Source: Planctomycetota bacterium (GTDB taxonomy: Bacteria > Planctomycetota > Phycisphaerae > Phycisphaerales > Phycisphaeraceae). From it: DNA of 64,000 nt. The stretch is from NCBI GenBank assembly GCA_026386955.1, contig JAPLMQ010000297.1, forward strand, positions 1-64,000, given 5' to 3'. The notes beneath the pieces are model-generated. The model was given only the letters and a program-made list of their open reading frames with translations. It searched no databases and was not told the DNA's origin. Each line of letters begins with the position of its first letter. Positions within the stretch are counted from its first letter, which is position 1. Below, in pieces: positions 1-64,000 of this stretch. Made by a program: the position numbers and the translations under genes.

Positions 1-1
1 C

Positions 2-520
2 AACCGCCGCCCCGAGAGCCAACCCGGCGTCGCCCGCTTCGAGATCGGCAACTGGCCTCCGCTCGCGCAGACCAACCTCAGCCCGATCATCGACGTCGAG
101 GACCAGAGCATGGTCCTCATGCAGCTCGCCAACGGCGTGCAGGCCTCGTACCAGCAATGCCACTACACGCCCGACGGGTGGCGGAACTACTGCGTCATCG
201 GCGACGCGGGACGCCTCGAGAACTGGGGCGACTACTCCGGCGGCGAGACGATCTGCTCCGTGCGCGTCTACGACAAGCGCCGCAGCGGCTGGTACAACGG
301 CGACGAGGAGGTGCCCGTGCCGGTCGCCGAGGGCAGCCACGGCGGGGCCGACCCGCGCATCGTCGCCGACTTCCTCCGCTTCACCCGCACGGGCGTCAAC
401 ACCGGGGCGACGCCGTGGGACGCGCGGCAGTCCGTCGCGGTGGGCTACCTCGCCACCGCCTCGATGCGCAACGGGAACATCCCCTTCGACGTGCCGAAGA
501 TGGGCCAGGCGGCGGTGTGA
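2..520 (+). CDS. Gfo/Idh/MocA-family oxidoreductase, C-terminal part (cut by window edge)
   Basis: The reading frame is open from the window edge to a TGA at 518-520, so only about 172 C-terminal residues are present. The stretch NGVQASYQQCHYTPDGWRN followed by VIGDAGRLENWGD matches the substrate-domain beta-sheet of the Gfo/Idh/MocA family, where a conserved Asn-Gly and a GxxGRxE-like turn are usual. Such enzymes are cytoplasmic NAD(P)-dependent sugar or inositol oxidoreductases; the Rossmann domain and catalytic EKP motif lie outside the window, so the substrate cannot be judged. The next gene starts 19 bases downstream on the same strand, so the two may be co-transcribed. Confidence 0.85.
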   Translation, partial: NRRPESQPGVARFEIGNWPPLAQTNLSPIIDVEDQSMVLMQLANGVQASYQQCHYTPDGWRNYCVIGDAGRLENWGDYSGGETICSVRVYDKRRSGWYNGDEEVPVPVAEGSHGGADPRIVADFLRFTRTGVNTGATPWDARQSVAVGYLATASMRNGNIPFDVPKMGQAAV

Positions 521-539
521 TTTTTCTCAAAGGCCCCTC

Positions 540-1634
540 ATGCGCCGCACGCCACGCCTTCTCCCGCTCGCGCTGCTCTGCCTCGCCGCGCCCGCGTGGG
601 CGGGGCTGACCTGCACCGCGAAGACCGACGCCCAGCTCAAGGAGTTGGCCGCCGTCCACGCCAACGACGAGACGCCGGTCGAGCTGAACCTCATGGCCAG
701 CGACGTGACCGACGCCGGCTTGGCGGCGCTCGCGGGCTTCAAGAACCTCAACGCGCTCACTCTGATCGGCACGCCGATCAGCGACGCGGGGCTTCGGCAC
801 GTCGCCGCCGCCAAGACGCTCGAATCGCTCAACCTCTCGTCGACCCTGGTCACCGACGCCGGGCTCGCCGAGCTGCGCGGCCTGGGCTCGCTCAGGGCCC
901 TGCTGCTCAACAACACGCGCGTCGGCGACGAGGGGCTCAAGCACCTGGCCGGTCTCGCCCGGCTGAGGCTGCTCGCGCTGGCGGGGACGAAGGTCACCAG
1001 CGCGGGGCTCAAGGAGCTGCGCGGGCTCAAGGGATTGACGTCGCTCGACCTGGGCGACACGCGCGTGACCGACGCGGGCCTCGCCGAGCTGCAGGCCCTG
1101 CCCGCGATCGAGACGCTCGCCCTGCGGGCCACGCCCATCACCGACGCCGGGCTCGGGCAGCTCGCAGTGCTGGCGAACCTCTTGATGCTGCGGCTGGAGG
1201 AGACGGGCGTCACCGACGCGGGGCTCAAGGCCATCAAGGTCCACGAAGAATTGCGCGGGCTCTGGCTCGACGGCACGAAGGTGACCGACGCCGGCCTGAA
1301 GGAACTCAAGGGTCTCACGCAATTGAATTGCCTGAGCCTGAAGGGGACGCAGGTCACCGACGCGGGCATGTCTGAGTTCATGGATTTCCCCGCGCTCGAG
1401 ACGCTCATCCTCAACGGGACGGGCGTGGGCGACGTCGGCCTGCGCTCGCTGCGGCATGTCGGCACGCTGCGCGGGCTGGGGCTCCGCGGCACGCGCGTGA
1501 CCGACGCGGGGATCGAGCAGTTGAGCGGGCTGAGGCACCTGACCTTCATCGACCTCCGCGACACGCCCGTCACCGCGGCGGGGCAGGGGAAATTGAAACA
1601 GTCGCTGCAGGAAGCGGCTTTCGCGAAGCCATGA
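540..1634 (+). CDS. Secreted leucine-rich-repeat protein
   Basis: This 364-residue protein starts with a classical signal peptide (two Arg, then a leucine/alanine core ending AWA before Gly-22). The rest is almost wholly a leucine-rich-repeat solenoid of about 13 units of 23-24 residues, each opening with a variant of VTDAGL (VTDAGLAAL, ISDAGLRHV, VTDAGLKEL and so on) and closing in L-x-G-T. This is the cysteine-free RNase-inhibitor/AMN1-like repeat type common in planctomycetes and is probably a protein- or glycan-binding scaffold outside the cytoplasm. No catalytic domain is visible. The last repeats degenerate (VTAAGQGKL) before a short charged tail, as expected for a solenoid cap. Confidence 0.88.
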   Translation: MRRTPRLLPLALLCLAAPAWAGLTCTAKTDAQLKELAAVHANDETPVELNLMASDVTDAGLAALAGFKNLNALTLIGTPISDAGLRHVAAAKTLESLNLSSTLVTDAGLAELRGLGSLRALLLNNTRVGDEGLKHLAGLARLRLLALAGTKVTSAGLKELRGLKGLTSLDLGDTRVTDAGLAELQALPAIETLALRATPITDAGLGQLAVLANLLMLRLEETGVTDAGLKAIKVHEELRGLWLDGTKVTDAGLKELKGLTQLNCLSLKGTQVTDAGMSEFMDFPALETLILNGTGVGDVGLRSLRHVGTLRGLGLRGTRVTDAGIEQLSGLRHLTFIDLRDTPVTAAGQGKLKQSLQEAAFAKP

Positions 1635-1652
1635 CGAGGCCGACGCGCAATT

Positions 1653-1840
1653 CCGGGTGCCACATGCCATCGTACTCGTGGCATGTGCCGGTCCACCGGA
1701 CGCCGAGGTGATCGCGGCGATCGCACTACCTCATCGCGAAAATGCCCCGTTCAAATCCGCCTCTCAAACGCATCGTTGGACCGTGAGGCTCACGGACTCC
1801 CAAGACACATGCCACGAGTACGATGGCATGTGGCACCCGG
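1653..1840. repeat. Paired inverted hairpin repeat, family A copy 1 (REPIN-like)
   Basis: Two 35-nt arms (1653-1687 and 1806-1840) are perfect reverse complements of each other. Each arm is also a hairpin: CACATGCCA and TGGCATGTG flank a 9-nt loop containing GTAC. The 118-nt middle differs from the other copies, except for a conserved stretch just inside the left arm (CCGGTCCACCGGA) and AAGA just before the right arm. The element fills most of the gap between the LRR gene and the lyase-like gene. Related copies lie at 13183-13364 and 41507-41692. Confidence 0.9.
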
Positions 1841-1883
1841 ATCGGGCATCCCGCGAGCCCGGCGAATCAATGGAACACCCACG

Positions 1884-4352
1884 ATGAGCAAGAAGCCGAT
1901 CCCTTGCGTGATCAACGCCGCGTATGGAGACCCGAGCCCGGCCGGGTTGCCGATCTCGCTGGGCGTGCCGTTTCCGAAAGGCGCGTTGAAGGACCCGGCC
2001 GCGCTGGCGGTGCGCTCCCCCAGCGGCGAATTGCGGCCGGCCGCGGGTCGGGTGCTCGTGCGCCACGCCGACGGCTCGATCCGCTGGTGCCTCGTCAGCT
2101 TCGGGGCCCGCGAGGCCGGCGAGCATGAGGTGGTCTGGCATCAGGACAAGAAGTCGTCGAAACCAAAGCCGGAGACGGAGCCGAAGGTCGTCCTGCGCCG
2201 CGAGGGTGGCGACTGGATCATCGACGGCGGACGGCTGCGGCTGCGCGTCTGCGAATCGGGCCCGGGCGTGCTTGGGGAGCTGGTCTGCGACGGCCACGCC
2301 TATCTGGCGAAGCCCGGCGACCTGCGCTTCTGCGTCGACGACGCGACGACGCTCCACGAGGGGCGGCGGACGGTCCGCGTGATCGACGAATCGGGCCCGC
2401 GCGTCCGCCTCCGCGTCGAGGGCGAGCACCGCCGGCCCGACGGCTCGCGCTGCCTGAGCTACCGGCTGGACATCGAGGTCTGGGCCGGCTGGCCCGCTCT
2501 GCGGCTGGACTACCACTACTTCAACCTCGAGCCCCGTGCGGCCGCGCAGCACATCAAGCGCATCGCGATGGAGACCGCCTGGAGCCTCGGCCCGCGCCCC
2601 CAGCGCCACTTCCTGCAGCAGAACTACGGGCTCTTCTACGTCAGCCGGCACGTGCACAACCCCGCGCCCGTCGCGCTGGTGGCCGACTTCACGCGGGCCG
2701 GCGCCCACGTGGAGGGCCCGGCCATGCTCCTCGACGACGTCGACTATCCCTTCTACCTGCACGCGCCGCTGGTCGACGCGCACCCTTGGCTGGGCGTGAA
2801 GGACGACGCCCGCGCGGTCTATCTGCAGATGCAGGACTTCGCCGCCGCGAAGCCGAACCGGTTGACCAGCGAGGGCAACCGGCTCGTCGCCGAGGCCTGG
2901 CCGGCGACGGCCGAGACGCTTGAGCTGCCGCAAGGGCGGTCCCGCCGGCAGACCTTCACGCTGGCTTTCATCGCCGCCGCCGCCCCGGAAGGCGACGGCA
3001 CGGCCAAGCTCTCGGGCGCGCCGACGCAGAAGCCCCAGGGCGTCGCCGCCGTGCTCGACGCGCCGATCCACGAAGGCCGGGCCAGCGTCGCCCCGGCCTG
3101 GATCGCCCACTGCGGCGAGTTTGGGCACGACCGCGTGCTGCCCGTCGGCAAGCACGTCCGCATGGAGGCAAACCTCAGCGGCTTGGTGCGCCTCAACATG
3201 CCCTCGACCAAGTTCGACGTGGGCGACACCGACTCGCACTACGGCAGCAGCTACGCGTGGATCAACCAGGACCTCGTCCCTCGGTTGGCCGGCGCGCCGG
3301 AGATCCCGCGCATCTTCCCGCGCGGGCACCCGACGCAGACATACCTCGAATGCCACGAGCCGGTCTGGACCAACAACGAGTACGACGTCATCCACGCCTT
3401 CGCCGCGGAGCTGATGCGCACCGGGCGGACTGACCTGTGGCAGACGCTGCGCCTCGCGGCCAGGCACAACATCGAGGTTGATTTCCTCCACTACTCCGAC
3501 CACCAATGGCTGCACCGCGCCACGCCCGCCCACTCGGCCCGGCACACCACCACCGGCGCCTACCCCAGCCATTTCTGGACGCAGGGCCTGCTCGAGTACT
3601 ACTGCCTCACCGGCGACCCCGACGCGCTTGAGGTGGCCTGCGCGCTGGGCGACAAGACCATCGAGAACTTCGCCGAGCCCGACCTGCGGGCGGTCCTCTG
3701 GGGCTTCAACCGCGAGATCGGCTGGTCGGTGCTGACGCTCGCCTGCCTCGCCGACGTCACGGGCGAGCCGCGCTTCCGCCCGTTCCTCGACGAAATGGTC
3801 GACTACCTGATGAAGTTCGACCGTGGGGGCTACCGGGGCGGCATCAACCTCTCGGGCGGGAACGACCGCCAGAACCTCAACCGCCAGATCGTCGGCAACT
3901 TCTTCGGCTACGGCAGCATGATCGAAGGCATGGACATCTACGCCGACGTCACGGGGCGCAAGGACGCGGCCCGCTGGCTGGCGAAGCTTTGCCACGATTT
4001 GGCCGACGAGCAGTTGAACGCCGCGCGGGAGGGGCAGATGCCGGGGCTGAATTTCTCGACCGCGCTGTGCATCGGCTACGAGCGCACGAAGGACCGGCGG
4101 TTCGTCGACCTGATGAGCTTTTTGCTCGACGCCGCCTATTGGAACCGCGTCGGCCCCGACGGCGACGCGAGCGTCAAGCCCGTCGCGATGATCTACCGCG
4201 GCCTGCCGCGCATGCTCGGCCACGCCTGGCGCCACGGCCTGCTCGACGCCCATGAGTACCCGAGCTGGCGCAAGCTCGGGAAGGGCAAGCCGCGCAGCGG
4301 CAAGGCGACGAAACCGAAGCAGAAGAAGAAGGCCCGCGGCCGCAAGGGATGA
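1884..4352 (+). CDS. RIFT-barrel PcRGLX/YetA-like polysaccharide lyase (PL26-like)
   Basis: The frame is open upstream to 1683, but that stretch runs through the right arm of an intergenic repeat, so the ATG at 1884 (MSKKPIPC) is chosen, giving 822 residues. The N-terminal 240 or so residues (INAAYGDPSPAGLPISLGVP, then RHADGSIRWCLVSF) look like the RIFT-barrel domain of PcRGLX/YetA proteins. The C-terminal half (WTNNEYDVIHAFAAELMRTG, later LNFSTALCIGYERTKDRRF) resembles the alpha/alpha-toroid and sheet region. PcRGLX itself is an exo-rhamnogalacturonan lyase of family PL26; action on a uronic-acid glycan is inferred. No export signal is obvious. The last 25 residues are a Lys/Arg-rich tail (KATKPKQKKKARGRKG), not expected for the fold. 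Confidence 0.75.
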   Translation: MSKKPIPCVINAAYGDPSPAGLPISLGVPFPKGALKDPAALAVRSPSGELRPAAGRVLVRHADGSIRWCLVSFGAREAGEHEVVWHQDKKSSKPKPETEPKVVLRREGGDWIIDGGRLRLRVCESGPGVLGELVCDGHAYLAKPGDLRFCVDDATTLHEGRRTVRVIDESGPRVRLRVEGEHRRPDGSRCLSYRLDIEVWAGWPALRLDYHYFNLEPRAAAQHIKRIAMETAWSLGPRPQRHFLQQNYGLFYVSRHVHNPAPVALVADFTRAGAHVEGPAMLLDDVDYPFYLHAPLVDAHPWLGVKDDARAVYLQMQDFAAAKPNRLTSEGNRLVAEAWPATAETLELPQGRSRRQTFTLAFIAAAAPEGDGTAKLSGAPTQKPQGVAAVLDAPIHEGRASVAPAWIAHCGEFGHDRVLPVGKHVRMEANLSGLVRLNMPSTKFDVGDTDSHYGSSYAWINQDLVPRLAGAPEIPRIFPRGHPTQTYLECHEPVWTNNEYDVIHAFAAELMRTGRTDLWQTLRLAARHNIEVDFLHYSDHQWLHRATPAHSARHTTTGAYPSHFWTQGLLEYYCLTGDPDALEVACALGDKTIENFAEPDLRAVLWGFNREIGWSVLTLACLADVTGEPRFRPFLDEMVDYLMKFDRGGYRGGINLSGGNDRQNLNRQIVGNFFGYGSMIEGMDIYADVTGRKDAARWLAKLCHDLADEQLNAAREGQMPGLNFSTALCIGYERTKDRRFVDLMSFLLDAAYWNRVGPDGDASVKPVAMIYRGLPRMLGHAWRHGLLDAHEYPSWRKLGKGKPRSGKATKPKQKKKARGRKG

Positions 4353-4375
4353 GCCGCCGGATCGAGAGCGCACCG

Positions 4376-5542
4376 TCACGCCCCGTTCAGCCAGGCCTCG
4401 TCGAAGAGGGCCAGGTCCAGATCGCTCGTCATCGGGCGAATGTCGTGGTAATGCGAGATCGCCACGAGGATCCGGCCGTCGTCGAGCTGGATCAGGTTGT
4501 GGTTGCTGAGCTGGTTGGTGCCGGACTCCACGGCGATGACGCGCGGGCTGCCCCAGGTCCGCCCGCCGTCCGCGGAGAGGGCGGCGACCAACGGGTGGCG
4601 CGGGAACTGCGTCTTGGAGGAGACGTTGTTCCACACCACCAGCAGCTTGCCGCTCCGCAGCTTGGTCATGCGGGCCATCGATTCGGGCGCCGGCAGGGGC
4701 GAGGGCCTCGAGGGGCTCCATGTCTGGCCACCGTCGAGCGATTCGGTCTGATGAAGGCAGCCGCCGGCGGTGCGGAAGAGGCAGAAGAGCCGGCCGGGCT
4801 CCGTCTCGGGATTGGTCTCGGCGAACTGAATCTCCATCACGCCCCGCGTCGTGTCGACGTGGATCTCCCCGCTGCGCCTCCACGTCCGGCCTTGGTCGTC
4901 GGAGAGCAGGCAGGCCCCCGTGTAATGCTGGTATCGCTTGGCCACATCGACCCGGGCCGGGTCCATGAAGGTGAACCCCGCGACCAAGCGGCCGCTGCCC
5001 AGTTGGATGAGGCAGTCGGCTGAGCCGTAGAACTCAACGCCCGGCAACGCCTTCCCGCCCGAGATGCTCAAGCAGGGGATCTCCACGCCGTGGTCGAAGA
5101 AGCGCCCGCCGTCGGCCGACCGCCGGAGGAAGATCCTCGTCTTGCTCTTGAAGTAGTCGCTGCCCGCCGTCGCCACCCGGCGCGATTCGTCGACCTCGAT
5201 CGCGTGGTGCACGGACTGGTTGAGGAGCATGAGGGCCTGGTTCGTGTCGCGTAGGCGCAGCGTCAGCGCGTAGTAGGGCACGCCGCCGGGGAAGTCGGCC
5301 ATGTAGACCTGCGGGTCGGACCACGTCAGCCCACGGTCGCGCGAGGTCGAGAAGAGCTTGACCAAGCCGCCGGAGCATTCGTCGAAGTCGTAGGCGTTCC
5401 AGTGCAGTAGCAGCTCGCCGTCGGCGAACTGGTGGAACTCGGGGTTCTGGTGGTAGTCGGCCCCGGTGCCCCCGCGGATGAAGGAGTGGTAGGCGAGCTT
5501 GCCGGGCGTGAAGCCCATCGGCGAGATGCGGGCGATCTTCAA
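4376..5542 (-). CDS. Sialidase-like BNR/Asp-box exo-glycosidase
   Basis: A six-bladed propeller is indicated by four Asp boxes: STSRDRGLTW, LSDDQGRTW, SLDGGQTW and SADGGRTW. An N-terminal Arg (HSFIRGGTG) could belong to the arginine triad of exo-sialidases. The frame is open further upstream, but a TTG at 5542 follows AAGGA at a 7-nt spacing and gives 388 residues; an ATG at 5518 is the alternative. No signal peptide is visible. It converges on the lyase-like gene with 23 nt between stops and follows a small membrane-protein gene by 28 nt, suggesting an operon with that gene. Planctomycete members of this family are often called exo-alpha-sialidases, but the true substrate is unproven. Confidence 0.78.
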   Translation of the reverse strand: MKIARISPMGFTPGKLAYHSFIRGGTGADYHQNPEFHQFADGELLLHWNAYDFDECSGGLVKLFSTSRDRGLTWSDPQVYMADFPGGVPYYALTLRLRDTNQALMLLNQSVHHAIEVDESRRVATAGSDYFKSKTRIFLRRSADGGRFFDHGVEIPCLSISGGKALPGVEFYGSADCLIQLGSGRLVAGFTFMDPARVDVAKRYQHYTGACLLSDDQGRTWRRSGEIHVDTTRGVMEIQFAETNPETEPGRLFCLFRTAGGCLHQTESLDGGQTWSPSRPSPLPAPESMARMTKLRSGKLLVVWNNVSSKTQFPRHPLVAALSADGGRTWGSPRVIAVESGTNQLSNHNLIQLDDGRILVAISHYHDIRPMTSDLDLALFDEAWLNGA

Positions 5543-5570
5543 GCGAGAATCCTTCGTTCTGGTTTGGCGA

Positions 5571-6167
5571 TCACCATCCCGCGGTGAGCGACGGATCATG
5601 TGTTTGCCGAGGCGGCTTGCCGGCTTCCATCTCGAGTATTTCGCCTTGCATCGCATTTCCATCCAAGAAGTCGATGAAGGTCTTCAATTTGGATGGGAGC
5701 GGATCCGACAACTGCACGTCGTGGGTCGGAAATCCATGCTCAACGGCCAACGCCGGCAGGGAAATCGAGATGCCATCAGACCTAGCGTACATGACCGTTG
5801 TCATCCGCTCTCCACCCTCAAAGGCCAATGTGACATGGTAGTACAGTCCAGTGCCGGCATTTTGGCCTTTGTATGAAGCGGCACGCATCGCGTCGGCCAG
5901 AGGGCCCAGGACTTCGGGGTCGTCGCAAAGCAGCCGCCGTCCCTGTAGATCCGTCTCAACGCGAACCAACCTCACCGCCGCGTCGCCAGACAGAAGCCGG
6001 GCCAACTTGGCCTCGCCTGCCGCCTGAACCCACCAACTTCGACAAACAACCGCCACGAAGATCGCCACCACCAACAGCGCCGCAAAGAGCGCCCGTCGAG
6101 CCGTGCGGGACATCGGCCGGGGCGAGTCCTCTGGATTGCCTTGCGGTTCGTCGATGGATTGGGGCAT
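5571..6167 (-). CDS. Hypothetical single-pass membrane protein
   Basis: The ATG at 6167 (MPQSIDEPQ) gives 198 residues and discards a low-complexity upstream extension. Residues around 20-40 (ALFAALLVVAIFVAVVCRSWW) form one clear membrane helix, with a short charged cytoplasmic N-terminus and a soluble domain outside. The outer domain has a pattern of strands (LLCDDPEVLGPLADAMR, YYHVTLAFEGGERMTTVMY) but no family I recognise. It lies 28 nt upstream of the sialidase-like gene on the same strand, so the pair is probably co-transcribed. No strong ribosome site is seen before the ATG. Confidence 0.65.
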   Translation of the reverse strand: MPQSIDEPQGNPEDSPRPMSRTARRALFAALLVVAIFVAVVCRSWWVQAAGEAKLARLLSGDAAVRLVRVETDLQGRRLLCDDPEVLGPLADAMRAASYKGQNAGTGLYYHVTLAFEGGERMTTVMYARSDGISISLPALAVEHGFPTHDVQLSDPLPSKLKTFIDFLDGNAMQGEILEMEAGKPPRQTHDPSLTAGW

Positions 6168-6372
6168 GGCGGTCCACTCAACTTCGCTCTGCCGAACCCT
6201 TGAGTCAACCTGCCGATGTGCCCGGGTCCCTTCATTGACAGTGGGTCGCCCCGATGCGCTTGCATGCACCCGCTATGCCAAATCGGTGCAGGCAAATCAC
6301 CGTGAAGTGGATCTCCGTGAAGACGAACCCGCCACTACCCGCACGCCGCGCAGGATTTCGGGGGCCTTCGCC

Positions 6373-8025
6373 TCACTCCGCCTCCAGCACCACGCGGAAG
6401 CCGATGTCGTCGCTCTGGATGTTGCGGGCCTTGGGGTAGCGTGAGGCGGCGCGGCAATCGACGTCGTAGTTGCGGAAGCTCCCGCCGCGGACGGCGACGG
6501 CGGGGATGCGCTTTTTGGGGTCGACGGGGGCGAGGCCGGGGTCGGTGATCACCGCGTCGGGGTCGCGCTCGGTCATCAGGTCGGCGCACCATTCCCAGAT
6601 GTTGCCCTCCATGTCGTAGAAGCCCCACGGGTTGGGCTTGAGCTTCCGCACGGGGTGCACCTGGTTCTTGCTGGTGGTCAGCGACCAGCCGATGTCGCCC
6701 AGCTTGGCGGTGCCGGCGTAGGGCTCGTCGGTCCCGCCGCGGCAGGCGTATTCCCACTCGGCCTCGGTGGGCAGGCGGTAGGTCTTGCCCTCCTGGGCGC
6801 TGAGCTTCTTGCAGAATTCCGTGGCCATGGTCCACGTCAGGTTGGTCACGGGCAGGTCGTCGCCCTTGGCGGCGCTGGGGTTCTCCTCCATGACCAGGCG
6901 GTACTGCTCCTGCGTCACCTCCGTCTCGCTCATGAGGTAGCCGCGGGTGAGCGTCACGCGCAGGCGCGGCTCGCCGCGGCCGGGCTGGCCCGTGGGCGTG
7001 CCCATGAAGAACTTCCCGGCCGGCACGCGCAGGAAACGCATGCCCATCGCGTTGGTGACGACCAAATACTTCTCGGCCTGGGCCATCAGCTCCAGCGCGG
7101 CGGCGTTGTCGGCCTGCAGCTCGAGCGCCTCGCGCAGACGGTCGCGGGCCGCCATCGCGCCGGTGGCATTCATGTTGGCCCGCGCGGCCCGCAGCAGCCG
7201 CTCGACGCGCTGGTTGACCGCGTCGGCCTGGGCGGCATCGTACTGTTTCGAGGCGGCGGTCCACTTGTCCGCCGCTTCGCGGAAGTGGTCCTGCTCGAAG
7301 GCCTTGGTCGCCTCGGCGTTGGCCGATTCGCCGGCGGTCCAGTTCGCCTGCGAATCCTCCGCGGCCTCGACCTTCTCCGCGGCGGCGCGCGAGGTGTCCG
7401 CGGCCGCCTTGGCCTTGTCGGCCGCGGTGATCTCGGCGGCGGCGGTGAGCAGGGCGTCGCAGGATTGATAGGTCGTCTGGTAGCCCGCCAGCGCGTCGGC
7501 CCATTTCTGCTGCCCCGCGGCCGTCTCGGCGATCTTGAACTGCTCGTTGACCTTGGCGCGGCGCTTGTCGATGGTGGGCGAGGCGGGGATGGCCGCGACG
7601 CGGCGCACGGCGGCGACCACCTGCTCGCGCAATTGGATGGCCGCCGGCGGGGGCTGGCCGCCCGGCCGCACCGACGACATGGAGATGTTCGGCAGGGGCG
7701 GGAGCGTCACGGTCAGGCCCTGCGGCGAGCCGCTGGCGACGGTCGTTCCGTTCATCGAGACGTTGCTGGGAAGGCCGTTGACCGTCATCGACGGCCCGGG
7801 CCCGGGCGCGCCCATCGGGGGAGCGCCTTGGCCCTGCATCGGCATGCCGGGGGTGCCGGGGTTTCCGGGACCGCCGGGGTTTCCGGGCATGCCGGGGCGT
7901 GGCGAGACGGCCGTGGGGGCGTTGGAGGAGTTGTCCGCCTTCCGCGAGCCCGTCGCCCAGAGCGCGACGCCGCCCAACACGACCGCCAAGCCGCAACCCA
8001 CCAGCGCCAGCGTGCTCTTCTCCAT
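6373..8025 (-). CDS. Membrane-anchored SUMF1/FGE-fold protein with collagen-like linker
   Basis: The 550-residue product has an N-terminal membrane helix (LALVGCGLAVVLGGVALWATG), a Gly/Pro-rich linker at about 43-75 (PGMPGNPGGPGNPGTPGMP), a helical Ala-rich region at 140-310 and a C-terminal SUMF1/FGE domain at about 315-550 (RLPTEAEWEYACRGG, GFYDMEGNIWEWCADL, IGFRVV). True formylglycine-generating enzymes use two cysteines near the end of the domain; here the matching segment GGSFRNYDVDCRAASR keeps only one, so sulfatase activation is unlikely. It is divergent from a Ser/Thr kinase gene with which it shares a 178-nt promoter region. Confidence 0.85.
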   Translation of the reverse strand: MEKSTLALVGCGLAVVLGGVALWATGSRKADNSSNAPTAVSPRPGMPGNPGGPGNPGTPGMPMQGQGAPPMGAPGPGPSMTVNGLPSNVSMNGTTVASGSPQGLTVTLPPLPNISMSSVRPGGQPPPAAIQLREQVVAAVRRVAAIPASPTIDKRRAKVNEQFKIAETAAGQQKWADALAGYQTTYQSCDALLTAAAEITAADKAKAAADTSRAAAEKVEAAEDSQANWTAGESANAEATKAFEQDHFREAADKWTAASKQYDAAQADAVNQRVERLLRAARANMNATGAMAARDRLREALELQADNAAALELMAQAEKYLVVTNAMGMRFLRVPAGKFFMGTPTGQPGRGEPRLRVTLTRGYLMSETEVTQEQYRLVMEENPSAAKGDDLPVTNLTWTMATEFCKKLSAQEGKTYRLPTEAEWEYACRGGTDEPYAGTAKLGDIGWSLTTSKNQVHPVRKLKPNPWGFYDMEGNIWEWCADLMTERDPDAVITDPGLAPVDPKKRIPAVAVRGGSFRNYDVDCRAASRYPKARNIQSDDIGFRVVLEAE

Positions 8026-8122
8026 GGGACTTTCCCTCGGGTGCCGGGTCCGATCGCCTCAAGCCTGTCGGCCGTGATCTTAGCAGCCCGACGGAGCAGC
8101 CCGGCGGATGTTCCCGCCTTCG

Positions 8123-8151
8123 TTGACGCCCGCTACGATCACTCCTACGTT
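8123..8151 (+). promoter_or_regulatory. Candidate sigma70-type promoter for the kinase/ABC genes
   Basis: TTGACG (8123-8128) and TACGTT (8146-8151) are separated by 17 nt and lie 52 nt upstream of the kinase start. The opposite strand has TAAGAT at 8077-8082 as a possible -10 for the divergent SUMF1-fold gene, without a convincing -35. The remainder of 8026-8203 holds no other signal that I can see. Confidence 0.45.
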
Positions 8152-8203
8152 GTGTCGGTTCAGGCGGATTTCGAGGAGTGGCCGCAACGGCCCGGAGAGC
8201 ACG

Positions 8204-10198
8204 ATGTCGGAGTCGCCTCGGGTCCCATGCACGAACTGCCGGCGGCCGCTGCCGCCCGTCGTCGACCCCTCGACGCGCTATGTGGACTGCCCGGGCTGCG
8301 CGACGCGCAACGACCTGGCCTCGGGCGCGACGCTGGTCGGCGGCTGCGACCGGCCCGGCGCGGCGGCGCCCGAGGGCCTCGGCGCGGGCAACGCCGACTC
8401 GCCCAATGCCGACGCGGCCGCGGACCTGACCGGCCGACTCCTCGGCGGGCGCTACCAGCTCGACGCGCTGATCGGGCGCGGGGGGATGGGCTCGGTTTAC
8501 CGCGGGACGCAGGTGCGACTCCACCGCACCGTGGCGGTGAAGCTGCTGGGCTCGCATCTGCTGCGCGACCGGCTCTTCGTCGAGCGCTTCCGGCGCGAGG
8601 CCGAGATCCTCGCGACCTTCGACCATCCGCACATCGTGCAGGTCATCGACACCGACGTCGACGCCGAGAGCAATTCGCACTACATCGTCATGCACTACGT
8701 CGGCGGCTCCGACGGGCGCTCGCGCAGCCTGAAGGAACTGCTCGAGCAGGGGCCGATCGACGTGCGGCAGGCGCTGCGCATCCTCATCCAGGCCTGCTCG
8801 GCCCTGCAGTACGCCCACGCGAAGGGGATCATCCACCGCGACATCAAGCCGGGGAACATCCTCATCGACGCCGAGGGGAACGCGCGCCTGGCCGACTTCG
8901 GCATCGCCAGCACGCGAGGCGGGGGCGACTCCTCGCTGACGCTCGCGGGCGAGTCGATGGGGACGCCGGACTACATGTCGCCCGAGCAGCGGGCCGACCC
9001 GACGAAGGTGACGCCGCAGTCGGACATCTACTCGCTGGGCGTGATCCTCTATGAGATGCTCACGGGCGTGCTGCCGCGGAACGAGCGCTCGCCGCAGCCA
9101 AGCCGGGTGCGCGACGGGGTCGACCCGAGGCTGGACAAGATCGCCAGCGACGCGATTCAGAGGGACCCGGCGAAGCGCACCGCCAGCGCCGACGCGATGA
9201 GGCAGCGGATCGAGGAGGTGGCGGGGACGTCGGCGGGCGTGCCGCGGCCTGAGGCGCCGGAGGCTCCGGGGGTTCCGCAGCCGCCGAAGGCGCCGCGGCC
9301 CGTCGCGCCTCCGACCGGCGGCATCACGGAGGGGACGCCCCGGCCGCGCGTTGGGCTGATGGTGTTCGGGGGAGTGGTGGTGCTGGGCGCGCTCATCGCG
9401 GCGGGCGTGGCGTGGCAGTGGCAGGCGAATCGGCCTGTGTCGACGCGATCGTTGGTCGAGAACACGGCCGCGCCGGCGACGCCGCAGGTTGGATCGTCGA
9501 CGCCCACTCAGACACCGACACCAACCCCGGCTCCATCTCCAGCGACCGCGCCTCATGCCGAGCCCGCGCCGGCCGCATCGCCTGACATCGCCGTCGCGAT
9601 CACCCGGGGGAACGAGCCGGGCGTGAACCTCTCGGTCCGCACCAAGCCGGCTCCGTCGCCAGCACCCGCACCCCCGGCTCCGACTCCTGTTCCGGCCCCC
9701 AAGGAACCGGCAGCCTCGCCCGCGACCGTTCCCGCGCCTGCGCCGTCCGCCGAGCCCGTCGCCGCGGACCTTCTGGCCGCCATCGACAAGGGCGACGACG
9801 CCGAGGTGCGGCGGATCCTCGTCGCCCGCCCGAGCCTCGCCGGCGCCGCGGGCAGCGATGGCTCGACGCCCATGCACCGCGCCGCCGCCAAGGGGCGCAC
9901 GCTTTCGATCGCCATGCTCGTCGCCGTCGGTGCCGACCTGAACACGGCGCGGCGCGACGGCGACCGCCCGCTGCACGTCGCCACCCGAGAGATCCAGGCC
10001 GACGCGGTGAAGGAACTGCTCCGCCGCGGAGCCAACCCGAGGCTGGCCGGCGCGAAGGGGCAGTCATCGGAGAAGATCGCGGCCGAGTCGTATGCGGGGC
10101 AGGAGATCATCGACCTGATCCGCCGTCCGTCGCTCGCCGGGCCGCCGACGCCGCTGCCGAGCATGACGCCGAAGTCCGGCGCGCCCTCGGGCGGCTGA
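8204..10198 (+). CDS. Zinc-ribbon / Ser-Thr protein kinase / ankyrin-repeat membrane protein
   Basis: Starting at ATG 8204 (MSESPRVPCTNC) the product has 664 residues. An N-terminal CxxC...CxxC zinc ribbon (PCTNCRRPL, VDCPGCATR) precedes a complete Hanks-type kinase at about 80-345, with a glycine loop GRGGMGSVY, catalytic HRDIKPGNIL, DFG motif DFGIAS and GTPDYMSPEQ. One membrane helix lies near 383-405 (VFGGVVVLGALIAAGVAWQW). A long Pro/Thr/Ala linker then leads to three ankyrin-like repeats at about 525-645 (STPMHRAAAKG, DRPLHVATRE). The kinase is thus cytoplasmic and the ankyrin domain extracytoplasmic. Its stop lies 23 nt before a double-FHA ABC transporter, whose phosphothreonine readers are plausible targets. 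Confidence 0.9.
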   Translation: MSESPRVPCTNCRRPLPPVVDPSTRYVDCPGCATRNDLASGATLVGGCDRPGAAAPEGLGAGNADSPNADAAADLTGRLLGGRYQLDALIGRGGMGSVYRGTQVRLHRTVAVKLLGSHLLRDRLFVERFRREAEILATFDHPHIVQVIDTDVDAESNSHYIVMHYVGGSDGRSRSLKELLEQGPIDVRQALRILIQACSALQYAHAKGIIHRDIKPGNILIDAEGNARLADFGIASTRGGGDSSLTLAGESMGTPDYMSPEQRADPTKVTPQSDIYSLGVILYEMLTGVLPRNERSPQPSRVRDGVDPRLDKIASDAIQRDPAKRTASADAMRQRIEEVAGTSAGVPRPEAPEAPGVPQPPKAPRPVAPPTGGITEGTPRPRVGLMVFGGVVVLGALIAAGVAWQWQANRPVSTRSLVENTAAPATPQVGSSTPTQTPTPTPAPSPATAPHAEPAPAASPDIAVAITRGNEPGVNLSVRTKPAPSPAPAPPAPTPVPAPKEPAASPATVPAPAPSAEPVAADLLAAIDKGDDAEVRRILVARPSLAGAAGSDGSTPMHRAAAKGRTLSIAMLVAVGADLNTARRDGDRPLHVATREIQADAVKELLRRGANPRLAGAKGQSSEKIAAESYAGQEIIDLIRRPSLAGPPTPLPSMTPKSGAPSGG

Positions 10199-10221
10199 CG
10201 ACGCCGCAGGAGCCCTGAGCC

Positions 10222-12636
10222 ATGACGTTCCGACTCACATTCACGCTGCCCGGCGAGACCGCCAAGCCGGTGGCGACCGTCGACGTCGCCGCGGGCCAGC
10301 CGTGCCTGCTCGGGCGGAACCCCAAGTCGCAGGTCTTCCTGAGCGACCCGCGGGTCAGCCACGACCATTGCCGGGTCTCGCTCGAGGGCGGGGCGTTGCG
10401 GGTCGAGGATTTGCCCGGCCGCGGGCGCACGCTCATCAACGGCAAGGCGGTCTGGTCACCGGGCCAGCTCAATGACGGCGACGAGCTTTCGCTCAACGGC
10501 CTGGTGCTGCGCGTGGAGTGCCGCACGCTCGACGGCGCGTCGCCCGCGAAGCCGGCCGCGGCGATGCCGCCCATCCCGAGGCCGCCGCCTGTTCCGAGAG
10601 CGCCCGTCCCGGCGTCGATGCCCGCCGACGGCAGCCAGACGTTGGTCTCGCCGACGCGCCTCCGGCCGGTGGGGCCCGCCGCGGGGCCGCCGGTCTTCAC
10701 GCTCCGGGCCGCGACGCACACGCTGGGGCGCGACGCGGAGTGCGACCTGCGTTTGGACAACCCGGCGATCTCCCGTCGCCACACGCTGATCCGCCGCGAC
10801 AACGACTCGTGGGTCGTCGAGGACCTGCGCAGCTCCAACGGCACGTTTGTCAACGGCCTGCGCGTCCGCCGGCCGCGGAAACTCGCGGTGGGCGACCGCA
10901 TGACCGTCGGCCCCTATCGGCTGGAGTTCGACGGCACGCGCCTGGTCAGCCGGCGCAGCGAGGGCGGCGTGCGCATCGCCGTGCGTGGCATCGGCAAGGA
11001 GGTCCGCAATCGCGAGACGGGCAAGCCGCTCTGGCTGCTCAACGACATCACGCTCACCTTCGAGCCGCGCGAGTTCATCGGCCTGCTCGGCGGATCGGGC
11101 TGCGGCAAGTCGACTTTCCTCGACACGCTCAACGGCCGGCGGCCCGCGACCCGCGGCTCCGTCCTCTACGACGGTGACGACCTCTACCACAACTTAAGCG
11201 CCCTCAAGTCCGACATCGGCTACGTCCCGCAGGACGTCATCCTCCACGAGGGGCTGCCCGTCGCCGACGCGCTGAGCTTCGCCGCCCGCCTCCGCCTTCC
11301 CTCCGACACCTCGCGCGCGGAGATCCAGACCAGCATCGACCGCGTGCTCGCGACCGTCGGCCTGACCGAGCGGCGGTCGACGCTCATCCGCAACCTCTCG
11401 GGCGGGCAGAAGAAGCGGGTCTCCATCGCGATGGAACTCCTCAGCCGGCCTCGCGTGCTCTTCCTCGACGAGGTCACCAGCGGGCTCGACCTGGGGACCG
11501 AGCGGCAGATGATGGAGCTCTTCCGCAACCTGGCAGACGACGGCCACACCATCATCTGCATCACCCACCACGTCGACAGCCTCGAAATGTGCGACATGGT
11601 CGCCCACTTCATGAAGGGGCGGCTGACCTTCTGCGGCCCGCCCGAAGCCATCAAGCGGCAGTTCGGCGTCGAGGAGCTGCGCGAAATCTACACCGCCGAG
11701 GCGTCCCAGAAGCCCGAGGAGTGGCAGCAGAAGTTCCAGCAGACGCCGGTCTACCGCGAGTTCGTCCAGGGCCGGCTGCAGAACGACCAGAGCGTGCACT
11801 CGCTGCCCAAGCGACGCCAGCCGCGGCGCACGGCAGCGCCGCTGAGGCAGTTCGACATCCTGCTCGGTCGCTACGCCCGCCTGCTCACGCTCGACTACCG
11901 CAGCATTTTGCTCAACCTCGCCCTCGCACCGGCGATCGCGCTGCTGCTCTGCATCCTCGCCGCCTCGATCAAGGTGCCCGACCAGCGCGTGACGCCCGAT
12001 GACTTCAGGCAGTACGCCACGCGGCAGAACATCCTCTGCTTCGGGGCCGTCACCACCGTGCTCTTCCTGGGGCTCTTCGGCTCGATCCGCGAGATCGTCA
12101 AGGAGCTGCCGATCTACCGCCACGAGCGGTTCATGAGCCTGCGCGTCGGGCCTTACGTGACGAGCAAGATCATCCCGCTGGCCATGATTGGGGCGCTGCA
12201 GTCGATCATGGTCGCCGCGATCGCCGCGAACGTGGGCGGGCTCGACGCAAGCACGCCGCTGCAGCAGGCGGGGCTGCTCTTCCTCGCCTCGTTCGCCGGC
12301 ACGATGATGGGCCTGGCCGTCTCGGCGGTCGCGCCCTCGACCGACTGGGCGGTGATCCTGATGATCGTGGTGGTGATCCCGCAGATCCTCTTCTCGGGCG
12401 CGCTGGTGCCGACGACCGGCCTCGCGGCGGTGATCTCCAAGCTCTTCGCCCCCGCCTACTGGGGGCAGCAGGCGATGACCGGCATGCTCGACGAGACGAC
12501 CCGCCGGCTCATCGACGCCCACGCGGCGAAGGGCAAGCTCGCCTGGCTCAGCGGCGCGGTGATGCTGCCGATCCATGCGATCGTGTACGGCGTCTTGTCG
12601 ATGCTCTTCCTGTGGAACAAGGACCGGCGGAAGTGA
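10222..12636 (+). CDS. Double-FHA ABC transporter, ATPase fused to permease (ABCG-type exporter)
   Basis: The 804-residue protein carries two FHA phosphothreonine-binding domains (about 25-95, GRNPKSQVFLSDPRVSHDHC; about 165-235, GRDAECDLRLDNPAISRRH with SSNGTFVNG), joined by a Pro-rich linker. An ABC ATPase follows at about 255-470, with Walker A GGSGCGKS near 290, signature LSGGQKKR near 391, Walker B RVLFLDE near 412 and an H-loop His. The C-terminal 270 residues form an ABC-2-type membrane domain with about six helices. This half-transporter layout fits a homodimeric exporter. Lying directly behind a Ser/Thr kinase gene, it is likely gated or recruited by phosphorylation; the cargo is unknown. 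Confidence 0.92.
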   Translation: MTFRLTFTLPGETAKPVATVDVAAGQPCLLGRNPKSQVFLSDPRVSHDHCRVSLEGGALRVEDLPGRGRTLINGKAVWSPGQLNDGDELSLNGLVLRVECRTLDGASPAKPAAAMPPIPRPPPVPRAPVPASMPADGSQTLVSPTRLRPVGPAAGPPVFTLRAATHTLGRDAECDLRLDNPAISRRHTLIRRDNDSWVVEDLRSSNGTFVNGLRVRRPRKLAVGDRMTVGPYRLEFDGTRLVSRRSEGGVRIAVRGIGKEVRNRETGKPLWLLNDITLTFEPREFIGLLGGSGCGKSTFLDTLNGRRPATRGSVLYDGDDLYHNLSALKSDIGYVPQDVILHEGLPVADALSFAARLRLPSDTSRAEIQTSIDRVLATVGLTERRSTLIRNLSGGQKKRVSIAMELLSRPRVLFLDEVTSGLDLGTERQMMELFRNLADDGHTIICITHHVDSLEMCDMVAHFMKGRLTFCGPPEAIKRQFGVEELREIYTAEASQKPEEWQQKFQQTPVYREFVQGRLQNDQSVHSLPKRRQPRRTAAPLRQFDILLGRYARLLTLDYRSILLNLALAPAIALLLCILAASIKVPDQRVTPDDFRQYATRQNILCFGAVTTVLFLGLFGSIREIVKELPIYRHERFMSLRVGPYVTSKIIPLAMIGALQSIMVAAIAANVGGLDASTPLQQAGLLFLASFAGTMMGLAVSAVAPSTDWAVILMIVVVIPQILFSGALVPTTGLAAVISKLFAPAYWGQQAMTGMLDETTRRLIDAHAAKGKLAWLSGAVMLPIHAIVYGVLSMLFLWNKDRRK

Positions 12637-12691
12637 CGCCGGCGCGGCAGGCCTTGGCGACGATCGACGCCGATCGGCGACGACCTGCCCC

Positions 12692-13123
12692 TCACTTCCG
12701 CCCCGCCCCCGGAGTCCCCGGAGTCCCCGGAGCCCCCGCCGCGTCGCGCAGCATCTTGGCCGTCCGCTCCTCGTGCATCTGCGACTTGCCGAAGCCCGGC
12801 AGCGCCCCCACCGCGACCGCCTGGGCCTGCGACTCCGCGTAGTTCGAGATCAGCATCATCCTCGCCCCGCGCGGGGCCAAGGCGCGGATCAGTTCGATCC
12901 CGCCCTCGCCCTCGAAGCCGTAGTCGAGCACGCGGTTGACCAGCAGCAGCGCATCGGGGCCCGCCATCCGCTCGGCCGTCTTGCGGTCGTGGGCCACGCT
13001 GATCGAAACCGCACCCAACGCAGTACGCACGACGTAGTCCAACGAGGCCGTGTCGGCCCCGCAGTGCCCCACCAGCACCACCTGCTTCACCGGACCTGCG
13101 GGTCCACGATTCGACACAGCCAT
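12692..13123 (-). CDS. Receiver-like (CheY-fold) small protein
   Basis: The ATG at 13123 follows AGGGAG at good spacing and gives 143 residues; an upstream extension would run into a repeat element and is rejected. The pattern of beta strands and helices (VVLVGHCGADTASLDYVVR, DALLLVNRVLDYG, GIELIRALAPRGARMMLIS) resembles a response-regulator receiver, but the usual phosphoacceptor Asp and Lys cannot be placed with certainty, so it may be a pseudo-receiver. The C-terminus ends in a Gly/Pro run (APGTPGTPGAGRK) encoded by tandem CCCCGGAGT units. It converges on the ABC transporter gene with 55 nt between stops. Confidence 0.6.
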   Translation of the reverse strand: MAVSNRGPAGPVKQVVLVGHCGADTASLDYVVRTALGAVSISVAHDRKTAERMAGPDALLLVNRVLDYGFEGEGGIELIRALAPRGARMMLISNYAESQAQAVAVGALPGFGKSQMHEERTAKMLRDAAGAPGTPGTPGAGRK

Positions 13124-13182
13124 GGCTGACGACTCCCTGTGCAACAACCGCGAATCCGGCATGCCTCGCCGCGAGGCTCCTG

Positions 13183-13364
13183 TCTGGTGCCACATGTCAT
13201 CGTACTCGTGACATGTGCCGGCCGACGGACGGCTCAGGATGCCTCGGCGACCTCATCACGCCGCCGTTGGAGATTCGTCCGTGACGTTTCAACGCCTCCG
13301 TCAGAGGTGGGTCGCACATCCTCCCAAGACACATGTCACGAGTACGACGACATGTGGCACCAGA
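13183..13364. repeat. Paired inverted hairpin repeat, family A copy 2 (REPIN-like)
   Basis: The arms at 13183-13217 and 13330-13364 match as reverse complements in 34 of 35 positions. The hairpin stem reads CACATGTCA with TGACATGTG, so relative to copy 1 a C-G pair has become T-A on both sides of the stem. The right arm has one extra change that opens the pair next to the loop. The middle is 112 nt and unlike copy 1, but the same CCGG/ACGGA and AAGA inner flanks are present. It lies upstream of the receiver-like gene and downstream of the HAD gene. Confidence 0.9.
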
Positions 13365-13418
13365 CCATGCGAGCCCGGCTCCTCGCTCGGAAGGCCGTCT
13401 TTGGACGGTCTTCCCCTT

Positions 13419-14111
13419 TCATCCGAACCACGCCCGCACCTGCTCGAGCGTCGGCGCGCCCTTGGCCTCCATCACGCGGGTGGCCCGGCCGAGCTTCGCG
13501 GGGGGCGTCGAGGTCAGCAGCGCCAGCGTGCGCAGGCCGGCCCCGCGGGCCGACTCGATCCCCGCGGCCGTGTCCTCGATCGCCAGGCAGGCCGACGCGT
13601 GCAGCCCCAGCGCCGGGAACTTGCCCGCCAGCAGCTCCACCGCCATCGCGTAGGTCTCGGGGTCGGGCTTGGATCGCCGGACGTCGTCGGCGCTGACGAC
13701 CAGCTTGAAGAGCGGGGCGAGCTTGAGCTTGCCCAGGATGAGGTTGATGTCGCGTCGTGAGGCGCCGCTGGCGATGGCGATGGGCATCGCGGCGCCGGCC
13801 GCGCGGATCAGGGCCTCGACGCCGGGGATCATCTCGATGCCCTCGTCCACCACGGCCTCGAAGGCGTCGGCCTTGTCGTCGATGAGCTGGGCGACGCGCT
13901 TCTCCTCCGCGGGCGTGGGCGTCGCGCCCAGGGGCAGGCCGAGCATCGCGCGGAAGGCGTCGCGGTCGTCGTAGCCGATGTAGCGCTCGACGTATTCGTC
14001 GTAGCTGTACGTCACGCCGAACGTCTTGGAGACGCGCAGGAACGCCTGGTGGTGGATCGGCTCGGAGTCAACGATGACGCCGTCAAAATCGAAGACAATC
14101 GCCTTGAGCAT
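13419..14111 (-). CDS. HAD-superfamily phosphatase/phosphomutase (beta-phosphoglucomutase-like)
   Basis: All four HAD motifs are present in order: FDFDGVIVDSE (nucleophile Asp and general acid Asp), IASGAS (Ser of motif II), the Lys of RSKPDPETY and the acidic pair in AIEDTAAGI. A helical cap lies between motifs I and II, as in subfamily I phosphatases such as beta-phosphoglucomutase and phosphoglycolate phosphatase. The ATG at 14111 (MLKAIVFDFDG) begins right at the first strand, giving 230 residues. It has no ribosome site but a TACACT box 7 nt upstream, suggesting a leaderless message. The substrate is a small phosphorylated sugar or acid, not identifiable from sequence. Confidence 0.88.
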   Translation of the reverse strand: MLKAIVFDFDGVIVDSEPIHHQAFLRVSKTFGVTYSYDEYVERYIGYDDRDAFRAMLGLPLGATPTPAEEKRVAQLIDDKADAFEAVVDEGIEMIPGVEALIRAAGAAMPIAIASGASRRDINLILGKLKLAPLFKLVVSADDVRRSKPDPETYAMAVELLAGKFPALGLHASACLAIEDTAAGIESARGAGLRTLALLTSTPPAKLGRATRVMEAKGAPTLEQVRAWFG

Positions 14112-14118
14112 GGCGGAA

Positions 14119-14124
14119 AGTGTA
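14119..14124 (-). promoter_or_regulatory. -10 box TACACT close to HAD start codon
   Basis: TACACT on the minus strand ends 7 nt before the ATG at 14111, so transcription would begin at or within a few bases of the start codon. No Shine-Dalgarno sequence is present. The same geometry is seen before pheS, the dioxygenase, oppF-like and ribBX-like genes. Confidence 0.45.
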
Positions 14125-14172
14125 GCGGAACAAGGGCGTCGCGGCGCATCGCGCGGCGACGCTCGTCCGGGG

Positions 14173-14202
14173 CAAAAAAGAAGGCCGCCCAAGGGCGGCC
14201 TT
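14173..14202 (-). terminator. Rho-independent terminator of the secreted-protein operon
   Basis: AAGGCCGCCC and GGGCGGCCTT form a 9-10 bp GC stem with a tiny loop; on the minus strand it is followed by CTTTTTTG. It lies about 75 nt after the stop codon of the exported protein at 14276-16474 and therefore closes the minus-strand operon that begins near 19852. Confidence 0.85.
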
Positions 14203-14275
14203 CGGTTCGGAGTTCCGCCTTCAGGCGGGCTTCGCTTTTGGTTTCACGGACGATGTCGGAAGGAGACCGGTCGTC

Positions 14276-16474
14276 TCACTTCCCCGGCGGAGGCAGTTCC
14301 AGCGCGCCTTGGGCCACCACGCCCTGCGCCTTCACGATGACCTGCTGCACGCTCGCGCCGAACATCCCCTCCATCTCCTGATCGGTGGGGAGGATCGCGC
14401 GGAGCCGGGCCGCGGTGGCCTTGCCATGGGCGGCGTCGGCGGGGTCGACCTGGGGCATCGCCGGCCCCTCCGGGCCCTCCTCCTCTCCTCCTTCTTCGGG
14501 CGCCTCATCCGCCGCCTGGATCGACAGCAGCGGGGAAAGGGCCGGGAACGCGTTGGCGAAGAGCCGCGGGGCCGCGGGGCCCCGGCCGGTGGCGCGGCGC
14601 ATCATGCCCCGGCGGGCCGTCGCCTGCTCGGCGGCGTTGATGACGGCCTCGCGCACGATCCGCATCGACCGGCCGGCGTCGCTCACTTGGAACATCATGC
14701 TCGGCTCAAGCGTCAGCAGCGCCTTGCCCCGCTGGAAGATCGGGCTGGTCGCCATCGCGGCGGCGCCCTGCGGCGGCGTGCGCAGCCAAGCGAGCGTCGA
14801 CTCCGTCACGCCCTTGCCCAGCCCGATGGTCATGAAGCCCTTGCCCACGAACACCCCCGCCTCCATCTGAGGCTGCTGGATGCGCAGCCCGTTGAAGCCC
14901 TGCTCCTGCACGGCCGCCTGCCCGGTGAACGGGGCGACCACGCCCAGCACCCGGCTCCACAACGGCTCGTCCAGCAACTGCCAGACGAAGGCCATGCGGT
15001 TCTCGTCGTTGGGGCTCGGACGCGCGGCCGGGGCCGGCGCATCGCCCGCCGCAGCGGCGGCGGCGGCGGGCTTGGGCAGCGGGCCGTAGGTCAGGAAGCT
15101 GTGGCGCGAGCCCAGCGAGGAGAGCAGCACCGGCAGGTCGACCTGCAGCATGCCCTTGACCTGCATCTCGGCCTGGTCGAAGCCCTGCTGGGCCTGCGGG
15201 CCCCACTCGCCGACGACCAGCTCCTTCACGCGCAGGTAGGCCTTGCCCAGGTCGAAGCTGACTTGCGAGTAGCCCAGCAGGTTGGCGGGGACCCAAGCGG
15301 GCGGCTCGGGGGCGATCGCGGCTTGGTCGAAGAGGGTGACCAAGCCCGTGCGCGGCGCGGGGACGGAGAGGAAACCGCCCGAGCGCAGGACCGTGCCGTC
15401 GAGCGAGAGGCGGAGCGCCGCGGGGCCGATGGTGTTGAAGCCCAAGGCCTTGATCGCGCGGGCGGCGTCGGGGCTGGCCTTGGGGTCGACCTTGGGGTCG
15501 AGCATCTTGACCAGCGGGCGCGGGTCGACGAGCAGCTCGAAGCCCGCCATGCCCGCGGGCATGGCGGCGGCGAGCCCGGGCGTCGCCATCAGCGAGGCGG
15601 CGACGCCGTCGGCGGCCTTGGCGTTGTGAGCCGCCAGGAAGCGGGCATAGACGCCCGTCGCCTGCTCCACGCCCGTGAGCGCGTCGAGGTCGACCTTCAC
15701 GTCGCCCTTGGCCTTGAGTTCGCGGATCTCAGCCTCGTGCTGCGGGAAGGTGTTGCCGATGAGGATGCGGTTGCCCACGCGGGTGACGAAGAGCTGCGTC
15801 TGGTCGATCTGGATGCGCGGCTCGTCCTTGCGGGCCTCCTGCTGCTTCTTGAACCATTCCGTCCGCTGCTCGGGCGTCATCTGCCCGAAGTCGGCGGGGA
15901 TCGCCGGGGGCTTGCCGTTGGCCGTGCCCAGGACCGGCATGCTCAGGCGCATGACCTTGAAGCCCTCGATCGTGGAGTCGACGCGCGTGGGCGTCGCGGG
16001 CTTGCCCTTCTCCTCGTCGACAGCCTTCTCGAGGGCCTTGACGAGGCGCTCGGCCAGGTCGCCGCCGGGCTCGACCCAGCTCAGGGCCATCACCAACGGG
16101 GCCTTGCCCGGGCGCGGCGCGAGCACCACGCCCAAGCCCGCCTCGCCGACAAGCAGGTCGTTCCAGTCCTGCGTCTTGAGGTTGTACTTCGCGAGGTCCT
16201 GGCCCATCTTCTCCCACTCGGTCTTGCTCTCCTCCTGGAGCATGGCCGTGAACTTGTCGAAGCGCTCCTGCGAGAGCCCGACCGCGCCGAGCTTGGTCTG
16301 CTTGCGCAGGGCCTCGAGGAACAGCTTCCCGCTGGGCACGCGCATGAGCATGACCGTCTCGGGCGGGAGGCACTCCCACGACGAGCGGGCGGCGGCGGGC
16401 GCCTGGCCCAGAGCCGACGTCGCTGCGACCATCACGATGGCGAGCGCCAGGACCTTCTTCGCAAACTGCCGCAT
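14276..16474 (-). CDS. Exported protein of unknown function
   Basis: This 732-residue protein has a signal peptide (VLALAIVMVAATSALGQA, cleavage after ALG or GQA). The mature part alternates strands and helices and begins with SSWECLPPETVMLMRVPSGK, a lead-in I associate with planctomycete secreted proteins that evaluate many short hydrophobic segments, but I cannot assign a family. Ala/Pro-rich low-complexity stretches occur near 475-490 (PKPAAAAAAAGDAPAPAAR), and the tail has an acidic run (EAPEEGGEEEGPEGP). It is the last gene of a three-gene minus-strand operon, 55 nt after the protease gene, and is followed by a strong terminator. Being behind an HtrA-like protease, it could be a partner or substrate. 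Confidence 0.8.
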   Translation of the reverse strand: MRQFAKKVLALAIVMVAATSALGQAPAAARSSWECLPPETVMLMRVPSGKLFLEALRKQTKLGAVGLSQERFDKFTAMLQEESKTEWEKMGQDLAKYNLKTQDWNDLLVGEAGLGVVLAPRPGKAPLVMALSWVEPGGDLAERLVKALEKAVDEEKGKPATPTRVDSTIEGFKVMRLSMPVLGTANGKPPAIPADFGQMTPEQRTEWFKKQQEARKDEPRIQIDQTQLFVTRVGNRILIGNTFPQHEAEIRELKAKGDVKVDLDALTGVEQATGVYARFLAAHNAKAADGVAASLMATPGLAAAMPAGMAGFELLVDPRPLVKMLDPKVDPKASPDAARAIKALGFNTIGPAALRLSLDGTVLRSGGFLSVPAPRTGLVTLFDQAAIAPEPPAWVPANLLGYSQVSFDLGKAYLRVKELVVGEWGPQAQQGFDQAEMQVKGMLQVDLPVLLSSLGSRHSFLTYGPLPKPAAAAAAAGDAPAPAARPSPNDENRMAFVWQLLDEPLWSRVLGVVAPFTGQAAVQEQGFNGLRIQQPQMEAGVFVGKGFMTIGLGKGVTESTLAWLRTPPQGAAAMATSPIFQRGKALLTLEPSMMFQVSDAGRSMRIVREAVINAAEQATARRGMMRRATGRGPAAPRLFANAFPALSPLLSIQAADEAPEEGGEEEGPEGPAMPQVDPADAAHGKATAARLRAILPTDQEMEGMFGASVQQVIVKAQGVVAQGALELPPPGK

Positions 16475-16529
16475 GATCGAATTCCCTATGGGGTTGGTGG
16501 CTTGGTGTCTGATGGAGTCTGTGGTCTGG

Positions 16530-17624
16530 TCAATGGGACGTGGCTGGTTTCGTGTTCGTGGCCTGTGTGGCCGCGGGCTTCTTGTCGCCCGCCCGCCACG
16601 GCGGATCGAGGTAGGTCACGCCGTTCTGGGGCTGCGAGGAATCATAGAGGTACGTGTCGCGGTGCGAGAGGAAGTCGACCAGGTCGGTCGCGGGGATGCC
16701 GAAGGCGAGGCCCTGGAAGAACATCGCCCCGGCGCAGACGATGCCGACGACCTCGCCGCGGGCGTTGAACAGAGGACCGCCGGAGTTGCCGGGGTTGATC
16801 GCGGCGTCGGTCTGGATGAAGCGCAGGTGGCCGATGGCGCGGGTGGTGGAGCTGACGATGCCTTGCGTGACGGTGCGCTCGAGCCCCAGCGGGCTGCCGA
16901 CGGCGAAGACCAGGTCGCCGACCTTCACGTCCGACTGCGGGTTGATCACCACCGGCTTGGGCAGCGGGCCGTCGAGCTCCGAGGGCTCGATCTGCAGCAG
17001 CGCGATGTCGCGCAGCGGCTGGATGGCGACGATGTGGACCTTCTTGAGCTCGCGCTTCTCGTAGCCCGTGGGCGAGGGGCGGAAGACGGTGACGACCACG
17101 CGCGTCTGGCCTTCGACGACGTGGTAGTTGGTGATCAGGTGGCCCTTGTCGCTGATGAGGAAGCCCGTGCCGAGCCCCACGGGCGTCTTGACCATGACCA
17201 CCGCGTCGCCGTTGCGCTTGACCAGGTCGGCCACGGGGGCGGCGTCCATCCGGCCGACGGTGTAGATGTCGCGCTCGGCCTTCTGGTCGCGGGTCGCGGC
17301 GCCGTCGACGCCGTCGACCTCGAGCACGCGGTCGCCGGGGATGTTGACGACCTCATAGCCCAGGTCGATGGCGACACCCGCGTCGTTCTTGCGCAGGAAC
17401 GTGCCGGTGACCTTCGCCCCGCCGACGAGGGTGACGACGACTTGCTCGGTGGCAGCTCCTTGGGTCGCGGAGACGGCGGCGGACGGACGGGTCGCCGGGC
17501 CCGGCGTCGGGGGGGGCGCGGCGTGCGCGCCGCTGAGCCACAGCGATACCGTGGCGAGGCAGGCGAGGAGGCGCGGCGAGGCTGCGGCGGACATGTTTCG
17601 GCGAGGGGGAGTCGCGGGATTCAT
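16530..17624 (-). CDS. HtrA-like trypsin-family serine protease, exported
   Basis: The ATG at 17624 overlaps the upstream stop codon as ATGA, which fixes the start and indicates translational coupling (364 residues). A signal peptide (LLACLATVSLWLSGAHA) is followed by about 90 residues with an RNA-binding-like small beta fold (VVVTLVGGAKVTGTFLR), then a chymotrypsin-fold protease with the triad His in TNYHVVEG, Asp in LRDIALLQ and Ser in NPGNSGGPL. No PDZ domain follows; the C-terminus is a Thr/Ala/Lys tail. It is probably a periplasmic or surface quality-control protease. Confidence 0.9.
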   Translation of the reverse strand: MNPATPPRRNMSAAASPRLLACLATVSLWLSGAHAAPPPTPGPATRPSAAVSATQGAATEQVVVTLVGGAKVTGTFLRKNDAGVAIDLGYEVVNIPGDRVLEVDGVDGAATRDQKAERDIYTVGRMDAAPVADLVKRNGDAVVMVKTPVGLGTGFLISDKGHLITNYHVVEGQTRVVVTVFRPSPTGYEKRELKKVHIVAIQPLRDIALLQIEPSELDGPLPKPVVINPQSDVKVGDLVFAVGSPLGLERTVTQGIVSSTTRAIGHLRFIQTDAAINPGNSGGPLFNARGEVVGIVCAGAMFFQGLAFGIPATDLVDFLSHRDTYLYDSSQPQNGVTYLDPPWRAGDKKPAATQATNTKPATSH

Positions 17625-19852
17625 GGGTTGCTCCGCGCGAGGTAAACCAAGAGCCGGTCGTGGCATAGCATCGCGAGGTCGCGATGGCCGTCGCCGTCGG
17701 CGTCGAGCGAGACGATCGCCCGCGGCTCGGTGACCGACGCCGGGCCGCCGCGGTCCCCGTAAGGGTAGGCCTTGTCGTCGAACACCGGCCAGGAAATCTC
17801 GGCTTTCAGGGCCTTTTCCGTGCGGGTCAGCAGCGTGAGGTGATGGCGGCGATCATCGCAGAGCAGCACCGCGGGGTTGCCCTTCTCGATCGCGTCGGCG
17901 GCGAAGAAACGGTGGATCGTCGCCTCCTTCACGCCGCTGGGGCGCCCGACGCGGCTGTCGATGCTGTCGACCAACTTCAGCTCGCGCGGCTCGCCGGGCG
18001 AGAGGCGGGTGACGCGGTCTTGGTCGGTGAGGATCAGCCCCAGCACGGGGTCCTGAACCAAGGCGCTTCCGCCGGTGAGCTTGACGCTGTCAGCCACGCG
18101 CAGGACGCCCGCCTTGTCGGGCTTCAAGCGGAAGACGAAGCGGCCGCCCTCCTCGAGCGCCCAGGCCTCGCCGTTGGGCAGCGGGGCGTAGCCGACGAGC
18201 TTCTGCCCGTCGCCGAGCATGGTCTGGTCGACGGGCTGGAGGTCCTCGCCGAGCCACTGCAGGACGCCGTCGGTCCGCCGGGCGGTGCGCAGCTTGCCGT
18301 CCTGCTCGATCAGGTCGAACTCGCCCAGATCGGCCTTGGCGAGGTGGGCGGGCTCGGAGATCACCGGCTTGCCGTCCTTGAGGACGACCAACTTCGCCGA
18401 GGTGCTGTAGGCCTGCTGCACGAGCAGGCGGTCGCCGCCGAGCCAGACGACCTTCTCGGCCTTGGCGCCGGCGCCCTCGAACTTCACGGCCTTGGCCTCG
18501 TCCTGCCCGGGAGCCCAGGTGTAGAGCGTGAGGTGCTCGCCGACGCGCTGGACCCACCACGTGGTCTTGCCCACCGAGTCGAGCGCGATGATCCGGCGGT
18601 CCTCCACCTCGGCCGAGCGGACCATCGGCTTGGGATAGCTCAGCCGCCCCGCCTCCCACTTGCTGACGTGGATGTCGGCCGCGTCCTTGGCCCAGAGCAG
18701 CAGCGTGCCGGGCTGGGCCTGCGGCGCGACCATCGCCTTGACGTTGCCGACGATCGGGAAAGTCTGCTCGGCCTGCCAGCCGTCGTCGGTCAGCGGGACG
18801 ACGCGCAGCCGGGGCTGGGCGGCGTCGACCGCGGCCAGCGCGGGCTTGCCGTCGAGCGTGATCCCGCACCACACGGCCCCGTTCCCGCCCGGCATCGGCA
18901 AGGCCTGCCGCTGCCCGAGCGGGCTCTCCTTGCCCTTGCCCAGCGTGTAGCGCCGGAGCAGGCCTTCCTGCGTGCCGCCCAGGAGGAAGATCTCCGCGGG
19001 CTTGCCTTGCCCCGCGGCCGCGCCGGACTGGCCGACGATCTCCGCCCCGTTCACGGGTTGGTCGTAGAGCACCTGCGCGGGGCGGAAGTTGCCGCCGACG
19101 CTTTCGTACCAGCGGATCGTCTGCCGCGCCTGCGACGACCACTCGACGATGTCGGCCTGGCCGTTGCCGTCGAGGTCGACCAGCCACCACTTGTTCCGGC
19201 CGCGCTGCTCGCGCGGGGTGAGCCACGCAGGCCGGCTGCCGGATTCGAGCGTGATCGTCTGGATGCCCAGGTCGTAGCTGACCAGCGCCTCGAGCTTCCC
19301 GCCCGCGGCTTTGCGCACGATCATCGGCGACTGGTCCCGCCCCTCGATCGTGCCGGGCAAGAGGTCCCAGCTCTGCGTCTTCTTCCAGGCGTCGCCCTCG
19401 CGCTGCAGCAGGAGGATCTTGTTCGACGGCGCGGCGAGCACGACCATCGAAGGATGGGCCTTGTCCGTGGTGTCGACGAAGACGTCGATGGGCAGGTCGT
19501 CGAGCGGGACTTCCTCACGGGCCCACTCGGGGGCCATGGGCAGTTCGTTGGGGCGGTCGGGGTCGATTGCGGGCGCGGCCTGCCGCTTGCCGACGGGGCG
19601 CCAACTGTAGATTTCGAGGCGGGATTGGCGGGTGTTGACGACGATGAGGTCGTCACGCCCCTCGCCGCGGAGGTCGCCGACGACCATCCGTCGCGGGTCG
19701 CCCTCCTGGTTGATGACGCGCATGGTCTGCCAGCCGGGGAACTCCTCCCCGGCCGCGGTGCGCAGCAGAACCGCGAGCAAAAACACGGCTGTCCAGGTTG
19801 ATCGTTGCACAGGCCCTGACCCGGTTGGAGGGGATCGAACGATTGGCCGCAT
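17621..19852 (-). CDS. Exported FG-GAP/VCBS-like beta-propeller protein
   Basis: Repeated short motifs such as VVGDLRGEGRDDLIVVNT, WLVDLDGNGQADIVEW and VSLDADGDGHRDLAML are the calcium-loop signatures of FG-GAP/VCBS propeller blades. A signal peptide (WTAVFLLAVLLRTAAGEE) lies near the N-terminus. The ATG at 19852 gives 743 residues; a GTG at 19810 is the alternative and would leave a shorter leader. It is the first gene of an operon with the HtrA-like protease, whose start overlaps its stop by four bases. Integrin-like propellers of this sort bind ligands or other proteins; a cell-surface role is inferred. Confidence 0.82.
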   Translation of the reverse strand: MRPIVRSPPTGSGPVQRSTWTAVFLLAVLLRTAAGEEFPGWQTMRVINQEGDPRRMVVGDLRGEGRDDLIVVNTRQSRLEIYSWRPVGKRQAAPAIDPDRPNELPMAPEWAREEVPLDDLPIDVFVDTTDKAHPSMVVLAAPSNKILLLQREGDAWKKTQSWDLLPGTIEGRDQSPMIVRKAAGGKLEALVSYDLGIQTITLESGSRPAWLTPREQRGRNKWWLVDLDGNGQADIVEWSSQARQTIRWYESVGGNFRPAQVLYDQPVNGAEIVGQSGAAAGQGKPAEIFLLGGTQEGLLRRYTLGKGKESPLGQRQALPMPGGNGAVWCGITLDGKPALAAVDAAQPRLRVVPLTDDGWQAEQTFPIVGNVKAMVAPQAQPGTLLLWAKDAADIHVSKWEAGRLSYPKPMVRSAEVEDRRIIALDSVGKTTWWVQRVGEHLTLYTWAPGQDEAKAVKFEGAGAKAEKVVWLGGDRLLVQQAYSTSAKLVVLKDGKPVISEPAHLAKADLGEFDLIEQDGKLRTARRTDGVLQWLGEDLQPVDQTMLGDGQKLVGYAPLPNGEAWALEEGGRFVFRLKPDKAGVLRVADSVKLTGGSALVQDPVLGLILTDQDRVTRLSPGEPRELKLVDSIDSRVGRPSGVKEATIHRFFAADAIEKGNPAVLLCDDRRHHLTLLTRTEKALKAEISWPVFDDKAYPYGDRGGPASVTEPRAIVSLDADGDGHRDLAMLCHDRLLVYLARSNP

Positions 19853-19870
19853 CCGCCTGTCGAGCGTGCA

Positions 19871-19899
19871 GTTTAGCCCGGACGATTGCGGACGCAAAC
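19871..19899 (-). promoter_or_regulatory. Candidate promoter of the propeller/protease operon
   Basis: Reading the minus strand, TTTGCG (19899-19894) and TAAACT (19876-19871) are 17 nt apart and lie just upstream of the ATG at 19852. The -10 is good, the -35 weak. Confidence 0.35.
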
Positions 19900-19928
19900 G
19901 ACCCGCGCGCGACGGGCGCGGGTCGTTG
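19898..19928. other. Strong hairpin upstream of the propeller gene
   Basis: AACGACCCGCGC and GCGCGGGTCGTT form a perfect 12-bp stem with a 7-nt loop. It overlaps the upstream edge of the candidate -35 box, so it may be an operator or a terminator-like barrier; there is no downstream U-tract. Confidence 0.45.
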
Positions 19929-20340
19929 GCGGAGACGAGGCAACGCATCGAAAGTCGCTTGCGTTTGGTTCATCTTCTTTTGCAGAATGAAGACGAATCA
20001 CGAAAAAGAGTGCGCCTCCTGTAAGACCCGCACAAGCGTCCGGCCAAATCCGGACAAGCCCGGTTGAGACGGCCCACAACTCCTTATTTTTCGTCGCGGG
20101 GAAAAATTATCTTCGGAATTCCGGTTGCGTTTTTGGCGTGGAAACGAGGGTGGTGCGCCTGGAAATGCTCTGCCGGATGTCCACCGATGCCACACCGGCG
20201 TCCTACGCCGGGCTCGGTGCTGGCCTCCTCCGGGGATGTTATTGCCCCACCCGGTCGCATCACGTCACGAATTCAGCGCCGGATCGCCGTTCAACACGCG
20301 GGTTGAATTGGATGCGAGCCTTGAATTGTCCCGCCGAGGG

Positions 20341-20407
20341 TCTCCCCCCGGGGTCTCTCCCGGAGAGTATCTCCCGGGGGGCTCTCCTGGGAGTCTCTTC
20401 CGGGGGC
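20341..20407. repeat. Tandem short repeat of TCTC-CCCGGGG units
   Basis: About five imperfect 12-14 nt units follow one another, each of the form TCTC(C/T)CCCGGRG; the last is TCTCTTCCGGGGGC. Every unit is itself able to pair (CCCGGGG, CCCGGAGAG). The array lies in the 1.28-kb gene-free stretch 19853-21132, next to repeat families D and E. The rest of that stretch (20000-20340 and 20910-21132) holds no gene, RNA or further repeat I can support. Confidence 0.6.
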
Positions 20408-20448
20408 GCGGGCTTCGGTACGACGTGCGTGGGCGCGATGATCGCGAA

Positions 20449-20646
20449 GCCCCACAGGGGCGTCTCAGCCAGAGCCCAGGGCAACGCCCTGGGTCACGAG
20501 GGACAAGGAAGGTTGAAGCCCTGTAAGGGCGATTCAATGGCCGCGTGGACGGGCGCGTTGAGTCGCCCTTAAAGGGCTCGCATTCAAAATGCCCCGGCAA
20601 CCCAGGGCGTTGCCCTGGGCTCTGGCTGAGACGCCCCGTTGGGGCT
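20449..20646. repeat. Paired inverted hairpin repeat, family D
   Basis: The left part (20449-20541) and right part (20561-20646) are imperfect reverse complements. Each holds three nested palindromes: a CAGGGCGTTGCCCTG core, a CGCCCTTAAAGGGC-type core and an AGCCCC/GGGGC hairpin at the outer end. This repeat type is widespread in planctomycete and other genomes, from memory, and commonly gives rise to spurious translated peptides containing SPGQRPG. No open frame here is credible. Confidence 0.85.
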
Positions 20647-20703
20647 ACAGAGAGCGCGAGAGGCTTGCGAGCCCTCAGACCCACTGCCCGCGCACGATCC
20701 GGA

Positions 20704-20909
20704 CAAGCCCGTCTTGCTAGCCGGAAGCGCAAGCGACGGGACGGGGGTCGATCGATCAACAGCCCGACCGACGCACGCGGCGAATGTCCAATCCGTCATC
20801 GCATCGGCGAGACCTTGTGAGTCTGCGGGCGCTCCCCGTGCGCCAGCGCTGCGGTGAATTGACGCACCCCCGCCCCGTCGCTTGCGCTTCCGGCTAACAA
20901 GACGGGTTG
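20704..20909. repeat. Paired inverted hairpin repeat, family E
   Basis: The arms 20704-20749 and 20865-20909 match as reverse complements and contain AGCCGGAAGCGCAAGCGACG, a repeat I recall from many planctomycete intergenic regions. The right arm carries the complement CGTCGCTTGCGCTTCCGGCT. About 115 nt of unique sequence separate the arms. Confidence 0.85.
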
Positions 20910-21132
20910 TTCATAGACTTCTTGCGTCTCTATCAAGGCTGCGCTTGATGCAATGCGTCGCGGAGAGAGAGGGCAACGCCTTCCCTCCGGAGATACGAAC
21001 CTCACTTGTGCCGACCGCCGGAACCATGCGATTGGTTCGAACTCGAACGCTGCGGCGGAGGCTGAGGCGGAGGCGCGGCCTGGACTGCCGCGGGCGGCTA
21101 AAGGTGGATCGTGCGCTGAGGTTGCGGGATGT

Positions 21133-22560
21133 TCAGCGCTGGACGTTGGTGTTGAACATCCCTGACATGAAATTGGAGTTGGTCATCCCGGTCATCTGGC
21201 CGTTGTTGACCTGGCCTCGCATCATGTTGTTGTTGACCTGGCCCTGGCTGAAGTGGGTGTTGGTGAAGCCGCCGATGTTGCCGCCGCCGGTGGTGACCAC
21301 CGAGTTCTGGCGGACGACCATCGGGCCGACCTGGACGGTGCCGGTGGTGAAGGGATAGGGCTGGCCGGCGACGGCGTTGCCGCCTCCGGCAGAGCGGAAG
21401 GCCCCGCCCCCGGAAGTGTTGAAATTGCCCGTGTACGAGCTTGGCCGGCCGGTCTGGCCCGGGCCGTAGACGACGCCCCCGGGCGAGCGCGGCAAGTTTT
21501 GCTGAGGCCGCAAAGCCGGCGCAGGCGCATTCACGCCGACGGCGACCGAGCCGTTGTCGAACCGCCCGCGGTAGCGGAGCGAGAAGTCGAACGGGCGATG
21601 GGCGGGCAACGCGTAGACGGGGCGTTGCACGACCACGACCGAGCCGAAGTAGGAGCCGTAGCCGAAGTTGTTGTAGCACCACCCGCCGATGGGAGCGGCG
21701 TAGTAGTATCCCGAATTGGAGAAGTAGTAGGGGTAAAGGTAGGAGCCGAAGGGAATGTATGTTTCGCCGGGGTATGTTTCGCCGGTGATGGGATTGTAGG
21801 CGTTGGGATAGTTGCCGACGGTGCCGTAGGTGGTGAAGGCCGAGGGTCCGTTGGCGTAGCCGGCGGGTTGGTTGGGAGCGTAGGCGACGCCGGGACGGAT
21901 GACGCCGACGATCGGAGTCTGCGGGGCTGCGTCGCTGCCGGGGCGAGGCGCCGCATCACCTTGGCGGTCGGCCTCATTCGGCGCTTGGGCGACGGCTTCG
22001 CCTGCGGGAACGGGCGGAACCACGGCCTCGACGGGCAGGCCCATCTCGGCGCGGATCAACGCCCGCACCTGCTGGCCGAGGGAGTCCTCGACGCGGAAGA
22101 GCTCACGGATCGGCCCGGTGGCGCGGGCGGCGCCGATCACGCGCCCGGTGTTGGCGTCGGCTAGCTTGGCGATGATCCGCACGTCCGGGTCCATCAACTG
22201 GAACGAGCCGTAGACCACGAGGTTGGCGCCCGCGCGGCGGGCCGCCTCGATGGCGAGCTTGTCGTCGGCCATCGGCTTCTGGGCATCCTCGCCGGGCAGG
22301 CTCGCCCGCAGGCCGGGCATGTCGTTCATCCACGAGAGGAGGTCGTCCTGCACGGCCTTGCCGATCCACCCGAAGCGGACTTGGTTGTTGAACGGGGCGA
22401 GTTGCAGGATGGCGATGTGGCGGGTTGCGCCTTGGGCGACGTCGGCCGCGGGAGCTGCGTTTCCGGGGGTTGCAGGCGGAGCGCTTTGGGCGAAGGTGGC
22501 GGCGTGGGACGTCAGCAGCAGGCAGGCCGCCGCGACGAAGACGTTGAGTGGGCGATTCAT
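21133..22560 (-). CDS. Secreted TolB/CsgG-like domain protein with Asn/Gly-rich tail
   Basis: ATG 22560 is preceded by AAGGAGG at good spacing, giving 475 residues. After a signal peptide (VFVAAACLLLTSHAATFAQ), residues 45-190 (ILQLAPFNNQVRFGWIGKAV, GANLVVYGSFQ, IGAARATGPIRELFRVED) resemble the TolB-N/CsgG/FlgO type of periplasmic domain. A Tyr/Gly/Pro/Asn-rich region at 250-330 (YLYPYYFSNSGYYYAAP) and a tail rich in Asn, Gly and Met (NNNMMRGQVNNGQMTGM) follow. The tail has imperfect repeats of GQVNN and looks like an adhesive or assembly-prone surface segment. The gene stands alone between two repeat clusters. Confidence 0.75.
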   Translation of the reverse strand: MNRPLNVFVAAACLLLTSHAATFAQSAPPATPGNAAPAADVAQGATRHIAILQLAPFNNQVRFGWIGKAVQDDLLSWMNDMPGLRASLPGEDAQKPMADDKLAIEAARRAGANLVVYGSFQLMDPDVRIIAKLADANTGRVIGAARATGPIRELFRVEDSLGQQVRALIRAEMGLPVEAVVPPVPAGEAVAQAPNEADRQGDAAPRPGSDAAPQTPIVGVIRPGVAYAPNQPAGYANGPSAFTTYGTVGNYPNAYNPITGETYPGETYIPFGSYLYPYYFSNSGYYYAAPIGGWCYNNFGYGSYFGSVVVVQRPVYALPAHRPFDFSLRYRGRFDNGSVAVGVNAPAPALRPQQNLPRSPGGVVYGPGQTGRPSSYTGNFNTSGGGAFRSAGGGNAVAGQPYPFTTGTVQVGPMVVRQNSVVTTGGGNIGGFTNTHFSQGQVNNNMMRGQVNNGQMTGMTNSNFMSGMFNTNVQR

Positions 22561-22603
22561 GAGGCGCCTCCTTTTTCCCCGCGGCACCGATCTTCCACAT
22601 CTC

Positions 22604-22609
22604 ATTATA
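22604..22609 (-). promoter_or_regulatory. Perfect -10 box for the TolB-like gene
   Basis: TATAAT on the minus strand lies 44 nt upstream of the ATG at 22560, giving a short leader with a strong ribosome site. A clear -35 is not visible. Immediately upstream, GGCATGGGCC (22611-22620) and GGCCCATGCC (22654-22663) form a long-loop inverted repeat that could be an operator. Confidence 0.5.
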
Positions 22610-22750
22610 GGGCATGGGCCCCCGAGCAGCCGCTGGATCCGGGGTCGGGGGGAGGCCCATGCCTGCTGATCTCCGGATGGATGAAGCGCACGGGTGCCAC
22701 GGGCCTCCTCTCCTTCGTCGGTGCCAAGTTGCGTGGTTCGCCTTCTCCCA

Positions 22751-22985
22751 TCAGGCGCAGCCTGATCAGAGACGGACACTGTGTGTCCGAAGATCGGGCG
22801 AGGCGGTACCCCGCCCGCGCGAATCGTCGGCCGCCATGAACCGCTTGGTTTCCCTTGAAGCCTGCGATGAAGGCTTGTTTCCGAGCGCGTCGCCTGCTCT
22901 TGGCGGCGCCATCGACGCCGGCACTTCGCGCGGGCGGAGTACCGCCTCGCCCGGTATTCGGGGACACAGTCCCCGTCTCTGTTCA
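22751..22985. repeat. Paired inverted hairpin repeat, family B copy 1
   Basis: Two arms of about 85-90 nt face each other. Each arm begins at the outer end with CTGATCAGAGAC or a close variant, then GGACACTGTGTGTCC (left) or GGGGACACAGTCCCC (right), then a core GCGGNGTACCGC within GGGCGAGGCGG...CCGCCCGCGCGAA. The middle has a small hairpin AAGCCT/AGGCTT. Related copies are at 24566-24813 and 58908-59158, and a half copy at 23069-23158. Confidence 0.88.
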
Positions 22986-23023
22986 GACAAGGCAATTCAG
23001 CGGCCCCGTGTCGTTGTGCGCCG

Positions 23024-23065
23024 CGCCGGTGGGCTTCGCGGAGTACCGCTCAGCGCCACCCTACA
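23024..23065. repeat. Half copy of repeat family C
   Basis: CGCCGGTGGGCTTCGCGGAG followed by TACCGCTCAGCGCCACCCTA matches the right arm of the complete family C element at 26931-27071. The facing arm is absent here, so this is a solo arm lying between family B elements. Confidence 0.7.
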
Positions 23066-23068
23066 AGA

Positions 23069-23158
23069 CAACGATTCGCGCCTGCGAAGCTGGCACGTCG
23101 CGCGGGCGGGGTACCGCCTCGCACTGACTCCGGACACACAGTGTCCGGCTCTGATCAG
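23069..23158. repeat. Half copy of repeat family B
   Basis: This is a right arm only: CGCGCGGGCGGGGTACCGCC, then CGGACACACAGTGTCCGG and CTCTGATCAG. It follows the solo family C arm by a few bases, so the two families appear as a chimeric pair. Confidence 0.75.
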
Positions 23159-23177
23159 CCAGGACGATTCAGGGGAA

Positions 23178-24194
23178 TCACTTCGTAGCCCGCGGGTCGT
23201 AGGCGTTCAACTCCGGCTTGGTCCACGTGCCGGGGTTGTAGCTGGGCCAGGCGAACGTCTTGGCGAAGGGCGTCATGGCCGCGTGGCCGTCGGCGTAGCC
23301 GTAGATGTCGCTCTGGTTGTAGAAGCCCAGGGCCTGCGACTTGCCGAGCTTCTTCACGGCGTCCCATGCGTCGGCGGCGTCGCCGCTGAAGTCGATGGTC
23401 GGGGCCGTGGGCGGGTTCGAGAGCGAGCCCGCGGCCGCGGGGCCTGCCTGGTTGTAGAGCGTCATGTCGGGATAGGGCGTGTTGGTCAGGTCGTACGAGC
23501 CCATGGCCACGCTCTGCGGGTTGGGCTGCGAAGAGTCGTAGCCGAAGAACTGCGGGGTGAAGTGGTCCTCCCACGGGCCGTCGGCGTTGTACTCGGCGGT
23601 GAGGATCGAGCCGGCGGCGTTGATGGTGGCGTCCATCTTCGCGGTGAAGTAAGGCGGATGATCGGAGCTGAAGTAGGCGTTCAGGCCGTAGGAGGTGTGG
23701 CGGCGCTCGCCGGTGTTGGGGTCGGGGTTGTCCCAATAGGCGAAGGTGTCGTTGGGAGAGCGGAAGGCCTTGGCGGTCTGGATGTAGGGCGTGACCTTGG
23801 CGATGCGGGCGAGGTAGTCGTCGTACTCGGCCTGGGAGCCGAAGTCGGCGAGCTGCTTGATCGCGGGCAGGCCGATGGACTCCATCCAGGTCAGGCCGGT
23901 GTGGCCGGTGCCGGGGAAGGTCTGCTGGCAGTCGGTGGCGTAGAGGAACATTCCCAGCGCGATCTGGCGGGAGTTGGAGAGGCTCAGCGTGGTGCGTGCG
24001 GCCTCGCGGGCCTTGCTCAGGGCGGGGAGGAGGATGCCGATGAGGAGGGCGATGATGGAGATGACGACGAGGAGTTCGATCAAGGTGAACCCCCGGAAGC
24101 GCCGCCCCCGGAAAGCCAGCCCCTGGAAGTTGTGGGGCGCGCGGGCGGGACGCGGGGCGAACGAAGCGCGGACGGAAGAGCGGGACAAGGGCAT
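23178..24194 (-). CDS. Prepilin-type N-terminal methylation protein (DUF1559-like)
   Basis: ATG 24194 follows AGGAGG at 7 nt (338 residues). After a basic leader of about 34 residues ([20 protein letters not shown]...) comes the type IV pilin signature [19 protein letters not shown], cut between Gly and Phe by prepilin peptidase, then the long N-terminal helix. The globular part has ADGHAAM near the C-terminus, reminiscent of the DG-H motif of the planctomycete DUF1559 pseudopilins. The leader contains [14 protein letters not shown], encoded by three CCCCGGAA-like units, so it seems lengthened by a DNA microrepeat. Such proteins are very abundant in planctomycetes; the role is not established. 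Confidence 0.88.
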
Positions 24195-24310
24195 GGCGGT
24201 GACCTCCTGAGTCGGTGGACCCGTCGCGATGGCGCGGGCGGCCGACCTTCAAAAAGAGCTCTGGCGGACGAACGACGCGTGAGGCCGCGGCGACGGGCCG
24301 CGGGCGTCAT

Positions 24311-24350
24311 TGATAATGATAAACGATAATCAATAATCGTTAGCGGTCAA
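24311..24350 (-). promoter_or_regulatory. AT-rich promoter with Fur-like hexamer repeats before the prepilin-like gene
   Basis: On the minus strand TTGACC (24350-24345) and TATCGT (24328-24323) are 16 nt apart. On the plus strand 24312-24330 reads GATAATGATAAACGATAAT, three GATAAT-like hexamers reminiscent of a Fur box, though the third hexamer is not inverted. It is a sharp AT-rich island in GC-rich DNA, about 130 nt upstream of the start codon. Confidence 0.4.
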
Positions 24351-24380
24351 GGCCGAGTGCGCGGTGAGTGGTATCGAGAT

Positions 24381-24516
24381 GGGTGGCACGGGTGGCTTGC
24401 CCACCCGTGGAGGTTGGCCGTGGGTCGTGCCGTGTCGCGGATGGGCCGAGAAGCCCTCGTGAACCCTTGCGTCTCCGTGCATCCCAGCACGGGCGGACAA
24501 GCCGCCCGTGGCACCC
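24381..24516. repeat. Paired inverted hairpin repeat, family F
   Basis: The arms 24381-24409 and 24488-24516 are reverse complements at most positions; each contains CACGGGTGGCTTGCCCACCC or the CACGGGCGGACAAGCCGCCC form, itself a palindrome. A degenerate relative (GGGTGCCACGGGC) is seen near 22692. Repeats like this are common in bacterial intergenic DNA. Confidence 0.8.
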
Positions 24517-24565
24517 GTGCGCGATTGCGAACCGAATCGAGGTGAAGACGTAGGCCCTCCTCCCC

Positions 24566-24813
24566 TCAGGCGCAGCCTGATCTATTCCGGGGGCAGAGAC
24601 GGACACTGTGTGTCCGAAGACGGGGCGAGGCGGTACTCCGCCGCGCGAATCGCCGGCCGCCATGAACCGCCTGGTTTTACGCAAGGCCTGCGTGAAAAAG
24701 ACTTGTTTCCGAACGTCTCATCCGCTCATGGCGGCGCCAACGACGCCCGCACGTCGCGCGGCGGGGTACCGCCTCGCCATGACTTCGGGGACACAGTCCC
24801 CGTCTCTGATCAG
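24566..24813. repeat. Paired inverted hairpin repeat, family B copy 2
   Basis: It has the same arm order as the copy at 22751-22985: CCTGATC, then AGAGAC, GGACACTGTGTGTCC, GCGGTACTCCGC, a middle with AAGGCCTGCGTGAAAAAG and the mirrored right arm ending GTCTCTGATCAG. Relative to that copy, about 12 nt (TATTCCGGGGGC) are inserted between CCTGATC and AGAGAC in the left arm. Together with family F it fills most of the 740-nt gene-free stretch 24195-24935. Confidence 0.88.
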
Positions 24814-24935
24814 AGGTCGATCCGAGACGCCCACAGCGATCCGCCGGCCTCGCCGACGCGCACGCGACCGGTATGATGTCCGCTCGACTGGCCGACCGCC
24901 TTCTCGCGCATCCGCATCACGCAGGCCTCACCCTC

Positions 24936-26930
24936 ATGGCCAAGCTCGATCCCTCATCCGGCGCGGCCTCGCCCCAATCGCAATCCGCCCTCATCGCCAC
25001 GGGGAATTCCTTCTCCGCCGCTCCCGCCCCCGCCCCCGGAATGGCCGCCGCCCTCCCCTCCCCCGCCGCTTCCCCGCCCTTCCCCTCGCGCGTCCCCCTG
25101 CTCGGTTGGATCGCCATCGTCATCGTCGCCACGCTCATCGCCTACGGGGCCTGCCTCACCCACGCCTATTTCCTCGACGACTTCTGGCATCTCGCCAAGG
25201 CCCAGCAGACGCAGGCGAAGGACCTTTGGCGGCCGTGGGAATATGTGGGCAAGGAGGACTTCAAGGCCTACTGGTTCGCCAACACGCGGGTGCACGACAA
25301 GCGCGAGCCGGGCTTCTTCCGCCCGCTGGTGACGGTGGTCTACTACACGGGGCTGAAGATCTGGGGCGGGCAGCCGATGCCGTTCCACGCGGTGAACCTC
25401 GCGGCCCACGTGCTCTCGACGCTGGGGATCTTCTGGATGCTCCGCCGGCTGCTGCGGATCGACGCCGCGGCGGCGCTGGGGGCGATCCTCTTCGGCATCC
25501 ATCCCTGCCACTACGAGACCGTCGCGTGGATCGCCGCAAACGCCGACGTGATGGCGGGGCTCTTCGCGATCCTCGCGGTCGCGGCCTTCACCGAGTCGGT
25601 CCATCGCCGCGGCGAGGCTGGGCCAGGCTCGAGGCTGCACTACGCCCTGTCGCTGCTCTTCTTCGCGCTCAGCCTCGCGTCGAAAGAGATGGTGGTGACG
25701 GTGCCGGGCGTGCTGGTGGGCGTCGAGGCGTGGCAGCTTCGGCGCGAGCGCGGCAAATGGAGGGAGCTCCCCCGCCGGTTTTTCCGCTGGCATCTGCCCT
25801 TCGCGGCGCTGCTGGGGCTCTACCTCGCGTGGCGGATCCCTGCCGCGATCGCGCTGATGCACCTGAAGGCGGGGAGCAACTACGCCGTCGAGCCGAGCAA
25901 CCCCGTCGCCCTGCCTGCCATGCTGCTCAACTTCACCTTCTACGCCTTCCAGCTCCTGCTGCTCTACCCGATCTTCCCGATCAACTTCACGGAGATCGGC
26001 GGGCTCCACTGCTTCTGGCTGGCGGGGATCGCCGCGGCCGTGCTGGGGCTCGTCGCGTGGCGGCTGCCGCGCCTCGCGGGGTCGGCCTCAAGCGTCGCGG
26101 CCCTGGGGCTCTACTGGTTCGCCGTCACGCTCCTGCCTTTCTGCTTCCTCGCGCCGGGGATGCGCATCATGCACTACCCCTCGGCGGGGCTCGGGCTGGT
26201 CGTCGGCGCGCTCGCGGCCGGCGCGATGCAGCGCTCGCGCGAGACACGCGCCGATGGCAAGACCACGAAGCCGTGGAAGAGCATCCTCGTCGGCGGGCTC
26301 TTCGCAGGTCTCTGCCTCGCCGCGACGCTCTCCTACGTCACGACGATGGGCTTCGTCAGCGGGCAGATCCAGCGGATCGCCGACGACCTCGACACGCACC
26401 TGGCCGACGCCCCCGCGGGGTCGGAGATCTACCTGATCAACCTTTGGCAGCCGGCCTGGATGAGCGAGCGGCTGGTCGAGGTCCGCAGGCCCGACAAACA
26501 CTTCGACGTGCAGGTGCTGACCTTCGACCCCTCGATCCTCCCGGCCTCGATGCGGGCCAACCCGGGGTTCATGGCCAAGTGGTTCATCTATTGGTTCCCG
26601 CTGGAGGCGAAGGCGGCGGCGTGCGACGTGCTCTTCCCCAAGCCGGGGGTGCTGCACATCGGCGTGCCGGGGAACGTGCTCTTCCGCGGGGTGGTGGAGG
26701 AGGCGATGCCGGTGGCGCCCGAGGCGATGACGCTGCTCAAGCCGGTGAAGGCGGAGCGGTTCACGGCCGTGCCGACGGAGGGGAAGGAGAGGCAGATCGA
26801 CGGGGTGACGTTCGTCTTTCCGGGGCGCGATGCGAAGGCGTCGAGTGCGCCGACGCGGTTGTTCTTGAAGTGGAACGGCGCGCGGTGGGATGAGGTCAAG
26901 GCGCCGGAGGGGTGGGACGCGCTGCCGTAA
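24936..26930 (+). CDS. GT39/TMTC-like multi-pass glycosyltransferase
   Basis: Roughly ten hydrophobic helices, an early double acidic motif after the first helix (HAYFLDDFWHL) and the signature FGIHPCHYETVAWIAANADV with SKEMVVTVPG place this among protein O-mannosyltransferase-like (GT39/TMTC/ArnT) enzymes, which use polyprenyl-phosphate sugars at the membrane. The C-terminal 150 residues (LADAPAGSEIYLINLWQPAW onward) are soluble. Starts at 24873 and 24936 are possible; a TATGAT box overlaps 24872-24877, favouring ATG 24936 (MAKLDPSS, 664 residues). The N-terminus has an Ala/Pro-rich stretch carrying a CCCCCGGAA microrepeat. Donor and acceptor are unknown. Confidence 0.78.
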   Translation: MAKLDPSSGAASPQSQSALIATGNSFSAAPAPAPGMAAALPSPAASPPFPSRVPLLGWIAIVIVATLIAYGACLTHAYFLDDFWHLAKAQQTQAKDLWRPWEYVGKEDFKAYWFANTRVHDKREPGFFRPLVTVVYYTGLKIWGGQPMPFHAVNLAAHVLSTLGIFWMLRRLLRIDAAAALGAILFGIHPCHYETVAWIAANADVMAGLFAILAVAAFTESVHRRGEAGPGSRLHYALSLLFFALSLASKEMVVTVPGVLVGVEAWQLRRERGKWRELPRRFFRWHLPFAALLGLYLAWRIPAAIALMHLKAGSNYAVEPSNPVALPAMLLNFTFYAFQLLLLYPIFPINFTEIGGLHCFWLAGIAAAVLGLVAWRLPRLAGSASSVAALGLYWFAVTLLPFCFLAPGMRIMHYPSAGLGLVVGALAAGAMQRSRETRADGKTTKPWKSILVGGLFAGLCLAATLSYVTTMGFVSGQIQRIADDLDTHLADAPAGSEIYLINLWQPAWMSERLVEVRRPDKHFDVQVLTFDPSILPASMRANPGFMAKWFIYWFPLEAKAAACDVLFPKPGVLHIGVPGNVLFRGVVEEAMPVAPEAMTLLKPVKAERFTAVPTEGKERQIDGVTFVFPGRDAKASSAPTRLFLKWNGARWDEVKAPEGWDALP

Positions 26931-27071
26931 CCGTAGGGTGGGTAGAGCCGTACCCGGCGAAACCCACCACGGCCACGCGGAGGTGATCCGGCATCAAATG
27001 CGATTGCGAGTCCGCAGGGTTCCCGTTTTCCGTGGTGGGTTTCGCGGAATACCGCTCTACCCACCCTACGG
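26931..27071. repeat. Paired inverted hairpin repeat, family C
   Basis: The arms 26931-26973 and 27030-27071 are reverse complements at most positions, with CCGTAGGGTGGGTAGAGC at the outer end, GCGAAACCCACCACGG inside and a GCGG-ATACCGC-like core. It starts on the base after the glycosyltransferase stop codon and ends 3 nt before the purC stop codon, filling the convergent intergenic region, where it could act as a bidirectional terminator. Close relatives of this GGTGGGTTTCGC repeat are known in many bacteria. Confidence 0.88.
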
Positions 27072-27074
27072 GAA

Positions 27075-28037
27075 TCACAGCGCCAGCGTCTTGCCTGTGA
27101 GGCGCGTGTACGCCTCCAGATAGCGGTCGAGCGAATTCCTCACGACCTCCGCGGGCATCGTCGGGCCGGGCGGGGTCTTGTTCCACTGCCCCTTGTCGAC
27201 CAGGGCCTGCAGGTAGTTCCGCACGTACTGCTTGTCGAAGCTCGGCTGGTCCTGCCCGGGCTTGTATTGGTCGGCCGGCCAGAAGCGCGAGCTGTCGGGC
27301 GTGAGGACCTCGTCGATGAGGATCGGCTGCCCCTGGGCCTCCGGGGGTTCGCCGGGCAGCTTCGCGATGGGCAGGCCGAACTCGAACTTGGTGTCGGCGA
27401 TGATGATCCCGCGCGTCGCGGCGTAGTCGCGCGCCATCACGTAGATCGCCAGGCTCATGTCGCGCAGCTTGGTGATGAGCTCGACGCCGACGATCTCGGC
27501 GGCCCGCTCGAAGGAGACGTTCTCGTCGTGCCCCGTCTCCTCCTTGGTCGCGGGCGTGAAGATCGGCGAGGGGAGCTTGTCGCACTGCTTGAGCCCCGCG
27601 GACAGCTTCACGCCGCAGACCGACTGCGACTGCTTGTATTCCGCCCAGCCCGAGCCGGCGAGGTAGCCGCGGACGACGCACTCGATCGGGACGACCTTGG
27701 TGCGACGCCCGATCATGACGCGCCCGCGGAGCGGGGCCCGCTGGGCGTCGGTGAGGCCGGGGATGTCGGCGGGGTCGGTGGAGATGAGGTGGTGCTTGAG
27801 CTGGCCTCCAAGCTTGGCCTTGATCATGTCGAACCAGAAGTTGCTGATCTGGGTGAGGACGACGCCCTTGCCGGGGATGCCGTTGGGCATGACGACATCG
27901 AAGGCGCTGAGGCGGTCGCTGGCGACGATGACCAGGGCGGGCGAGCCGTCCTTGAGCGAGGCCTCGTAGATGTCGCGCACCTTGCCCTGCCGCCGGCCGG
28001 GCAGGGGGAGGTGGGTCTGCATCAGGGGTTCAACCAT
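27075..28037 (-). CDS. purC: Phosphoribosylaminoimidazole-succinocarboxamide synthase
   Basis: PurC joins CAIR and aspartate with ATP in purine biosynthesis. Diagnostic segments are QGKVRDIYEA (ATP loop), IVASDRLSAFDVVMPNGIPG, ECVVRGYLAGSGWAEYK and IDEVLTPDSSRFW. The ATG at 28037 has GGGAG 8 nt upstream and is preferred to one at 28052, giving 320 residues, near the size of the longer eukaryote-type SAICAR synthases. Between FEFGLPIAKL and ILIDEV there is a short Pro/Gly/Gln insert (PGEPPEAQGQP) encoded by GC-rich CTCCGGGGG DNA. It follows the thioredoxin-like lipoprotein by 35 nt. Confidence 0.96.
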   Translation of the reverse strand: MVEPLMQTHLPLPGRRQGKVRDIYEASLKDGSPALVIVASDRLSAFDVVMPNGIPGKGVVLTQISNFWFDMIKAKLGGQLKHHLISTDPADIPGLTDAQRAPLRGRVMIGRRTKVVPIECVVRGYLAGSGWAEYKQSQSVCGVKLSAGLKQCDKLPSPIFTPATKEETGHDENVSFERAAEIVGVELITKLRDMSLAIYVMARDYAATRGIIIADTKFEFGLPIAKLPGEPPEAQGQPILIDEVLTPDSSRFWPADQYKPGQDQPSFDKQYVRNYLQALVDKGQWNKTPPGPTMPAEVVRNSLDRYLEAYTRLTGKTLAL

Positions 28038-28072
28038 GTCAACCACTCCCAAAAATCAGGCGTCGCGACAGA

Positions 28073-28603
28073 TCAGGGCGCAGCGGATTCCGTCGGCTGC
28101 GTCGCCGCGTTGGACCCGATCGCCCGCGTCAAGGCCGACACCAATGTCGCTTTGGTTTGAAGCCCCACGAACCGCGGGCCGGGCTTGCCGTCCTTGAAGA
28201 GGATCAGGCAGGGGATCGCGTTGATCCCGTACTCCCGGCAAAGCTTGGCGCTGTCGTCGATATTCACGCCCGCCACTTTCACGCGCCCCTTGTATTCGGC
28301 CGCCAGTTCCGAAACCACCGGCGCCTGCATCTTGCACGGCACGCACCAGTCGGCGTGGAAATCCACCAGCACGGGCGTGGAGGACCGCAGCGCCTCGGAG
28401 TCGAAGTTCGCTTCGCTGAGCGCCAGCACATCGGCGGACAGTTCGTGCTTCGCGTCGAGCAGGGCTTGGACCTCGGCCGGCGGCCCCGCTTGGGGCGCCG
28501 CGGCCTCTCGACGATCACACGACGCCAGCACCGACAGCGACAGCAGCCCCCCCGCAAAGGTGAGTCGCCGAGTCCATCGGGACCGACTGGGAGGAGGCTT
28601 CAC
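28073..28603 (-). CDS. Thioredoxin-fold lipoprotein
   Basis: The GTG at 28603 has AGGA 8 nt upstream and is the best start (176 residues). The N-terminus is a lipoprotein signal (LTFAGGLLSLSVLASC, lipobox LASC), then a helical linker, then a thioredoxin domain with FHADWCVPCKMQAP and the cis-Pro segment INAIPCLILF. The redox motif is WCVPC rather than the usual WCGPC. It should act outside the cytoplasmic membrane as a disulfide reductase or exchange partner. It lies 20 nt after the pheS stop and before purC, so the three genes are probably co-transcribed. Confidence 0.9.
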   Translation of the reverse strand: MKPPPSRSRWTRRLTFAGGLLSLSVLASCDRREAAAPQAGPPAEVQALLDAKHELSADVLALSEANFDSEALRSSTPVLVDFHADWCVPCKMQAPVVSELAAEYKGRVKVAGVNIDDSAKLCREYGINAIPCLILFKDGKPGPRFVGLQTKATLVSALTRAIGSNAATQPTESAAP

Positions 28604-28623
28604 GCCGTGATTCCTGATCGCGG

Positions 28624-29646
28624 TCAGAACTGCCTGAGGAACCGCACGTCGTTCTCGAAGAGCCAGCGGATGTCGGTGATGCCGTACTTGCGCATGGCGA
28701 GGCGCTCGATGCCCAGGCCGAACGCGAAGCCGGTCCAGATCTCGGGGTCGTAGCCGACGGCCTTGAAGACGTTGGGGTCGACCATCCCGCACCCGCCGAT
28801 CTCAACCCACTTCCACACGCCGCGGATCTGCATCCAGACGTCCATCTCAGCGGAGGGCTCGGTGAAGGGGAAGAAGCTGGGGCGGAGACGGATCTTGCAG
28901 TCGGGCCCGAAGTAGGCGTGGATGAACTGGATGAGCGTGGTCTTGAGGTCGGACATGCTCACGCCGCGGTCGACGTAGAGCCCCTCGACCTGGTGGAACA
29001 TCGAGTAGTGCGTGGCGTCGTGCTCGTCGGGGCGGTAGACGCGCCCCATGGCGACGACGCGGACGGGGGGCTTGGCCTTCTCCATCACGCGGATCTGGAT
29101 GGTGCTGGTCTGCGAGCGGAGGAGGTGGGCGGAGCCGGGGGTGGTGTCGATGTAGAAGTTGTCGAGCGGGTCGCGGGCGGGGTGGGCCTCGGGGATGTTG
29201 AGGGCGACGAAGTTGTGGGACTCGTCCTCGACCTCGGGGCCGGTGGCGACGTCGAAGCCCATGCGGCCGAAGACGTCGACGAGGTCGTCGATGGTCTGGG
29301 TGAGGACGTGTTGCCGGCCAAGGCGCGGGGGGAGGCCGGGCTCGGTGAGGTCGAGGGCGGGGCCTTTGGGCGCGGCGGAGGGGCCGCCCCCGGAAGCAGA
29401 GCCCAAGTTGGCCTTGAGCTCGTCGAAGCCGGTCTGGAGCTTTTGGCGGAGCTCGTTGGCGGCCTTGCCGAAGGCGGGCTTGATCTCCGCGGGGACGTCC
29501 TTGAGGGCCGTCATGAGGTCCTTGAGCGCCCCCTTGGGCCCGAGGTATTTCGCGCGGAAGGCCTCCAGGTCGGCGGAGTTCTTCACCGAGCCGAGGTCGG
29601 CCGAGGCCTGACGGAGCAACTCATCGATGCGGGCGAGCGTGGACAT
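28624..29646 (-). CDS. pheS: Phenylalanyl-tRNA synthetase alpha subunit
   Basis: The 340-residue product has the N-terminal coiled-coil arm, GSAHLLRSQTSTIQIRVM (class II motif), VEGLYVDRGVSMSDLKTTL, RLRPSFFPFTEPSAEMDVW (motif 2 region) and FGLGIERLAMRKYGI (motif 3). Together with PheT it charges tRNA-Phe. PheT is not in the window next to it, unlike the usual pheST arrangement. A Ser/Gly/Ala-rich stretch near residue 83-95 (GSASGGGPSAAPKG) is encoded by a TTCCGGGGGC microrepeat. No ribosome site is seen; TACACT lies 9 nt before the ATG. Confidence 0.96.
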   Translation of the reverse strand: MSTLARIDELLRQASADLGSVKNSADLEAFRAKYLGPKGALKDLMTALKDVPAEIKPAFGKAANELRQKLQTGFDELKANLGSASGGGPSAAPKGPALDLTEPGLPPRLGRQHVLTQTIDDLVDVFGRMGFDVATGPEVEDESHNFVALNIPEAHPARDPLDNFYIDTTPGSAHLLRSQTSTIQIRVMEKAKPPVRVVAMGRVYRPDEHDATHYSMFHQVEGLYVDRGVSMSDLKTTLIQFIHAYFGPDCKIRLRPSFFPFTEPSAEMDVWMQIRGVWKWVEIGGCGMVDPNVFKAVGYDPEIWTGFAFGLGIERLAMRKYGITDIRWLFENDVRFLRQF

Positions 29647-29655
29647 AGACGCGGT

Positions 29656-29661
29656 AGTGTA
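29656..29661 (-). promoter_or_regulatory. -10 box TACACT close to pheS start codon
   Basis: TACACT on the minus strand is separated from the ATG at 29646 by 9 nt, which puts the likely transcription start at or next to the start codon. No Shine-Dalgarno is visible. Confidence 0.45.
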
Positions 29662-29727
29662 ACGAATCTGCTAAATCTGAGCCGGTGCGTCCACATCGAA
29701 TCTCGCGCGAATGGCAGATCAGAAAGG

Positions 29728-30294
29728 ATGGGCCGTCTTATTCACGAGCACAGCACACAAGAAGCCATCGAAGAAATCATTCGCCAAAACGAGAAGATTC
29801 GTGACACGTGGAAACACGTGTACGGGTGGGCTCCGGCCGATGCCGCTGACCTTCTTGCGAAAAGCCGCCTCGACAGACAGGTGTCCTTGTCCCACTGCCT
29901 CAAGCTGTGGCTTCGAGACCCTGAAGACGCTGAAGCAGATGGAAACTTGATCCTCGCCTGGGTCAATTTGGGGAGTCTCGTTGAGGGAACGATGAAATTC
30001 TTCTTATCCGTCTATCTCCATAGCTATTCAAAGTCGCCGATCACGAAACGGGGAAAGCCTGTTGATCCAGATGAACTCGAACTCGAGGGATTGAGGCAGT
30101 TCTTTGACGCAAACAGCGTCTGGATCGATCAATGTGCACTGAGCGATTGGGTTCGCCACATCCAACAGCGACGCAACGCAATTCATTTTTACAAAGACCG
30201 GGAGATCGGCACCTTCACAGAATTTGATGAAGACTTACATCGCTACTTGGACTTCTTGTTCGATTTAAGCGGCCGCATTCCATGGCCTGAATGA
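29728..30294 (+). CDS. HEPN-like small protein, less GC-rich island gene
   Basis: The 188-residue product (start MGRLIHEHSTQEAIEE) is all-helical by pattern and contains HIQQRRNAIHFYKDREIG, which fits the Rx4-6H motif of HEPN ribonucleases and nucleotide-binding proteins. Its codon choice is visibly poorer in GC than its neighbours, suggesting transfer. It stands alone on the plus strand between pheS and the toroid/SUMF1 gene; no nucleotidyltransferase (MNT) partner is adjacent. Ribosome-site spacing before the ATG is poor (AAAGG directly abuts it). A defence or toxin role is inferred from the motif only. Confidence 0.55.
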   Translation: MGRLIHEHSTQEAIEEIIRQNEKIRDTWKHVYGWAPADAADLLAKSRLDRQVSLSHCLKLWLRDPEDAEADGNLILAWVNLGSLVEGTMKFFLSVYLHSYSKSPITKRGKPVDPDELELEGLRQFFDANSVWIDQCALSDWVRHIQQRRNAIHFYKDREIGTFTEFDEDLHRYLDFLFDLSGRIPWPE

Positions 30295-30473
30295 CTTGAA
30301 ACCAAGTGGGTGTCCGGTACCCCCGATGACCGGCTCCGATCGCCTCCGAACCCGACGGCGTACCGTCGGGATCAGTGGGCTTGATCCGATTGTTCGCCCG
30401 CAACGGAAAGAATCGCACGCGCTCGTGCGTTATCCTTCCATTCCCTTCATCCTTCATCACGCGAGGCCGCTTC

Positions 30474-32873
30474 ATGCCGAATGCACCGCATCGCCCCCCC
30501 ACCGTCTCCAGCGTCTCGCCACGCGTCCCGGCCATCCTGCTGGGCCTGCTCGGTCTCCTCCTCGCGCTGGGCAACCCCGCCTGTGCCCGCGCCGACGACG
30601 CCGCCTACCTCGCCCGGCGCGACGCCATGCTCCCGGGCTACGCCAAGCGCGAGCTGAAGTTCGGCGTCAACCCGCTCATCTGGGTCGACACCGAGCGCTG
30701 GTGCGTCGCCCACGCCGCGCTCACCCTCGACACCCGCCTCGAGGACGCCAACAAGTACCTCAGCGAGGTCGTGGGCGTCTCGCTCTCGCACGGACTGGTG
30801 GCCGACATCGACGTGCAGGTGACCGACCTCCTGCGCACCTATCTGCAGTTCAAGGACAGCCCGCGCCTCACGCCTGCCGCGAAGGAGCGCCTGCTCAGGT
30901 TCTTCCGCGAATGGGTCGTCCCCAACCAGGACCGCAACCGCACGGCCGACACGACCTACGAGTGGCCCGGCGAATACACCGAGAACCACAGCCTCAACAT
31001 CCTCACCGGCGCCTACCTCATCGACGTCGCGCTCAACCGCGACCGCAAGCTGCACCGCGAGCTGCTCGAGCGGTTCCTCGCCGACCGGGCCCGCTGGGGC
31101 TGGAGCGAGTTCCACTCGCCCAGCTACGCGATCGTCACCGCCAAGGCGCTGGTCTGCCTCAACGACTTCGCGCCCGACAAGAACATCGCGACGGCCGCCA
31201 AAATGACGCTCGACATCCTCGCGATCGAGTTCGCCAACCACGGGCTGAACACCTGGCGCGGCGTGCCCTTCCTCCGCGGGCTAAAGCGCGAGGTCGACAA
31301 CACCTCCAACTCCTTCTATCCGCTCGCCCGGCTCCTCTTCGGCGACAAGACCGACCCCAAGCACGAGGCAAGCGACCCTTGCCTCGTCCACCTGCTCACC
31401 AGCTCCTACCGCCCGCCCGAGGTCGCCGTCGCGATGCTGGCCGACCCCGTGCAACGCGGCAAGTACCTCATGCAGGCCGTGCTGACCACCGGGCCCGACC
31501 GCCTGCGCGTCCCCACCGCCGTCTGGGTCACGCCCAACCTCACCGTCGCCTCGGCCCTGGGCGCGGGGCATTACTACGGCGGATGCTACTGGTCGATCAG
31601 CTTCGCCAGCGCGCCCCAGAACGTCATCACCGGGAACTACGACGTCGACCGCAACATCGTCCAGCGCAAGAACGTCCTGGCGACCTTCGGCTCCGTCACC
31701 TGGAACGGCCCGGGGCTCAAGAAGACCACCGAAGGCAACATCACCATCGGCGGCGACGGGAAGGCGATGATCGGCCAGATCGACCTCGCGGAGGACTGCC
31801 ACCTCTTCCTCGCGGCCGACCCGGGCGACTACGCGACGCCCGCGGAGTTCAAGGTCGCGCTGACCATGATGCAGGCGACCTTCGCCGACGGGGTGCTGAG
31901 CTGGACCATGCCCGACGGGAAGAAGATCCGCTGCGTGAACCGCCGCGACGGGAAGCGCTGGGCCGTCGAGCAGGTCTTCGAGGACGACAAGCTCGTCCGG
32001 CTCGACACCGACATGCTCTACGCCACGCCCTGGCTGCAGAGCGTGCGCGACAGCAAGGTGATCGAGGTACTCTGGGCGGGGAAGAAGCAGGTCTACGACT
32101 TCCGCGACATCGCCAAGCCGGCGGTCCGCAGCGAGTCAGGCCCGTTGACCAAGCTGCCCGATGAGGAGATCGACGGGACGCTGGGCATCAAGCTGCTCTA
32201 CATCCCCCCGGGCCAGTTCCCGATGGGCTCGTCCGCGGCCGAGGGGCGCGAGCACGAGCGCCCGCAGCGCTGGGTCGACGTCGACGGCTACTACATCTCG
32301 CGCACGGAGGTCACCTTCGGGCAGTACAAGCCATTCCTCGCGGAAAACCCCTCGGCCGCCAAGCTGCCCGAATGGTTCGCGAAGGAGTGGGGCAAGACCG
32401 ACGAGTACCCGATGACGTGGGTCTCGTGGGACGAGGCCAAGGCCTTCTGCGCCTGGCTCTCGAAGAAGACCGGGAAGAAGTTCGACCTGCCCACCGAGGC
32501 CCAGTGGGAGAAGGCCTGCAAGGGCTACTCGCACCGCATCTACCCCTGGGGCGCGACCTACCACGGCACCGAGTCGGGCACGCCCAACGAAACCTACCTC
32601 CCCGTGGCCAACAAGCCGACGGACATCAGCCCCTTCGGCGTGCTCGACATGGCGGGCAACGCATGGGAGTGGTGCAACGACTACTACGACCCCAAGGCCT
32701 ACAGCACGCAGCCCGACGCGAACCCGCTCGGCCCCGAGAAGGGCACGCTGCGCGTCTTGCGCGGATCAGGCTGGAATTTCGACCCCGACACCTTCCGCTG
32801 CAGCTACCGCACCCGCAGCGAGCCGGGGCTGAAGTCGGTGCACGTGGGGTTCAGGGTGGTGCGGGTGCCGTGA
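30474..32873 (+). CDS. Exported toroid-like domain fused to SUMF1/FGE-fold domain
   Basis: ATG 30474, with GAGG 7 nt upstream, gives 799 residues beginning with a signal peptide (VPAILLGLLGLLLALGNPACARA). Residues 45-560 have a helical first half (NPLIWVDTERWCVAHAALTL, YEWPGEYTENHSLNILTGAY, FHSPSYAIVTAKALVCL) followed by a strand-rich half, resembling the alpha/alpha-toroid plus beta-sandwich plan of polysaccharide lyases such as heparinase-like enzymes. The C-terminal 225 residues are a SUMF1/FGE-fold domain (FPMGSSAAEGREHERPQRW, DLPTEAQWEKACKG, DMAGNAWEWCNDYYD, VGFRVV). Its terminal segment LRGSGWNFDPDTFRCSYRTR keeps one Cys, so FGE chemistry is unlikely. A secreted glycan-degrading or glycan-binding role is inferred. 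Confidence 0.8.
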   Translation: MPNAPHRPPTVSSVSPRVPAILLGLLGLLLALGNPACARADDAAYLARRDAMLPGYAKRELKFGVNPLIWVDTERWCVAHAALTLDTRLEDANKYLSEVVGVSLSHGLVADIDVQVTDLLRTYLQFKDSPRLTPAAKERLLRFFREWVVPNQDRNRTADTTYEWPGEYTENHSLNILTGAYLIDVALNRDRKLHRELLERFLADRARWGWSEFHSPSYAIVTAKALVCLNDFAPDKNIATAAKMTLDILAIEFANHGLNTWRGVPFLRGLKREVDNTSNSFYPLARLLFGDKTDPKHEASDPCLVHLLTSSYRPPEVAVAMLADPVQRGKYLMQAVLTTGPDRLRVPTAVWVTPNLTVASALGAGHYYGGCYWSISFASAPQNVITGNYDVDRNIVQRKNVLATFGSVTWNGPGLKKTTEGNITIGGDGKAMIGQIDLAEDCHLFLAADPGDYATPAEFKVALTMMQATFADGVLSWTMPDGKKIRCVNRRDGKRWAVEQVFEDDKLVRLDTDMLYATPWLQSVRDSKVIEVLWAGKKQVYDFRDIAKPAVRSESGPLTKLPDEEIDGTLGIKLLYIPPGQFPMGSSAAEGREHERPQRWVDVDGYYISRTEVTFGQYKPFLAENPSAAKLPEWFAKEWGKTDEYPMTWVSWDEAKAFCAWLSKKTGKKFDLPTEAQWEKACKGYSHRIYPWGATYHGTESGTPNETYLPVANKPTDISPFGVLDMAGNAWEWCNDYYDPKAYSTQPDANPLGPEKGTLRVLRGSGWNFDPDTFRCSYRTRSEPGLKSVHVGFRVVRVP

Positions 32874-32977
32874 GGGATGAGCAAGCCATTGAAAATGGGA
32901 CCGCTAGCTAGCCATACGGACTGTTCAAGTCTTCGGTGCGGCTTAATCGAAATATATCGTGATCGACGGCTGAAACT

Positions 32978-33475
32978 CTACTTGCTGAGTTTCACGCCAA
33001 GCGATCGCAACATCGCAAAAGTGTCGACGCAGGGCACATCCAAGACACGGCATGCATTCGGTATTTTGACGCGTCGTCTGCACTTGGCGTCGAATGTTTC
33101 GTGCGTCACGACAGTGGCGCCTACAGCCTTGGCGTGAGCCACAAGCCAAGCATCAGCAACCTCCGCGAACTCGGCCTTGGCCGCGTCGGTGAAAGGCTGT
33201 TCCTGCGCCCACTGCATCAATTCGGCATAATGGGCCAATGTTTCAGGCGTATTCGATTCTCTGATGAATCCGGCAAACTCGTCATGCATCCAAGCCTTCA
33301 ACGGCCCATCTTCCTTGATCTCCACGGCGATGCGGTCAATGGTGAATATCTTGTCCAACTTGCCGTGCTCTTCCAGGCAAACCCAGAATGCCGGAACGAT
33401 GTCAAACGCGTAATACCGAATCGAAGCTTCGATAAACACATTGGCATCAAGCACGAACGGGCTGGATGAAGTCAA
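32978..33475 (-). CDS. DUF4411 PIN-like toxin
   Basis: The protein (165 residues) begins SSSPFVLDANVFIEASIRYY, with the first PIN-domain Asp, and continues with FAFWVCLEEHGKL-like and EVADAWLVAHAKAVGATVVTHE segments typical of DUF4411, a PIN-superfamily RNase family found as toxins. The start is a TTG at 33475 that overlaps the stop codon of the upstream ImmA/IrrE gene as TTGA, so translation is coupled. The two form a standard toxin-antitoxin-like pair. Base composition is less GC-rich than the surroundings. Confidence 0.85.
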   Translation of the reverse strand: MTSSSPFVLDANVFIEASIRYYAFDIVPAFWVCLEEHGKLDKIFTIDRIAVEIKEDGPLKAWMHDEFAGFIRESNTPETLAHYAELMQWAQEQPFTDAAKAEFAEVADAWLVAHAKAVGATVVTHETFDAKCRRRVKIPNACRVLDVPCVDTFAMLRSLGVKLSK

Positions 33476-34620
33476 TCAAGCCCGCTTTCCTGGGCTCGTT
33501 GGGCCAACTCGCGGAAGGACTTTCCGCTCAATCCTGTGAGTCGGTAGGCCTCCGTATGCAAAATCCGCCCTTCGCCCAACGCGCGAACCAGCTCCATCGC
33601 GAAGCGCTTGCCCACCCGCTGGGGAGATGTCGCGTGAAAGTTTCCGCCTGACGCCGCCAAGTCCTTCTGTTTCCGCTCTTGGCTGACGTATCGACGATAG
33701 AACTCGAGGAAATCATCCCGGGTGATCAGCGCAAGATCCAGCAGCCTTCGAGCCGCAACGATCTGGCTGACCTTGAACGTGCGTGCCACAGTGTCGTAAG
33801 GATCATCTTCGTCATCCTTCCACATCTTCCTGAGCAGCGCTTCAGGCACGAGAAACTCCGCAGCGACGCGATTGCACGCCTGCTCGATCGCGTCACCGGC
33901 GGGTTGCATTTGACGAAGGTCGAACGCCGCGCTTGAACCGAACGCGACGTGCGCCAACTCATGAGCCAGCGTGAACATTTGTGCCGATTTGCTGTCCGCG
34001 CCGTTTATGAACACGAGCGGGGCGTAATTGTCGACCAACACAAATCCACGAAACTCCTCAACATCGAGGACGCGGTGCGTGTTGTTGCCCACAACCCCGT
34101 TGACGACAACGACTATGCCCGCCTCGCTCATGGCGTCCTGCAGCACTCGCAAGGCGTCCGACCATGTGCGCGATTGGGCAGCCCAGTTTGATTCAAGTTT
34201 CAACAGGTCTCGAACACGGCCAGCAACCACATTCACGTTTTCCTTCGGATTTGCGCATTTGACCAGCGACACCTGTTCGCGCCCCTCCTCGAGCAGGTAA
34301 TCGTGAAGCCACGCTTGTCGGCGTTGCATCGTGTGCAGCGTGTCCAGCAATTCAGTGGATGGCGCGCGGACAATTTTGTCGTTCAGCGTGCGGTAGTGGG
34401 GGATTTCGAGCCGCTCAACGGGAGGTGATTTGAGGAAGAGGAAGCCAAGCGGTGTCGCGGTGGCCTTCGAGAACTGCTCTAGTTGATTGAGCGTTGGAGC
34501 GTCTTCGCCCGCAAGCCAAAGGCCAAGTTTAGGGAAGCGCCCTTCCAACTCGGACTGTCCTTTGGAAGACCTGTCCGACGCCCATTGCAGCAGTTTGGGG
34601 TTGACTGTGACTTTGTTCAT
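33472..34620 (-). CDS. ImmA/IrrE-family metallopeptidase with XRE-like N-terminus (antitoxin partner)
   Basis: The N-terminal 70 residues (NPKLLQWASDRSSKGQSELE, PTLNQLEQFSKATATPLGFL) match the degenerate XRE-type domain seen in DUF4411-linked proteins; the middle carries the zinc-protease motif TLAHELAHVAFGS of the ImmA/IrrE (M78) family. Total 382 residues. In known systems such proteins act as repressor and antitoxin, neutralising the toxin encoded directly downstream. It precedes the DUF4411 gene with a TTGA overlap. The gene lies between trmD and the SUMF1-fold gene and is less GC-rich than either. Confidence 0.88.
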   Translation of the reverse strand: MNKVTVNPKLLQWASDRSSKGQSELEGRFPKLGLWLAGEDAPTLNQLEQFSKATATPLGFLFLKSPPVERLEIPHYRTLNDKIVRAPSTELLDTLHTMQRRQAWLHDYLLEEGREQVSLVKCANPKENVNVVAGRVRDLLKLESNWAAQSRTWSDALRVLQDAMSEAGIVVVVNGVVGNNTHRVLDVEEFRGFVLVDNYAPLVFINGADSKSAQMFTLAHELAHVAFGSSAAFDLRQMQPAGDAIEQACNRVAAEFLVPEALLRKMWKDDEDDPYDTVARTFKVSQIVAARRLLDLALITRDDFLEFYRRYVSQERKQKDLAASGGNFHATSPQRVGKRFAMELVRALGEGRILHTEAYRLTGLSGKSFRELAQRAQESGLD

Positions 34621-34891
34621 TCCGCGATCCCTGCCGGGATTCTAGCCGAACTCTGTGCCGCGCTTCGCGATTCAGCTTGTGCCTTGGGGCAAGGCAATGC
34701 AGACGTTTGTCCCGTGATCCATGTTTGCAGTTCTTTTTGCCGCAGGGCAAGCCCACTTTCCAAAGTCCGGCAATCGACTCTTTCATCGGGAATCGGCCTG
34801 TCACAGCTCAAACCTTGCGGGCTGATATTGCGGGCGCGCCCTCGTCTGGCTTCCCCGACAACCAAGACCAAGAATTTTGCATTCAAGCCCC

Positions 34892-35701
34892 CTACCCCAA
34901 CAAATCCGGCCTTCGCTTCATCGTCCTCTCCCGCGCCTGCTCCTCGCGCCATTTGGCGATCTTCGCGTGGTCGCCGCTGAGCAGCACCTCGGGCACGCTC
35001 ATGCCCATCCATTCGCGGGGCTTGGTGTAGTGCGGGTGGTCGAGCAGGCCCTTGGCGCCGCCGGAGAAGCTGTCGTGGTGGGCGGAGGTTTCGTCGCCGA
35101 GGACGCCGGGGATGAGGCGGACCATCGCGTCGACGAGGACCATGGCGGGCAGCTCGCCGCCGCTGAGGACGTAGTCGCCGATGCTGACTTCCTCGATCGG
35201 GGCGAGCTTCTCGATGACGCGTTCGTCGATGCCCTCGTAGTGGCCGGCGATGATGAGCACGCGCGGCTTGGTCGCCAGCGCCGCGACGGCCGCCTGGTCG
35301 AGCCGGCGGCCCTGGGGCGTCATGAGCACGCGCGTCGCGGGGCGCGGGTCCTGCGCCTCCGCGGCCATGACGGCGTCCCACACCGGCTGGCATTGGATGA
35401 CCATGCCCGGCCCGCCGCCGAACGGGGGGCGGTCGACTTTGTGGTGCTTGTTGGTGGTGTAGTCGCGGATGTCGACGAGGTGGTAGCTGACGGGCGGGCC
35501 GGAGGGACCGGGGAGACCGGAAGGCGTGGCGGGATTGGCGGAGCTTCCGGAAATCCCTGAAGCGGCGGCATCCTCCGGGGAGGCCGGCGCGGCGGCGGCC
35601 CGCTCCGCATGGAGCGCGGGATCAGCGGCCCGCTTGACGATGCTCGAATTGAGCACCGAAGCGAACATCTCGGGGAAGAGGGTGAGGATGTCGATGCGCA
35701 T
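34892..35701 (-). CDS. trmD: tRNA (guanine-N1-)-methyltransferase with a Pro/Ala-rich insert
   Basis: TrmD methylates G37 of tRNAs with S-adenosylmethionine. Recognised parts are MRIDILTLFPEMF, VDIRDYTTNKHHKVD, PFGGGPGMVIQ, IAGHYEGIDERVI and the knot motif SIGDYVLSGGELPAM. Length is 269 residues; the family is usually about 230-250. The excess lies at residues 27-68, where an Ala/Pro/Ser/Gly run (SGSSANPATPSGLPGPSGPP) encoded by CCGG-rich 9-nt-like units splits the first helix from the following strand. It lies 95 nt downstream of rpsP on the same strand; rimM, normally between them, and rplS, normally after, are missing. Confidence 0.96.
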   Translation of the reverse strand: MRIDILTLFPEMFASVLNSSIVKRAADPALHAERAAAAPASPEDAAASGISGSSANPATPSGLPGPSGPPVSYHLVDIRDYTTNKHHKVDRPPFGGGPGMVIQCQPVWDAVMAAEAQDPRPATRVLMTPQGRRLDQAAVAALATKPRVLIIAGHYEGIDERVIEKLAPIEEVSIGDYVLSGGELPAMVLVDAMVRLIPGVLGDETSAHHDSFSGGAKGLLDHPHYTKPREWMGMSVPEVLLSGDHAKIAKWREEQARERTMKRRPDLLG

Positions 35702-35796
35702 GGCGGCGCTCGTCGCCAGTCAGCGCTTCCCCGGGGCCACTCGGGCGCGAAGGTGAGCGCGAGCGCAGAGACGGGGACTAGGCCAGGCCCGGCGAA

Positions 35797-36084
35797 TCAG
35801 TTCGCGGCGGGAGCGGGCTCGAGCTTCTTGCCCGGGGTGGGGTCGATCCCCGCCTTCTTGAGCAGGGAGACGACCGTCTCGGTGGGCTGGGCGCCGACGC
35901 TCAGCCAGTACTTGACGCGCTCGGGCTTGAACTGGATGGCCTTGGCGTCGTCCTTCTCGAGGGGGTCGAAGGTGCCCAACTCCTCGATGGAGACGCCGTT
36001 GCGCGGGACGCGGATGTCCATCGCGTTGAGGCGGTAGAACGGGCGGTGGATCCGACCGAAACGCTTGAGCCGAAGCTTGACCAC
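35797..36084 (-). CDS. rpsP: 30S ribosomal protein S16
   Basis: The sequence VKLRLKRFGRIHRPFYRLN at the N-terminus and IEELGTFDPLEK with ERVKYWLSVGAQPTETV are characteristic of S16, a small-subunit assembly protein. A GTG at 36084 has GGAG 9 nt upstream and gives the usual N-terminus (95 residues); an ATG three codons upstream (36093) abuts the GGAG and is less likely. The short Pro/Ala tail (KKLEPAPAAN) is normal for the family. It leads the rpsP-trmD pair. Confidence 0.96.
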   Translation of the reverse strand: MVKLRLKRFGRIHRPFYRLNAMDIRVPRNGVSIEELGTFDPLEKDDAKAIQFKPERVKYWLSVGAQPTETVVSLLKKAGIDPTPGKKLEPAPAAN

Positions 36085-36179
36085 GTGCTGCATCTCCAAC
36101 GGCCTTGGCGGGCCAAGACCAAATCGACCACAAATCGACCAAGACAGGACCCGCGGCCAAACCGCGAGTCGGGCCGAGT

Positions 36180-36208
36180 AGTCTACCCAAACGGCCCGGC
36201 GGGAACAA
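36180..36208 (-). promoter_or_regulatory. Candidate promoter of rpsP-trmD
   Basis: On the minus strand TTGTTC (36208-36203) and TAGACT (36185-36180) are exactly 17 nt apart, about 95 nt upstream of the rpsP start. The leader between them has room for regulatory structure but I see no clear hairpin. Confidence 0.5.
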
Positions 36209-36296
36209 GCAGCGGGAGAAGGCAAGCAGACGCAAGGGCTTGCCCCCCTGCGAAAACGTCCGGAGCCACTCCGACAAGCCGGCGATTGTACGGTGT

Positions 36297-36776
36297 TCAC
36301 CCCGGCTCTTGCCAGCCAGCCCCTTTGCCGCTCCGCGCTCCCCGCGGCGGTATCTTCTCCCCGCACTCCGGGCACTCCGACCCGGCCGATCCACGAAGGT
36401 CATAGCCGCACTTCACGCAGAGTGGAACTGCCGGGGTTGTGATCGTGACGACGTACGGGTGCATCCCGATCACCCACAGGACCGGCGCAAAGATGCAGGC
36501 CGCCATGACGCCAAAGCACGCCGCGACCCATGCCATCGATCCCCCGATAGAAAGCGCATGCAGGCCATTGAACACCGCCAAGATCGCGGTGATAACTGCC
36601 GGGCATCCAAACAAAAATCCAATCACCATGATGGCCGCTTCGCCTAGCGACAAACCTGCATTCGTGAGGACTTCGCCGCACGCAGGACAGTTAAAAGTCC
36701 TCTCCCGCAGCGCCTGACGACGCGTCATCCGCGTTTCGCAGCTTGGGCACACCGCCCGCCATTTGAGCCCCATCAT
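36297..36776 (-). CDS. Small membrane protein with two zinc ribbons
   Basis: Starting at ATG 36776 (MMGLKWRAVCPSC) the product has 159 residues. An N-terminal ribbon (CPSCETRM...FNCPACG) is followed by two or three membrane helices (AAIMVIGFLFGCPAVITAIL, AWVAACFGVMAACIFAPVLW) and a C-terminal ribbon CVKCGYDLRGSAGSECPECG. The CxYDLRG ribbon is frequent in planctomycete membrane proteins and also occurs in the divergent gene at 36920. Function is unknown; metal-dependent sensing or protein-protein contact is possible. Confidence 0.7.
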   Translation of the reverse strand: MMGLKWRAVCPSCETRMTRRQALRERTFNCPACGEVLTNAGLSLGEAAIMVIGFLFGCPAVITAILAVFNGLHALSIGGSMAWVAACFGVMAACIFAPVLWVIGMHPYVVTITTPAVPLCVKCGYDLRGSAGSECPECGEKIPPRGARSGKGAGWQEPG

Positions 36777-36872
36777 TCCTGTTCCCCCATCGATGCGCCT
36801 CCCCCCGACATCACCCGCCGCTCTGCGGACACCTTCCACGAGACCACAAACAAGGTCAAGCCGCGTCGAATG

Positions 36873-36878
36873 TAGACT
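36873..36878 (+). promoter_or_regulatory. -10 box TAGACT upstream of the zinc-ribbon gene
   Basis: GTAGACTAC surrounds the box, 41 nt before ATG 36920; the same nonamer-like GTAGACTAC occurs in the rpsP promoter. No -35 is evident. Confidence 0.35.
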
Positions 36879-36919
36879 ACTCCGGCATATCGACCGCTCG
36901 GGCTTTCCGGAACCGGCGC

Positions 36920-38410
36920 ATGGTGGCTCTCCAGATCTTCGTGATGGTCCTCTCCTTCGCCGCGGCGGCGACGGGCGTGATCCTCATCTTCACCGGCGTC
37001 CGCGGGGTGCCCGAACTCAGCTCGCCCCGCTGCGGCAAGTGCCACTACGACCTGCGCGGGCTCCGCTTCGACGGCGACGAGCGGGCCTGCCCCGAGTGCG
37101 GGGCCGACCTCAAGCAGCCCAAGGCCGTGCGCTGGGGCGAACAGCGCTGGCAGCCGTGGATGATCGTCGCCGGCCTCGCGGCCCTGTGCTCCCCGATCCT
37201 CTTCTTCGTCCTCCTGATCCAGGTCCAGATGATCGCCCGCCCGCCGAGGGTTCCCACGGCCCTGCCCACGCAGAGCAACGCGACGCTCCTGGCGAACCTG
37301 CCCAAGAGCATGAACGAACCGGTGCTGTGGAACGAGCTTGACGTGCGACTGAAATCGGGCCGGCTTACGCCCGCGGAGACCGACCAGGCGTTCGCGGCCA
37401 TCACCACCCATCTCCGCGACCCCAACGTCGCGGGCAAGCCTCGCGATAGGATCATCTGGTCAAGCGCCTTCGTGGACAGCGCCCTAGCCAGCGGGAACCT
37501 GAAGCCCGAACGGATGCAGGCGTTTTGCCAAGCCTTTCTCGGCGATGGGCCCGAGGTGAAGGTGCCCGCACTGGTCCGCATGGCCAGCGCGCCCCGAGAG
37601 GGCGGACCCGTGGGGACGCAGACCGAATTCGAGATCGCATGCCCGCAGTTCAACGGCGGCTCGGGCTTCATCGTGATCTGGGCGGTGCGCGGCCAGAAGC
37701 TCGACGGCAAGCCCGCGGCGCTCCTGCGCGACGTCAGCGTCCCGTCGGCCAAATTCGAGGCCAACGGCGACTATCTGAGCGGCTCGCCGCGGAACTACTC
37801 GCGCTGGCGGCTCGCCCCGCCTGCGGAGGCCGGCCCGGGCGAGCATGAGTTGGAGGCCACGTTCGACGTGGCGGTCGTCCCCGCCGCGGCGCGCTTGATG
37901 GGCATCGACGGCCGGGCGGGCACGCCCGACAAGTGGCCCAAGGCCATCTGCATGTGGAGTTCCGTGGCGAAGAGAAAGTTCAAGCTGATCGGGCCCGATG
38001 AGGAGATCGTCAATTTGGTCACCGACCCGGCCCGTGACCCGGTGGCGGCCGGTGGGCTCGCGCTCAAGGGGATCGCCACCCGGGCCGCGTCGCAGGGCGT
38101 CACCTTGATGTTCGATTGGGCGATGCCCAGCAAGGCGCCCGGCATGCCGCTGATGGGCGAAATCCGCGTGCGCGGCGAGGGGATCGACCAAACGCTGGGC
38201 ATCTGGAGCTGGATCTCCAACGGAACTGTCCAGGCCGAGTGGAAGGTCCGGGTGCTTCCCCCGGAGCTCAAGACGATCGACGTCACGATCACGCCCGCCC
38301 CGCGCTCGGCGGAGCTGCGCAACGGCGTGACGGAGATCTGGGGCAAGCCCATCGAGTTCAAGGACGTTCCGCTGGAGAGGCATGACTTGCCGGAGGCGAA
38401 GGGGCCGTAG
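36920..38410 (+). CDS. Zinc-ribbon membrane protein of unknown function
   Basis: The 496-residue product has a first membrane helix (IFVMVLSFAAAATGVILIF), a zinc ribbon CGKCHYDLRGLRFDGDERAC-PECG at about 38-63, a second helix (WMIVAGLAALCSPILFFVLL) and then a large soluble region. The soluble part has a helical stretch that counts units (RLTPAETDQAFAAITTHLRD) and several beta-sandwich-like segments. No family is recognised. The ribbon is cytoplasmic if both helices span the membrane, leaving the large domain outside or inside depending on topology. It is divergent from the two-ribbon protein at 36297. Confidence 0.75.
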   Translation: MVALQIFVMVLSFAAAATGVILIFTGVRGVPELSSPRCGKCHYDLRGLRFDGDERACPECGADLKQPKAVRWGEQRWQPWMIVAGLAALCSPILFFVLLIQVQMIARPPRVPTALPTQSNATLLANLPKSMNEPVLWNELDVRLKSGRLTPAETDQAFAAITTHLRDPNVAGKPRDRIIWSSAFVDSALASGNLKPERMQAFCQAFLGDGPEVKVPALVRMASAPREGGPVGTQTEFEIACPQFNGGSGFIVIWAVRGQKLDGKPAALLRDVSVPSAKFEANGDYLSGSPRNYSRWRLAPPAEAGPGEHELEATFDVAVVPAAARLMGIDGRAGTPDKWPKAICMWSSVAKRKFKLIGPDEEIVNLVTDPARDPVAAGGLALKGIATRAASQGVTLMFDWAMPSKAPGMPLMGEIRVRGEGIDQTLGIWSWISNGTVQAEWKVRVLPPELKTIDVTITPAPRSAELRNGVTEIWGKPIEFKDVPLERHDLPEAKGP

Positions 38411-38541
38411 ACGCAGGCGCTTTTGCGTGCGGCTTGAATCCCGCGTCGGACGCGGTAGCCTCCGTCAACAACCAAGGTTTTGCGTAGGGGCTCGGCCCAA
38501 ATCACTTCACCGGCGCACTTCAGGTCAATCGGGGATTGGTC

Positions 38542-39486
38542 ATGTTGGAGCGGTATCAACCCTCGGGGCGGGTTCACCCGATGCACTTCGTCCTGGCGGG
38601 CGCGGCGACGGCGGCCGCGTTGCCCGGGGCGTGGATTTATCAGGAACTCCTCAACTGGGTTCCCTTCATGGTCGTCCACATCCTGCTTCCAGTCGCAGTG
38701 GGTGGCGGACTTGGGGCGCTGGCGGCAAGGATGGCCAAGCGCGGCCGCTGCCGGAACCCGGTGGTGGCGGTCGCAACCGGGGCCATCGTCGGCGCAACGT
38801 TTCTCGTCGCTGGATATTGGGTCACCTACCTCGACCACCGCGCCGTCATCGCCAATTACCACGCGAATGAGATCGAGCAACATCACTGGAGGACGCTCAA
38901 GGACGTCGGCGTTGTATCGCTGCCGGGGAATGTCGACCCGGCGACCGTTCGGTTGACACCCGACTTCTTCCTCCTCGGCTATTCCTTCCAGGAGCATCTG
39001 GCGAGCCGGGTGAAGGACGGATGGAGGTCGCATGGCACGCACTACGCCGGCCATGTCGTCTATCTCTTTTGGTTGATCGAGGCGGCACTGATCCTGGGCG
39101 GCAGTTCGATGGGAGGACTCGCGCAGTCGCGCAGACCCTACGACGAAGGAAGCGGCTCATGGATGGAGTTGATCCGTCTCCATCAGGTTTCCGACACCTC
39201 ACGGGACGCGGCGAATCGATTGGCCGAGGCCGATGAGGTCCATCCCCTGCTCACGCTCGTGCCCCAAGTCGACGGCGGCGATGTCGCCGTGACCTACCAG
39301 CTCGCCAAGCCGCGTGATCCTGCGGAACCCGCCTACCTCACCATCAAGCAGGTCTCCATCGAACCCGACAAGCAAGGGCAAGGGGTCACCAAGGTCAGGA
39401 CGCTCCAGTCGATGGTGTTGCTGTCGCCCGCGCAGACAGCAGATCTCCTGCAGCGTGTCAGCAAGGCCGCCGCCGCGCCCGAATGA
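38542..39486 (+). CDS. Multi-pass membrane protein, first of a tandem paralog pair
   Basis: The 314-residue protein starts MLERYQPSGRVHP and has four predicted helices: HFVLAGAATAAALPGAWIY, the VHILLPVAVGGGLGALAA region, VATGAIVGATFLVAGYWVTY and VVYLFWLIEAALILGGSS. A soluble C-terminal half follows (VAVTYQLAKPRDPAEPAYLT). It is clearly related along its length to the next gene (MLERYRPSGRFDP, SYKLARPKDPAEPAFLSIEQ), so the two arose by tandem duplication. Both lack any recognised domain. The ATG at 38542 has GGGGA upstream; a TTG two codons earlier is in frame. Confidence 0.75.
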   Translation: MLERYQPSGRVHPMHFVLAGAATAAALPGAWIYQELLNWVPFMVVHILLPVAVGGGLGALAARMAKRGRCRNPVVAVATGAIVGATFLVAGYWVTYLDHRAVIANYHANEIEQHHWRTLKDVGVVSLPGNVDPATVRLTPDFFLLGYSFQEHLASRVKDGWRSHGTHYAGHVVYLFWLIEAALILGGSSMGGLAQSRRPYDEGSGSWMELIRLHQVSDTSRDAANRLAEADEVHPLLTLVPQVDGGDVAVTYQLAKPRDPAEPAYLTIKQVSIEPDKQGQGVTKVRTLQSMVLLSPAQTADLLQRVSKAAAAPE

Positions 39487-39589
39487 CGCCCGCTTGATCC
39501 GCCGCGGAATCACGGTAATTTGTCATGGCCTTTCTTGGCCGTCGCCTCGCACCCGTGCCTGAAGCATCTCAAACGACTGGGGGTCCATC

Positions 39590-40588
39590 ATGCTTGAGCG
39601 GTATCGGCCTTCGGGCCGCTTCGACCCGGTGTTCATCGGCGCCGCCTTCGCCGCCGTCATCCCCGCGCTGGTCGCGGCGTGGATCTACCAGAAGCTCATC
39701 TGGTGGATCCCCCTGATCTACATCTGCTGGCTCATCACCTTTGGCATGGCGTTCGGGCTCTACATGCTCACGGGATTCGCCGTGCGGATGGGAAAATGCC
39801 GCAACACCGCCATCGCGGTCGTCGCGGGGGCGCTCCTGGGGTTCGCCGCGCTCGTGGCGGCGCATGCGGTGAACTACCTCGATTGCCGCGCGATGTTCGC
39901 CCGCGAGGCAATGAGCGAAGCGACGCAGAAGGGCTGGAAGACGCTCGCCGACGCCGGCATGGCCGAGGGCGGGAACGGCACCGAGGGCGCGAACGGCGCC
40001 GAGACCGCCGACCTCGCCAAGGTCCCGCTCTCGGCCGACCTCTTCGCCCACCTCTACACGTTTGACGCGCACCGCGCCACCCGCGCGGCGTCGGGCTGGA
40101 CCATCGGCCGCCACGGCTCGGGCATCCCCATCACGGGCCTCTTCGTCTACCTCATCTGGCTGATCGAGGCGGGCCTGCTCGTCGGCGGAGCCGCCATGGG
40201 AGGGATGGAAGGCGCCCGCGCCCCCTTCGACGAAACCGGCAACGCCTGGATGGAGCAGACGGAGGTCCACAAGGTCGCCTCCACCACGGCGGAACTGGCG
40301 AAGCAGATCGCCGACGCCGACGAGGTCGACCGCGTCACGACCCCCGCGCCGACGATCAAGAACAACGTGGTGGGCCTGAGCTACAAGCTCGCAAGGCCCA
40401 AGGACCCCGCCGAGCCGGCCTTCCTCTCGATCGAGCAGGAGACGCGCTCGATGGACAAGCACGGGAAGGAGCAGACGAGCTCCAAGACCATCCATTCGTG
40501 GGTCCTGCTGACGCCCGCGCAGACGGCGCTGTTCCTCAAGCGCATCGCCGCCGCCTCCGCTCCCGCGCCCCCGCCGGCGAACGTCTGA
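39590..40588 (+). CDS. Multi-pass membrane protein, second of a tandem paralog pair
   Basis: This 332-residue protein shares order and motifs with its upstream neighbour: the MLERY start, four helices (FIGAAFAAVIPALVAAWIYQ, IYICWLITFGMAFGLYMLTG, AIAVVAGALLGFAALVAAHA, GLFVYLIWLIEAGLLVGGAA), the GGMEGARAPFDETGNAWME loop and a C-terminal LLTPAQTALFLKRIAAA helix. It differs by a Gly/Asn/Glu-rich insert (GGNGTEGANGAETADLA) in the loop before the last helix and a Pro/Ala tail. Function is unknown; the C-terminal domain is probably cytoplasmic. Confidence 0.78.
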   Translation: MLERYRPSGRFDPVFIGAAFAAVIPALVAAWIYQKLIWWIPLIYICWLITFGMAFGLYMLTGFAVRMGKCRNTAIAVVAGALLGFAALVAAHAVNYLDCRAMFAREAMSEATQKGWKTLADAGMAEGGNGTEGANGAETADLAKVPLSADLFAHLYTFDAHRATRAASGWTIGRHGSGIPITGLFVYLIWLIEAGLLVGGAAMGGMEGARAPFDETGNAWMEQTEVHKVASTTAELAKQIADADEVDRVTTPAPTIKNNVVGLSYKLARPKDPAEPAFLSIEQETRSMDKHGKEQTSSKTIHSWVLLTPAQTALFLKRIAAASAPAPPPANV

Positions 40589-40640
40589 CGCCTGGCGCGG
40601 CCCTGCGTGCCCGCGCCCGGCCCGCCGGCTCGTTGATCCT

Positions 40641-40646
40641 TACAAT
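40641..40646 (+). promoter_or_regulatory. -10 box TACAAT close to the dioxygenase start codon
   Basis: TACAAT ends 6 nt before ATG 40653, with TTGATC a short way upstream but too close to serve as a normal -35. The transcript would start at or near the ATG. Confidence 0.45.
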
Positions 40647-40652
40647 CCCGCC

Positions 40653-41489
40653 ATGGCCACCCTCACCGCCGCGCAGCGACGCTTCTTCGACACCTTCGGC
40701 TACCTCGCCTTCCCCGGGCTCTTCGCCGACCGCGTCGAGACGATCATCGAGCAGTTCGAGGGCGTCTTCACCGCCAAGGGCGGCGGGCACTACGGCAAGC
40801 CGCACGACGGGAAGGCCCGCTCCTGCATCGTCCCCTTCGTCGACCAGAACGAATACCTGAGCGCCCTGATCGACCACCCGCGCATCGACGGCATCTGCAC
40901 CGACCTGCTGGGCGAGGACTACAACTACCTCGTCAGCGACGGGAACTACTACGTCGGCAACACCGGGTGGCACTCCGACAGCTACTGGCAGAAGCGCGGG
41001 CTGCACATCAAGCTCGCGTTCTACCTCGACCCGGTGGACGAAAACTCCGGCTGCCTGCGCGTGATCCCCGGGAGCCACCGCATCGGCGAGGGGTATGCCG
41101 AGCAGGTCAACGCCGAGTCGCGCAACCCGGGGGAGAACTGGGGCGTCGCGGGCGAGGAGGTGCCGTGCATGCCGCTGCGGTCGAAGCCCGGGGACGTGCT
41201 GCTCTTCAACCACGATTTGAAGCACGCGAGCTTCCACGGGGCGGCGAACCGGCGGATGTTCACGATCAACTTCTGCCAGCGGTACCAGGAGGCGGAGCTG
41301 CCGCAGCTTCGGGACTACATCGGGACGATGTCGCGCTTCTGGATCGACCGCGTCTTCGGGGAGCCGATGATCCGCACGGCCACGCCCCAGCGGATGCGGC
41401 ACCTTGAGCAGATCATGGCGAACGACGGGCACCTCGCGGCCCTCTCGGCGAAGGCGCGGGAGACGATGCCCGAGCCGTCGCGGGGGTGA
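40653..41489 (+). CDS. Phytanoyl-CoA dioxygenase (PhyH) family Fe(II)/2-oxoglutarate enzyme
   Basis: The 278-residue product has the double-stranded beta-helix signature of PhyH: FDTFGYLAFPGLF at the N-terminus, the iron-binding HxD in TGWHSDSYWQKRG, the core LAFYLDPVDENSGCLRVIPG with GSHRIGEG, and the distal His in HDLKHASFHGA followed by RRMFTINF, whose Arg fits 2-oxoglutarate binding. The substrate is unknown; planctomycetes have many paralogs. No ribosome site precedes the ATG, but a TACAAT box lies 6 nt upstream. A family A repeat follows the stop codon. Confidence 0.9.
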   Translation: MATLTAAQRRFFDTFGYLAFPGLFADRVETIIEQFEGVFTAKGGGHYGKPHDGKARSCIVPFVDQNEYLSALIDHPRIDGICTDLLGEDYNYLVSDGNYYVGNTGWHSDSYWQKRGLHIKLAFYLDPVDENSGCLRVIPGSHRIGEGYAEQVNAESRNPGENWGVAGEEVPCMPLRSKPGDVLLFNHDLKHASFHGAANRRMFTINFCQRYQEAELPQLRDYIGTMSRFWIDRVFGEPMIRTATPQRMRHLEQIMANDGHLAALSAKARETMPEPSRG

Positions 41490-41506
41490 GAGGTGCGGAG
41501 CCTCTT

Positions 41507-41692
41507 TCTGGTGCCACATGTCACCGTACTCGTGACATGTGCCGGTCAACGGAGGGCTTAGGGCCTTGCGGCAATGTCCCCGCATGATTGACGAAAACCC
41601 ATGAATCAAGGGGTTTCGACGCGTCTTGTCGGGGTTGGATTTCACGTCTTATCAAGACACATGTCACGAGTACGATGACATGTGGCACCAGA
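41507..41692. repeat. Paired inverted hairpin repeat, family A copy 3 (REPIN-like)
   Basis: The arms 41507-41541 and 41658-41692 are reverse complements except for one base in the loop. The hairpin stems are CACATGTCA with TGACATGTG, as in copy 2. The 116-nt middle is unrelated to the other copies apart from CCGGTCAACGGA beside the left arm and AAGA beside the right arm. It occupies the space between the dioxygenase and the GH99-like gene. Confidence 0.9.
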
Positions 41693-41719
41693 CAAGCAAT
41701 CGTCATTGAAAGCCCAACC

Positions 41720-42880
41720 ATGTCCGACGCCGTCCTCATGCTGACTTTCCTTTCGCTCACGCTCCTCGCCACCGCCGCGATGGCCCAAACCGCTCCCGGC
41801 CCGGCGACTCAGGCCGCCGGCCAAGCCGCTTCGACAACCCAACCCGCGCCCGCGCTCGTCGGCGCGATCCGTTGGGAAGCGTGGCATGGCGACCTGGGCG
41901 AGCCGGGCAAGGCCGTGCAAAAAGCCCTCGGGCCCAAGGAGTGGCACGGCCGGCTGCCCTTCTTCGCCAAGGTCGTCTCCGACACGCAGGTCGAGATCCA
42001 AGGGGCGACTCAGGAGGTGATGGACCAGGAGATCGCCTACGCCCGCCGGGCGGGGCTCGACTACTTCGCCTTCGTCACCTATCCGCCCGATGCGTCGATG
42101 TCGCTGGGCCTGAAGCTCTTCCTCTCGAGCCAGCGGAAGGAAGGGATGAAGTTCTGCCTCTTCATCGAGAACGCGCGCTTCGGGACGCGGGCCAACCACC
42201 GGGCCAACATCGAGCGGTTCGCCGAGCTGATGGGCGAGCCGTCGTACCAGCGCGTGTTGGGCGGCCGGCCGCTGCTCTACGTCGGCTTCCTCCACGAGGG
42301 CCACCTCAAGAGCGAATGGGGCGGCGAGGAGGGGTTCCGCGGCGTGCTCGACGAGCTGCGCGGGCTGGTGCGCAAGCAGGGGCAGCCCGAGCCGTACATC
42401 GTGATCGCCGACTTCGACGCGAAGCGCGGCGGGGAGCTGCGGGCGGCGTTCCACGCGGACGCGCTGAGCAGCTACGTGAAGGCCGGGCCGGGGCACAACG
42501 GCACGCCCTACGCGGAGCTGGCCGCGGGGGCGGAGAAGTTCTGGAACGAGTGCGCCGCGACGGGCTCGGAGGTGGTGCCGATCGCGGTGGCGGGCTGGGA
42601 CCGCCGGCCGCGGATCATGCACCCCGTGCCGTGGGAGAAGGGGCAGAAGCCCGGCGAGGGGATGGAGCGCTACTACGCCGCCCCGACGCCGGCGGAACTG
42701 GGCGCGCACATCGCGCAGGCGGTCAAGTGGGTCGACAAGCATCCGGCCAAGGCGCCGTCGCGGGCCGTGCTGGTCTACGCGTGGAACGAGAACGACGAAG
42801 GCGGCTGGCTGGTGCCGACGCTGGGCGAGGGGACGGCGAGGATCGAGGCGGTGGCGCGGGCGCTGGGCCGGGGGAAGTGA
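41720..42880 (+). CDS. Exported GH99/GH71-like or WbsX-like glycosidase
   Basis: ATG 41720 (MSDAVLM) is used because the upstream open frame crosses a repeat arm; the product has 386 residues. A signal peptide (MLTFLSLTLLATAAMA) and a Gln/Ala/Thr linker precede a TIM-barrel-like domain: GAIRWEAWHGDLG, YARRAGLDYFAFVTY, KFCLFIENARFG, YIVIADFDAKRGG and the end motif AVLVYAWNENDEGGWLVPT, which is typical of GH99/GH71-like and WbsX-like proteins. A secreted endo-acting glycosidase is the likely role. Its stop codon abuts the stop codon of the convergent esterase gene with no spacer. Confidence 0.82.
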   Translation: MSDAVLMLTFLSLTLLATAAMAQTAPGPATQAAGQAASTTQPAPALVGAIRWEAWHGDLGEPGKAVQKALGPKEWHGRLPFFAKVVSDTQVEIQGATQEVMDQEIAYARRAGLDYFAFVTYPPDASMSLGLKLFLSSQRKEGMKFCLFIENARFGTRANHRANIERFAELMGEPSYQRVLGGRPLLYVGFLHEGHLKSEWGGEEGFRGVLDELRGLVRKQGQPEPYIVIADFDAKRGGELRAAFHADALSSYVKAGPGHNGTPYAELAAGAEKFWNECAATGSEVVPIAVAGWDRRPRIMHPVPWEKGQKPGEGMERYYAAPTPAELGAHIAQAVKWVDKHPAKAPSRAVLVYAWNENDEGGWLVPTLGEGTARIEAVARALGRGK

Positions 42881-44335
42881 TCAGGGCGAAGGCGATGTTT
42901 GGGCCGGCTTCCCCAACGCGGGAAGTCCCGGCGCATCGGTCCGGAACGGCGACGCCGGCAGGCCGGCCTTGTTGAAGAAGTTCACGTCGGGCGAGTTGGC
43001 CCAGGCAAAGCGGACGGCCACGGGGTTGGAGACCGCCGGGGCCGACACCAGGACCCGGTCGTCCACGATCTTCGCCGAGCCGGGGACGAACTTCATGTCC
43101 GCGCCCGCGATCGTGAAGCCGCGGAGGTCGCCGCCGCGGGCCTCAAGCCCGCCGCCGACGTGGGTGAAGGAGAGCGACGCCCGCCCGGCTTCGATCGTCA
43201 TGGCCTCGAATACCGGCCCGGAGTGCTCAAGCCTTTCGCCATAGGCGATCGCCCGGGCGGCGAGCGCCAGCCTCGCGCCGATCGGCTCCTTGCGCGGCGG
43301 GTGGATCTCGACGGGGTCGCCGCAGTCGGTCGCCACCACCATCGCGGTGCGCGGCGTGCCCAGCCACGACAGCAACTGGGCCTCTCGGAGCTCCGGCGGC
43401 CAGCGGTCGTTGCTCGCCGCCTGGACGAAGAGGAACGGGAACTCGCCCTGCCCCCACGCCTTGCGCCAACCGCGGATCATCGCGGGGAAAATCTCGCGGT
43501 AGCGCTCGGGGTTGGGGGAATCGGACTCACCCTGGTACCAGACCACCCCGCGGACCGCGTAGGGTTGGAGCGGCGCGATCATGCCGTTGTAGAGCTTCGA
43601 GGTGTTGGCCTTCAGTTCGTTCTCGACCTCGGCCTTGCGGGCGGGGCAATCGTCCCACGCCTCGCGGTTCATCCACCAGCCGATGGAGGTCGCGCCGACG
43701 GAGGCGTGGATCATGCCCACGGGGACGCCGAGCGCCTTGCGCAGATCGCGGGCGAAGAAGTAGCCCACGGCCGAGAACGCCCCGGCGTTGACCGACCCGG
43801 TCCAGGAGACGCCCACGTCCTCCAGCGGCGCGGGAGCCGACGCGGGCGGGCGCACGGTGCAGAGCCGGAGCAGCGGGTCGGCGGCGCCCTTCGACGCCTC
43901 CTTGCCGTTGGCGGCCACGTAGAGCTGCATCGCCATGTTCGATTGCCCGCTGCAGACCCAGACCTCGCCCACGAGCAGGTCGCGGATCGTGAGCGTGCCC
44001 TCGCCCGCGATCGTCATGTCGAACGGTCCGCCCGGCTTGAGCGGCTTTAGCTGGACGAGCCAGCGCCCGCCTTTGTCGGCGACGGCGGTGGCCTCTTGGC
44101 CCTGAAATTGGACGACGATCCCCTCTCCCGGGTTCGCCGTCCCCCAAATCGGGACATCCATCCCCTGCTGCAGCACGGCGCCGTCGGAGATCAGGCTGTG
44201 GGGCCTGGGCGCGCCGCGGGTGGGGTCGGGCGAGGCCAGCAAGGCGAAGGCGATCGCCAAGCGCAAAGCCCCACCGACCAGGCCGCGAGGGGCAGGCCTC
44301 GAACAATTGAGTCGGCCCATGAGCGCCGAGGACAT
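42881..44335 (-). CDS. Sialate O-acetylesterase-like SGNH/GDSL hydrolase, exported
   Basis: The ATG at 44335 gives 484 residues with a signal-like hydrophobic stretch (LVGGALRLAIAFALLASPDPT). Motifs of the sialate O-acetylesterase family are present: GEVWVCSGQSNMAMQLY carries the catalytic Ser, GVPVGMIHASVGATSIGWWM, VRGVVWYQGESD and the later VVATDCGDPVEIHPPRK with the His. Such enzymes remove O-acetyl groups from sialic acids or other glycans. It is the last gene of the long minus-strand run, 29 nt after the OppF-like gene, and sits near other sugar enzymes, so deacetylation of an acetylated glycan fits the context. Confidence 0.88.
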   Translation of the reverse strand: MSSALMGRLNCSRPAPRGLVGGALRLAIAFALLASPDPTRGAPRPHSLISDGAVLQQGMDVPIWGTANPGEGIVVQFQGQEATAVADKGGRWLVQLKPLKPGGPFDMTIAGEGTLTIRDLLVGEVWVCSGQSNMAMQLYVAANGKEASKGAADPLLRLCTVRPPASAPAPLEDVGVSWTGSVNAGAFSAVGYFFARDLRKALGVPVGMIHASVGATSIGWWMNREAWDDCPARKAEVENELKANTSKLYNGMIAPLQPYAVRGVVWYQGESDSPNPERYREIFPAMIRGWRKAWGQGEFPFLFVQAASNDRWPPELREAQLLSWLGTPRTAMVVATDCGDPVEIHPPRKEPIGARLALAARAIAYGERLEHSGPVFEAMTIEAGRASLSFTHVGGGLEARGGDLRGFTIAGADMKFVPGSAKIVDDRVLVSAPAVSNPVAVRFAWANSPDVNFFNKAGLPASPFRTDAPGLPALGKPAQTSPSP

Positions 44336-44364
44336 TCGACATCCCGCCTTGAAGCGCGTCCGAT

Positions 44365-45474
44365 TCACGCCTTCACCGACACCGCGCCGGCCAAGTTGGC
44401 CGTCTCGCTCGCGTAGAAGCAAGCCGTGGAGTGCGTGGCCGAGCCGTTCTGCGCCTCGAGCTGCGGGGCCTCGTTGACGCAGCGCGCCATCACGCGCACC
44501 GGCTCGCCCTGGATGCGCAGCTCCACCGTCGGGCCGGCGCCTGCGCCCCCCCTCGCGGCGAGCTGGCGGGTCAGCGGGCAGCGCGGGTGGAACGTGCAGC
44601 CTGACGGCGGGTTGATCGGCGAGGGCACCTCTCCGGGCAGGACGATGCGCTTCGACGACCGCACGGGGTCGGGCCTCGGGGCGGCCGAGAGCAGGGCCCG
44701 CGTGTAGGGATGGCGCGGGTCGCCGTAGAGCGAGTGCCGGTCGGCGACCTCGACGATCCGCCCCAAATACATCACCGCCACGCGGTCGCAGAAATGCTCG
44801 ACGACTGCGAGGTTGTGGGCGATGAAGAGGTAGCTCAGCCCCAGCTCCTCGCGCAGATCAGACAGGAGGTTGAGGATCTGCGACTGGATCGAGACGTCCA
44901 GGGCGCTGACCGGCTCGTCGCAGACGATGAACCGCGGCTCGAGGCCCAAGGCCCGGGCGATGCCGATGCGCTGGCGCTGCCCGCCCGAGAATTCGTGGTG
45001 GTATCGCCTTGCGTGGTCGGGGTCGAGCCCGACCTTGCGCAGGAGCGTGGCGACGCGGTCCTGCAGTTCGCTCCCGCGGGCGAGGCGGTGGACGCCGATG
45101 GGCTCGCCGATGATGCGCCCGACGGTCATGCGCGGGTTGAGGGAGCCGACGGGGTCCTGGAAGACGATCTGCATCTTCTGCCGGAGCCGGCGCATCGCGG
45201 CGCGGTCGGCGGCGAAGACGTCCTGCCCGTCGAATTTCACCGAGCCCTCGGTGGCGGGGATGAGCCGGAGGACGGTGCGCCCGACGGTCGACTTCCCGCA
45301 GCCCGACTCGCCGACGAGCCCGAGCGTCTCGCCCGGGGCGATGGCGAAGCTGACGTCGTCGACGGCCTTGACGTGGCCGACGGTCCGCCGCAGCAGTCCC
45401 CGCTTGACGGGGAAATAGGTCTTGAGGCGCGAGACGTCCAGCAGGGTCGCCGCGCCGGCACGGGGGGGAGTCAT
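44365..45474 (-). CDS. Oligopeptide/dipeptide ABC transporter ATP-binding protein (DppF/OppF-like)
   Basis: The 369-residue ATPase shows Walker [12 protein letters not shown], the signature [16 protein letters not shown], Walker B ([10 protein letters not shown]) and the C-terminal oligopeptide extension [21 protein letters not shown]. It begins with the hallmark [18 protein letters not shown]. It couples ATP hydrolysis to uptake of peptides or sugars through a membrane partner, but no permease or binding protein is nearby, so it must pair with components encoded elsewhere. A TATACT box 6 nt before the ATG implies its own promoter inside the long minus-strand run. Confidence 0.93.
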
Positions 45475-45480
45475 GCGGAC

Positions 45481-45486
45481 AGTATA
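45481..45486 (-). promoter_or_regulatory. -10 box TATACT close to the OppF-like start codon
   Basis: TATACT on the minus strand ends 6 nt before the ATG at 45474, with no ribosome site between. This suggests an internal promoter and a leaderless message for the last two genes of the run. Confidence 0.5.
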
Positions 45487-45544
45487 GAAACCTCACGCGC
45501 GATCGCGCAGCGCCTCGGCGCGGCTCAGCGCGCCTCACCGTGCC

Positions 45545-46801
45545 TCATCGATCCGGAGGCGCGTCGAAGTAAGCCCGCGTCGCCGTGCGGGCCGGGAACG
45601 GGGCCGACTCGTGGTCCTTCATGGGCGCGGCGTTGAGCCAGACGAAATCGGTCTCGGCGTAGACGACGCTGCCGTGGTTGGGCGGTGCGGAGGTGGGGTC
45701 CGAGACGTAGTCGTTCCGCCGCCAGATGCCGCTCAAGCGGAAGCTCTCGCCGCTGGCGAAGAGCCGGCGGAACGGGAGCGTCACCCGCCGCGGACGGCGC
45801 GGGAAGCCCGGCCCCTTGGCCACCTTGGGCTTCGGGCCGCCCTCGTGGTTGAAATCCGCCATGTCCATCGTCGAGAGCGGCCGGCCGGCGATCTCGTAGT
45901 GGACGTCGTAGTTGGGGTCGTGCAGCACCCACTGGCGCAGGACGGAATCCCACACCTCGGCCATGAAGTGCCCCTCGGGCGTGTGCAGGTAGTTGGTGAC
46001 GCAGACGCAGCGGGCCTTGTGCCCCAGGGCCGCGGCGAAGCCGACCATCGCCGCCCCGTAGTGGACGCACATCACCACTCGCCCCTTGCGCCCGTGGGCC
46101 CACTTGCGTTTGCTCCAGTCGAGTATCGTCTCCGGGTCCCAGGGCGTGTAGCTGCCGGGGCGCGGGTCGTGCGTCCAGTAGGTCGCCAGCCAGGAGCGCA
46201 GCTGCAGCACCTGGGCCCAGGGCTCCTTCTCGCGGCGGATCGGCGCGGGGATCACGCCGAGCAGCTCGCGCACGCGCGGGTGCTTCGCGTCTTCGTAGAC
46301 CACCGAGGCCGGCGGCGGGTCTTGGAGCGTCGGGGCGTGAGAGCGCAGGCGGACGAGGTACTCGCCGCGGAGCACGCCGTGGGCCCCCATCGCGTGGTTG
46401 CGCCAGCTCTCGCCGCGGTCGGTGCTCAGGAAGCTCGCCGGCTTCTCGTGGCCGTTCTCCACGCCGAGGATCCACCCGTTCATGGCGGTGTTGCCGGCCC
46501 GCAGCTCGACCACGTTCGCCCCCGCCTTCAAGCGCCCCTTGGGCACGGCCACGCGGATCCAACTGAACCCGCGCGGCAGCCCCTCGCTGGGCTTGACCTT
46601 CGCCAGCGGCTTGCCGTTGAGCAGCACCTCCAGCGGCTGGCGGTTGCCGTCGTACATGGCCAGGCTCATCCACAGGTCGGCCGGGGCCTTGGCCGCGGCG
46701 GGCGGCAGCGTGAGGCCCTTGCGGGCCCAGCGCCACTTGCCGATCTCCTCGTTGAGGCCGATCAGGGCCCGGCCGGACTCGGTGTAGAAAAGCTTGCTCA
46801 T
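45545..46801 (-). CDS. Transglutaminase-like domain protein
   Basis: The 418-residue protein has a beta-sandwich-like N-terminal half (residues 10-150, LWMSLAMYDGNRQPLEVLLN) and a C-terminal transglutaminase/papain-like domain. The triad is visible as Cys in VVMCVHYGAAMVGFAAALG, His in EGHFMAEVWD and Asp in VLHDPNYDVHYE. Such domains act as peptidases or cross-linking enzymes. There is no signal peptide, so a cytoplasmic or secretion-independent role is likely. It lies 70 nt upstream of the OppF-like gene and 71 nt after a nucleotidyltransferase-like gene, consistent with one operon. Confidence 0.85.
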   Translation of the reverse strand: MSKLFYTESGRALIGLNEEIGKWRWARKGLTLPPAAAKAPADLWMSLAMYDGNRQPLEVLLNGKPLAKVKPSEGLPRGFSWIRVAVPKGRLKAGANVVELRAGNTAMNGWILGVENGHEKPASFLSTDRGESWRNHAMGAHGVLRGEYLVRLRSHAPTLQDPPPASVVYEDAKHPRVRELLGVIPAPIRREKEPWAQVLQLRSWLATYWTHDPRPGSYTPWDPETILDWSKRKWAHGRKGRVVMCVHYGAAMVGFAAALGHKARCVCVTNYLHTPEGHFMAEVWDSVLRQWVLHDPNYDVHYEIAGRPLSTMDMADFNHEGGPKPKVAKGPGFPRRPRRVTLPFRRLFASGESFRLSGIWRRNDYVSDPTSAPPNHGSVVYAETDFVWLNAAPMKDHESAPFPARTATRAYFDAPPDR

Positions 46802-46872
46802 GGTGGTTCCCTCTTTCCCCGTCTCTTTGCCCGTCTCGTTCTTCCCCTTCGCTCGCGCGGGACGCGGCTACA

Positions 46873-48189
46873 TCATGCCACGCCCGCGGCCGACCGTCCG
46901 CGGAGATCGTCGCCGATCACCTCCAGCACGCGCAGCACCGGCTCGTAGGTCGCCGCCACCGCCGCCGCCCGTTGGCGCTCCTGCCCGGGGGCGATGGGCG
47001 TGAGGGCCTCGCGCCCGAAGCGGGCGAAGCCGTCGGCGTCCGCCACGCTCAAGACGTTGCCACGGAGGCGACCGAGCACTTCCGCGGGCGCCAGTTTCTC
47101 GCCGAAGCGCAGCTGCCCGTAGAGCCGCAGGGGCGTCTCGAAGAACATCCCGCCCATCCGCCCCAGCTCGTTGCGGACCAGCCAAGCGGAATCGAAGCCG
47201 GGGATGACCTGCGCGTAGAACTGCAGCCGCCCCTGCATCAGCCGCACGAAGCGCACGCTGTCGAAGAAGGTGACGCGCGGGTCGACGGCGATCTTGGCGG
47301 TCTTGGCCTTGAGCCGGGCGACGTCGTCGGCCGGATCGACCTCGATCAGGGTCACGCGCCCCCGGCCCCCGAGCGAGGCGTACATCGCCGCGAGGTAGGC
47401 CTCCAGGTCGCGCTCGATCCGCGTCAGCCGGGGCTCGGCGTAGTCGGCGGGGACCTCGTAGTGGCGGTCGACGGCGTCGAAGATCTGGTCGATCACCTCG
47501 GGGCGCGGGAAGAGGTTGCGGGCGAGGCGCAGGGCCTCGAGCTTGCCGCGGCAGGCACGCCGCTGCGCCAGCGAGACGCCCGCCTGCACCGCCGGGGCGA
47601 AGTAGTGCATGTAGCGGCTGTGCAGCGGGTATTTGCTTTCGAAGCGCCCCATGTTGATGGGCGGGTCGATCCCGCGCTGGTAGGGGCCGAAGTAGGCGGC
47701 CAGCTTCTTGAGGTGGAAGGCCTCGTCCTCCACGCCCCAGGGGCGGGCGGCCAGGGCCGACTCGGTCGCCTCGATCACGGCGCGGTCGCCGCTGTAGAAG
47801 GTCCACTGCGGGAACTCGGGGTAGTAGGCCCGCGGGTCGACCACCTCGTCGGCGGCGAGGTTGATGCCAGGCAGGTGCTCGAGGATGCGGGCCCAGCGGG
47901 GATGGCTGCGGGCGAGTTGGGCGTGCACCGCACCGACGCCCACGGAGATCTCGGCCCATTCGCGGGCCCGCGTGCCCGCGGCGGCGATGAAGCGGGTGTC
48001 GAAGTCGGACATGCCGGGGATGAGGTCCTCGCGGGCCCACTTGCCGCCGATGACGCGCAGCTGCGGGCAGCGGGCCCGGCAGGCGTCGAAGTAGACGGCC
48101 ATGAACTCGTCGAAATCGTCGAGGGGGCGCGGGGCGAAGATGGGACCCATGTCTGTTTCCGGGGGCGGGAGCGGGTTGGCGTCGCTCAT
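46873..48189 (-). CDS. Nucleotidyltransferase-like protein of unknown function
   Basis: ATG 48189 overlaps the upstream Gfo/Idh/MocA stop codon as ATGA (438 residues). The segment VIGGKWAREDLIPGMSDFDT resembles the Gly-rich plus D-x-D core of pol-beta-type nucleotidyltransferases, but the rest of the family is not recognised. Two-thirds of the chain is helical (LAQRRACRGKLEALRLARNL, RIERDLEAYLAAMYASL) with a C-terminal helix-rich end. It is conserved in context between oxidoreductases and a transglutaminase, so a sugar-nucleotide or tagging step is possible. Confidence 0.6.
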   Translation of the reverse strand: MSDANPLPPPETDMGPIFAPRPLDDFDEFMAVYFDACRARCPQLRVIGGKWAREDLIPGMSDFDTRFIAAAGTRAREWAEISVGVGAVHAQLARSHPRWARILEHLPGINLAADEVVDPRAYYPEFPQWTFYSGDRAVIEATESALAARPWGVEDEAFHLKKLAAYFGPYQRGIDPPINMGRFESKYPLHSRYMHYFAPAVQAGVSLAQRRACRGKLEALRLARNLFPRPEVIDQIFDAVDRHYEVPADYAEPRLTRIERDLEAYLAAMYASLGGRGRVTLIEVDPADDVARLKAKTAKIAVDPRVTFFDSVRFVRLMQGRLQFYAQVIPGFDSAWLVRNELGRMGGMFFETPLRLYGQLRFGEKLAPAEVLGRLRGNVLSVADADGFARFGREALTPIAPGQERQRAAAVAATYEPVLRVLEVIGDDLRGRSAAGVA

Positions 48190-49229
48190 GGCTTTGCCTT
48201 CCCGCCCGCGCGGCCCGCGGCTCGTCCCGTTGCCCCGCCCGCCGCGTAGATCGCGTCCATCAGCTCGTCGACCTTCGCCGCCTCGTCGAGCGGGCAGATC
48301 GGCTGCCGCCCCTCGCGCACCGCGGCGACAAAGTCCTCGATCAACGGGAGATGGACATTCGCGGCCGGGGGAAGGTCGAGCTCGCGCGTCTCGCGGCCGA
48401 GGGTCAGCTTCACCGGGCCGGAGTCGAAGGGCGACCAGACCAGCCGCCCCTCTGTGCCGACGATCTCCATGTCGTGCCCGAAGGTCTTGGAGTTCCACCC
48501 GAAGTTCACCTGCACCGGCGCCCCCGGAATTTTTCCCTTCGCCCCCGGGAGCATGAGCAGCGCGGCGGCGGTGTCCTCCACTTCATAAGGCTGGACGGTC
48601 GTGCCGACGAAGGCGCTCTTGACCGTCGGCACACCCGCGAGATGAATGAGCATGTCGAGCATGTGGGAGCCGACGTCGGACATCGGCCCCCCGCCGCTCT
48701 CGGCCCAGCTCACGCGCCAGAGCTTGGGGTCGTCGGCCGCGGGGCTGAACCAGCTCTGGCAATTCATGCGCACCAGCACCAGTGGCCCCAGCGCGCCGGA
48801 GCGCATCAGCTCGCGGGCGTGGGCGGCCCGGGGCGAGCAGCGGCGGTAGTAGGCGCACCCGACGCGCTGCCGGGGCGACGCCGCCGCGAGGCGGGCCAGC
48901 TCGCGGGCCTCGCCGCCGTGGAGCGAGAGCGGCTTCTCGATCAGCACGTGCGTCCCGGCGGCGATGGCCTTCTTCGCCTCGAGCGCATGCCGGCGGACGG
49001 AGGTGGCGATGTAGACGGCGCTGGCCTTGGTCTTGGCCAGCGCCTCGTCGAGATTGTCGTAGACCTCGCCCGCGCCGTGCTGCTGGGCCAGCGCCGTCGC
49101 CCGCGATTTCTCGCCGCAGATCCCGACCAGCCGGCTCCCGGCCGCGCCGGTCAGCGCCGCCGCGACGCGCTTGCGCACGATGTCGCCCGTGCCCACCAGC
49201 AGCCAATCGACCGTCGCCTGCTCGCTCAT
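48186..49229 (-). CDS. Gfo/Idh/MocA-family oxidoreductase
   Basis: AAGGAG lies before ATG 49229, giving 347 residues. The Rossmann part begins WLLVGTGDIVRKRVAAALTG; the catalytic Lys is in HVLIEKPLSLHGGE and the second signature is SDVGSHMLDMLIHLAG. The C-terminal half is the substrate domain. A short insert near residue 232-240 (PGAKGKIPGAP) is encoded by two CCCCCGG units. The start overlaps the stop of the upstream NodB-like gene, and its stop overlaps the next start, so three genes are translationally chained. NAD(P)-dependent oxidation of a sugar is the expected chemistry. Confidence 0.92.
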   Translation of the reverse strand: MSEQATVDWLLVGTGDIVRKRVAAALTGAAGSRLVGICGEKSRATALAQQHGAGEVYDNLDEALAKTKASAVYIATSVRRHALEAKKAIAAGTHVLIEKPLSLHGGEARELARLAAASPRQRVGCAYYRRCSPRAAHARELMRSGALGPLVLVRMNCQSWFSPAADDPKLWRVSWAESGGGPMSDVGSHMLDMLIHLAGVPTVKSAFVGTTVQPYEVEDTAAALLMLPGAKGKIPGAPVQVNFGWNSKTFGHDMEIVGTEGRLVWSPFDSGPVKLTLGRETRELDLPPAANVHLPLIEDFVAAVREGRQPICPLDEAAKVDELMDAIYAAGGATGRAAGRAGGKAKP

Positions 49230-50998
49230 CGTCGCTCCTTCGCGGTTCCGTATCGTGCCGTGATCATCACCCGGCCTCGCCCCGGCGGGATGGCAGCGGA
49301 GACGACCTCCTCGCCGTGGCGCTCGATCGCCTGGCTCGGCGCTGCGGCCCCGTCGACGCTCATCGCCTCGAGCCGTTGTCCGCGCCATGTTGCGGGGAGC
49401 CAGAAGCGCAGCCCCTCGGGCGCCGGCGGGCCCGCGGCCACGAGCTGCAGCTCCCGCCCGTCCCAATTCAGCCGCTCGACGCTCCAGCCGTCGCGGGCGA
49501 GCCAGAACCTGCACCACTGGTCGTACGACCAGACGGGAAAGCCCTTGCGCTTCGCCACGCGGAGCGTCTCGCGCCCCGCGTCGGCGGAGAAGAGCGCCCA
49601 GCCGCCGGGATGGAAGTTCACGCCGTAGGGCGTGTGCCAGTGGCGGGCGATATCGTCGAGGACGCGGGCCAGCATCGCCGCCCAGGCTTCGGGCACGAGC
49701 TTGGCGGAGTATTCGACGGTGGGGTGGAAGTGCGTGTCGTCGGAGGGGTGCGTGGGCTGCTGCAGGACGTCGAGCATGCGTCCGTCGGGGCGGCAGAAGC
49801 GCACGGGCATCGCCGAGCCGAAGCCCGCGTAGGGCTGCAGGTCGCGCGAGCGCAGGTAGGCGGCCGCCACGAAGTAGTTGGCGTCCATCCGCACGCCCAG
49901 CCGCTCCTCGATCTCGATCATCTCGAGGTAGCCGGCCCACGCGGTGCAGTGGTTGCGGAGGCTCATCGGCATCTCGCCCGCCAACTCGGCGTAGAGGTGG
50001 ATCTGCCGCTCGAACTCCGCCAGGCGCTCGGCGACGGGCTTCTTGTCGAGCGGGCGGATGTTGGGGTGCGGGCCGACGTCGTGGTGGGCGCGGTAGCGGT
50101 CGATGTCGGCCCGGGTGGAGGGCGTGTCGTTGGGGATGATGTAGAGGTTCATCCGCCCGCCCGCGGCCGCGACCTCGTCGAGCTCCGCGTCGCTCTGCGC
50201 GACGGGGGCGAAATCCTCGTCGCCGGAGAAGAGCAAGAGGCCCGGCGAGTCGCCCGGCACGTGGGCGAGCAGCGGGGCCGGCGCGGGGAGGCAGCGCAGC
50301 GCGAGGTCGACCAGCAGGCGGGCGAGCAGGTCGGCGAAGGGGACCCACCCCGCCTCGCGCAGGCCCATGTCGGGCGGCAAATGCGAGGGGCGACTGCAGC
50401 CGTCCTCGGGGGGGATGCGCTCCTGCAGCGCGGGGTCGCCCTGGCGGAGCAGCAGCACGGAGAGCGGCAAGTCGAAGGCCAGCGCGATGATGCGCCCGCG
50501 CCCCACGGCTCGCTCGAAGATGCCGGGCGTCTCGCCCTTGTATTGCCCCGGCGGGGAGAGGTAGCCGAGCGGGCGCGGCGGTTGGGCCGATTTTTCCGCG
50601 TTGCTTGTCGGGGCGTAGTCGCGCACGGGGCCGACGATGGGCAGGAGGTCGCCTGTCAGTCCCGCGACGCGCATGCCCGTCACCCGCAGGCGGGCGGGGC
50701 CGGGCTTCTCGCCGAGGTCGTCGAGCCCGGCCTCGCGCCGCAGCGCGGGGCCGGGGAGCATCGTGATGAGCGAGCCGCCGCGCTGGACGTAGGCGATGGC
50801 GGCGCGGGCGACGGCCTCGTCGGCGTCGGCGTCAGAGTCGGCGCCGTTCGGGAGGATCGCCACCGGCGCGTCGGCGGGGTCGAGCGTGGGCAAGCTCTTC
50901 AGCGGTGCGAGGGCGATCGCGCGCAGGCCCCAGCCGCGGCAGAGCTCCAGCGCGTAGTCGCACAGGCCGGCACGATGTTCGAGGATGACGATGCGCAT
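49226..50998 (-). CDS. GATase-like domain plus NodB-like polysaccharide deacetylase-like protein
   Basis: ATG 50998 (MRIVILEHRAGLCD) gives 590 residues. The first 150 resemble a class I amidotransferase-like or ThuA-like Rossmann segment (VAILPNGADSDADADEAVAR, AYVQRGGSLITMLPG). The centre has a NodB-like pattern: LLLFSGDEDFAP with paired acidic residues, MNLYIIPNDTPSTRADID and SLRNHCTAWAGYLEMIE with a His; the C-terminus is a beta-sandwich (LRFWLPATWRGQRLEAMSVD). It is probably a carbohydrate de-N-acetylase or related enzyme in the same pathway as the NodB gene at 53477. Classification is by pattern only. Confidence 0.6.
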   Translation of the reverse strand: MRIVILEHRAGLCDYALELCRGWGLRAIALAPLKSLPTLDPADAPVAILPNGADSDADADEAVARAAIAYVQRGGSLITMLPGPALRREAGLDDLGEKPGPARLRVTGMRVAGLTGDLLPIVGPVRDYAPTSNAEKSAQPPRPLGYLSPPGQYKGETPGIFERAVGRGRIIALAFDLPLSVLLLRQGDPALQERIPPEDGCSRPSHLPPDMGLREAGWVPFADLLARLLVDLALRCLPAPAPLLAHVPGDSPGLLLFSGDEDFAPVAQSDAELDEVAAAGGRMNLYIIPNDTPSTRADIDRYRAHHDVGPHPNIRPLDKKPVAERLAEFERQIHLYAELAGEMPMSLRNHCTAWAGYLEMIEIEERLGVRMDANYFVAAAYLRSRDLQPYAGFGSAMPVRFCRPDGRMLDVLQQPTHPSDDTHFHPTVEYSAKLVPEAWAAMLARVLDDIARHWHTPYGVNFHPGGWALFSADAGRETLRVAKRKGFPVWSYDQWCRFWLARDGWSVERLNWDGRELQLVAAGPPAPEGLRFWLPATWRGQRLEAMSVDGAAAPSQAIERHGEEVVSAAIPPGRGRVMITARYGTAKERR

Positions 50999-51022
50999 GG
51001 TCCGCTGCCCCAATCGTGCGGT

Positions 51023-52273
51023 TCAGAGCGAGATGCCCGCGGGGGCCTTGCCCTTGGCACGCCCCGGGCCGGGACGGAAATCGGGGATGTCGATCGGCCG
51101 GCTGCCCTGGTCGAGCGAGTCGGCGGCGAGGATGCCCGTCGCGGCGATCTGGGCGGCGCCGTAGGCGTCTAGCTCGACGGGCGGGCCGCCGCGCAGCGCG
51201 TCGCGGAACGAGGCCTGCACGTAATAGTCGGTGTCGCCATGCCCGGTGGAGCGCGACGCGTCGGGCGCGTCGGCCCGCTCCAGCCGCCAGTCGACGGCCG
51301 CCAGCTCGTGCATCTGCCGGTCGGCCTGCCACATCGCCGGCCGCTCGCTCTTGGCCCGCCGCCACTGCACGCGCCCCTTGGTCCCGATGCACTGCCACCA
51401 GTGGTGGTCATCGTGCGGGCCGGGCTGCATGAAGCCGGTGGCGAGGCGGACCACGGTGTCCTTGCCCATCTGCACCAGCGCGACCTGGATGTCGGGCTGG
51501 CCGATCTCGGGATGCGTGTAGCTCGGGCGGCGGGTGCCCATCGCCACCACGCGGGCCGGGCGGTCGTCGAGGATCTTCATCAGCGGGCTCAGGTCGTGCA
51601 CCACGTAATGGATCGGCGGCATCTCGTGAAGCCAGGTCGGCTTGGCCTGCGGGTGGTCCTTCAGCTCCTCGATCGTGTGGAACGTGCCGGTCCCGAAGTC
51701 CTGGAAGAATTGCCTCGTGCCGTAGTAGCCGATGTACTGCCCCTCGCAGTAGGTCACCTTGCCCAGCTCGCCGCGCGCGACCAGGTCCTGCCACGCCATC
51801 GTGAAGCCGGCGTAGCGCACCTGCTCGGCCAACTGGTAGACCTTGCCCGTGCGCTCGGCGGCGAGGACGATCCGCCAGCAGTCCTCGATGGTGTGGGCCG
51901 CGGGGACCTCGGCGTTGACGTGCTTGCCGGCCTCGAGGGCCTTCGCGGCCAGCGCGCCCTGGTCCTTGCGGCGGACGGTGAGGGCGACCGCTTCCATTTC
52001 CTTGAACTTCAGGAACTCGTCGTAGTCGGTGAAGGTGCGGACTTCGTCGCGGTAGGGGATCAGCGCCAGCGTCTGCTCGAGCAGCGGCTCGATGAAGTCG
52101 TAGAGGGCGGTGATGCGGTAGCCGGGGATGCGCTGCAGGAGCTGCACCCACCAGCGGCCGCGGTGCCCGAGGCCCGCCACGCCGATCTTGATGTCGCTGG
52201 CATTGCCGCTGGTTTTGCCGCTCGCCTTGCCGCTCGTTTTCTTGCTTGTCTTCTTGCTCGTTGTCTTGCTCAT
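51023..52273 (-). CDS. Gfo/Idh/MocA-family oxidoreductase with Lys/Ser/Thr-rich N-terminal tail
   Basis: ATG 52273 has GGAG 8 nt upstream, better spacing than one at 52279 (416 residues). The first 25 residues are a charged tandem tail (KTTSKKTSKKTSGKASGKTS) before the Rossmann core IKIGVAGLGHRGRWWVQLLQ. The usual EKP motif is replaced by NAEVPAAHT, so the general acid/base Lys is missing and the enzyme may use another residue. Later segments CEGQYIGYYGTRQFF and HYVVHDLSPLMKIL are family-like. It lies 34 nt after the aminotransferase gene and 24 nt before the NodB-like gene. Confidence 0.88.
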   Translation of the reverse strand: MSKTTSKKTSKKTSGKASGKTSGNASDIKIGVAGLGHRGRWWVQLLQRIPGYRITALYDFIEPLLEQTLALIPYRDEVRTFTDYDEFLKFKEMEAVALTVRRKDQGALAAKALEAGKHVNAEVPAAHTIEDCWRIVLAAERTGKVYQLAEQVRYAGFTMAWQDLVARGELGKVTYCEGQYIGYYGTRQFFQDFGTGTFHTIEELKDHPQAKPTWLHEMPPIHYVVHDLSPLMKILDDRPARVVAMGTRRPSYTHPEIGQPDIQVALVQMGKDTVVRLATGFMQPGPHDDHHWWQCIGTKGRVQWRRAKSERPAMWQADRQMHELAAVDWRLERADAPDASRSTGHGDTDYYVQASFRDALRGGPPVELDAYGAAQIAATGILAADSLDQGSRPIDIPDFRPGPGRAKGKAPAGISL

Positions 52274-52307
52274 CGTCATCGCTCCGTTGTGTTGCCGACG
52301 CCCGCGT

Positions 52308-53480
52308 TCACTTCAAATCTTCCAGCGATTGCCGCACCGACTTCGCCAGGTACTCGATCTCCTCGGGCTTCGACTGCGCGAAGACCGGGAGCGAGAGCAC
52401 CTCCCTGCATGCCCGCTCGGCGGCGGGGCAGCCGGTGCGGTCGTGGTCGACCTCGGCGAAGGCCTCCCACGACCAGACGATGGGGTAGTGCAACGCCGTG
52501 CCGATGCCGTAGCGCGTCTTCAAGTGGGCCTGCCAGCGCTCGCGCGGGAAGCTCGCCCGCGTGGAGTCGAGGCGGACGACGTAGAGGTGGGCCCCGTGGT
52601 CCTCGTCGAGCCCGGCAGGAAGGATCAGCCCCGGCGCGCCGGCGAGCAGTTCGCTCAGGCGCTTCATGTTGGCGAGCTTGGCGTCGATCACCCGGCGGGC
52701 CTTGGCGGTCTGCGTGACGCCCACCGCGAGCTGCGGCTTGGTCATGCGGTAGTTGAACCCGGTGGTGACGACGCGCAGCTGCGGGCCGTAGACGAAGCCG
52801 AAGGTCTTCCGCCGGCGGATCTCCTCCGCGAAGGCGGGGTCGTCGGTGGTGACCGCGCCTCCCTCGCCGAGCGTGGTGATGTTCTTGTTCGACTGGAAGC
52901 TGTAGCAAGAGGCCTTGCCCGCGCCGCCGACGCGCTTGCCGTGCCGGCGGGTGCCGACCGCGTGGGCGGCGTCGTAGATCACCGGCACGCCCGTGCGCTT
53001 GGTGATCGCGTCGAAACCCTCGACGTCGGCGGCGAGGCCGGCGAAGTGGACGGGGATGATCGCCTTGGTCCGCGGCGTGATCTTCTTCTCCACCGCGGCA
53101 GGGTCGAGGCAGAGCGTCGCGGGATCGACGTCGGCGAAGACGATCCGCGCCCCGCGGGCGCTGGCGCAGGTGGCGCTGCAGATGAAGGTGAGCGGCGTGG
53201 TGATCACCTCGTCGCCCGGCTTGATGTCGAGGACCATCATGCAAAGGTCGAGGGCGGTGCCGCAGGAGTTGACCGCCACCGCCGCCCGCGCGCCCTCGTG
53301 GGCGGCGAAGGCGGCCTGGAACTCGTTCTCCTCCGGGAGCGGGAAGAAGTTGCCGCCCGGCGCGCCCGCGGCCTCGATGACGCGGGCCGCGGCCGCGATG
53401 TCGTCGGCCTCGAAGAGCCCGCCCAGGGCGAGGAACGGGAGCGTGCGCTCGGGAGTCGTTGGCGTCGCCGGCGTGTTCAT
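52308..53480 (-). CDS. DegT/DnrJ/EryC1-family PLP aminotransferase
   Basis: The 390-residue enzyme shows the DegT fold: VAVNSCGTALDLCMMVLDI, GDEVITTPLTFICSATC, the DVDPATLCLDPAAVEKKI strand, IYDAAHAVGTR and the PLP-Lys in CYSFQSNKNITTLGEGGAV. Such enzymes transaminate keto-sugars in nucleotide-sugar or modified-sugar pathways. Its start overlaps the deacetylase stop as ATGA. The N-terminus has TPATPTTPERT, a short low-complexity run. Confidence 0.93.
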   Translation of the reverse strand: MNTPATPTTPERTLPFLALGGLFEADDIAAAARVIEAAGAPGGNFFPLPEENEFQAAFAAHEGARAAVAVNSCGTALDLCMMVLDIKPGDEVITTPLTFICSATCASARGARIVFADVDPATLCLDPAAVEKKITPRTKAIIPVHFAGLAADVEGFDAITKRTGVPVIYDAAHAVGTRRHGKRVGGAGKASCYSFQSNKNITTLGEGGAVTTDDPAFAEEIRRRKTFGFVYGPQLRVVTTGFNYRMTKPQLAVGVTQTAKARRVIDAKLANMKRLSELLAGAPGLILPAGLDEDHGAHLYVVRLDSTRASFPRERWQAHLKTRYGIGTALHYPIVWSWEAFAEVDHDRTGCPAAERACREVLSLPVFAQSKPEEIEYLAKSVRQSLEDLK

Positions 53481-54460
53481 GCCCGGGCCTTTCGTTTGCC
53501 CGCGGACTTCTTCTTGTTGGCCGATTCGATGGGCTTCGCTGCCGCGCCGCTCAGGTATCCGCGGCGGTCGAGCGCCAGGTGCGTCGCCGTCGAGCCCAGC
53601 GGCACCGTCTTGCGGTAGATGGCGGCCAGCTCGCGCGTGGTGACGCCCTTGAGGTCGAGCCCCGCCGCCTCGGCGATGCTTTGCGCGGCGCGGATGATCC
53701 CCTCGAGCGTCTCGCGGCGGAAGTCGCCCTTCGCGCCGAACTCGAAGGTGTTGTGCGTCGCCCCGCGGATCTGCTTCACGGGCGTCTTGGCCGCGACCTG
53801 ACGGTCGACCGCCTTCTTGATCGTGTACCAGTGGTTCTTGGTGTCGACCAGCTCGACGCGCAAATCGAGCGGGTGCTTGCCGCCCCACATGCGCGAGTCG
53901 GGGTCGAGCGTGCAGGGCACCTCGACGTAGTCCAGGTCGCCCACCAGCACGCGGTTCCAGCGGTGGGCGTAGTGGAGGTCGAGCGGCTTGCCCGCGTGGA
54001 CCGAGGCGCACTCGGGCAGGACGCGCGTGGGGATGCAGGTCGTGCCGTGGCGGAAGCCCAGGTCGTGGAAGACGCCGTAGGAGAAGTCGTTGACCGAGCC
54101 GTAGCCGATGCAGAGCGATCCGGGCTCGAAGCCCAGGCTGCTGACGAAGCGATCCTTGGCCTCGCTGAGGATCTTGCGCTGCTCGTCGGGGCCGTAGACG
54201 CCGAAGAACTCGGCGTAGCCGTCGGCGGCGGGATGCAAGTGCAGCCCGATCTCGTGGCCGGCGGCGTGGAGGTCGCGGTAGACCTTGGGGCTGGCCTCGA
54301 TGTCGGTGGGGATGACGTGGAACGTGCCGCGGAGGCCGTGCTTCTCCAGCACCGCGCCGAAGCTGCGCGAGGAGCGCTCGCCGAGCTTCTTGTCGTTGAC
54401 GGCGGGCTGCGTGGCCTCGCAGTCGATGAGGAACGAGAAGTAGAGCTTGTCGGGTTTCAT
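53477..54460 (-). CDS. NodB-like polysaccharide deacetylase
   Basis: The 327-residue protein begins LYFSFLIDCEATQPAV, with the catalytic Asp of NodB motif 1, and has HEIGLHLHPAADGY with the HxH-type metal ligands. The tail ends ANKKKSAGKRKARA, a basic run. This is probably a de-N- or de-O-acetylase for a sugar intermediate. ATGA overlaps link it to the propeller gene upstream and the aminotransferase gene downstream. Confidence 0.88.
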   Translation of the reverse strand: MKPDKLYFSFLIDCEATQPAVNDKKLGERSSRSFGAVLEKHGLRGTFHVIPTDIEASPKVYRDLHAAGHEIGLHLHPAADGYAEFFGVYGPDEQRKILSEAKDRFVSSLGFEPGSLCIGYGSVNDFSYGVFHDLGFRHGTTCIPTRVLPECASVHAGKPLDLHYAHRWNRVLVGDLDYVEVPCTLDPDSRMWGGKHPLDLRVELVDTKNHWYTIKKAVDRQVAAKTPVKQIRGATHNTFEFGAKGDFRRETLEGIIRAAQSIAEAAGLDLKGVTTRELAAIYRKTVPLGSTATHLALDRRGYLSGAAAKPIESANKKKSAGKRKARA

Positions 54461-55737
54461 CGCTTGGCTCCCTTGGCGGACTTGGTGGTCTTGACGGCCT
54501 TGCCGTTGGACTGCGTCGCCGCGACGGCTTCGCGCGACGGGCAGACGCCGGCGATCTCCCAGAGGTAACTGCTGCGCCAGGGGACGTCGTTTTCCCCGCC
54601 GTAGATCGTGCCGTCGGGCGTGATGCACATGTTGTGGCACTGGTACATCTGCTCCTCGAGCGCGGGGTCGAAGATCGGCCCGAGGTTGGTGAGCTTGCCC
54701 GAGCCGGGCTCGAGGCTGAAGAGGTTGGCCGCGCCGAGGCGCCCGCACGAGCCGTAGAGCTTGCCGTCGTGGCCGTTGACCATGCCGGTGAGCCGGGCCC
54801 CGGGGGCGGGCTTGCCGATGAACTCGACCTTGGCGTTCTTGGAGTTGATGCGGTAGAGCGCGCCCTCGGCCGAGCCCATGTAGACCGCGCCGTCGGGCCC
54901 GAGGTGGACGCCGTCGGGCTTCGCGAAGCCCTTGCCGTCGAGGCTGGGCAGGCCGTGGCGGTGGTAGACCGGGGCCTTGTCGTCGGGGTGGTAGCTCCAC
55001 AGCCGCGCGCCGACGGAGCCCACGGCGTTGGCCCACGCGCGGCAGACGCCGTAGCAGCCCCAGACCGTGCCGTGCGGATCGACCACGAGCGTCTCGGCCT
55101 GCGAGAGCCCCTGCCCGCCGCTGATCGTGCCCAGCGTGGTGCACTTGCCCGTGGCGAGGTCGTAGCTGAAGAAGTATTCCGGGTAGGCCGTCTGGCCGTA
55201 GAGGACGTTGCGCTCGCGGTCGATCTCGATGCTCTGGATGTAGAGGTGCGGGAGCGGTCGGTCGATGACGCGCAGCTTCTCGCGCTGGGGGTCGAAGCTC
55301 ACCAGCGCGCCGCCCGGGGCCTCGAGGAAGCGGTCGGGGTCGTGGTAGAGCGCCGTCGCGGCCAGGACCTGCCCTTCGTTGTCGTGGAGCAGCGAGCGGT
55401 GGAACTTCGCGTCGAACTTGTTGCCGACCTTCGCGTAGCCCATCGAGCGGAACTTGCCCGTCGAGCGCTCGTAGGCCCAGAGGACGTCGGAGGTGAAGGT
55501 CGCGATGCCGCACCAGACGATGTCGCGCTCGAGGTCTGCCAGGAGGCAGTCGAAGCTGATCCAGGCGTCGCGCCACTTGCGGTTGGCGGGCTTGAGGAAG
55601 TCGTCGTAGTCCCACGAGCCGTAGGTGGCGTCGATGGCCTGGCGGCGCGGGAAGTGGCCGTCCTTGAGCTTGAGGGCGCGGATGCGGGGCTTGGTGGAGG
55701 TCGAGGCGACAGAGGCCGGGGCGAGGGACGTGGTCAT
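54457..55737 (-). CDS. SMP-30/NHL-like beta-propeller protein
   Basis: The 426-residue chain shows propeller blades (GATFTSDVLWAYERS-like, YIQSIEIDRERNVLYGQTAY, DGVHLGPDGAVYMGSAEG, MVNGHDGKLYGSCG, CITPDGTIYGGENDVPW), each with the DxxGxxY pattern of SMP-30/NHL-type propellers. SMP-30 members include gluconolactonases; catalytic metal ligands are not certain here. The C-terminus has a Lys-rich tail (KAVKTTKSAKGAKR). It starts with ATG 55737, overlapping the ROK stop codon by four bases, and is therefore coupled to the repressor gene. Confidence 0.78.
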   Translation of the reverse strand: MTTSLAPASVASTSTKPRIRALKLKDGHFPRRQAIDATYGSWDYDDFLKPANRKWRDAWISFDCLLADLERDIVWCGIATFTSDVLWAYERSTGKFRSMGYAKVGNKFDAKFHRSLLHDNEGQVLAATALYHDPDRFLEAPGGALVSFDPQREKLRVIDRPLPHLYIQSIEIDRERNVLYGQTAYPEYFFSYDLATGKCTTLGTISGGQGLSQAETLVVDPHGTVWGCYGVCRAWANAVGSVGARLWSYHPDDKAPVYHRHGLPSLDGKGFAKPDGVHLGPDGAVYMGSAEGALYRINSKNAKVEFIGKPAPGARLTGMVNGHDGKLYGSCGRLGAANLFSLEPGSGKLTNLGPIFDPALEEQMYQCHNMCITPDGTIYGGENDVPWRSSYLWEIAGVCPSREAVAATQSNGKAVKTTKSAKGAKR

Positions 55738-57155
55738 GCGAGGAGGCTCCTCAGTTTTTTCCGGGGGCGGGGGCGGGGGCGGGCGAGTGAACGGGCAGGG
55801 GATGCGGACTTGGCGCGATGGGCGGGCTTGGCGCGGGCGCGCCGGCGGCGAGGCTGGGAATCGGGGTCTGACTCATCGTTGGCGCCGCGCTTGGCTTCGC
55901 CTTCGAGGGCGGAGGACGGCGGAGTCTTGCCGGCGAGCGGATAGTGGTAATGGCAGGCGATGACGCGCAGCTCGTCCTCCAGCGTCGCCCGCGCGACGCG
56001 GAGCGGGTTCTCGCGCCGGGCGGCGTGGAGCGTCCACGGCAAGGCCCGGCGGCGAACCTCCTCGATCCACTCGGGCCGGTCGCGCAGGACGTAACCGCCG
56101 ACGACGATCAGGTCGGGGTCGACCAGGTTGAGGATGATGGCGAGGCCGCGCCCGAGGCGGTCGAAGACGCGGTCCATGGCCGTGCGGGCCAGCGAGTCGC
56201 CGGCGCGCCAGGCCTGGGCGATGTGGTCGACCGCGGCGCGGGCGCTGGCCCGCTGCAGGAGCCCGGCGTCGAGCGTGGAGGCGACGCCGGCGCGGAGGTC
56301 CTCGCGCACGGCGCGGACGATGGCGGGCCCGCTGCACCAGGCCTCGAGGCAGCCCCGCCGCCCGCAGCCGCAGAGTGGGCCGTCGGCCTCGAGGGAGACG
56401 TGGCCCAGCTCGCCCGCGAGGGAGCCGTGGCCGGCGTGGCAGCGCCGCCCGGCGATGAAGTGCGAGCTCACGCCGTCGCCCACGCGCAGGTAGACCATCG
56501 AGCCCGGGAGCGGCTCGGGCAGGAGGCGGTGTTCCGCGACGATCGTGGGGGTGAGCACCAAGTGGACGGGCAGGCCCAGGGCGTCGGCCAGCCGGGGGGC
56601 GAGGGAGGCGTCGACCCAGGGGAGGACGGAGCTGGCGAGCGTCCGGGCCCCGAGCGGGACGGCGTTGATCGAGAGCCCCAGCCCGGCGAGGTCGCCCCGC
56701 GCCAAGCCCGCGGCGGGGAGCACCCGCGCGAGCATGCGCTCGACCAGCGCGATCGCGCCGGCCTGGCCCTCGACGGCGGCGAGTTCCTGGCGGCGCACGC
56801 CGCGGACCGCGAGGCCGGCGTCGACCACCGCGCCCGAGGCCTCCGAGCCGTCGAAGAGGACGACCGCCACCGGCGCGGGGAGGCGCAGCCCGTAGGCGAC
56901 GACCGGCCGGCCGCGGCGGGAAGTTGAAACGGCCGCCACGTTCGCCACAGAAGCCGCATTGTTCGGCGTGGTCTCGTCGGGCAGGTCCGTCGTGGGGACG
57001 CGCATCGCCTGCCCGCGGCGGACCAGGCGGGCCATCATGCTCATGGCGGTCGACGGCGGGACATGCAGGGCCCGCGCCACCTCGGGCGCGGAGACCGCCG
57101 CCCGGTGGAGCATATAGTCCAAAAGCGAGTGATCGGAGAGCGAGCCGGCCCGCAT
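55734..57155 (-). CDS. ROK-family transcriptional repressor with basic tail
   Basis: The ATG at 57155 (MRAGSLSD) gives 473 residues; a GTG at 57161 is possible. Residues 8-55 (LLDYMLHRAAVSAPEVARAL, PSTAMSMMARLVRRG) form a winged-helix DNA-binding domain. The ROK domain follows, with the zinc motif CGCGRRGCLEAWC, but the catalytic Asp region of sugar kinases (NDA) is replaced by TPTIVAEHR, so it is a regulator, not a kinase. ROK repressors sense sugars or sugar phosphates. The last 65 residues are Arg/Pro/Ser-rich (RARAKPAHRAKSASPARS), an unusual disordered tail. Palindromic sites overlap its start codon. Confidence 0.9.
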   Translation of the reverse strand: MRAGSLSDHSLLDYMLHRAAVSAPEVARALHVPPSTAMSMMARLVRRGQAMRVPTTDLPDETTPNNAASVANVAAVSTSRRGRPVVAYGLRLPAPVAVVLFDGSEASGAVVDAGLAVRGVRRQELAAVEGQAGAIALVERMLARVLPAAGLARGDLAGLGLSINAVPLGARTLASSVLPWVDASLAPRLADALGLPVHLVLTPTIVAEHRLLPEPLPGSMVYLRVGDGVSSHFIAGRRCHAGHGSLAGELGHVSLEADGPLCGCGRRGCLEAWCSGPAIVRAVREDLRAGVASTLDAGLLQRASARAAVDHIAQAWRAGDSLARTAMDRVFDRLGRGLAIILNLVDPDLIVVGGYVLRDRPEWIEEVRRRALPWTLHAARRENPLRVARATLEDELRVIACHYHYPLAGKTPPSSALEGEAKRGANDESDPDSQPRRRRARAKPAHRAKSASPARSLARPRPRPRKKLRSLLA

Positions 57156-57158
57156 ATT

Positions 57159-57212
57159 CACGATCTTCGTGTTTTATGACAGCCTGTCAATTCTTTAATC
57201 ACGAAGATCGTG
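57159..57212. promoter_or_regulatory. Triple palindromic operator, probably for the ROK repressor
   Basis: CACGATCTTCGTG (57159-57171) and its reverse complement CACGAAGATCGTG (57200-57212) are each palindromic (CACGA N3 TCGTG) with centres 41 nt apart, close to four DNA turns. Between them lies a third palindrome TGACAGCCTGTCA (57177-57189), centred 18 nt from the first. The first site overlaps the ROK start region. The arrangement is consistent with looping by a tetrameric ROK repressor controlling both divergent units. Confidence 0.75.
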
Positions 57213-57219
57213 AAAAGTC

Positions 57220-57248
57220 TTGCAAACCGGCGCGCCGAGGCATAATCT
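57220..57248 (+). promoter_or_regulatory. Candidate promoter for the amidohydrolase pair
   Basis: TTGCAA (57220-57225) is 17 nt from TAATCT (57243-57248), with CATAAT overlapping at 57241-57246. It lies 80 nt upstream of ATG 57328 and directly after the second ROK palindrome, so repression by steric hindrance is plausible. Confidence 0.45.
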
Positions 57249-57327
57249 GCCATCCGGTTTTCCGAACAGGTCCCCAAACGGTCCTTCAGGCCTCTCGACT
57301 CTCCATCCCTTCCGCAGGCGGCCCCGC

Positions 57328-58104
57328 ATGAGTTCCATCATCGACGCCTACACCACCTCCGGCACGGAGCGCGAGACGGCGCTCCCCGTGGAGGAGCTGA
57401 TCCGCCAGCTCGACGACGCGGGGATCGCCCGCGCGGTCGTCGCCCCGGAGGACCGCGAGATCGCCGTGCACAACCGCGCGGGCAACGAACGCATCGCCCG
57501 GCTCGCCGCCGACGCCCCCGGATCCCCCGGGGGCACCGGCGCCCCTGGAAACGCCGGCCGGCTGATCCCCGCCTGCACCGTGAACCCCTGGTTCGGGGCC
57601 GAAGGCGTGAAGGAACTCAGCCGGGCGGTGCACGCGGGGGCGCGGATGCTCGTGCTCGCGCCGGCGCTGCAGGGCTTCTACCTGGGCGACGAGATCGCGA
57701 ACCCGTTGTACGAGGCGGCCAAGGAGATGCTGCTGCCCGTCTACGTCCACACCGGGCCACACGGCCCCGCGGCGCCCACGCAGCTCGCCCTGGTCGCGAT
57801 GCAGTTCCCGCGCACGCGCTTCATCATGGGCCACTGCGGCAGTACCGACCACGCCCACGACATGCCTGCCGCGCTGAAGCTCAAGCTGCCCAACCTCTGG
57901 TTCGAGCTGAGCCTCGTGCGCCCCTTCGCGATCCACCACTGGGGAAAGATCGCCGGCGACGAGCGGCTGATCTTCGGCACCTCCGCCCCGCGCAACCTGC
58001 CCCGCCACGAGCTGCAGCACGCCGACCTGAGTTGGCCCATCGCCAAGAATTCCGGGACGTACGGGCGCAACATCGAGGCGCTGCTCGCGGAGGTGCGCCC
58101 TTGA
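57328..58104 (+). CDS. Amidohydrolase-2-like protein with degenerate metal site
   Basis: The 258-residue product has the TIM-barrel signature of amidohydrolase family 2 (LPVYVHTGPHG, FPRTRFIMGHCGSTDHAHDM), but the N-terminal HxH is replaced by IIDAYTTSG, the Lys/His segment by LVLAPALQG and the final catalytic Asp segment by LIFGTSAPRNL. It is therefore probably inactive and may serve as a subunit or regulator. A Gly/Pro insert (PGSPGGTGAPGNAGRLIP) interrupts the early part. The next gene starts within its stop codon and encodes an intact relative, so the two likely work together. Confidence 0.78.
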   Translation: MSSIIDAYTTSGTERETALPVEELIRQLDDAGIARAVVAPEDREIAVHNRAGNERIARLAADAPGSPGGTGAPGNAGRLIPACTVNPWFGAEGVKELSRAVHAGARMLVLAPALQGFYLGDEIANPLYEAAKEMLLPVYVHTGPHGPAAPTQLALVAMQFPRTRFIMGHCGSTDHAHDMPAALKLKLPNLWFELSLVRPFAIHHWGKIAGDERLIFGTSAPRNLPRHELQHADLSWPIAKNSGTYGRNIEALLAEVRP

Positions 58105-58871
58105 GCAATACGGCCATGAACGTCTTCGACTGCCACACCCACTGGGCCCCCTGCTTCCAAAACCGCGACGGGCGCAACCCCGCCGCGTGGATCGAGCTGA
58201 TCCGCAGCGCGGGCGTCTCGCACGCGGTGATCCTGCCCTTCACCGGGCTGATCCACGACGGCAAGGTCGGGCAGGACAACGACGACCTGGCCGCGGTCTG
58301 CGCCCATCCCGCGGCCGAGGGGCGCATGATCCCCTTCTGCACGGCCCAGATCTCCGTCCCCGACGAGGGGCTGGCCGAGATCCGCCGAGCTTTGGGCACG
58401 CTCAAGATGCGCGGGATCAAGTTCCACCCCTGGCTGCAGGGGCTGAGCCCGGGCTGGGCGGCGATGGACGATGTCTGCGACCTCGCGGAGGAATTCGACG
58501 TCCCCATTCTCTTCCACGACGGCACGCCCCCCTTCTCGCTCCCCGCGCAGATGGCACTGCTCGCGAAGCGCCACCCGCGCGTGCAGATCATCCTCGGCCA
58601 CACGGGGCTCTTCGAGCATTGGCGCGAGGCGATCGCCGCGGTGAACCTCACGCCCAACCTTTGGCCATGCCTCTGCAGCCCGCACGTGGCGGCGCTCAAG
58701 GAGATCGTCCGCCGGTGCGACCCGCAGCGCCTGCTCTGGGGCAGCGACCACGGCTTCACGCTCGACAATTTCTACCCCTACCGCAGGGGATTGATGGAGC
58801 TGATCGGGCTCGACGACAAGCAGCGCGAGGCGATGTACGACGTGAATCCGAGGAGGTTGCTGAAGATGTGA
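58101..58871 (+). CDS. Amidohydrolase family 2 (TIM-barrel) enzyme
   Basis: The start is taken as TTG 58101, seven nt after a perfect GGAGG and overlapping the previous stop as TTGA (256 residues); an ATG at 58116 is the alternative but badly spaced. The metal-binding motifs are intact: NVFDCHTHW (HxH), KFHPWLQGLSP, ILFHDGTPPF, IILGHTGLF and the final Asp in LLWGSDHGF. Members are decarboxylases or lactonases acting on acids and sugar lactones. It is paired with a degenerate paralog and divergent from the ROK-controlled run. Confidence 0.88.
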   Translation: MSNTAMNVFDCHTHWAPCFQNRDGRNPAAWIELIRSAGVSHAVILPFTGLIHDGKVGQDNDDLAAVCAHPAAEGRMIPFCTAQISVPDEGLAEIRRALGTLKMRGIKFHPWLQGLSPGWAAMDDVCDLAEEFDVPILFHDGTPPFSLPAQMALLAKRHPRVQIILGHTGLFEHWREAIAAVNLTPNLWPCLCSPHVAALKEIVRRCDPQRLLWGSDHGFTLDNFYPYRRGLMELIGLDDKQREAMYDVNPRRLLKM

Positions 58872-58907
58872 GGTGGGTTGGCGTGCTGCGACGGAGGTTT
58901 TGTCTCA

Positions 58908-59158
58908 TCAGGCGAAGCCTGATCTGATTCAGGTCAGAGCCGGACACTGTGTGTCCGTCTATCGGGCGCGCAGCGGTACTCCGCTCGCGCGAAGTGCCGG
59001 CCTCGCAGGGGGCGTCCCGATGTTGATCCCAGTTCCATCGACAGCATCTGCTGTTGGCGTCCCGTGCTTCTCGCGCCGCGAGGGCACCCGACGATTCGCG
59101 CGAGCGGAGTACCGCTGCGCGCTCGATCGACGGGGACACAGTCCCCGGCTCTGATCAG
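58908..59158. repeat. Paired inverted hairpin repeat, family B copy 3
   Basis: The arms have the family B order: CTGATC, a variable short insert (CTGATTCAGGT-like), AGAGC, CGGACACTGTGTGTCCG and GCGGTACTCCGC on the left; GCGGAGTACCGC and GGGGACACAGTCCCC with CTCTGATCAG on the right. The middle differs from the other copies and contains ACAGCATCTGCTGT. It fills most of the gap between the amidohydrolase and the convergent dehydrogenase gene. Confidence 0.87.
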
Positions 59159-59195
59159 ACGCTCCCTTGCGCCTCAATGCACGGAGCCGGTTCGC

Positions 59196-60518
59196 TCACG
59201 CCCCGACGATGTGGTCCTTCCTGCCCTTCACCCCGCGCATCGCCCCGCGGGTGTCGATGACCAGCTTCGCGTGGTCGGCCACCATCTGCCAGTCGTAGGC
59301 GGCGTGGTGCGTCGCGATCAGCACGCAGTCGTAGGTCTTGAGCGTCTCGGGCGTGAGCGGCACGCTGGTCATGCCCAGGTCGTGCTCGCGCATCTTGTGC
59401 GTCGCGGGCACGTGCGGGTCGTTGTACTCCACCTGCGCGCCCAGGTGCTGCAGCCGCTCGATCAGCTCGATGCTGGGGCTCTCGCGCACGTCGTCGACGT
59501 CGGGCTTGTAGGCCAGGCCCAGCACGAGGATGCGCGAGCCCTTGATCGAGCGCCCGCGGTCGTTGAGGGCGAGCGTCGTCCGCTGGACGACGTAGTCGGG
59601 CATGCCGCGGTTGATCTCGCCCGCGAGCTCGATGAAGCGCGTGGGCATGCCGACCTCGCGGGCCTTCCACGTCAAGTAGAACGGGTCGATGGGGATGCAG
59701 TGGCCGCCCAGCCCCGGGCCGGGGTAGAAGGCCTGGAAGCCGAAGGGCTTGGTCTTCGCGGCGTTCACCACTTCCCAAATGTCGACGTCCATCGCGGTGA
59801 GCACGACCTTGAGCTCGTTGACCAGCGCGATGTTCACGCAGCGGTAGATGTTCTCCAGCAGCTTGGCCGCCTCGGCGACCTCGGCGCTGGAGACCGGCAC
59901 GACCTGCTTCACGGCCTTCTTGTAGAGTGCCACTGCGGCCTCGCCCGAGGGCGCGTCGATCCCGCCCACCAGCTTGGGGATGCTCTGCGTGTCGAAGTCC
60001 TTCCGCCCCGGGTCCTCGCGCTCGGGCGAGAAGGCGAGGAAGAAGTCCTTGCCGCACTTGAGCCCGCCGGCCTCGAGGCGCGGGAGCGTCACCTCGCGCG
60101 TGGTGCGCGGGTAGGTCGTCGACTCGAGCACGACGAGCTGCCCGGGGCGGAGCGTCTTGGCGATCGCGTCGCTGGTGCGCTCGATGTAGGAGAGGTCGGG
60201 CTCGAGGTGCTTGCCCAGCGGGGTGGGGACGCAGATGGCGATGGCGTCGGGCTCAGCGAGGCGGGAAAAGTCGCTGGTGGCGGCGAAGCGCCCGGAGTTC
60301 ACCATGTCGCGGACGAAGTCCTCGCCCAAGTGCTTCAGGTAGCTCTCGCCCTTGGAGAGCAGGCGGATCTTCTCGGGGTCGATGTCGAAGCCGACGACCT
60401 TGAACCCGCCGCGCCAGAAGGCGCGCAGGAGGGGCAGGCCGACGTAGCCCAGGCCGATGACGCCGATGACGGCGGAGCCGGATTCGATTTTTTGAATGAG
60501 CGATTGCTGGAGCGTCAC
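59196..60518 (-). CDS. UDP-N-acetylglucosamine 6-dehydrogenase-like / UDP-sugar dehydrogenase
   Basis: The GTG at 60518 follows GGAG and gives 440 residues (VTLQQSLIQKI). The NAD-binding motif GVIGLGYVGLPLLRAF, the catalytic Cys in GPGLGGHCIPIDPFYLTW and the C-terminal LGLAYKPDVDDVRESPS place it with UDP-N-acetylglucosamine and UDP-glucose 6-dehydrogenases (WbpA type), which make UDP-uronic acids with two rounds of NAD reduction. The product would feed exopolysaccharide or glycan synthesis. Upstream, three tandem 15-nt units lie within the leader. Confidence 0.93.
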   Translation of the reverse strand: MTLQQSLIQKIESGSAVIGVIGLGYVGLPLLRAFWRGGFKVVGFDIDPEKIRLLSKGESYLKHLGEDFVRDMVNSGRFAATSDFSRLAEPDAIAICVPTPLGKHLEPDLSYIERTSDAIAKTLRPGQLVVLESTTYPRTTREVTLPRLEAGGLKCGKDFFLAFSPEREDPGRKDFDTQSIPKLVGGIDAPSGEAAVALYKKAVKQVVPVSSAEVAEAAKLLENIYRCVNIALVNELKVVLTAMDVDIWEVVNAAKTKPFGFQAFYPGPGLGGHCIPIDPFYLTWKAREVGMPTRFIELAGEINRGMPDYVVQRTTLALNDRGRSIKGSRILVLGLAYKPDVDDVRESPSIELIERLQHLGAQVEYNDPHVPATHKMREHDLGMTSVPLTPETLKTYDCVLIATHHAAYDWQMVADHAKLVIDTRGAMRGVKGRKDHIVGA

Positions 60519-60533
60519 CCGAAAGGTCTCCGT

Positions 60534-60578
60534 GAGGCTGGAAGCGCCGAGGCTGGAAACGCCGAGGCCGGAAACGTG
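60534..60578. repeat. Three tandem 15-nt units upstream of the dehydrogenase
   Basis: GAGGCTGGAAGCGCC, GAGGCTGGAAACGCC and GAGGCCGGAAACGTG follow one another, starting 16 nt before the GTG on the minus strand's upstream side. The last unit holds CCGGAA, as in other microrepeats of the window. Further upstream, 60718-60772 is a chain of CCCGG-centred palindromes (CCCGGAAGTCACCGGG, TTCCCGGAA, CCCCCGGGAG). Confidence 0.7.
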
Positions 60579-60675
60579 GTTCGGCCGCCATCTTAGGGCG
60601 ATCGGGGGGAGTCCGCATCCGCCCGGCGCCCGCCCGCGGGGGCGTTGTCCGCCATGGCAGACAATGCCCATTCGG

Positions 60676-60704
60676 TTGATGCCAACCCGCGGCGCGCCTA
60701 GAAT
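60676..60704 (+). promoter_or_regulatory. Promoter of the thioredoxin gene
   Basis: TTGATG (60676-60681) and TAGAAT (60699-60704) are separated by 17 nt and lie about 100 nt upstream of trxA. The leader then contains the CCCGG-rich hairpins at 60718-60772. Confidence 0.6.
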
Positions 60705-60802
60705 CTTCCCACTTATGCCCGGAAGTCACCGGGATATTCCCGGAATCCCCCGGGAGCCCCGGAACTACGGGCAGCAATGCCTCTCGCAGCAAGGAGCCCA
60801 CC

Positions 60803-61135
60803 ATGGCAGGCGATTCAGTCCTCCAACTCACCGACGACAACTTCGAGAAGGAAGTCATCAATTCCGACAAGCCCGTGCTGGTCGACTTCTGGGCCGAGTG
60901 GTGCATGCCCTGCCGGATGCTCGCCCCCACCATCGACGACCTCGCCAAGGAATTCGACGGCAAGGTGAAGGTCGGCAAGGTCGACACCGACTCCAACCGC
61001 GAGGTTTCGCTCAAGTTCGGCATCAACGCCATCCCGACGGTCCTGCTCTTCAAGGGCGGGCAGGTCATCCGCAAGTTCGTGGGCGTCCAGCCCAAGAAGG
61101 AATTCGTCGCGGAGCTTCAGAAGGCCTCGACCTGA
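60803..61135 (+). CDS. trxA: Thioredoxin
   Basis: The 110-residue protein is a typical cytoplasmic thioredoxin (VLVDFWAEWCMPCRMLAP, FGINAIPTVLLFKGG, with the cis-Pro). It follows AAGGAG at good spacing. The active site is WCMPC rather than the nearly universal WCGPC; Met in place of Gly between the two cysteines may shift redox potential or partner choice. Thioredoxin reduces disulfides in ribonucleotide reductase, peroxiredoxins and others. Confidence 0.95.
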   Translation: MAGDSVLQLTDDNFEKEVINSDKPVLVDFWAEWCMPCRMLAPTIDDLAKEFDGKVKVGKVDTDSNREVSLKFGINAIPTVLLFKGGQVIRKFVGVQPKKEFVAELQKAST

Positions 61136-61267
61136 TCGGTTGAACACGACGCCCGCCTGGCGGGCGCGACACGTGCGACATCGCCCGGCCCACGGGACGT
61201 GCGGAGCCTCCTGATCAGGAAGCCCCGCGCGTCTCGTGGGCCGGACTTTCATAGGTCCACTGCACGC

Positions 61268-62491
61268 ATGCCCCTCTCCTTCCACCGCCACACGCTGCCC
61301 AACTCGCTCACCCTCGTCGCCGAGGTCAACCCCGACGCCCACACCGCGGGCGTGGGCTTCTTCGTGAAGACCGGCTCGCGCGACGAGACCGCCGAGCTCA
61401 TGGGCGTGAGCCACTTCCTTGAGCACATGATGTTCAAGGGCACCGCCCGCCGCTCGGCCGACGACGTCAACCGCGAGTTCGACGAGATCGGGGCCGACTA
61501 CAACGCCTACACCAGCCAGGAGACGACGGTCTACTACGCCCACGTGCTGCCCGAGTTCATCCCCCGCGCGACCGACCTCCTGGCCGACATGATGCGCCCC
61601 GCCCTGCGGGCCGACGACTTCAACGTCGAGAAGAAGGTGATCCTCGAGGAGATCGGGATGTACGAGGACCGCCCGCAATGGCGGCTGCAGGACCAGGTCG
61701 TCGAGTCGTTCTACGAGGGGCACACGCTGGGGCACCGCGTGCTGGGCACGGCCAGCACGGTGCAGGCCCTCACGCCCGAGCAGATGCGCGGCTACTTCGA
61801 CCAGCGCTACGGGCCGGACAACATCGTCGTCGCCGCCGCGGGGCGGATCGACTTCGACGCGCTGGTGCGCGACGTCGAGAAGCTGACCGCCTCGTGGAGC
61901 CCGCGGCGCAGCGCCCGCGCCTACCGCGAGCCCGCCTTCGCCCCGCGCGAATTGGGCATGGCCGACCCGAAGGTCAACCGCCACTACGTCTGCATGATGT
62001 GCCCCGCCCCCAGCGCCCAGGACCCGAGGCGCTACGCCGCCCGCATCCTCTGCGACGTGCTGGGCGATTCCGACGGCTCCCGGCTGTACTGGGCCTTGAT
62101 CGACCCCGGGCTCGCCGACGAGGCCGACCTCTCCTTCATCCCGCAGGACCAGACCGGGGCCTACACCGCCTTCGTCTCCTGCGACGAGGAGCGGGCGGCA
62201 GCGGTGGAGAAGAGGCTGCTCGACACGCTCGACGGCTACGCCGCGGGCATCGACCCCGCGGAGCTGGAGCGGGCCAAGAACAAGCTCGCGACGTCCACCA
62301 CGCTCCAAGGGGAGAACCCCGGCGGCCGCATGCGCACGCTGGGCAACCAGTGGATGTACAACCCCGAGTATCACCCGCTGGAGCACGAGCTGAAGCAGAT
62401 CATGGCCGTCACGGTCGGTGATCTCCGCGACCTGCTCAAGGCGTTCCCGTTCACGCCGCGGACGGTGGTGAGGCTCGGGCCGAAGGGGTGA
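61268..62491 (+). CDS. M16-family zinc peptidase (processing protease)
   Basis: ATG 61268 gives 407 residues. The inverted zinc motif HFLEHMMFKGT (HxxEH) with the distal Glu region VEKKVILEEIGMYEDRP marks a catalytic M16 subunit like mitochondrial processing peptidase beta or YmxG. The C-terminal half (YVCMMCPAPSAQDPRRYAAR, KNKLATSTTLQGENPGGRM) is the second homologous lobe. It degrades small peptides. No signal peptide is seen. Confidence 0.93.
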   Translation: MPLSFHRHTLPNSLTLVAEVNPDAHTAGVGFFVKTGSRDETAELMGVSHFLEHMMFKGTARRSADDVNREFDEIGADYNAYTSQETTVYYAHVLPEFIPRATDLLADMMRPALRADDFNVEKKVILEEIGMYEDRPQWRLQDQVVESFYEGHTLGHRVLGTASTVQALTPEQMRGYFDQRYGPDNIVVAAAGRIDFDALVRDVEKLTASWSPRRSARAYREPAFAPRELGMADPKVNRHYVCMMCPAPSAQDPRRYAARILCDVLGDSDGSRLYWALIDPGLADEADLSFIPQDQTGAYTAFVSCDEERAAAVEKRLLDTLDGYAAGIDPAELERAKNKLATSTTLQGENPGGRMRTLGNQWMYNPEYHPLEHELKQIMAVTVGDLRDLLKAFPFTPRTVVRLGPKG

Positions 62492-62521
62492 GCGAGGCGA
62501 CGCGGACGATGGGGGTGGTCG

Positions 62522-63043
62522 ATGATGAGGGTGCGACACGTCGTATTGCCCAAGCTCGCCGTCGGCCTCATGCTTCTGATCGCCGTCGGCATCGTCGTCA
62601 ATGGGTGCCGCGACGCATCGCCGCCGTCCCCCGCTCAGACCGTGGTAGATGACATGCAGCTGGCGCTGCTGCCGATCGATGTCACATCCATGTCCTACCT
62701 GGAGCGAATCCTCGAGCACATCACGGTTGATCCTGCCGGCAATCTTCGATATCAAGCGACCCACAACAAAGGCTGGGGGCCCAACGACATCGACCCGAAG
62801 CACGAAACCACTGAAACCCGGGAAGGCCGGCTCAGCGCCCAAGCCCGTGCCGAGCTGGCCCGAATGTTCGCGGACAGCGAAACCTGGTCCGGCGAGCAAT
62901 ACGTCGGCCCCGCGGACAGCCCCATAGTCACCGTCCACTACGGCCAGAAGACCGCTTCCGGGGGCGACCTTCCCAAAAAAATGCAGGCCTTGGAGAACCG
63001 CCTGCGTGAGTTGGCGCGGAGCATGCCGATCGTGACGCGGTAG
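62522..63043 (+). CDS. Lipoprotein of unknown function
   Basis: The 173-residue product has a lipoprotein signal: a hydrophobic core ([18 protein letters not shown]) ending in a VNGC lipobox. The mature part has a mixed alpha/beta pattern ([40 protein letters not shown]) with no recognised family. TASGGDLP near the end is encoded by a TTCCGGGGGC motif. It follows the M16 gene by 30 nt and may be co-transcribed. Confidence 0.72.
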
Positions 63044-63074
63044 CCCTCAGCGCCCCGGATCGCCCGCCGCCCGT

Positions 63075-63080
63075 TACCAT
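63075..63080 (+). promoter_or_regulatory. -10-like TACCAT close to the ribBX-like start codon
   Basis: TACCAT ends 7 nt before ATG 63088; no ribosome site lies between, again suggesting a leaderless message. Confidence 0.35.
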
Positions 63081-63087
63081 CACCTCC

Positions 63088-64000
63088 ATGCATTCCATCC
63101 CCGAAATCCTCGACGACCTCCGCGCGGGGCGGATGGTCGTCCTGGTCGACGACGAACGCCGCGAGAACGAGGGCGACCTGGTCTGCGCCGCCCAGCATGT
63201 CACGCCCGAGGTCGTCAACTTCATGATCCGCGAGGGGCGCGGCGTGCTCTGCCTCGCCCTCACGGGCGAGACTTGCGACCGCCTCGAGCTTGCCCCGCAG
63301 AGCGCCGTCAACACCACCCAGCGCGGCACGGCCTTCACCGTGACCATCGACGCCCACGAGCGCTTCGGCCTCACCACGGGCGTCAGCGCCGCCGACCGCG
63401 CGACCACCATCCGCGTCGCCATCGATCCCGCCGCCCGCCCGGCCGACCTCGCCCGCCCGGGCCACATCAACCCGCTCCGGGCCCGCGACGGGGGCGTGCT
63501 CGTCCGCCCCGGGCAGACCGAGGGCTCCGTCGACCTCTGCAAACTCGCGGGCCTCAGCCCCGCGGCCGCGATCATCGAGGTCATGAACGAGGACGGCTCG
63601 ATGGCCCGCCTCCCCGACCTCGAGCGCCTCTGCGCCAAGCACCGCATCAAGATCTGCTCCGTCGCCGACATCATCCAGTTCCGCCTGCAACGGCAGAAGC
63701 TCGTCGAGCGCATCGACGCCGTCCCCTTCGAGACGCACCAGGGCACCTTCAACCTCATCGCCTACCGCAGCCAGGTCGACCCCTTCCCGCACGTCGCGCT
63801 GACCTGCGGCGACGTCGGCCGGCTCGACGCCACGGGCGGGGTCGTCGACATTGCCGAGCCCGTGCTCGTGCGCATGCACAGCCAGAATCTCCTGGGCGAC
63901 GTCTTCGGCGACCTCCAGCAACCCTCTGGGCTGACGCTCAACGCCTCGATGCGGATGATCCAGCGCGAGGGGCGCGGGGCCTTGGTCTACCTCCGCCACG
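63088..64000 (+). CDS. RibBX-like protein: DHBP synthase with degenerate GTP cyclohydrolase II domain (cut by window edge)
   Basis: The frame runs open to the window end, so 304 residues are seen. The N-terminal part is 3,4-dihydroxy-2-butanone-4-phosphate synthase ([58 protein letters not shown]), needed for riboflavin synthesis; its GHTEA motif reads GQTEG, replacing the metal-binding His. The C-terminal part aligns with GTP cyclohydrolase II, but [20 protein letters not shown] lacks all three zinc cysteines found in HSECLTGDVFGSLRCDCG. This resembles RibBX proteins, whose second domain has no cyclohydrolase activity. Confidence 0.9.

Follow-up and report, generated by a model that had tools for sequence, protein, structure and literature searches.

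A Ser/Thr kinase gene beside a two-FHA ABC exporter gene in a planctomycete: a probable switch of the PknF-Rv1747 kind

A stretch of 64,000 nucleotides from a member of the Planctomycetota (contig JAPLMQ010000297.1, hereafter the window) contains the gene of a transmembrane Ser/Thr kinase (P0001) followed on the same strand, after a gap of 23 nt, by the gene of an ABC exporter (P0002) with FHA domains. The arrangement raises the question of whether the exporter is switched by threonine phosphorylation, as proposed in a preliminary description that also placed a receiver-like protein (P0003) and a SUMF1-fold membrane protein (P0004) with the pair. The features are collected in Table 1.

Anatomy of the kinase and the exporter

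The transmembrane kinase with ankyrin repeats named in the preliminary description was recovered by Pfam and hydropathy; the zinc ribbon also named there is the cysteine pattern itself, since no Pfam zinc-ribbon model was among the matches (E ≤ 0.01). Based on the single helix, the ankyrin repeats are predicted to lie outside the cytoplasm. The score of P0001 against the PASTA kinase model NF033483 was 288.7 bits, below the curated cut-off of 450, and its Pfam matches include Ank and no PASTA.

The exporter was likewise as described, with a Pfam FHA match in two stretches (E 6.7e-34) as well as ABC_tran and ABC2_membrane. In alignment, FHA-1 retains Gly, Arg, Ser and His of the phosphothreonine-contact set and has Gly in place of Asn, while FHA-2 alone retains all five residues (G/R/S/H/N, judged against the canonical set) and is thus the likelier reader. 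Matches of FHA-2 in the PDB were to GarA/OdhI and to Rv1747 FHA (6ccd, E 2.5e-8; 6cah, 3.4e-5). The linker between the FHA domains contains three Thr in total, one of them within QTLV. Scanning the genome contigs with P0002 returned four weak loci of 25-40% identity that were set aside. The region yielded neither a sigma-70 promoter-like nor a terminator-like site, so that the spacing is what argues for an operon; Rfam gave no match at gathering scores within the window.

Table 1. Coordinates of the genes, domains and candidate sites in the window.
Feature	Position	Strand	Basis or remark
SUMF1-fold protein P0004, membrane-anchored, divergent	6373..8025	-	FGE-sulfatase E 6.4e-40; N-terminal helix
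Ser/Thr kinase P0001, transmembrane	8204..10198	+	664 aa; Pfam Pkinase 84-298, E 1.3e-46
CxxC-x16-CxxC motif, zinc-ribbon-like, kinase N-terminus	8228..8299	+	Cys 9, 12, 29, 32
Thr43 of the kinase (ATLV), candidate site of autophosphorylation and docking	8330..8332	+	inferred; TLV common with exporter linker
Protein kinase domain	8453..9097	+	Pfam match 84-298; HRDIKPGN and DFG seen in translation
Kinase TM helix, single, residues 385-403	9356..9412	+	hydropathy 2.48 over 19 residues
Ankyrin repeats, predicted extracytoplasmic	9776..10039	+	Pfam Ank_2 525-612, E 1.9e-9
ABCG-like half-transporter P0002	10222..12636	+	804 aa; order FHA1, Pro-rich linker, FHA2, NBD, TMD
FHA-1, residues ~31-90, limits by eye	10312..10491	+	Pfam FHA stretch and alignment
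Inter-FHA linker, Pro/Ala-rich, residues 102-157	10525..10692	+	
Exporter Thr140 in QTLVSP, candidate phosphoacceptor	10639..10641	+	inferred
FHA-2, residues 167-230	10720..10911	+	Pfam FHA stretch and alignment
ABC ATPase domain	11038..11481	+	Pfam ABC_tran 273-420, E 2.7e-29
ABC-2 type membrane domain	11992..12483	+	Pfam ABC2_membrane 591-754, E 8.5e-20
Pseudo-receiver P0003, convergent	12692..13123	-	judged outside the module

Co-conservation of kinase and exporter

The FHA exporter is rare. It was not found in any of the 36 other family members searched (E ≤ 1e-60), a count obtained by scoring the best 6-16 candidates per genome, so that genomes counted without the exporter may hold one. 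Conservation of the pair, the check proposed in the preliminary description, was evaluated in 12 other genomes picked by the exporter alone at the same threshold, and the outcome was positive: an immediate same-strand kinase neighbour was present in six (L030, L031, L032, L041, L042 and L045), against 0.20 expected by chance with one gene per 1.1 kb (p ~8e-9). With kinase counts doubled the value was 5e-7; the counts in G200, G326, G243 and G192 are of the best 100 candidates, a shortfall that the doubling covers in part. Among the matches listed, the exporter neighbour is the best P0001 match of the genome in G200, G326, G197 and G144, which hold at least 61, at least 98, 13 and 7 matches at E ≤ 1e-15, respectively; the adjacent kinase is not the best match in G039 and G071 (two of the six adjacent cases).

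A reading in which co-location reflects no direct phosphorylation, the pair being co-expressed for the same envelope condition and the kinase having other targets, appears quite improbable. Phosphorylation by P0001 remains a prediction here, and kinases are abundant, with at least 98-100 P0001 matches in G326, G243 and G192. Against this, the pairing of a phosphothreonine-reading exporter with a threonine kinase next to it is a specific one, and the linkage is kept while the gene order varies, the kinase lying upstream at three of the adjacent loci and downstream at the other three.

A kinase is not directly adjacent to the exporter in the remaining six genomes (L029, L033, L034, L043, L044 and L046). 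It is located ~5 kb away in L029 and is separated by one gene in L033, and none was found near the exporter in the other four by heuristic ORF calls. The caller, a GC-position heuristic, missed the L042 kinase and may have missed other adjacent kinases and relatives of P0003 or SUMF1. These loci bear on the view that the FHA domains read phosphothreonines placed by other kinases or on a third protein, the neighbouring kinase being one of several inputs, which is considered unlikely. It would accommodate the half of the other loci that lack an adjacent kinase and the 10 matches to P0001 in its own genome (E ≤ 1e-20, P0001 included), and it has a precedent in Rv2623, whose pT237 matters for binding to FHA I of Rv1747 (PMC5549992). 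It fits poorly with the neighbour being the closest kinase genome-wide in four of the 12 genomes, kinase-rich ones among them, among the matches listed.

At least two Pfam FHA stretches were detected in seven of the 12 other exporters and one in L030, L033, L034, L044 and L046; the relation to an adjacent kinase (5/7 versus 1/5) was not significant (one-sided p ~0.12, by hand). N-termini with Cys pairs similar to those of P0001 occur in the adjacent kinases of L031, L041 (where the first pair is CxC), L042 and L045. The C-terminal region, for whose ankyrin domain the preliminary description suggested an outside ligand, differs among linked kinases, with ankyrin repeats in the window and in the adjacent kinase of L031 and Sel1 in L033; a TM helix was looked for in the adjacent kinase of L045 and none was found. 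Beyond this sample, the kinase gene in the incomplete gene table of Rhodococcus plasmid pRHL3 is next to that of the FHA-ABC protein and convergent, and FHA-ABC proteins of mycobacterial plasmids were 32-34% identical to P0002 in alignment.

The three closest pairs (window, L031 and L041) cluster in both gene trees. They form a 100/99 group with the G200 paralogue L051 in the kinase tree, and with L029 in the exporter tree, also at 100/99. Linked kinases as a whole do not form a single clade (6 changes over 8 rows, with 33 of 500 shuffles as low), and kinase adjacency shows no clustering in the exporter tree (a value as low was reached in 216 of 500 shuffles), results suggesting that kinases may have been swapped. 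The proposal of a kinase-controlled exporter read through FHA domains is supported by the co-conservation, the clustering in both trees and the PknF-Rv1747 analogue; its phosphorylation step is a prediction.

The flanking genes

The gene convergent to the pair had been described as receiver-like and as part of the block. Its orientation was confirmed, and the receiver resemblance is weak and seen at the family level. P0003 alone had no Pfam or NCBIfam match at E ≤ 0.01, whereas a profile of its family (25 members) gave weak response-regulator matches in the PDB (best E 6.7e-4), and Pfam Response_reg matched 7 of the 25 members (E ≤ 10, best 9.3e-4), P0003 not among them. Asn63 is invariant in the 25 sequences, the Asp of a nearby LDG is not, and a conserved phosphoacceptor Asp is absent from the family, the register relative to true receivers being uncertain. 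The single-sequence AlphaFold2 model had a pLDDT of 39 and was unusable. A search of the ORFs called around the 12 other exporters did not turn up P0003, and members of its family are present in relatives where the exporter was not found; P0003 was rejected as a member of the module on these grounds.

The divergent P0004 is a SUMF1-fold membrane protein as described, encoded outside the 8204-13123 block. A phmmer search with P0004 revealed a SUMF1 relative near the exporter in L046 (G192) only, among the 12, where it is divergent and one gene away, and the link of the SUMF1 gene to the kinase-exporter module is weak. That all four genes constitute one signalling system is very improbable. The four adjoin in the window, a SUMF1 domain is present in a paralogue of the adjacent kinase in G200, and G039 encodes the exporter on one contig and a P0003 homologue on another. 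These points are set against the distribution of P0003, the single SUMF1 neighbour in L046 and the number of SUMF1 domains, eight in the own genome and nine in G192.

Proposed switch and comparison with known systems

The reading favoured, and held to be reasonably probable, is that the two genes form a kinase-exporter switch like that of PknF-Rv1747. The occurrence of similar pairings in distant bacteria and the resemblance to PknF-Rv1747 make switching of the pump by the kinase probable. An envelope signal would act on the C-terminal repeat domain and activate the kinase, which would autophosphorylate in its flexible N-terminal part. The candidate residue, Thr43, follows the CxxC motif and would provide a docking site for an exporter FHA domain, for which PknG-GarA is a precedent. 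The docked kinase would then phosphorylate the linker between the FHA domains, Thr140 being the candidate, as precedented by PknF-Rv1747. An FHA domain, either of that subunit or of one beside it, may capture the linker phosphothreonine and so change assembly or clustering of the half-transporter and hence transport.

An exploratory comparison revealed the Thr tripeptides TLV, TMA and TIV as exact matches between the kinase N-terminus and the linker of the cognate exporter in three pairs; in the window pair, TLV occurs at Thr43 and Thr140. A T-initial 3-mer was common to three of five cognate kinase/linker pairs (L042 and L045 having none) versus 2 of 103 cross combinations, a post hoc comparison in which the combinations are not independent. 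A motif T[LIVM][VAM] was first noticed by eye and then run with controls. It was present in four of five adjacent kinases with a Cys-pair N-terminus versus one of seven unpaired kinases (the G200 paralogue L051), and in five of nine exporter linkers (window, L029, L031, L041 and L043), four other exporters having no inter-FHA linker to count. Shuffling gave a chance of 7-20% for single sequences having the motif, so that no single case is significant. The tripeptide match suggests that one phosphothreonine tag could serve both docking and switching. A more specific proposal, offered tentatively and judged rather doubtful, is that the kinase N-terminus duplicates the Thr peptide which the kinase would phosphorylate on its cognate exporter; the code would recruit via FHA, then switch and cluster the exporter, and would co-vary between pairs (TLV/TLV, TMAV/TMAV, TIVA/TIVA), keeping each pair insulated from the cell's numerous other kinases. 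Such tags, if real, would explain the specificity of one among up to ~100 kinases for one exporter.

The design has already been published for Mycobacterium tuberculosis, where pknF-Rv1747 is a two-gene operon and Rv1747 a substrate of PknF (PMC3908365), and the window pair is a variant of it; the idea is thus less new than may have been thought when the preliminary description was made. The papers found on this design concern M. tuberculosis, and none of the papers listed, as judged from the listings, dealt with such exporters from Planctomycetes or from bacteria other than mycobacteria. Common to both systems are a Ser/Thr kinase gene directly upstream and a one-chain G-subfamily half-transporter of the order FHA1-linker-FHA2-NBD-TMD (PMC3908365, PMC5549992, PMC9312465), and phosphorylation-dependent condensates and clustering have been published for Rv1747 1-310 (PMC9312465). 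The likeness is one of architecture and gene order. The window kinase appears to differ from PknF in its CxxC N-terminus and C-terminal ankyrin repeats. The contact residues of Rv1747 FHA I are Gly, Arg, Ser, His and Asn, with Asn69 kept (PMC5549992), an Asn that is missing from FHA-1 of the window.

Docking of an FHA protein on an autophosphorylated kinase N-terminus is described for PknG-GarA/OdhI. PknG combines a metal-binding module with an N-terminal extension that can be autophosphorylated, and acts on an FHA protein, as is proposed for P0001; in contrast to P0001, it contains a rubredoxin-like domain and TPRs, and its substrate is a small soluble regulator rather than an exporter (PMC8546545). 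The single span of P0001 agrees with that of other Planctomycetota Ser/Thr kinases, whose associated repeat and SUMF1 domains are mostly periplasmic, in a paper whose main text does not contain the term "ABC transporter" (PMC11032199). A further parallel is plasmid pBOCT2 of Brasilonema octagenarum, in which a kinase gene is upstream of an FHA-ABC gene on the same strand with no annotated gene between in an incomplete gene table. The pBOCT2 exporter also has two FHA-like stretches (by eye) and a linker reading ATVFEPP, whereas its kinase lacks a CxxC N-terminus and has repeated TLF and ETVP before the TM helix. The kinase-adjacent FHA exporters of unrelated genomes and of this cyanobacterial plasmid suggest that the module recurs among bacteria and that its sensor domains can be exchanged.

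The kinase-exporter pair and its co-conservation

The preliminary description placed a kinase 23 nt from an ABC exporter with two FHA domains, and both the domains and the gap were borne out in the window, where the two genes share a strand. The kinase, P0001, contains Cys pairs at residues 9/12 and 29/32, the kinase domain at 84-298 and the helix at 385-403, followed by a Pro-rich spacer and the ankyrin repeats at 525-612. The FHA domains of the exporter, P0002, are separated by a Pro/Ala-rich linker of 56 residues. The top NCBIfam score of the exporter was to White-like pigment precursor permease, 168 bits and far under the cut-off of 736. The sequence AGGAG is located 9 nt 5' of the exporter ATG, and no terminator-like sites were found in 7900-13300, where approximately one is expected by chance. 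The close spacing suggests that the two genes likely form one operon.

Coordinates of features in the window and in fetched loci of other genomes
Feature	Locus	Position	Strand	Content
Transmembrane Ser/Thr kinase P0001, 664 aa	window	8204-10198	+	kinase domain, one helix, ankyrin repeats
Exporter P0002, 804 aa	window	10222-12636	+	two FHA, ABC ATPase, ABC-2 membrane domain
Receiver-like protein P0003	window	12692-13123	-	pseudo-receiver family
Divergent membrane protein P0004	window	6373-8025	-	SUMF1 fold
Further SUMF1 domain	window	32196-32864	+	inside 847-codon open frame
Sialidase-like protein	window	4376-5662	-	Asp-box-like repeats
Second kinase of G200 locus	L041	3417-7154	-	WD40 repeats
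G200 kinase paralogue	L051	7828-9855	+	SUMF1 domain behind TM helix
Brasilonema plasmid kinase	L122	2355-4199	+	threonine repeats before TM helix

Comparison genomes were picked by the exporter alone (E<=1e-60). With the window's own genome counted each time, the exporter was present in 3/61 relatives, 5/150 genomes of the class and 7/149 of the phylum; the three surveys share negatives, and between them they yielded 12 separate positive genomes besides the window's own. A kinase directly adjoins the exporter on the same strand in six of these 12, upstream in loci L030, L031 and L041 and downstream in L032, L042 and L045. One gene intervenes in L033, the kinase is ~5 kb away in L029, and no kinase was found in the fetched exporter neighbourhoods L034, L043, L044 and L046. 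Conservation of the pair, proposed earlier as a check, was thereby upheld: the six adjacencies compare with ~0.20 expected from the kinase counts (p ~8e-9), or 0.41 with the counts doubled (p ~5e-7). The exporter's neighbour is the genome-wide best match to P0001 in G200 (at least 61 matches), G144 (7), G326 (at least 98) and G197 (13), and is not the best match in the remaining two adjacent cases, G039 and G071. The kinase-exporter pair is real and co-conserved.

Relatives of the exporter were also present in 15 plasmid records of other lineages (E<=1e-30), and the neighbourhoods of eight were examined. The nearest annotated gene upstream of the FHA-ABC exporter on the Brasilonema plasmid encodes a kinase, the gene next to the relative on R. 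jostii pRHL3 encodes a convergent kinase, and two genes separate the relative from a kinase in M. alvei. For M. branderi, Nostoc C052, Mycolicibacterium CBMA 213 and M. adipatum the annotation shows no kinase up to 5 kb from the relative, and the Streptomyces stretch carries no annotation.

Flanking genes

The pair had been described as one block with the two flanking genes; the comparisons did not establish that the latter belong to the module. A search of 36 further genomes from the family of the window did not find the exporter (E<=1e-60), while the family of the convergent P0003 occurs in 33/81 relatives, own genome included (E<=0.001); in G039, of the same order, the exporter and a P0003 homologue are on different contigs. 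The P0003 family has the pattern VGHCG.D ... LLLVNRVLDGRF ... LISNY.DAQ ... GFGKS, in which His20 is invariant and Cys21 near-invariant. Asn63, not Asp, occupies the likely phosphoacceptor place in 25/25 aligned sequences (P0003 and 24 of the 28 homologues found).

The divergent SUMF1 gene has a parallel at L046 and a fusion-type hint in L051, and SUMF1 domains are common (the own genome has 8, G192 has 9, G200 has 24 and G144 has 5); a further one is located elsewhere in the window. Asn is present at what we take to be the position of the first active-site Cys of the human enzyme (RGGSFRNYDVDC), and for this reason P0004 may not be a formylglycine-generating enzyme. The sialidase-like protein shows repeats by eye (S.DRGLTW, S.DQGRTW, S.DGGRTW).

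Sensor ends and trees of the linked kinases

Behind the kinase domain, ankyrin repeats are present in the window and L031 kinases, Sel1 in L033, and in L042 a double zinc ribbon together with a late helix; none was found for L045 nor, by threshold, for L041, yet a hydrophobic stretch is visible in the L041 sequence. Since the linked kinases differ in this region, the module looks like a single kinase-exporter core with exchangeable sensors. The WD40 kinase of L041 lies on the opposite side of the G200 exporter, and the kinase next to that exporter has a paralogue encoded at L051. PMC11032199 describes kinases of Planctomycetota in which TPR, WD40 and SUMF1 domains are periplasmic.

Kinases of the window, L031 and L041 form a 100/99 group with the unpaired paralogue of L051 (52 kinase domains), and exporters of the window, L031, L041 and L029 likewise form a 100/99 group (13 exporters). 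On the kinase tree, 6 changes are required to account for the eight kinases labelled as paired, including that of L033 one gene away, and 33/500 shuffles were as low; the L030 and L033 kinases were flagged as long branches. Adjacency did not cluster on the exporter tree (216/500 shuffles as low). The tight closest group and untidy wider trees therefore suggest that pairing looks shared within that group and may have been re-formed outside it.

FHA domains and a proposed phosphorylation switch

Two or more Pfam FHA stretches were found in 7/12 other exporters (three in L043) and a single stretch in L030, L033, L034, L044 and L046; an adjacent kinase accompanies 5/7 of the former versus 1/5 of the latter. 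Alignment places Gly at the Asn position of FHA-1 in the window exporter. Among nine aligned exporters with an FHA-1-like stretch, the Asn is kept by eye in L030, where the stretch is unrecognised by Pfam, L032 and L043.

Short threonine peptides recur in both partners: ATLVGG, between the CxxC motif and kinase domain, and linker QTLVSP in the window, ATIVAG and RTIVAA in L041, and HTMAVP and ATMAVA in L031. A T-initial 3-mer is common to 3/5 cognate kinase/linker combinations, L042 and L045 being without one, versus 2/103 non-cognate combinations, for a nominal Fisher p of 4.8e-4; seven unpaired kinases whose N-terminus has a Cys pair contribute to the non-cognate set. The cells lack independence, and the pattern was spotted first and tested afterwards. 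Shuffling the cognate linkers gave chances of 3.2% (window), 5.1% (L031) and 0.5% (L041). Shared threonine tags are a lead, not a result. In the Brasilonema kinase (E/P)TLF occurs four times and ETVP three times, a candidate multivalent FHA docking array, and the linker of the accompanying exporter contains ATVFEPP, which resembles the repeats without being identical.

Combining the PknF-Rv1747 and PknG precedents leads to a model in which FHA-2 of the exporter would dock on kinase pThr43, linker Thr140 would then be phosphorylated, and an FHA domain would capture the putative phosphorylated site in cis or trans. PknF phosphorylation of Rv1747 1-310 is reported to favour condensates that also contain PknF (PMC9312465), and the autophosphorylated N-terminal extension of PknG to recruit FHA substrates (PMC8546545). 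The best matches of FHA-2 among solved structures were the OdhI/GarA FHA domains (2e-10), with weaker matches to those of Rv1747 (6ccd, 2.5e-8; 6cah, 3.4e-5). Rv1747 FHA I keeps Asn69 according to PMC5549992, whereas FHA-1 of the window exporter has Gly there. The pair is a variant of the PknF-Rv1747 design.
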